Of a DNA stretch of 16,227 nt, positions 1 through 16,227 are shown piece by piece. This stretch comes from an uncultured Desulfobacterales bacterium (GTDB lineage: Bacteria; Desulfobacterota; Desulfobacteria; Desulfobacterales; G020354645): the NCBI GenBank assembly GCA_947259865.1, contig CAMYNZ010000134.1, positions 1 through 16,227 of the forward strand, read 5' to 3'. Below the pieces are notes generated by a model. It saw only the letters and a list, made by a program, of their open reading frames with translations, was not told the origin of the DNA and ran no database searches. Within the stretch, counting starts at the first letter, position 1. Each line of letters opens with the position of its first letter. A program made the position numbers and the translations under genes.

Positions 1-69
1 TATAGAGAAGATGCGGATAAAAAATCTTGGCAACGTTTTGCAGCCTTTCTGTCCGAGACGCTTAAATGA
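1..69 (+). CDS. C-terminal fragment of an unidentified protein, possibly a dienelactone hydrolase-family enzyme
   Basis: The frame beginning at base 1 is open for 22 codons and stops at TGA 67-69; its start lies outside the window. The visible tail has the pattern Y-x-E-D-A-x-K-x-S-W-Q-R-x-x-x-F-L. This resembles the final amphipathic helix of dienelactone hydrolase-like alpha/beta hydrolases, where a W-x-R-x-x-x-F-F pattern is common. No catalytic residue is visible, so the family call is a guess from the tail alone. No terminator is obvious directly after the stop. Confidence 0.4.
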   Translation, partial: YREDADKKSWQRFAAFLSETLK

Positions 70-133
70 TCAACCTGTCTATAATCTGATCTGTGTTGTA
101 CCGGCAACAGTGTACTTAATTGCAATTATTTAG

Positions 134-247
134 TTTCCAATTTGGAAATAAGCACTTATTTCGATGAGCAAGGCCGCACAATGGTTTACGCCGAGGCGTA
201 CATGAAGTACGTCGCAGGCGAAAGCCCGCGGAGAACGCAGCTCATCG
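134..247. repeat. Palindromic intergenic repeat, large imperfect hairpin
   Basis: An outer inverted repeat CGATGAGC (162-169) / GCTCATCG (240-247) encloses an apical hairpin CGTAC (197-201), loop ATGAA, GTACG (207-211). A separate small palindrome TTTCCA/TGGAAA lies at 134-148. An open frame across the region (142-369) overlaps the end of the convergent HNH gene and has no ribosome binding site, so it is not called as a gene. The structure suits a dispersed repeat or a long hairpin at the 3' ends of the two converging genes. No uridine tract marks it as an intrinsic terminator. Confidence 0.55.
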
Positions 248-273
248 GGAAAAGGGCTATTTCCGGATGGAAA

Positions 274-1146
274 CTAGTAATCACATTTAAATATCGTATC
301 CCCAAACAGCGTATACTGAAAACTGGTTTGCAACGCTTTCTTTTTCAACTTTTTCCTATCCGACTTTAGATCCAGGGTGTGCATCTTTGTGTGACAGTTC
401 GGACACAGGGCCACTGTGTTCTCGATGTTATCTTCGCCGCCGTGTGCCAGCTGTTTGACATAATAGGGCACGAGGAAAGGATTGCCTTTTTTATCTTTAA
501 ATGGCGCCTGTTCTTCACACAGCTGGCAGATACCCTCGGCTCTGCGCTTGGCCAACTCGGCCACATAAACATTTGCATCATAGTTTTTAGAAATTATTTT
601 TCTGGCTCCGGCGGACTTTCGGGAACATATGGCTCTTTTCAGGAGTTCTTTATCTGAAAGCCGCCGGGCGATTTTTTGTTTTTTTGTCTGCCGGGATAGA
701 TGCACAGCCTCCGGGATTGGCAAGGCTGAAGGTTGATCCTGGATTTTGATCGGAAAAATCCAAACTTTACGGGGGTTGCTGTTTATGTCAGGCTGTTCTT
801 CCTGATAGGGTTTCCCGGCCAATGCGGCCCGCCCCCTGAATATATAATTGCCCGGCTCGAAAACTTCAAAAAGAAAGGTCTCAATTTCATTGGTCCGGGA
901 TTCAGCCAGGGTTTTATTCTGGGCATAATCCAATCTTTGATCACCTTGCCGCCCCATGCCCGTAAAATGAAGCACATCCTCGAACCATCGCCCCTCATAC
1001 GATGATCGTGTATGATCCAGGACCATAACGAGCGTGTTTGTGCGAAGGGAACGTCGCATGCCGCCGTGTGAACTGCATCTAAATATTTTCATCAGCTGGC
1101 GATTGTTGATGGTATCCCCTATCTTTAAGCCAGGGTTAAAACGCAC
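274..1146 (-). CDS. SRA-like/HNH protein, ScoMcrA-type modification-dependent endonuclease, probably with a degenerate active site
   Basis: This 290-residue protein starts with GTG behind the ribosome binding site AGGAAAGG. Residues 5-135 match the SRA-like domain of ScoMcrA-type type IV restriction proteins: GLKIGD at 6-11, GGMRRS at 28-33, FTGMGRQGDQ at 61-70, AQNKTLAES at 75-83 and RKVWIFPIK at 126-134. In that family this domain reads modified DNA. Residues 205-260 form an HNH module with the zinc pairs C207/C210 and C248/C251, the motif Asn N243, and H252/H256. Where relatives carry His-His after a PxLxV stretch, this protein has Tyr-Tyr (228-229, codons TAT TAT). In HNH nucleases these histidines are the metal ligand and general base, so cleavage is probably lost, leaving possibly a modified-DNA binder or a decaying gene. 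It stands alone, with no partner methylase. The family call is firm; the loss of activity is inferred. Confidence 0.8.
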   Translation of the reverse strand: MRFNPGLKIGDTINNRQLMKIFRCSSHGGMRRSLRTNTLVMVLDHTRSSYEGRWFEDVLHFTGMGRQGDQRLDYAQNKTLAESRTNEIETFLFEVFEPGNYIFRGRAALAGKPYQEEQPDINSNPRKVWIFPIKIQDQPSALPIPEAVHLSRQTKKQKIARRLSDKELLKRAICSRKSAGARKIISKNYDANVYVAELAKRRAEGICQLCEEQAPFKDKKGNPFLVPYYVKQLAHGGEDNIENTVALCPNCHTKMHTLDLKSDRKKLKKKALQTSFQYTLFGDTIFKCDY

Positions 1147-1234
1147 GTGATTCCTTTCCTGGTTAATCAGTGATCAATAAAACATCTATAAGTGACTTCA
1201 GGCCTCTGTTAAAATATTCACCGTCGCTTGATGG

Positions 1235-1263
1235 AATCTTCCAGAAATATTCTCAATTGTCAA
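1235..1263 (-). promoter_or_regulatory. Candidate promoter for the SRA/HNH gene
   Basis: On the minus strand a perfect TTGACA -35 box (1263-1258) is followed after 17 bp by AAGATT (1240-1235), a weak -10 match of three in six. It would give a leader of roughly 80 nt before the GTG at 1146. The surroundings are AT-rich. Confidence 0.3.
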
Positions 1264-1388
1264 GGATATTAAGTGAAAATATAATGATATTAAGCATATA
1301 TAACTATTTTTGTGTGGGTTGCAAAAATACGGATACCGGTGCAAACGACGCTGAACAAATCGATTGTTTTTTTTGAAAACTGTTTTGC

Positions 1389-1417
1389 TTGACCTCCTCT
1401 TTAATCGATGGTATCGC
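1389..1417 (+). promoter_or_regulatory. Promoter of candidate small RNA A
   Basis: TTGACC (1389-1394), a 17-bp spacer ending in TGG, then TATCGC (1412-1417): a good -35 with an extended -10 (TGnTAT) although the second half of the -10 is GC-rich. The predicted start falls at about 1424-1425, the first base of the hairpin RNA. The same arrangement recurs at 1600-1628 with identical spacing. Confidence 0.45.
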
Positions 1418-1424
1418 TATGACA

Positions 1425-1500
1425 AGCGCAAGGTGGTAAATGGATTTGTTGAATCCTAAAAATTCAACCTCCCCTCCATTGCCTACTTGCGCTTTTTTTT
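1425..1500 (+). ncRNA. Candidate small structured RNA A ending in an intrinsic terminator
   Basis: The predicted transcript starts at the hairpin itself. The outer stem pairs AGCGCAAG (from 1425) with CTTGCGCT (ending 1493) and continues with TGGTAAATGGA against TCCATTGCCTA with small bulges. Inside is a perfect 7-bp stem GTTGAAT (1448-1454) / ATTCAAC (1462-1468). Eight T residues (1493-1500) follow the outer stem, as in a Rho-independent terminator. The single-stranded stretch after the inner hairpin is C-rich (CCTCCCCTCC, 1469-1478) and could pair with Shine-Dalgarno sequences. No matching known RNA family is recognised. It could instead be the terminator of an unseen transcript, but the promoter spacing favours a self-contained RNA of about 75 nt. 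Confidence 0.45.
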
Positions 1501-1599
1501 ACCCGGGATATAACAGCGGCATCTTGCCCGATCCCGCTATAAGGATTGCTGGCAACTCAAAAAAAAATTAATTTTTATGGTCAAATTCAATTTCCCTGG

Positions 1600-1628
1600 T
1601 TGACTCGCTCCTCGTCAGGTGTTATGCG
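1600..1628 (+). promoter_or_regulatory. Promoter of candidate small RNA B, possibly also of the lipoprotein gene
   Basis: TTGACT (1600-1605), 17-bp spacer ending in TGT, then TATGCG (1623-1628). The -35, the extended -10 and the 36-base distance from the -35 to the motif AGCGCAAGG are the same as in unit A. No terminator separates it from the lipoprotein start at 1786, so it may also drive that gene. Confidence 0.35.
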
Positions 1629-1635
1629 AAGATTT

Positions 1636-1708
1636 AGCGCAAGGAATCGGCCAACCGTAAGGCGTCGGAAGGGTTGAAAATGCTCAACCACTTTGGATTT
1701 CCTTGCGC
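1636..1708 (+). ncRNA. Candidate small structured RNA B, relative of RNA A, or structured leader of the lipoprotein gene
   Basis: It begins with the same AGCGCAAGG motif as RNA A. A perfect 10-bp outer stem pairs GCGCAAGGAA (1637-1646) with TTCCTTGCGC (1699-1708). An inner stem GGTTGA (1672-1677) / TCAACC (1684-1689) has the same core, GTTGA/TCAAC, as the inner stem of A. Unlike A, no T tract follows; the sequence continues into another C-rich run (CCTCCTC, 1711-1717). It may be a decayed copy, or the structured 5' leader of the gene at 1786. Confidence 0.35.
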
Positions 1709-1785
1709 AACCTCCTCTTCTTCGAACTTCCCATGTTTCCGCGAACTATCCCATCACAAAAAAAATAAATAAAAGGACATATTTT

Positions 1786-2178
1786 ATGAATAAATTCGGT
1801 TCAATTCGGTTAGACCCAAACGCCGGAATAGCCCTATACTGCATAGTTGCCGGCTTAACCATGGTGTTCTTTGTGGTCGGCTGCAGCAATATGCCGATCT
1901 ATAAAAATCAGAACAACCTGTTGAAATTACAAAAAGGTATGGCCAAGGAAGCGGTCATACAAGTCATGGGAAAGCCGGATTTTCATGAAGTTTACGAGTC
2001 CCTGCACGGAAATACGCTGGTGATAGCATACTATTACACCCACCATCAAAAGTTTGACGGAAAGATTACCAGAGATGAGTGTACACCGGTTGTCATTAAA
2101 AATGATAAGTTAATCGGCTGGGGGGATGATTTTTACCAGTGGATTCAGCGCCGTGAAAAAAAAATAATCCACCAGTAA
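1786..2178 (+). CDS. Small lipoprotein, DUF3192/BamE-like (SmpA/OmlA fold)
   Basis: The start at 1786 is chosen because AAAGGA lies 8 bp upstream; an earlier in-frame ATG at 1693 lies inside the hairpin of candidate RNA B and lacks a ribosome binding site. The 130-residue product has a hydrophobic N-terminus ending in V-V-G-C (Cys33), a plausible lipobox, so it is probably a lipid-anchored envelope protein. Residues 45-120 carry LQKGMAKEAVIQVMGKPD, then DGKITRDECTPVVIKNDK and GWGDDFY. The first resembles the helix of BamE/SmpA-type domains, and the ECTP...GWGDDFY end resembles DUF3192 proteins. The specific role is unknown; the fold suggests envelope maintenance, which is inference. It converges on the M20 peptidase gene. 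Confidence 0.7.
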   Translation: MNKFGSIRLDPNAGIALYCIVAGLTMVFFVVGCSNMPIYKNQNNLLKLQKGMAKEAVIQVMGKPDFHEVYESLHGNTLVIAYYYTHHQKFDGKITRDECTPVVIKNDKLIGWGDDFYQWIQRREKKIIHQ

Positions 2179-2193
2179 TCAGACTCAATTAGA

Positions 2194-2230
2194 ACCGGTT
2201 TTAAACCGCAGCCTATATTTTGAAACCGGT
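2194..2230. terminator. Inverted repeat between convergent genes, possible weak bidirectional terminator
   Basis: ACCGGTTT (2194-2201) and AAACCGGT (2223-2230) form a perfect 8-bp inverted repeat in the 53-bp gap between the lipoprotein stop and the M20 stop. The loop is 21 nt and no clear T tract follows on either strand, so termination is plausible from position rather than proven by sequence. Confidence 0.35.
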
Positions 2231-2231
2231 G

Positions 2232-3419
2232 CTATAAAAGCAGATCCAATATCGTCCAAAGATACATTTGTACCGCCTGAACGATCTGTTGGGCCGATAC
2301 GAACTCATTTTTGCCATGGGCCTGATCAATCGAACCGGGTCCGCATACCACCGTCGGAAACCCCATATTGGGGGCGTCGGTGGCTGCCGCAAAGGCCCTG
2401 CACAAAGTCGGTTCACCCATAACGACCTCGTAGGCGGAAAGAAGGGATTGTACCACGGGTTCTTGTTCGGAAATGTCATTGGCTGGAATATCCCAGGTGG
2501 GTTCCGTAATTTCGTATCTAAAGGTGGGATTATCTTCGACCAGTGGATCAAGACGGGAGCGGTATTCTTCAAACACCTTTTCTTTTGTTTCCCCGGGAAG
2601 AACCCTGCGATCAACCTCCAGTTCACACTGATCCGGAACCGTTGAAAGAATGGTACCGCCTTTGATCACGCTGGGTGTGAAACGGCCGTTCCCGCATAGT
2701 GGATGAGGTTCCGCCTGCAAAAGCGCTTCATTGTAGTCTGAAAAGGCCTGAATTGCTTTGGCCATATGAACAATTGCATTGTCCCCTGTTTCAGGCACGC
2801 TCGAATGAACCGACACCCCGAATGTGCGGATATGGGTCCCCAGTTGACCTTTGTTGGCGGGACATATTAGCAGCTCACTGGGTTCTCCGATTATCCCCTG
2901 GTCGGCGTGAGGGCCATTAACACCGACATCTTTTGAACCGATCATCTGGTATTCCTCATCGATGATACCGCCGATTATCAGATTGCCTTTTAGCTTGAGC
3001 CGGGCTGTATTCAGTATTCGGGCAACTTCTAAATAGGCGGCCAGAGCAGCCTTCATATCGCAGGCACCTCGTCCATATACGTTGCCGTTTTCATGTTTTA
3101 CTTTATACGCATCTTCGTAATCCTCTGTGGGGGCCGTGTCCAAATGACCCGCCAGCATCAGTGTCATGCCATCCCCCTGCCCTTTCCGGAAACCGAACAC
3201 ATTGGATCGACCCTGTTTTATTTCGCGGAAAAAAACCTCCAGGCCATTGGCGCTCATCATCTCTGCATAGTACTGACCCATTTCCGTTTCCCGGTATCCT
3301 GACCGCGGTTCTGTTTCAAAGGGATTTTCACTCCGGATGGCGATCATTTCCTGAAGGCAATCGATCAGGTAATTTCGATCGATAGAAGCGGCCAGTGATT
3401 GGTAGAGATCCAAATTCAT
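2232..3419 (-). CDS. M20 family metallopeptidase (ArgE/DapE/ACY1/CPG2 superfamily)
   Basis: This 395-residue protein starts at ATG 3419 behind GGGGAGGA. It has the full co-catalytic zinc set of the M20 family: GHLDTAP (H92, catalytic D94), GRGACDMK (bridging D121), the DEE general base and ligand at 154-156, GEPSE near 179-182, and a C-terminal AHGKNEF histidine. The length is typical of acetylornithine deacetylase, succinyl-diaminopimelate desuccinylase or a related amidohydrolase, with a dimerisation domain in the middle third. Members cleave an amide bond in N-acyl amino acids or small peptides in the cytoplasm. No arg or dap genes are nearby, so the substrate cannot be assigned and no symbol is given. 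Confidence 0.9.
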   Translation of the reverse strand: MNLDLYQSLAASIDRNYLIDCLQEMIAIRSENPFETEPRSGYRETEMGQYYAEMMSANGLEVFFREIKQGRSNVFGFRKGQGDGMTLMLAGHLDTAPTEDYEDAYKVKHENGNVYGRGACDMKAALAAYLEVARILNTARLKLKGNLIIGGIIDEEYQMIGSKDVGVNGPHADQGIIGEPSELLICPANKGQLGTHIRTFGVSVHSSVPETGDNAIVHMAKAIQAFSDYNEALLQAEPHPLCGNGRFTPSVIKGGTILSTVPDQCELEVDRRVLPGETKEKVFEEYRSRLDPLVEDNPTFRYEITEPTWDIPANDISEQEPVVQSLLSAYEVVMGEPTLCRAFAAATDAPNMGFPTVVCGPGSIDQAHGKNEFVSAQQIVQAVQMYLWTILDLLL

Positions 3420-3592
3420 GTGTCCTCCCCATGGAGCGTAATTGCTGTCCTAAAGAGATGCCCAGGTGAAGTATGATCTACAAGCGAAATATAGCTCAAA
3501 GCTCAAAGCAAAAAGATGATTATATCCATTGTTTCTGGATTCTGGGGTCTAACTTCATTCATAGAAAGTTTGGCCCTTTGAAGAGGGTTGTA

Positions 3593-3613
3593 ATCCGCCA
3601 GAGTGCGGCGGAT
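3593..3613. repeat. Short REP-like palindrome
   Basis: ATCCGCC (3593-3599) and GGCGGAT (3607-3613) form a perfect 7-bp stem with a 7-nt loop just downstream of the ABM gene. No T tract follows on the minus strand, so it is annotated as a palindromic repeat that may stabilise or end that transcript. A short tandem repeat of AGCTCAAA lies farther along the same gap, near 3492-3508. Confidence 0.5.
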
Positions 3614-3636
3614 AAACTGGTGTTTTGAACCCACTT

Positions 3637-3924
3637 CTAATCATATTCATAGATCTCGTAGATAGTCGGCGTGCCCAGCAGGTCATCAATTTTTTGTTGA
3701 ATCTCGGCCCTTTCCTGTCCCTGAAACCACCTTTCCCAATCAGCTCGTGATTTCCACTTGGCGACGACCATACACTCACCCGGCTGATCGACCCGTTTGA
3801 GGGTTTCCCCGGATACATAGCCGGGTTGACCGAAAGTGGCCGATCGAAGTCGATCGATTAACTCTTTCAAAGCCTCGGATTTGCCCTCGGGTGCTTCTCG
3901 TTTTAACAGAACCATAATGGTCAT
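3637..3924 (-). CDS. ABM-domain protein (antibiotic biosynthesis monooxygenase-like, dimeric alpha-beta barrel)
   Basis: This 95-residue protein starts at ATG 3924 behind a strong AAAGGAGG site. It shows the ABM ferredoxin-like fold: strand MTIMVLLKRE, helix around GKSEALKELIDRL, the turn QPGYVSGETLKR, strand ECMVVAKWKS, then the helix ADWERWFQGQERAEIQQKID. The W-x-S-R-A-D-W-E-R-W pattern is typical. Members include small heme-degrading or quinone-oxidising monooxygenases and many uncharacterised dimeric proteins. No partner gene points to a substrate. It lies downstream of aroA on the same strand but is separated by 231 bp and has its own strong ribosome binding site. Confidence 0.85.
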   Translation of the reverse strand: MTIMVLLKREAPEGKSEALKELIDRLRSATFGQPGYVSGETLKRVDQPGECMVVAKWKSRADWERWFQGQERAEIQQKIDDLLGTPTIYEIYEYD

Positions 3925-4114
3925 GTTGCCTCCTTTACGGGTTTATCTGTAATAATTGTTGAAAGCACACGCAATGCGTCCCGGTCACTTTAGCGCTTAA
4001 TTATAATTACGTGCAAGTATTTCCTGAATTTTGTACGAGCCTTCCAAAGGCGGACAAGTCGGAGGCTTTTATATGCCAGGAGGAGCTCCTTAACATAATA
4101 AAGAAAGATGCTTT

Positions 4115-4137
4115 ATGCCTCAGAGCGGGGCATTTTT
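4115..4137 (+). terminator. Weak terminator-like hairpin downstream of aroA
   Basis: ATGCCTC (4115-4121), loop AGAGC, GGGGCAT (4127-4133), then five T residues, reading on the plus strand. No plus-strand gene leads into it. On the minus strand the same hairpin lies 20-40 bases past the aroA stop but lacks a T tract. The rest of 3925-4155 is AT-rich and includes the palindrome AGGAGCTCCT near 4081; no other gene is seen. Confidence 0.25.
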
Positions 4138-4155
4138 GATGCAAAAGCCAGGTGG

Positions 4156-5382
4156 TTATTGCAGGGTCTTCCACAGATTCCAGAACCGGGGAAATGATTT
4201 GTTGACACAGCCTTTGTTTTTTATATTCAAACCGGGCACATTCAATGCAACCACGGCAAGGGCCATGGCCAGGCGGTGATCGTTATAGGTGTCTGCCTTG
4301 ACTCCATGCAGTTTGCGGTCGCCCTGGATGATCAGCCCGTCCGGCAGCTCCTGTATTTGACCTCCCAGTCGACGCCACTCGCTGGCGACCGCTTTTAAAC
4401 GATCACTTTCTTTGTGTCTGAGATGGGCAACATTTCTAATAACTGTCCGGCCTCTGGCAAAAAGGGCAATTGCCGCCAGGGTCGGCACCATATCGGGCAT
4501 GGTATTCATATCCGCATCAATCCCGCAAAGTGGACCGCCGCTAACGGTTACATGACCCGTTTGGCTTTGGACATGACAGCCCATTTTCTCGAGAATATCG
4601 AGAAAACGGATATCTCCCTGGCGGGTAGTTTGGGGGTGTATATTCTGAGTGGTCACGGACCCGCCGGTCACGGCTGCAGCGGCCCAAAAATAGGAAGCAC
4701 TTGATACATCCCCCTCAACGCTGAAGGGGCAGGCCTGATATTTGCTGTTGTCAGGAATTTTATAATAATGATAACCCTCACGGATCACGCAAACCCCGAA
4801 TTGAGCCATCACCTCAATGGTCAAATCCACATAAGGCCGGGAGACCACCTGCCCGGTGACCTCGATCTCCATAGCATTTTCAGCATAGGGCCCTGCAAGC
4901 AGCAAAGAGGAAACAAACTGGCTGCTTTGATTTCCGGGGATGGTTACCTTCCCGCCGGGGATGACCCCCGATTGGATGCGAACCGGAGGATAACCTTTTT
5001 TTTCAGGACAGACCGCTTTGACCCCCATCCGGCTGAGGGCGCTGACCAGCCCGCCAATCGGTCTAGCCTGCATACGGGGGGTACCGGTAAGGATATATTC
5101 TCCCCGAGACAGGGCCACTGTAGAAAGAAGGAGACGAAAGGATGTCCCCGAATTGCCCACATATATTTCTTTTGAGCGATCAAAATGAGACAATTGCCCC
5201 CCTGCTCCCACAATTTGAGCATCATCTCCGTCTAACAGAATCTCGATTCCCAAATCCCGGAGGCCAGCGACCGTGTATAGTGTGTCCTCACAGACGAGCA
5301 CATTCTTGAGCCGGCTGACACCCCTCGCCAGCCCTGCGGCAATCAGTGCCCGGTGGGGCGGTCTGATTTGAATCGGTTCCAT
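4156..5382 (-). CDS. aroA: 3-phosphoshikimate 1-carboxyvinyltransferase (EPSP synthase) lacking the N-terminal PGSKS segment
   Basis: EPSP synthase joins PEP to shikimate-3-phosphate, the sixth shikimate step. Of 408 residues nearly all family motifs are present: GNSGTSFR at 76-83, the M-x-x-R-P-I element at 104-109, SSQF at 153-156, SRPYVDLT at 181-188, GDVSSAS at 224-230, MPDMVP with the catalytic Asp at 295-300, KESDR at 324-328, NDHR at 367-370 and KSFP at 395-398. The start is ATG 5382 behind GGGAGGGTT. The N-terminus runs MEPIQIRPP directly into HRALIAAGLARG, whereas relatives have a strand and then PGSKS-x-T before the H/NRAL segment. The lost stretch includes the Lys and Ser that contact PEP and shikimate-3-phosphate. 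The gap is in frame, about 6 to 20 residues by comparison with typical 425-residue homologues. The identity is sure; activity is doubtful. Last gene of the aro cluster. Confidence 0.92.
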   Translation of the reverse strand: MEPIQIRPPHRALIAAGLARGVSRLKNVLVCEDTLYTVAGLRDLGIEILLDGDDAQIVGAGGQLSHFDRSKEIYVGNSGTSFRLLLSTVALSRGEYILTGTPRMQARPIGGLVSALSRMGVKAVCPEKKGYPPVRIQSGVIPGGKVTIPGNQSSQFVSSLLLAGPYAENAMEIEVTGQVVSRPYVDLTIEVMAQFGVCVIREGYHYYKIPDNSKYQACPFSVEGDVSSASYFWAAAAVTGGSVTTQNIHPQTTRQGDIRFLDILEKMGCHVQSQTGHVTVSGGPLCGIDADMNTMPDMVPTLAAIALFARGRTVIRNVAHLRHKESDRLKAVASEWRRLGGQIQELPDGLIIQGDRKLHGVKADTYNDHRLAMALAVVALNVPGLNIKNKGCVNKSFPRFWNLWKTLQ

Positions 5383-5439
5383 TGCGGCTAACCCTCCCCG
5401 ATTGTAGCGATTTCGGGTGCCAATTCCTTCAAAAAAGCC

Positions 5440-5580
5440 TCACGCCAAGACGCCAACATTCTCACGCTAAGACGCTAAGGCGCCAAGGGCAGATAAGTTT
5501 AGTAAAGTTAAGATTAATTTTGTTATTCTTTGCGGTCTTTGCGGCTTTGCGTGAAATCTTCATAAAAGTCTCACGCTTTT
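5440..5580. repeat. Octamer-based palindromic repeat between aroA and aroE, copy 1
   Basis: The left arm has octamers ACGCCAAG and ACGCCAAC (5442-5457), then ACGCTAAG, ACGCTAAG and GCGCCAAG in tandem (5464-5487). The right arm has CTTTGCGG, CTTTGCGG and CTTTGCGT (5528-5552), the reverse-complement theme. The arms could fold into a long imperfect hairpin around an AT-rich centre. The last codons and stop of aroE (5560-5577) lie inside the element. A related copy in inverted orientation lies at 16170-16227. Confidence 0.75.
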
Positions 5581-6387
5581 CAGGGACTGCTCCACTGCCC
5601 CGCTCATAGCCTTGAACGGGGGATCCATTCCAGTCCATATCCTGAATTGCTCGGCCCCCTGATGGATAAACATGCCCAGGCCGGTTATGGTCAGACATCC
5701 TCTGGATTCGGCCATTTTTAACAGCCTGGTTTCGATAGGATTATAAATGATGTCCATTACCAGCATGCCCTCCCGCAGCACATGTTCAGGGACCGGACAG
5801 GCGTTGTCACCGGGAGCCATTCCTACCGAGGTGGCTTGAATCAAAATATCCGCATCCTCTGCTGCCAGATCATCCAGAGCAAGGTAGGGACAGGCAAGAA
5901 ATTTGGCCAGTTCCCGGCCCCGCTCGGGTGTGCGGTTGGCCACCTTCAGCGTCACACCTTTTTGTTTTAAGATAAAACCGATAGCACGCGCCGCACCCCC
6001 TGCCCCGACCAATATACATGTTTTACCCGATAGCTGGATCTTTTCCTCCAGCGCCTTGAGAGCGCCGAGTGCGTCCGTGTTATAACCGACCAGATGGCCG
6101 TTTACATTTACGATGGTATTGACGGCACCGATCTGATGCGCCAGATCATCCACTTCATCAAGATAGGCGATGACCGCTGATTTATGCGGCAGGGTAACGC
6201 TTATGCCCCTGATGCCGAATGCGCGTATACCTGTAATGCAGTCTCGCAAATCATTGGTCTCAAAGGCAAGATAAACGGCATTCAGGCCACTGGCAGCAAA
6301 TGCAGCGTTGTGCATGCTGGGGCTCAGGCTGTGGACCAGGGGGTAACCCACAACAGCGTACAGAGTTGTTCTTTGATCGATGATCAC
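5560..6387 (-). CDS. aroE: Shikimate dehydrogenase (NADP+)
   Basis: This enzyme reduces 3-dehydroshikimate to shikimate. The 275-residue protein has the shikimate-binding SLSPSMHN at 20-27, the catalytic lysine in LPHK (K69), AVNT at 88-91, GYNTDA at 101-106 with D105, the nucleotide-binding GAGGAARA at 128-135, the NADP-favouring NRTPER at 151-156, TSVGM at 186-190, and GLGMFIHQGAEQF at 236-248. The usual N-V-T before the catalytic lysine is S-V-T here. The GTG start at 6387 overlaps the aroD stop by 4 bases (GTGA), implying translational coupling. The last few residues (SVRLL) and the stop are encoded by the neighbouring repeat, so the C-terminus may have been remodelled by its insertion. 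Confidence 0.95.
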   Translation of the reverse strand: MIIDQRTTLYAVVGYPLVHSLSPSMHNAAFAASGLNAVYLAFETNDLRDCITGIRAFGIRGISVTLPHKSAVIAYLDEVDDLAHQIGAVNTIVNVNGHLVGYNTDALGALKALEEKIQLSGKTCILVGAGGAARAIGFILKQKGVTLKVANRTPERGRELAKFLACPYLALDDLAAEDADILIQATSVGMAPGDNACPVPEHVLREGMLVMDIIYNPIETRLLKMAESRGCLTITGLGMFIHQGAEQFRIWTGMDPPFKAMSGAVEQSLKSVRLL

Positions 6388-7052
6388 GGTGCCAATACCT
6401 CCAGCAGGTGCTTCATTTCGGCGGCGGGGATCTGCCCGTCGGCAGATTCCTCCCCGGCTTCCAGGGAGGCAAAGGTCACATAGCCACCCATCAAGTGAGA
6501 CAGCACCCGACCGACCCTGCCCAGGGGCCCCATGCAGAAAGCGATAATCCGGATGTCACGGTCATGGGCCAGGGAGATAAGATCGAGCAATCGAAAATTG
6601 TCCGTCCATTTTTCAGCCCGGGTAACGATCTTGACAATATCCGCGCCGGCAGAGATGGATTCGTCGAGAATCTTTTCCAGGCTTGCCTGTGAAGGAGTTG
6701 GCCCCTGAATATGGGTGGAAATGATGATCCCCGATTGACCCCGGGCATTAAAAATTCTTTCCCGCCATTTAAGCGGCAGCCACAATTCCACATCCACCAG
6801 ATCGGCACCCAGTCGCAGGGCCGCCAATGCATATTGGGTGTAGGTATCAGGATCGACACTCCCCTTCCCGCCTTGATTTTTTGAACGGTAGGTTACCAGT
6901 ACCGGTTTATCGGCCCTTTGAAGAATTCTGCGTAAATCAAAGCTGTCCATAAGATCAAGACGTATTTCCAGCATTTCTGCCAGCCGGTTGGCCCGAATGA
7001 TCCTTTCAAGGGCTGCCTCGGTGTTGTTGGCTATTATCGGGATACAGATCAT
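6384..7052 (-). CDS. aroD: 3-dehydroquinate dehydratase, type I
   Basis: This 222-residue class I enzyme dehydrates 3-dehydroquinate to 3-dehydroshikimate through a Schiff base. Visible residues are E29-x-R31-x-D33, R56 in VTYRS, catalytic H114 in STHIQG, Schiff-base K141 in ADIVKIVT, then MGPLGRVGRVLS at 174-185 with R182, and the substrate-closing loop with Q207. The length is usual for the class. ATG 7052 has no clear Shine-Dalgarno sequence. It follows tyrA after 191 bp containing repeat copy 1, and its stop overlaps the aroE start. Confidence 0.95.
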   Translation of the reverse strand: MICIPIIANNTEAALERIIRANRLAEMLEIRLDLMDSFDLRRILQRADKPVLVTYRSKNQGGKGSVDPDTYTQYALAALRLGADLVDVELWLPLKWRERIFNARGQSGIIISTHIQGPTPSQASLEKILDESISAGADIVKIVTRAEKWTDNFRLLDLISLAHDRDIRIIAFCMGPLGRVGRVLSHLMGGYVTFASLEAGEESADGQIPAAEMKHLLEVLAP

Positions 7053-7148
7053 GGATTCACATACTAAAAGTTAGTTTTTGAAAGACGCTATTTTGCTGAT
7101 CTTCAGGAGATTTTATAAAATTTTAACTTAATTTGTCACACATCTGAA

Positions 7149-7223
7149 GCAATGGCGTCCTGGAGGGTTGGAATTGTTATCTAATAAAGTAGACAGTACG
7201 TTTCTGTTGCGGGTTGCGTGTTC
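7149..7223. repeat. 75-bp direct repeat, copy 1 (between tyrA and aroD)
   Basis: By eye it aligns without gaps to 9176-9250 with 56 of 75 positions identical. It ends in two and a half GTTGCGN heptamers (7206-7222). Relative to minus-strand transcription it lies about 97 bases upstream of the aroD start. The remainder of 7053-7243 shows no gene. Confidence 0.7.
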
Positions 7224-7243
7224 ATCACTCTATTATCCATCTC

Positions 7244-8017
7244 CTATTCAATATTCATTCTGAGCTTATTGAGAAACTTCTCCATCTCCTCGTGATCTCT
7301 ACCTTTTATAATATGGGTCAGATAGGCCAGTCGTGAATTAATCTCTTCAATCTGCCTTATGGTAAGCGGGTTGAACATAATCTCCGCCAGCAGGTGATCA
7401 TCTTCGGAAAGAACACCTTTGGCAATACCCAGATGTTTTCTAAAAGTGGAGCCCGGTGCTTCCTGTTTTTTCATACAGGCGGCAAATACCATTGACGAGG
7501 CAAAAGGAATCGAGAGGGAATACGCCATTGTTTTATCATGTTCTTCGAAAGAATACTCATAAATACTAAGCTTGAGGCCCTGATAGAAATCCCGGAAAAA
7601 AGTTTTCCCGTCCTCATCTGATTCTTTAATGAGGATCGCATTTTCATCACGCAGGTCTCTGATATTGGCAAAAGTGGGGCCGAACATGGGATGGGTAGAG
7701 ACAAATTTTTTTCCTAATTTTCGGTAGTACTCAGGCAAATCCGTTTTAACCGAAGCAATATCTGAAAGAATACAGTCTTCGGGCAGATACGGCAAAACAT
7801 CCTCAAATGCCTTCCGGATATGGGTAAGATCCACTGCATTAACCACCAACTCGGGTTCAAAGGCCTTTACTTCAGAAAGATCCATCAGCCTTTGAACGTT
7901 AAAAAAGTATTTGAGCTTTTTTTTGTCCGTGTCGTAAACAGCAACCTGGTGATCGAGACAGAACTCCTCTACTAACCAGGCGCCCATATGGCCGGCTCCC
8001 AGAATAAAAATTCTCAT
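7244..8017 (-). CDS. tyrA: Prephenate dehydrogenase
   Basis: This enzyme oxidatively decarboxylates prephenate to 4-hydroxyphenylpyruvate for tyrosine. The start at ATG 8017 is preferred over a GTG at 8041: it overlaps the pheA stop by 4 bases (ATGA), sits behind GAGAGGAAGG, and places the dinucleotide-binding motif ILGAGHMG at residues 5-12. The 257-residue protein has D29 after the second strand, the catalytic histidine in THPMFGP (H109), and HDKTMAYSLSIPF at 160-172, followed by the all-helical dimerisation domain. There is no fused chorismate mutase and no C-terminal ACT or other regulatory domain, so feedback by tyrosine is not evident from the sequence. Confidence 0.92.
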   Translation of the reverse strand: MRIFILGAGHMGAWLVEEFCLDHQVAVYDTDKKKLKYFFNVQRLMDLSEVKAFEPELVVNAVDLTHIRKAFEDVLPYLPEDCILSDIASVKTDLPEYYRKLGKKFVSTHPMFGPTFANIRDLRDENAILIKESDEDGKTFFRDFYQGLKLSIYEYSFEEHDKTMAYSLSIPFASSMVFAACMKKQEAPGSTFRKHLGIAKGVLSEDDHLLAEIMFNPLTIRQIEEINSRLAYLTHIIKGRDHEEMEKFLNKLRMNIE

Positions 8018-9069
8018 ATGACCTTCCTCTCTTTGTAACACCCCATCAGCCTGAAGCTGCGGGTAATCTCTTTTATCGCATCCAGGGCCTCGACCACATT
8101 TTTATCCTTGTTTGATCCGACAAAATCGAGAAAGAAAGCATAGCTGCCCGGTTCATCAGGTATAGACTCAATCCGGGTCAGGTTGATATTATTTTTGGCA
8201 AACACCTCGAGCACCCGGAATAGTGTGCCGGCCTTGTGTTCGGTGGAAAAAACAATGGAGCATTTATCACCTTCCTCCCGATTTTTCTCTTTTGAAAGCA
8301 CAATGAATCTTGTCAAATTTCGATCAAGGTCTTCTATGTCCTCTTTTAGAATCTCAAGATTATAAAGCTCTGCCGATAGCCGGCTGGCAATTGCAGCAGA
8401 CGCTTTGGGTCTTGTTTCCATCAACATTTTTGCCGCCCCGGCCGTATCATGATACTGTATGGGATCAAGCTTGTTGCGGGCCAGAAATTGACGACACTGG
8501 GCCAGGGCCTGGGGGTGCGAGTAAACCGCATGGATCTCTCTGTGGTCGGTTTCAGGCAGGGCCAGCAGACAAAGGCTGATGGGAAGTTCAACCGCCCCCA
8601 CAAAATTGAGATCGCTATTGATAAGGAGCTCATTGACCGTGCCCACGATGCCGCCAAGGGTGTTTTCTACCGGAACGATGCCAAAGTCATAAAGCCCGTC
8701 TTTGACCCCTTCAAATACACCGGCAAATTCGCGGCACGGTATGGGAATTAAATCGCTGTTCCACTTCCTTGAAGCTACCTCGCCGTAGGCGCCGTGTTCC
8801 CCCTGGAAAGCAATAAGCTCCCAGTCGTTTTGCTGAAGATGTTTGCTTTCCTTGATGATTTCAGTATAAATCTTTTCAACAAAATCAGCATTAATCAGCC
8901 CGCTTGAATTCTTTCTGATTCTTTCCAGGACCTCGGTTTCTCTCTGGCTGTCTTCAATCTGGGATTTAAATTTTTTGGTCAACAGAACCTGTTCCATTCT
9001 ATCTTTCAAAAGTTTCAAAATTTCAGAATCCAGCAGGTCAATGTTTTTTCTGATCTTTTCCAAATTCAT
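8014..9069 (-). CDS. pheA: Bifunctional chorismate mutase / prephenate dehydratase (P-protein)
   Basis: It converts chorismate to prephenate and then to phenylpyruvate. Of 351 residues, 1-80 form an AroQ-type chorismate mutase helix bundle (R7, D11, R24, K35 and E51-R52 region), 84-262 the prephenate dehydratase with FQGEHGAYGEVA at 88-99, PVENTLGG at 133-140, SHPQALAQC at 184-192 and the catalytic TRF at 253-255, and 270-345 an ACT domain. In the ACT domain the Phe-binding GALV and ESRP motifs of the family read GTLF (281-284) and ESIP (301-304), so Phe inhibition may be altered. ATG 9069 sits 5 bases behind GAGGTG. It overlaps tyrA by 4 bases. A 292-bp repeat-rich gap separates it from aroB. 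Confidence 0.95.
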   Translation of the reverse strand: MNLEKIRKNIDLLDSEILKLLKDRMEQVLLTKKFKSQIEDSQRETEVLERIRKNSSGLINADFVEKIYTEIIKESKHLQQNDWELIAFQGEHGAYGEVASRKWNSDLIPIPCREFAGVFEGVKDGLYDFGIVPVENTLGGIVGTVNELLINSDLNFVGAVELPISLCLLALPETDHREIHAVYSHPQALAQCRQFLARNKLDPIQYHDTAGAAKMLMETRPKASAAIASRLSAELYNLEILKEDIEDLDRNLTRFIVLSKEKNREEGDKCSIVFSTEHKAGTLFRVLEVFAKNNINLTRIESIPDEPGSYAFFLDFVGSNKDKNVVEALDAIKEITRSFRLMGCYKERKVI

Positions 9070-9175
9070 ATTTCACCTCGTCGTATTGAGATTGTTCAAT
9101 TTAGAGTGGCTTTCAACAATATGTCTTAATCGCTGTTATATTTGTGCCGGTGAAGTTGAGGGGAGCTTGATTAGA

Positions 9176-9250
9176 GCAATAGAGTACTGGTGTGTTGGTA
9201 TTACAATCCTATAAAGTACACGATAAGTGACTGTTGCGAGTTGCGTGTTT
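9176..9250. repeat. 75-bp direct repeat, copy 2 (between pheA and aroB)
   Basis: This is the partner of 7149-7223 in the same orientation, identical at 56 of 75 ungapped positions. It lies about 107 bases upstream of the pheA start in the direction of transcription, nearly the same distance as copy 1 from aroD. The two copies thus bracket the pheA-tyrA pair. Its end merges with the heptamer array at 9233. Confidence 0.7.
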
Positions 9251-9303
9251 CGAGTTGCGGGTTAAAAAATTGAACGCGCAACACGTAACGCGTAACCCGA
9301 AAC
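9233..9303. repeat. Inverted arrays of a GTTGCGN heptamer
   Basis: The left arm reads GTTGCGA, GTTGCGT, GTTTCGA, GTTGCGG, GTT without interruption (9233-9263). The right arm (9273-9303) read on the other strand gives GTTTCGG, GTTACGC, GTTACGT, GTTGCGC, GTT. The two four-and-a-half-unit arrays face each other across a 9-base spacer and could form a hairpin. The rest of the gap up to the aroB stop (9304-9361) shows nothing recognisable. Confidence 0.75.
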
Positions 9304-9361
9304 GATTGCTTTTACCAACAATCGCCAAGATTCTTTGACCTTGCCGAACCACCGACCCAAT

Positions 9362-10411
9362 TCAAGCACCGGCAGCGCATTTCCGACACAATTTATTTGT
9401 GACAGTCTTTAATTCCTCCAATGATATCTCCTCCACAACGGCATTGCCCAGACCGTGCAGCAACACAAAATCGATCCTGTCCCCTTTTCTCTTTTTATCC
9501 TTTTTGAGTGCATTCAGCAGCTGGCCTTCATTTGTTTGAAGTCTGGTAGGAAGTTTTAATTTTTGAAGCAGCTTCTCTATTCTTTCTGCTTCCCGGGGCG
9601 CCAACAAGCCTTTTTTAACCGATAAGGTCGCAGCCAGCACCATACCGACAGAGACGGCCTCGCCATGGGGGACACCTGTTGTTTTTTCGATCGCATGTCC
9701 GAATGTATGGCCGAAATTGAGCTTTTTGCGTTGCCCTCTTTCTCTTTCGTCCTGATTTACGATTGACGATTTTAAGCGCACGGAGTCATAAACAAGATTT
9801 TGGATGATTTCGGTATCAAGCCCGAGTGCTTTTTGATAATTTTGTTCAAGATAAAGAAACAGATCGGCATCTCCAATGGCGGCGTGCTTTACAATCTCTG
9901 CCAAACCGCATCGAACTTCTTTTTGGGGCAGTGTTTTTAGAAGTGCAAGGTCGCATATAACAAACTCGGGTTGGCTAAAAACACCGATCAAATTTTTGTA
10001 TCCGCTAAAATTCACACCGTTTTTGCCACCGACACTGGCATCCACCTGGGCCAGCAGTGTGGAGGCAACAAAACCAAACCGCAAACCGCGTAAATACGTT
10101 GATGCAGCAAAACCGGCTATATCACAAACGATACCGCCGCCGATCCCGACCACAAAGGAAGAACGGTCGGCAGCAAATCCCATCAGTTTTGCATATACGG
10201 ACTCAACCGTAAGCAGGTTTTTTGACGCTTCGCCGATGCCGACCTCTATAATATTATGAAACCGGAGATCGTCTTGATAGTAGTATCTGACATTGGCGTC
10301 AGTGATAATCACCGTTTTATCTGCAGGTATGTATTTTTTTAGATTGCGCAGGCGTTCACCGATCATTATGGTTGATTCCTCGGCCGCGCCCTGAATTTCA
10401 AAAACTTTCAC
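9362..10411 (-). CDS. aroB: 3-dehydroquinate synthase
   Basis: It cyclises DAHP to 3-dehydroquinate using NAD+ and a divalent metal. The 349-residue protein has the NAD-binding VVGIGGGIVCDIAGFAAS at 87-104, the active-site STLLAQVDASVGGKNGVN at 117-134, KNLIGVFSQP at 139-148, and the metal ligands E172, H235 (in NFGHTFGHA) and H249 (in PHGEAV); K175 and R228-K230 are also in place. Length and motif order match the family. The start is GTG 10411 with only a weak GGGT-like ribosome site about 9 bases upstream. A start farther upstream would add non-family residues. Confidence 0.95.
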   Translation of the reverse strand: MKVFEIQGAAEESTIMIGERLRNLKKYIPADKTVIITDANVRYYYQDDLRFHNIIEVGIGEASKNLLTVESVYAKLMGFAADRSSFVVGIGGGIVCDIAGFAASTYLRGLRFGFVASTLLAQVDASVGGKNGVNFSGYKNLIGVFSQPEFVICDLALLKTLPQKEVRCGLAEIVKHAAIGDADLFLYLEQNYQKALGLDTEIIQNLVYDSVRLKSSIVNQDERERGQRKKLNFGHTFGHAIEKTTGVPHGEAVSVGMVLAATLSVKKGLLAPREAERIEKLLQKLKLPTRLQTNEGQLLNALKKDKKRKGDRIDFVLLHGLGNAVVEEISLEELKTVTNKLCRKCAAGA

Positions 10412-10725
10412 TTTTTTTACCCTATTCTCCGCTTTTTTTTATTTAATCGAGGCGTCGGGTAGTTGTTCCTGCCAACCTTTGATAATAGCGGAATGAATTA
10501 TCAGTCCCGCTTGCAGCGGGATCTGAAGGCATTAGGGAGCGTTGCCAAAAAACAGGTGGTAACCCAAACATGTCTTGGGGGCACGATGTTGATTTTACCC
10601 CTAACCTATTATTTTAATCTCTAATCGCTGTTCTTTGGCTACGACACCTTATGCATGAGTTTGCACGATGTAGTCGCTGATGATTCATGCAGCCACCTTG
10701 TCAAAAAACCTCCCCGATCCCTGAT
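10412..10725 (-). other. Gene-free 314-bp gap with two palindromes between the DAHP synthase gene and aroB
   Basis: No gene is supported here. TCCCGCT (10501-10507), loop TGC, AGCGGGA form a tight hairpin, extended by CAG/CTG on the outside. A second inverted repeat pairs TGCATGA (10652-10658) with TCATGCA (10685-10691). Neither has a T tract in the direction of transcription, so read-through into aroB is plausible. A TTGACA box on the minus strand near 10699-10704 lacks a convincing -10. Confidence 0.5.
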
Positions 10726-11553
10726 CTAATTAAAGGTACTCTCCTGATTCATGTGGCTGCGCAAAGCTGTTAGACGCCGCATCAGGTTGGCAAACATTTC
10801 GGGCGGCATGGCCTGGTCTTTATCACATATGGCCTCGGCCGGATTATAATGCACTTCGATAATGATTCCGTCTGCACCGGCTGCCATGGCAGCAAGGCTC
10901 ATGGGTTCAATGAGGCTGAGCCTCCCGGTACCGTGAGACGGATCAACAATGATGGGAAGGTGCGATATCTCTTTGACTGAAGGGACAATGCTCAGATCCA
11001 GCGTATTTCTGGTATAGGTCTCAAATGTCCGAATGCCTCTTTCACAAAGAATAACGTTGGGGTTTCCTTCCGCCAGTATGTATTCTGCGCAATTGAGCCA
11101 TTCTTTGAGAGTGGAATACATCCCTCTTTTCAAAAGAACCGGTGTATCAACCTTCCCCACCTCTTTGAGAAGTGAGTAGTTTTGCATGTTTCGGGTACCA
11201 ATCTGCAGCACATCCGCATATTCGCACACCCAGGACACGTCGCGCGGATCGGTAACCTCCGTAACTACCGGTAGACCGGTCTCTTTTTTAGCTTTTTCAA
11301 GAATTTTGAGCCCCTTGAGACCAAGCCCCTGGAAGTCATAGGGTGACGTTCTCGGTTTAAATGCACCGCCCCGAAGCATATTGGCACCTGCATCTTTGAC
11401 TTTGCGGGCGGTTCCGATGGTTTGCGCTTCACTCTCAACGCTGCAGGGACCGGCGATAACAACAAAATCCTCGCCGACTTTCACATTATCGATCGTGATT
11501 ACCGTGTGTTTCTTATTGTCGCCATTTAAGGCTGCAAGTTTTAAGTTTGTCAT
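10726..11553 (-). CDS. aroF: 3-deoxy-7-phosphoheptulonate (DAHP) synthase, type I-beta, core domain only
   Basis: It condenses PEP with erythrose-4-phosphate, the first committed step. The 275-residue protein is a bare TIM barrel of the KDO8P synthase-like I-beta class: AGPCSVES at 34-41 with metal ligand C37, [16 protein letters not shown] at 61-76, QIGTRNMQN at 117-125, KRG at 142-144, CERGIRTF at 170-177, DPSHGTG at 204-210 and E233-x-H235. There is no N-terminal ferredoxin-like/ACT domain or fused chorismate mutase, which are the parts that give Phe/Tyr or prephenate/chorismate inhibition in this class. ATG 11553 has GAGGAG about 11 bases upstream. It starts 27 bp after the aroC stop. The symbol aroF is a conventional choice; aroG is equally used for such proteins. 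Confidence 0.92.
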
Positions 11554-11580
11554 TTTTCAATTATCTCCTCTGGTGACAAC

Positions 11581-12723
11581 TCATTGTGGATCACTCTCAT
11601 TTTTTTGGTCTTTGTGGATCGCTCCGCCCACAGAGATAGCGTTTTCGGAAACATCCTGATGTCCGGAAACATCTGATATGGCAATCGATCTTAAATAGTG
11701 ATCTGCCAGGGCTATCCTGACCATGGCTTCCAAAACCGGAACGATGCGCGGCAGGGCGCATACATCAAACCTGCCGGTGAACTTCAGCCTGGCGGAACGC
11801 CCTTGCCGGTCAACCGTATCCTGATTGCGGTTGATGGAGGGAATCGGTTTTATGGCAATTCTCAGAACAATTTCGTCCCCATTAGAGATTCCCCCCAGGA
11901 TGCCGCCGGCACGATTTGACAAAAACCCTTCGGGGGTCAGGGGGTCATTGTTTTCCGAACCCTTGAGCCGCGCCGCTTCAAAACCGGCGCCGATCTCGAC
12001 CCCCTTAACCGTGCCGACAGACATGAGCGCCTTTGCCAGATCGGCATCCAGTTTGTCAAAAACCGGTTCACCCAGACCCGCCGGGCAGCCGCAAACCCGA
12101 ACCTCGGCCACGCCACCCAGCGAATCGGCTGTCTTTCTGGCATTTGCAAGAGCTGCTTGCATTTGCTGTGATGCGATCGGGTCCGGACAAAAAAGGGGAT
12201 CTTTGTCGATGGTCTCCAGATCGATGTTTTTGACACGAATCCCGCCAAGTTCAACGGTATAGCCCCTTACCGTTACCCCCAGCGGATCCAGGATTTTAGC
12301 GGCCACGACACCGGCAGCCACCCTGGCTGCCGTCTCCCTGGCAGAATACCTTCCACCTCCGGTGTAATCAAAATGACCGTATTTTTTATAGTAGGTGTAA
12401 TCGGCATGTCCCGGTCGGAAAAGCTGCCGCAAAACTTCATAGGGACGGCTGTTGGCATCCCGGTTTCGAATAAAAAGAGTGATGGGAACGCCGGTGGTCA
12501 GACCCTCGAACACGCCGGAAAGGATTTCCACCTGGTCGGCTTCTCGGCGCGGGGTATCCGAAGCGCTTCTCCCGGGTCTGCGCCGGGCCATTTGGAGTGT
12601 AAAATCCTGCGACGACAGCGTGAGCCGGGGGGGGCATCCATCAATCACCACCCCAACACCTTTTCCGTGGGATTCCCCAAAGGTGCTGATTTTAAAAATC
12701 TCTCCAAACGAATTTCCAGCCAT
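11581..12723 (-). CDS. aroC: Chorismate synthase
   Basis: This FMN-dependent lyase makes chorismate from EPSP, the last shared step. The 380-residue protein has NSFGEIFKISTFGESHG at 4-20 with catalytic H19, RRRPGRS at 47-53, H106 in RPGHADYTY, GGRYSARETAARVAAG at 123-138, SNRAGGILGGISNG at 269-282, and GRFDVCALPRIVPVLEAM at 317-334. The last motif has RFDVC where many relatives have RHDPC, a variation that occurs in the family. ATG 12723 starts 4 bp after the aroK stop, and its ribosome site (GGGGGT) lies inside aroK, so the two are probably translationally coupled. Confidence 0.96.
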   Translation of the reverse strand: MAGNSFGEIFKISTFGESHGKGVGVVIDGCPPRLTLSSQDFTLQMARRRPGRSASDTPRREADQVEILSGVFEGLTTGVPITLFIRNRDANSRPYEVLRQLFRPGHADYTYYKKYGHFDYTGGGRYSARETAARVAAGVVAAKILDPLGVTVRGYTVELGGIRVKNIDLETIDKDPLFCPDPIASQQMQAALANARKTADSLGGVAEVRVCGCPAGLGEPVFDKLDADLAKALMSVGTVKGVEIGAGFEAARLKGSENNDPLTPEGFLSNRAGGILGGISNGDEIVLRIAIKPIPSINRNQDTVDRQGRSARLKFTGRFDVCALPRIVPVLEAMVRIALADHYLRSIAISDVSGHQDVSENAISVGGAIHKDQKNESDPQ

Positions 12724-12727
12724 ATGT

Positions 12728-13255
12728 CTACCCCCGGGCTTTTTCAGGCAGATTGCGGAAGATTAAATCGACGACTTTCTGAATTGAAAGGGTGCTGGTA
12801 TCAATCTTGAAGTTGCCGGCCCGTTCGTAATAAGGGTGCCGGTCTGCCAGGACCTCTGCAATCTCTTGGATGGCATCCGCACCGGTCAGCGATGGTCGAG
12901 CCTTCCCCCTGGCTTGATCTTTGGCCATTCTTTGAGCAAGCGCTTCAGGTGTCCCGTTGAGCCAGACCATCCAGGCATTTGTCTTTAAATTTTTCAGATT
13001 GTCTTCATCCAGCACTGCCCCGCCACCGGTTGCAATCACCTGATTGTTTTTTGCGGTTATCGCTTTTATCAGCTTTTTCTCCATCTTCCGGAAATGATGC
13101 CAGCCGCTCCCGGCAATCATCGTCTCAATAGAGCATCCGGCATATTCTTCGATCGACGTGTCCGTATCAACGAAATCCTTTCCCAATCTATTGGCAAGGA
13201 TTTGGCCGACGGCTGTCTTCCCGCTGCACCGATAACCTATCAATACGATATTCAT
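12728..13255 (-). CDS. aroK: Shikimate kinase
   Basis: It phosphorylates shikimate at the 3-hydroxyl with ATP. The 175-residue protein shows the P-loop GYRCSGKT at 7-14 (Cys where Gly is usual), the Mg/shikimate Asp in VDTD (29-32), R56 in FRKME, ATGGGAV at 75-81, the lid arginine region ARPSL at 119-123 and R145 in PYYERA. The length is typical. It is the first structural gene after the attenuator: the leader terminator ends about 47 bp upstream. ATG 13255 has no strong Shine-Dalgarno site; GGGTG is the nearest candidate, about 11 bases away. The symbol aroL would be equally valid by function. Confidence 0.94.
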   Translation of the reverse strand: MNIVLIGYRCSGKTAVGQILANRLGKDFVDTDTSIEEYAGCSIETMIAGSGWHHFRKMEKKLIKAITAKNNQVIATGGGAVLDEDNLKNLKTNAWMVWLNGTPEALAQRMAKDQARGKARPSLTGADAIQEIAEVLADRHPYYERAGNFKIDTSTLSIQKVVDLIFRNLPEKARG

Positions 13256-13302
13256 TGGTTTATAACACCCGATTTAAAAAATCCGACAGGCGTTCATAAA
13301 AT

Positions 13303-13335
13303 AAAAAAAGCCGTGGGTTGAGGGGCCCACGGCTT
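13303..13335 (-). terminator. Attenuator terminator of the aro operon
   Basis: On the minus strand AAGCCGTGGG, loop CCCCTCAA, CCCACGGCTT is a perfect 10-bp stem followed by a run of T residues that continues the stem's final TT (A run at 13303-13309 on the plus strand). It lies between the leader-peptide stop and aroK, so it must be bypassed for the operon to be expressed. Confidence 0.93.
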
Positions 13336-13386
13336 GAAATTAAAAACGAATTTGTTTTAATCAACCCATGGGCACACCCCTCCCAT
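13311..13386 (-). promoter_or_regulatory. Alternative leader-RNA structures: pause hairpin and antiterminator
   Basis: Hairpin 1:2 pairs ATGGG (13386-13382), overlapping the last Tyr codon of the leader peptide, with CCCAT (13372-13368). The antiterminator pairs CCATGGGTTGA (13371-13361) with TCAACCCACGG (13321-13311): an 8-bp perfect block, one A/C mismatch, then two more pairs. The antiterminator takes the loop and 3' arm of the terminator, so the two cannot coexist. A ribosome stalled on the Phe/Tyr codons would cover region 1 and free region 2 for antitermination; a ribosome that reaches the stop codon would cover region 2 and allow termination. Confidence 0.8.
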
Positions 13387-13444
13387 AAAAATAAAAGAAG
13401 AAATAAAAGCTCAGCCAGGATTGATTGTTTTTTGTATTTAACAT
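13361..13444 (-). CDS. Aromatic leader peptide of the aro operon attenuator, 27 residues
   Basis: Read codon by codon on the minus strand, ATG 13444 follows AAGGA with a 5-base spacer and the frame ends at TGA 13363-13361 after 27 codons. It has Trp at residue 10 (TGG) and an unbroken run FYFFFYFY at residues 13-20 (five Phe and three Tyr codons), so 9 of 27 residues are aromatic. It lies 26 bases before a strong terminator and upstream of genes for Phe and Tyr synthesis. The peptide has no expected function of its own; its translation senses charged tRNA-Phe and tRNA-Tyr, and perhaps tRNA-Trp. It is analogous to the pheL and trpL leaders of enteric bacteria but governs the whole shikimate pathway. 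A chance ORF with this composition in this place is unlikely. Confidence 0.9.
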   Translation of the reverse strand: MLNTKNNQSWLSFYFFFYFYGRGVPMG

Positions 13445-13483
13445 GACTTTCCTTTCCATAACTATTTTAGCATGGAACCTTTT

Positions 13484-13512
13484 CATTTAGATGAGGAAAC
13501 CCGGTGTGTCAA
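13484..13512 (-). promoter_or_regulatory. Promoter of the aro operon leader
   Basis: A perfect TTGACA (13512-13507) is followed by a 17-bp spacer and TAAATG (13489-13484), a moderate -10. An A/T tract lies directly upstream of the -35 (13513-13530), as in UP elements. Transcription would start near 13477, giving about 33 nt before the leader-peptide ATG. Confidence 0.6.
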
Positions 13513-13627
13513 GCAAAAAAATAAAAAAAGGCCAATTTTCAAAACTTCGGAAATCTCAACCGGCGGCGGGGATTAAAAAATGTATTCAACCGGGTGAAAC
13601 GGGATTTATACAACAGTCCCAATTCCC

Positions 13628-13656
13628 TTGACCCCACATCGACAATTTGGTTAAAT
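13628..13656 (+). promoter_or_regulatory. Candidate promoter toward the MoxR/VWA genes
   Basis: TTGACC (13628-13633), 17 bp, TTAAAT (13651-13656). It lies upstream of the palindromic pair at 13663-13779 and would transcribe through it to reach the gene at 13841. The match is moderate and no alternative is stronger. Confidence 0.25.
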
Positions 13657-13662
13657 GAAGCT

Positions 13663-13779
13663 CCCCGCAGCAAGCTGCGGGGTATCAAAGCGGAATTGCG
13701 CCGTAGCCTAACACGCCTACGCTCTGGCGAGCTCCGACGCGGTTCACCTTGCCTTTCATCCCTGTAGCAAGCTGTAGGG
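13663..13779. repeat. Pair of related stem-loops in the aro/moxR divergent gap
   Basis: CCCCGCAGC-AA-GCTGCGGGG (13663-13682) is a near-perfect palindrome. CCCTGTAGC-AA-GCTGTAGGG (13760-13779) has the same design, with two G-U pairs in RNA, and both are followed by GGTAT. The 77 bases between them are GC-rich and untranslated. The pair may be the two ends of one repeat unit. The remaining part of 13445-13840 holds only the promoters described. Confidence 0.6.
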
Positions 13780-13840
13780 TATTCAGGCGAAGGCGAATAA
13801 ATTACAGTATTTATAGTTACAAGACGAAAGAGGAATCCTC

Positions 13841-14758
13841 ATGAACAAACCGGGTGAATTTTCCAGCATTGATATCATCCAAAACCAGCTGGCAGAAAAT
13901 CGATACATTACGGACCAAGCGCTGGCTACGGTACTTTATCTCTCCTATCATCTCCACAAGCCCTTATTTTTGGAAGGGGAGCCCGGTGTCGGCAAAACCG
14001 AGGTGGCACTTGTTCTTTCGGAAATTCTTTCCACCAAACTGATCAGACTTCAGTGTTATGAGGGCCTGGACGCCAATACCGCCCTGTACGAATGGAATTA
14101 CCCCAAGCAGCTGCTTCGCATTAAAATGGATGAGCAGTGCAGCCAGTCTCCGGAAGAAATGGGCCATGTGATATACACCGAGCCTTATTTGATAAAACGG
14201 CCGCTGCTTGAGGCCATCCTCAGTTCCCAGGGAAACACACCGGTGCTTTTAATCGATGAACTGGATCGTGCCGACGAGGAATTCGAAGCATTTCTGCTTG
14301 AAATCCTTTCCGATTTTCAGGTGTCCATCCCTGAAATCGGAACCCTGAAAGCAACTTACAAACCCATGGTGGTGATAACATCCAACCGAACCCGGGATAT
14401 CCACGATGCCCTCAAACGACGCTGCCTGTATCACTGGATCGAATATCCTGATCTGGACAAAGAGATGAAGATCATCCGGGCCCGGGTGCCCGGCATTGAA
14501 GAATCTCTGGCCCATCAGGTTGCCATCTTCATGCAGAACATCCGTCAGGAAGATCTTATAAAAAAACCCGGAATATCCGAAACGCTGGACTGGACGGAGG
14601 CACTTCTCAAGCTGAATCGCAATATCCTGGATGAAGTGACCGTCGAACAAACCCTCGGTTGCATCCTTAAATACCGTGAAGATATTCAAAAGTTCAAATC
14701 AAACATCTGGACCGACCCGGTTAAAAGGACGCAACTTCTAACGTCGTATTTAAAATGA
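13841..14758 (+). CDS. MoxR-family AAA+ ATPase (CoxD-like)
   Basis: This 305-residue protein starts at ATG 13841 behind AGAGGA. It has Walker A GEPGVGKT at 46-53, Walker B VLLIDELDRAD at 135-145, sensor 1 in VITSNRTRD (N182) and an arginine-finger region ALKRRC at 190-195, followed by the C-terminal lid. MoxR ATPases work with VWA-domain partners as chaperones that mature metalloenzymes or assemble complexes; the closest style here is the CoxD group. The VWA gene directly downstream fits that pairing. No CO dehydrogenase or other client is visible, so the client is unknown. The stop codon TGA is the first three bases of the inserted MITE-like element. Confidence 0.9.
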   Translation: MNKPGEFSSIDIIQNQLAENRYITDQALATVLYLSYHLHKPLFLEGEPGVGKTEVALVLSEILSTKLIRLQCYEGLDANTALYEWNYPKQLLRIKMDEQCSQSPEEMGHVIYTEPYLIKRPLLEAILSSQGNTPVLLIDELDRADEEFEAFLLEILSDFQVSIPEIGTLKATYKPMVVITSNRTRDIHDALKRRCLYHWIEYPDLDKEMKIIRARVPGIEESLAHQVAIFMQNIRQEDLIKKPGISETLDWTEALLKLNRNILDEVTVEQTLGCILKYREDIQKFKSNIWTDPVKRTQLLTSYLK

Positions 14759-14979
14759 GGGGTCGGGGTGTTTTTTTCACGGCAAGATGATCGCCCCGGT
14801 GCTTCTAATGGGCAGAGGGTTATTGCCGCCGAGAAAGGCAAAACACGGGGTCGGTTCTTGTTGGAGTGAAAGTTTTAAATAGCCGGCAGTAAAATGCAAG
14901 GCAGTTGCCGCTGTTGGGTTTGGCAGGCAACAACCCGGCATCTTGCCGTGAAAAAAATACCCCAACCCCTGATTTAAAA
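14748..14979. mobile_element. MITE-like element, 216 bp, with terminal inverted repeats and target duplication
   Basis: The element spans 14756-14971. Its ends form an inverted repeat of about 34 bp (14756-14789 against 14939-14972) with 31 positions identical, including the shared stretch TTTTTTTCACGGCAAGATG. It is flanked by the direct repeat ATTTAAAA at 14748-14755 and 14972-14979, an apparent 8-bp target duplication. It contains no transposase or other plausible gene, so it would be non-autonomous. The family is not recognised. It separates the MoxR and VWA genes and supplies the MoxR stop codon. Confidence 0.8.
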
Positions 14980-14983
14980 TAAT

Positions 14984-16159
14984 ATGTTAGATAAGATTCC
15001 AGACAATTCCCTTCAATCCGATGACGGCCTGATCGTAAATATCGCCCGCTTTTCAAACCTGTTGAGAGACAACGGCTTGACGGTCTCTCTGCCTGCCGTG
15101 CTGGATATCATTGAAGGCCTGCCCTTGATTGATTTCTCCAACCTGTCGGCATTCCGCTGTTTGCTGCAGGTAAATCTCGTATGCCGCCAAGAAGACATCG
15201 CAAAATTTAACAACTTATTTAATGCCTATTGGCTGCCCGGGGACCGGGCCCGCCTTACAATCCCGGCTGACAATAAAGCCAAAAACAAAGAAGATCAGGA
15301 TTCTGCCGCCAACCAGGTAGATAAAATGGCGGCGTTTCAATTGCCGGAAAACGGCAGACCGCCAACGCTCGTCCAGAATTGGAGTCTTCGCTACAGTCCT
15401 GATGCACTTTCTAAGGCAGGTGAAACGGAAGAACTCCGTTTTGTTGAATCCGAGACCCTCTATGAATCAATCTGCAAATTGCTTCAGCCGCTGAACAAAA
15501 GGCTGAGCCGGCGCTATCAATACACGATCCGCGGGAAAGAAATCAATCTAAGGAGAATCTTGAGAAAAAATATGCAATTTGGAGGGGAATTGATTCTTCT
15601 CGATTTTAAACGGAAAAAAATAAAAAACCGCCGGATATTTTACTTTTGTGATATCAGCGGCTCAATGGATATTTATACCCTGATGATTCTGCAATTCGTC
15701 CACGCGCTCAAACGGGTGGATCGCCGGACCGAAATTTTCTTTTTTTCCACCGACCTTTCCAGAAGAACCGATCAATTTGATTCGAAAGATTTCTCCGCTG
15801 ACCTATCCCGGCTGCCGGAAGCTGTTTCGGATTGGGGCGGCGGTACCCGGATCGGCCACTGCCTGCGACTCTTTAACGAAAGCTACGGCAGACGGATGCT
15901 TTCCGGTAAAGATATCGTTATGATCTTCAGCGACGGGTGGGACCGGGGTGAAATCGATTTGCTCGAAGCCCAAATGGCCCTGCTCAAACGCAAGGCCTAT
16001 AAGATCATATGGTTAAACCCGCTGATCGGCACCCGGGATTACCAGCCGATATGTCAGGGAATGAAAGTCGCCCTGCCCTTCGTGGATTACTTCCTGCCCC
16101 TTGCCAACCCGCATGACCTAAACTTTTTGAGCCGAACACTAGTGAAAATGATGACCTAG
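14984..16159 (+). CDS. VWA-domain protein, CoxE-like partner of the MoxR ATPase
   Basis: This 391-residue protein has a variable N-terminal region (1-165; charged and lysine-rich at 97-113) and a C-terminal von Willebrand factor A domain. Its metal-ion-dependent adhesion site is complete: DISGS at 223-227, T288 in WGGGTRIG, and D317 in IFSDGWD. The strand-helix order and the WLNPL motif after residue 342 match CoxE-like proteins. These act with MoxR/CoxD-type ATPases in maturation of metalloenzymes, and the upstream gene provides that partner. ATG 14984 has no Shine-Dalgarno site of its own. Without the inserted element it would begin one base after the MoxR stop, so it was probably translated by coupling. 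Confidence 0.88.
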   Translation: MLDKIPDNSLQSDDGLIVNIARFSNLLRDNGLTVSLPAVLDIIEGLPLIDFSNLSAFRCLLQVNLVCRQEDIAKFNNLFNAYWLPGDRARLTIPADNKAKNKEDQDSAANQVDKMAAFQLPENGRPPTLVQNWSLRYSPDALSKAGETEELRFVESETLYESICKLLQPLNKRLSRRYQYTIRGKEINLRRILRKNMQFGGELILLDFKRKKIKNRRIFYFCDISGSMDIYTLMILQFVHALKRVDRRTEIFFFSTDLSRRTDQFDSKDFSADLSRLPEAVSDWGGGTRIGHCLRLFNESYGRRMLSGKDIVMIFSDGWDRGEIDLLEAQMALLKRKAYKIIWLNPLIGTRDYQPICQGMKVALPFVDYFLPLANPHDLNFLSRTLVKMMT

Positions 16160-16169
16160 TCGCCAAAAA

Positions 16170-16227
16170 ATAATTGCGCCTTAGCGTGAGAATCTTTTAT
16201 GATTTGGCACGCAAAGCCGCAAAGACG
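16170..16227. repeat. Octamer-based palindromic repeat, copy 2, cut by the window end
   Basis: CTTAGCGT (16180-16187) on the left and ACGCAAAG, CCGCAAAG, ACG (16209-16227) on the right repeat the octamer theme of 5440-5580. Read on the other strand, TCTTTGCGGCTTTGCGTG and then AAAAG and CTCACGCT appear in the same order as at 5535-5577. It begins about 10 bases after the VWA stop. Confidence 0.7.

Follow-up and report, generated by a model that had tools for sequence, protein, structure and literature searches.

Attenuation by leader peptides is best known for the fine control of single end-product branches. In the pheL and trpL leaders of E. coli, mutually exclusive 1:2, 2:3 and 3:4 hairpins are combined with an intrinsic terminator, and the ilvGMEDA and thr leaders carry codons for several amino acids, either the branched-chain ones or threonine and isoleucine. 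Attenuators preceding aromatic supraoperons of Firmicutes are probably of the T-box type rather than leader peptides. Desulfovibrio vulgaris, whose aromatic cluster is considered below, belongs to what we take to be a phylum related to that of the organism described here.

Among the published examples, pheL-pheA and trpL-trpEDCBA of E. coli are given as leader-peptide attenuators in the accessible text of one account (PMC11802643), and the ilvGMEDA and thr operons are named among the attenuated operons in that of another (PMC1183508). In Corynebacterium glutamicum, the AroR leader contains Phe-Tyr-Phe, and stalling raises transcription of the aroF (DAHP synthase) operon; according to the available portions of these reports, the response is to Phe and not to Tyr (PMC11802643, PMC4046766). 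Similarly, attenuators are predicted, in the accessible part of a further source, before the D. vulgaris cluster aroA'-aroB'-aroQ.pheA-aroF-tyrA-[trp operon] and before the aromatic supraoperons of the Firmicutes Enterococcus faecalis and Streptococcus pneumoniae (PMC1173090). The view expressed in the first-pass annotation of the present locus, that known leaders govern terminal branches only, is therefore contradicted by common-pathway cases (PMC11802643, PMC4046766, PMC1173090).

The locus described here comes from a bacterium akin to sulfate reducers and lies in a stretch of 16,227 nucleotides, the whole of which was analysed and is referred to as the window. The leader ORF, all of its signals and the aro cluster that follows are on the minus strand (Table 1). 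The ATG is at 13444 and the stop codon finishes at 13361, and the predicted translation is that of a short ORF with a run of end-product codons, as in leader-peptide attenuators. The Shine-Dalgarno site and the 27-codon leader with a single Trp (codon 10) and FYFFFYFY, as originally read, are thus borne out at 13457-13361 of the minus strand. The window contains one leader with at least eight consecutive Phe, Tyr or Trp codons followed by such a terminator, none of 200 dinucleotide shuffles of the whole window contains any, and the window leader RNA folds better than its own shuffles (z -2.3). Furthermore, across the 39 leaders of the curated set introduced below, 204 of the 226 run codons are aromatic in frame; the two alternative frames give 75 and 73 aromatic codons out of 226.

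Table 1. Features of the leader region and of the downstream aro cluster in the window.
Feature	Position	Strand	Basis
-35 box TTGACA, probable leader promoter	13507..13512	-	sequence and conservation
Candidate -10 TAAATG, 17-nt spacing, poor (3/6)	13484..13489	-	sequence; missed by consensus scan
Alternative extended -10, TGCTAAAAT	13464..13472	-	sequence only
Shine-Dalgarno-like GGAAAGGAAAG, purine-rich, of leader ORF	13447..13457	-	sequence
Leader ORF MLNTKNNQSWLSFYFFFYFYGRGVPMG, 27 codons and stop	13361..13444	-	sequence; similar leaders precede aroK in 38 relatives
Segment 1 (Asn-Gln-Ser-Trp codons), partner of segment 2	13413..13426	-	MFE fold, alignment A4, 76.7% of cells paired
Control codon run FYFFFYFY	13385..13408	-	sequence, frame test, stall scan
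Segment 2 (Val-Pro-Met-Gly-stop region), partner of segment 1 or 3	13360..13375	-	alignment A4, pairing counts
Segment 3, pairing with segment 2 (antiterminator) or segment 4 (terminator)	13323..13336	-	2:3 and 3:4 covariation
Terminator hairpin (segments 3:4), 10 bp, 7 G-C, T-rich after	13308..13335	-	terminator scan, covariation
T tract	13298..13309	-	sequence, terminator scan
aroK, shikimate kinase, first gene	12728..13255	-	NCBIfam shikimate kinase families, top score 145 bits, under the curated cut-offs
aroC, chorismate synthase	11581..12723	-	TIGR00033/NF003793 over cut-off
DAHP synthase (here named aroF)	10726..11553	-	TIGR01361 over cut-off, PF00793
aroB, 3-dehydroquinate synthase	9362..10411	-	TIGR01357 over cut-off
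pheA, chorismate mutase-prephenate dehydratase-ACT	8014..9069	-	PF01817, PF00800, PF01842
tyrA, divergent prephenate dehydrogenase	7244..8041	-	PF02153; no NCBIfam match reaches its cut-off
aroD, type I dehydroquinate dehydratase	6384..7052	-	TIGR01093, 138.8 bits against a cut-off of 139.3
aroE, shikimate dehydrogenase	5560..6387	-	TIGR00507 over cut-off
aroA, EPSP synthase	4156..5382	-	TIGR01356 over cut-off

The TTGACA promoter that had been proposed for the leader stands in one respect and not in another. The hexamer is kept at most 140 nt upstream of the leader start at 38 of 39 loci (shuffles gave a mean of 2.7 and a maximum of 7), with room for a -10 element after it in 37 of the 39, but the consensus scan found no promoter on the minus strand at the leader, and the -10 is poor. 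The assignment of the -35 box therefore leans mainly on its conservation.

A search with AroC yielded 80 loci, the nearest of which (L001, from a Desulfobacterales bacterium MAG) encodes an AroC 78% identical to that of the window. aroK is present at 35 of these loci. The leader and terminator precede it in five (L001-L004, L007), L005 has the terminator alone, and the same rule found no leader at the other 29 of the 35, the contig ending there in L006 and L027. The class to which L001 belongs comprises 85 genomes, 45 of which contain an AroK match at E <= 1e-25, and in 37 of the 45 a leader of the same type and a terminator stand before aroK. Together with L004, from another class, these make 38 relatives, so that the suggested search of related genomes had a positive outcome; with the window they form the curated set of 39 leaders. 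The length of the run and the order of Phe and Tyr vary among them, the aromatic character being kept, and the ends of the peptide are conserved as Q-S-W-Q and G-R-G-L-P-M.

The full leader is absent in eight of the 45 class genomes. Retention of the terminator with loss of the aromatic run, which the first-pass annotation had named as evidence against its reading, is seen in two of the 45 (L005 and L138) and not otherwise. No homologues of aroF, aroB, pheA or tyrA were found in the L005 locus (15.1 kb; terminator at 3435-3527) or in that of L138 (only 3.7 kb), and because of this the two cases are possibly examples of a switch in decay and not a refutation. In L150 the terminator is present and the upstream sequence ends at the contig end, while neither terminator nor leader was seen upstream of aroK in L129, L135, L151, L152 and L154. 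Another aro gene lies upstream of aroK in L151, L152 and L154, and the genome of L154 has a leader with a Phe/Tyr run elsewhere, ahead of an aroC cluster (L195).

Pairing between the four segments was evaluated over alignment A4, which contains 38 of the 39 leaders, L117 being excluded for an internal duplication. The intrinsic terminator lies between the leader and the first gene, as in other attenuators, and its 10-bp stem and T tract were found as described before aroK, at 13335-13308. In A4, 98.3% of the cells of the 3:4 stem are paired, and 28 cells are changed on both sides compared with 6.7 in shuffled alignments, none of 500 shuffles reaching as high. The antiterminator, in which segment 2 takes segment 3 and so excludes the terminator, is paired in 85.4% of cells and has 25 double-changed cells compared with 11.2, again with none of 500 shuffles as high. 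Both counts drop sharply when the partner strand is slid. The competition between antiterminator and terminator that had been read from the window alone is thus upheld by covariation of the 2:3 stem over A4.

Of the three stems for which covariation had been predicted, 2:3 and 3:4 therefore show it, whereas the measures for 1:2 are mixed. This stem joins the N-Q-S-W codons to the P-M-G/D-stop codons, and 76.7% of its cells are paired, compared with 73.7% after shuffling. Double-changed cells number 16 as opposed to 7.5, a count reached in 7 of 500 shuffles, but the pairs affected in this way, 5, do not exceed the 4.8 in shuffles, and sliding the partner by -1 gives 20 double-changed cells compared with 16 in register. 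Divergent leaders, such as L146, L153 and L139, appear by eye to use other complementary registers, which a fixed alignment cannot count. The minimum free energy fold of the full-length window leader consists of 1:2 and 3:4; in free RNA lacking segment 4, 1:2 is preferred over 2:3 in 19 of the 39 leaders, that of the window not being among them. The 1:2 stem is therefore less well supported than the other two. A short 1:2 hairpin around the last Tyr codon, which had been taken as the main one, is not the conserved hairpin and was rejected by the fold, by A4 and by the pairing counts; segment 1 lies earlier, at the Trp codon (13426-13413).

Rfam includes leader families such as Phe_leader and Trp_leader. 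A scan of the window gave no match to any family at the gathering threshold, and a permissive scan gave 10 matches at chance level, no leader family among them. At the gathering threshold, 20 loci matched by R1, an RNA model of the aroK leader, likewise gave none, with the exception of one unrelated cobalamin riboswitch. A T-box riboswitch or another catalogued RNA was accordingly rejected for the window and these 20 loci. The cobalamin riboswitch lies close to an R1 match at L184:1687-1852.

In a stall scan, a ribosome was set with its A site at each codon in turn, the RNA upstream of its leading edge was deleted, and the remainder was folded without segment 4. This edge was assumed to be 12 nt from the first base of the A site, and the picture is thermodynamic, not kinetic; the terminator of L140, drawn short by the script, was used in that form. 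With the A site at codon 1 (29 of 39 leaders), or first at one of codons 2-5 (10 of 39), the antiterminator is able to form, and it continues to do so roughly as far as the aromatic run extends; further advance of the modelled ribosome towards the stop codon abolishes it. The distance of the switch point beyond the last aromatic codon has a median of 2 codons and ranges from -1 to 3 in the 39 leaders. As many as 272 of the 274 Phe, Tyr and Trp codons lie within the antiterminating stretch, the two outside being Trp codons of L117 and L139, and the Trp codon of the window lies within it. Since this stretch spans most of the leader, and begins at codon 1 in 29 of 39, the scan is informative at its 3' end only. 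With that limit to the 3' side, segment 2 is left free in the thermodynamic model when the ribosome stalls at the control codons and is covered once the peptide has been completed.

Taken together, the relatives, the covariation and the stall modelling support the original proposal of a ribosome-mediated attenuator before a shikimate-to-Phe/Tyr cluster, and point to a classical transcription attenuator acting on aroK and, probably, on the whole downstream cluster, a reading to which we assign a probability of about 0.85. In such an attenuator, RNA polymerase and the leader ribosome would travel together. A shortage of charged tRNA-Phe, tRNA-Tyr or, probably, tRNA-Trp would stall the ribosome in the W...FYFFFYFY stretch, where it would block or cover segment 1 but not segment 2, allowing the 2:3 antiterminator to form and transcription to read through into aroK. 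When the tRNAs are charged, the ribosome would instead reach GVPMG-stop and lie over segment 2, so that 3:4 would pair and transcription would stop at about 13300.

The amino acids to which this attenuator would respond probably include all three aromatic ones. Phe and Tyr codons are present in all 39 leaders and Trp codons in 38 of them (L118 has none); when four further aroK or aroC leaders found by R1 (L195, L200, L204 and L223) are included, Trp is present in 40 of 43, L195 and L223 being without it. In 29 of the 39, the Trp codon precedes the run and lies at segment 1. The leader is therefore not one for Phe and Tyr only, as the first-pass annotation would have it. Its further suggestion, that Phe and Tyr alone gate the supply of Trp, is weakened, because the Trp codon is conserved, is located at segment 1 and in the window falls in the antiterminating stretch.

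It is nevertheless possible, although we regard it as rather doubtful, that only Phe and Tyr are sensed and that the conserved Trp codon is a by-product of RNA pairing. In A4, the TGG of segment 1 (columns 10-12) pairs with a CCA of segment 2 (columns 65-67), so pairing alone could keep the Trp codon before the run; in addition, Trp is missing from L118 and from two of the four further leaders, and an independent-pairs test of selection for Trp on the tree, which offered too few supported pairs, was not significant. Conversely, where Trp is missing ahead of the run, it is found within or beyond the run in nine of 10 leaders, compared with 9 of the 29 that do have it ahead (Fisher p 0.002, uncorrected for kinship), although in one of the former nine, L139, it lies in segment 2, outside the antiterminating stretch. 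On a tree of AroK and AroC, moreover, the presence of any Trp requires one change, whereas Trp before the run requires 8. On balance, the distribution of these codons inclines us towards real sensing of Trp.

Downstream of the leader, the genes run in the order aroK-aroC-aroF-aroB-pheA-tyrA-aroD-aroE-aroA on one strand and encode all seven common steps as well as the enzymes of the Phe and Tyr branches. AroK, TyrA, PheA and, by half a bit, AroD fall under the NCBIfam cut-offs, yet match the expected families. No trp genes were seen for this organism within the 16,227-nt window. In the aroB-pheA gap, a repeat-like stretch at 9200-9320 (CGTTACGTGTTGCGCG... CGCAACTCG) resembles dispersed repeats, and no inverted repeats were found in three internal regions of the window. 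Between 3400 and 13320, on both strands, promoter-like sites number 17 (11.6 in shuffles) and terminator-like sites 21 (11.4 in shuffles).

The claim that one leader precedes nine genes holds for the gene set and the strand, while their co-transcription is a matter of inference, because the cluster contains gaps of 177-314 nt and weak internal sites; a single transcript for all nine genes is likely. A narrower reading, which we consider open to question but worth serious attention, is that the leader controls only aroK-aroC, or perhaps the first genes, with the later genes on promoters of their own and no gating of the whole pathway. Four internal gaps (314, 292, 191 and 177 nt) are compatible with this reading, as are a promoter-like site at 7139-7110 (10/12) in the gap preceding aroD and the one intergenic terminator-like site on the operon strand, at 9293-9274, which is weak (6 pairs). 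Furthermore, a second R1 match follows aroC on the same strand in 22 of 47 related loci. The window itself, however, has no second leader, an R1 search having returned the known site, an echo of the terminator on the reverse strand and 3 chance-level matches, and 8 of the 38 relatives have the complete set of nine genes on a single strand of the locus as retrieved, several of the loci being truncated.

Two further explanations dispense with the sensing of tRNA or with the leader itself. The conserved ends of the peptide could suggest general coupling of translation to transcription, assistance to the translation of aroK, or a peptide with a function of its own, in which case there would be no tRNA sensor. 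This we consider very improbable, since these ends are the positions of segments 1 and 2, the run varies in length and in the order of Phe and Tyr but keeps its aromatic character, and the terminator covaries with its competitor. A chance T-rich sequence before an ordinary terminator of the upstream region, suggested by the readiness with which T-rich DNA yields Phe and Tyr codons in so T-rich a region, is ruled out for practical purposes by the 200 shuffles without such a leader, the frame-specific run and the leaders of 38 relatives.

The attenuator before aroK does not appear to stand by itself in this lineage. At a minimum of 16 of the 39 loci, a lower bound because the upstream sequence is short in some, trpE lies head-to-head with the aroK leader at a distance of 333-555 bp, and in 14 of these 16 a short ORF with at least three Trp codons, mostly WWW, is located between the two; the remaining two have two. 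L128, L130, L003, L127 and others have a divergent trpE with its own Trp leader, and two successive GC-rich hairpins occur in several loci. In the window, unlike those 16 loci, the divergent neighbour of the leader is not trpE but an AAA ATPase and, beyond it, a CoxE-like VWA protein (13841-16159, plus strand).

The second R1 matches behind aroC lie 37-206 nt before aroF in 9 of the 22 loci and before an unnamed gene preceding pheA in 11, the latter position being occupied in the L195 cluster by an ADH synthase homologue; in the other two the contig ends after the match. At 17 of the 22 there is an ORF in which aromatic residues make up five or more of ten codons. This second type of leader (for example in L120, L002, L144, L116 and L148) often contains several Trp codons in addition to Phe and Tyr, and mostly GPP near its end. 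These leaders and the divergent Trp leaders before trpE indicate that the lineage makes use of leader attenuation. TrpR (PF01371) was matched above the cut-off in none of the 85 class genomes (one match lay below it), and TyrR (NF008085) at E <= 1e-100 in none of the same 85, E. coli being positive for both and the genomes often probably incomplete.

A search of 395 genomes of the phylum with R1 gave 198 with E <= 0.01, from which no prevalence was taken because most of these matches are weak and R1 responds to ordinary terminators and T-rich sequence as well. Among the 63 listed places at 45 bits or more, 40 were followed, the others including known aroK leaders and second matches near known ones. 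The leaders at these 40 places precede ADH synthase/DHQ synthase II, DAHP synthase, aminotransferases and some unexpected genes, and R1 thereby also flags additional genes that are likely to act in aromatic amino acid metabolism. Trp is not universal in this wider set: it occurs in 2 of 9 leaders with ADH synthase first (4 of 11 when L205 and L208 are included) and in 7 of 8 with DAHP synthase first.

Several of the phylum leaders have distinctive neighbours. A Phe/Tyr leader and terminator stand directly before related proteins in L196, L197 (857 aa), L198, L203, L218 and L228 (about 310-355 aa); the metallo-beta-lactamase fold is assigned by Pfam in L196, L198, L203, L218 and L228 and by similarity in L197. 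The best solved relative of the L203 protein is PqsE (E 8e-19), also deposited as 2-aminobenzoylacetyl-CoA thioesterase, and this kinship suggests a role for these proteins with an aromatic thioester. In L206 and L207, Tyr-rich leaders, with eight consecutive Tyr in L206, precede an ADP-forming acyl-CoA synthetase that possibly serves the salvage of aryl acids into aromatic amino acids. Tandem R1 matches, with starts 185-240 nt apart, occur in L205, L208, G092:C248, G128:C288, G302:C106 and G136:C16; those of L205 and L208 precede an ADH synthase homologue, the next protein being of the TrpE family in L205 and its homologue in L208.

Tentatively, and with somewhat less than even confidence, these observations may be drawn together as a Desulfobacterota lineage that has no recognised TrpR or TyrR and sets its aromatic supply by a set of ribosome-operated attenuators: a Trp-Phe-Tyr leader before aroK-aroC and pathway genes, a second Trp-Phe-Tyr leader in many relatives between aroC and the pathway gene that follows it, and a head-to-head Trp leader before trpE, with Phe/Tyr leaders elsewhere in the phylum before accessory genes such as those for an aminotransferase, an ADP-forming acyl-CoA ligase and a PqsE-like protein.

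No account of this aroK leader family was found in the literature searched, which covered few subscription papers, and the words 'desulf', 'aromatic' and 'phenylalanine' are absent from the main text of the premature-terminator survey of Naville and Gautheret, as far as that text was accessible (PMC2965389). Among the described systems, AroR resembles the window leader in being a leader peptide with Phe and Tyr codons before a common-pathway gene, the transcription of which is raised in the AroR case by stalling (PMC11802643, PMC4046766). It differs in its three control codons, its DAHP synthase operon and its unrelated phylum, and no Trp is mentioned in the available portions of those reports. 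The window system would work like one of the AroR type, but with aroK as the first gene. The D. vulgaris cluster is similar in having common-pathway genes within an aromatic supraoperon for which an upstream attenuator is predicted, but its gene set and order are different, with alternative first steps and trp attached, and it is a database prediction only, for which no leader peptide, codons or stems are described in the accessible text (PMC1173090). The Firmicutes supraoperons are comparable, again from that text, in the attenuation predicted before most of the Phe/Tyr pathway (PMC1173090).

With pheL and trpL of E. coli the window shares a leader ORF with cognate codons, exclusive 2:3 and 3:4 hairpins beside a predicted 1:2 stem, and an intrinsic terminator; those leaders, unlike this one, serve one amino acid each and terminal branches. 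The ilvGMEDA and thr leaders serve several amino acids of the same pathway from one leader, as this one probably does, but are not aromatic. Here the same device seems to act on the shared trunk together with two branches, a single peptide carrying codons for all three end products, and the classical aromatic repressors went undetected in the lineage. The leader offers a compact natural test of how several tRNA signals are integrated by one leader. The kind of switch is known, the aroK leader family is apparently new, and it is unusual for codons for Trp, Phe and Tyr to be combined ahead of the trunk plus two branches.
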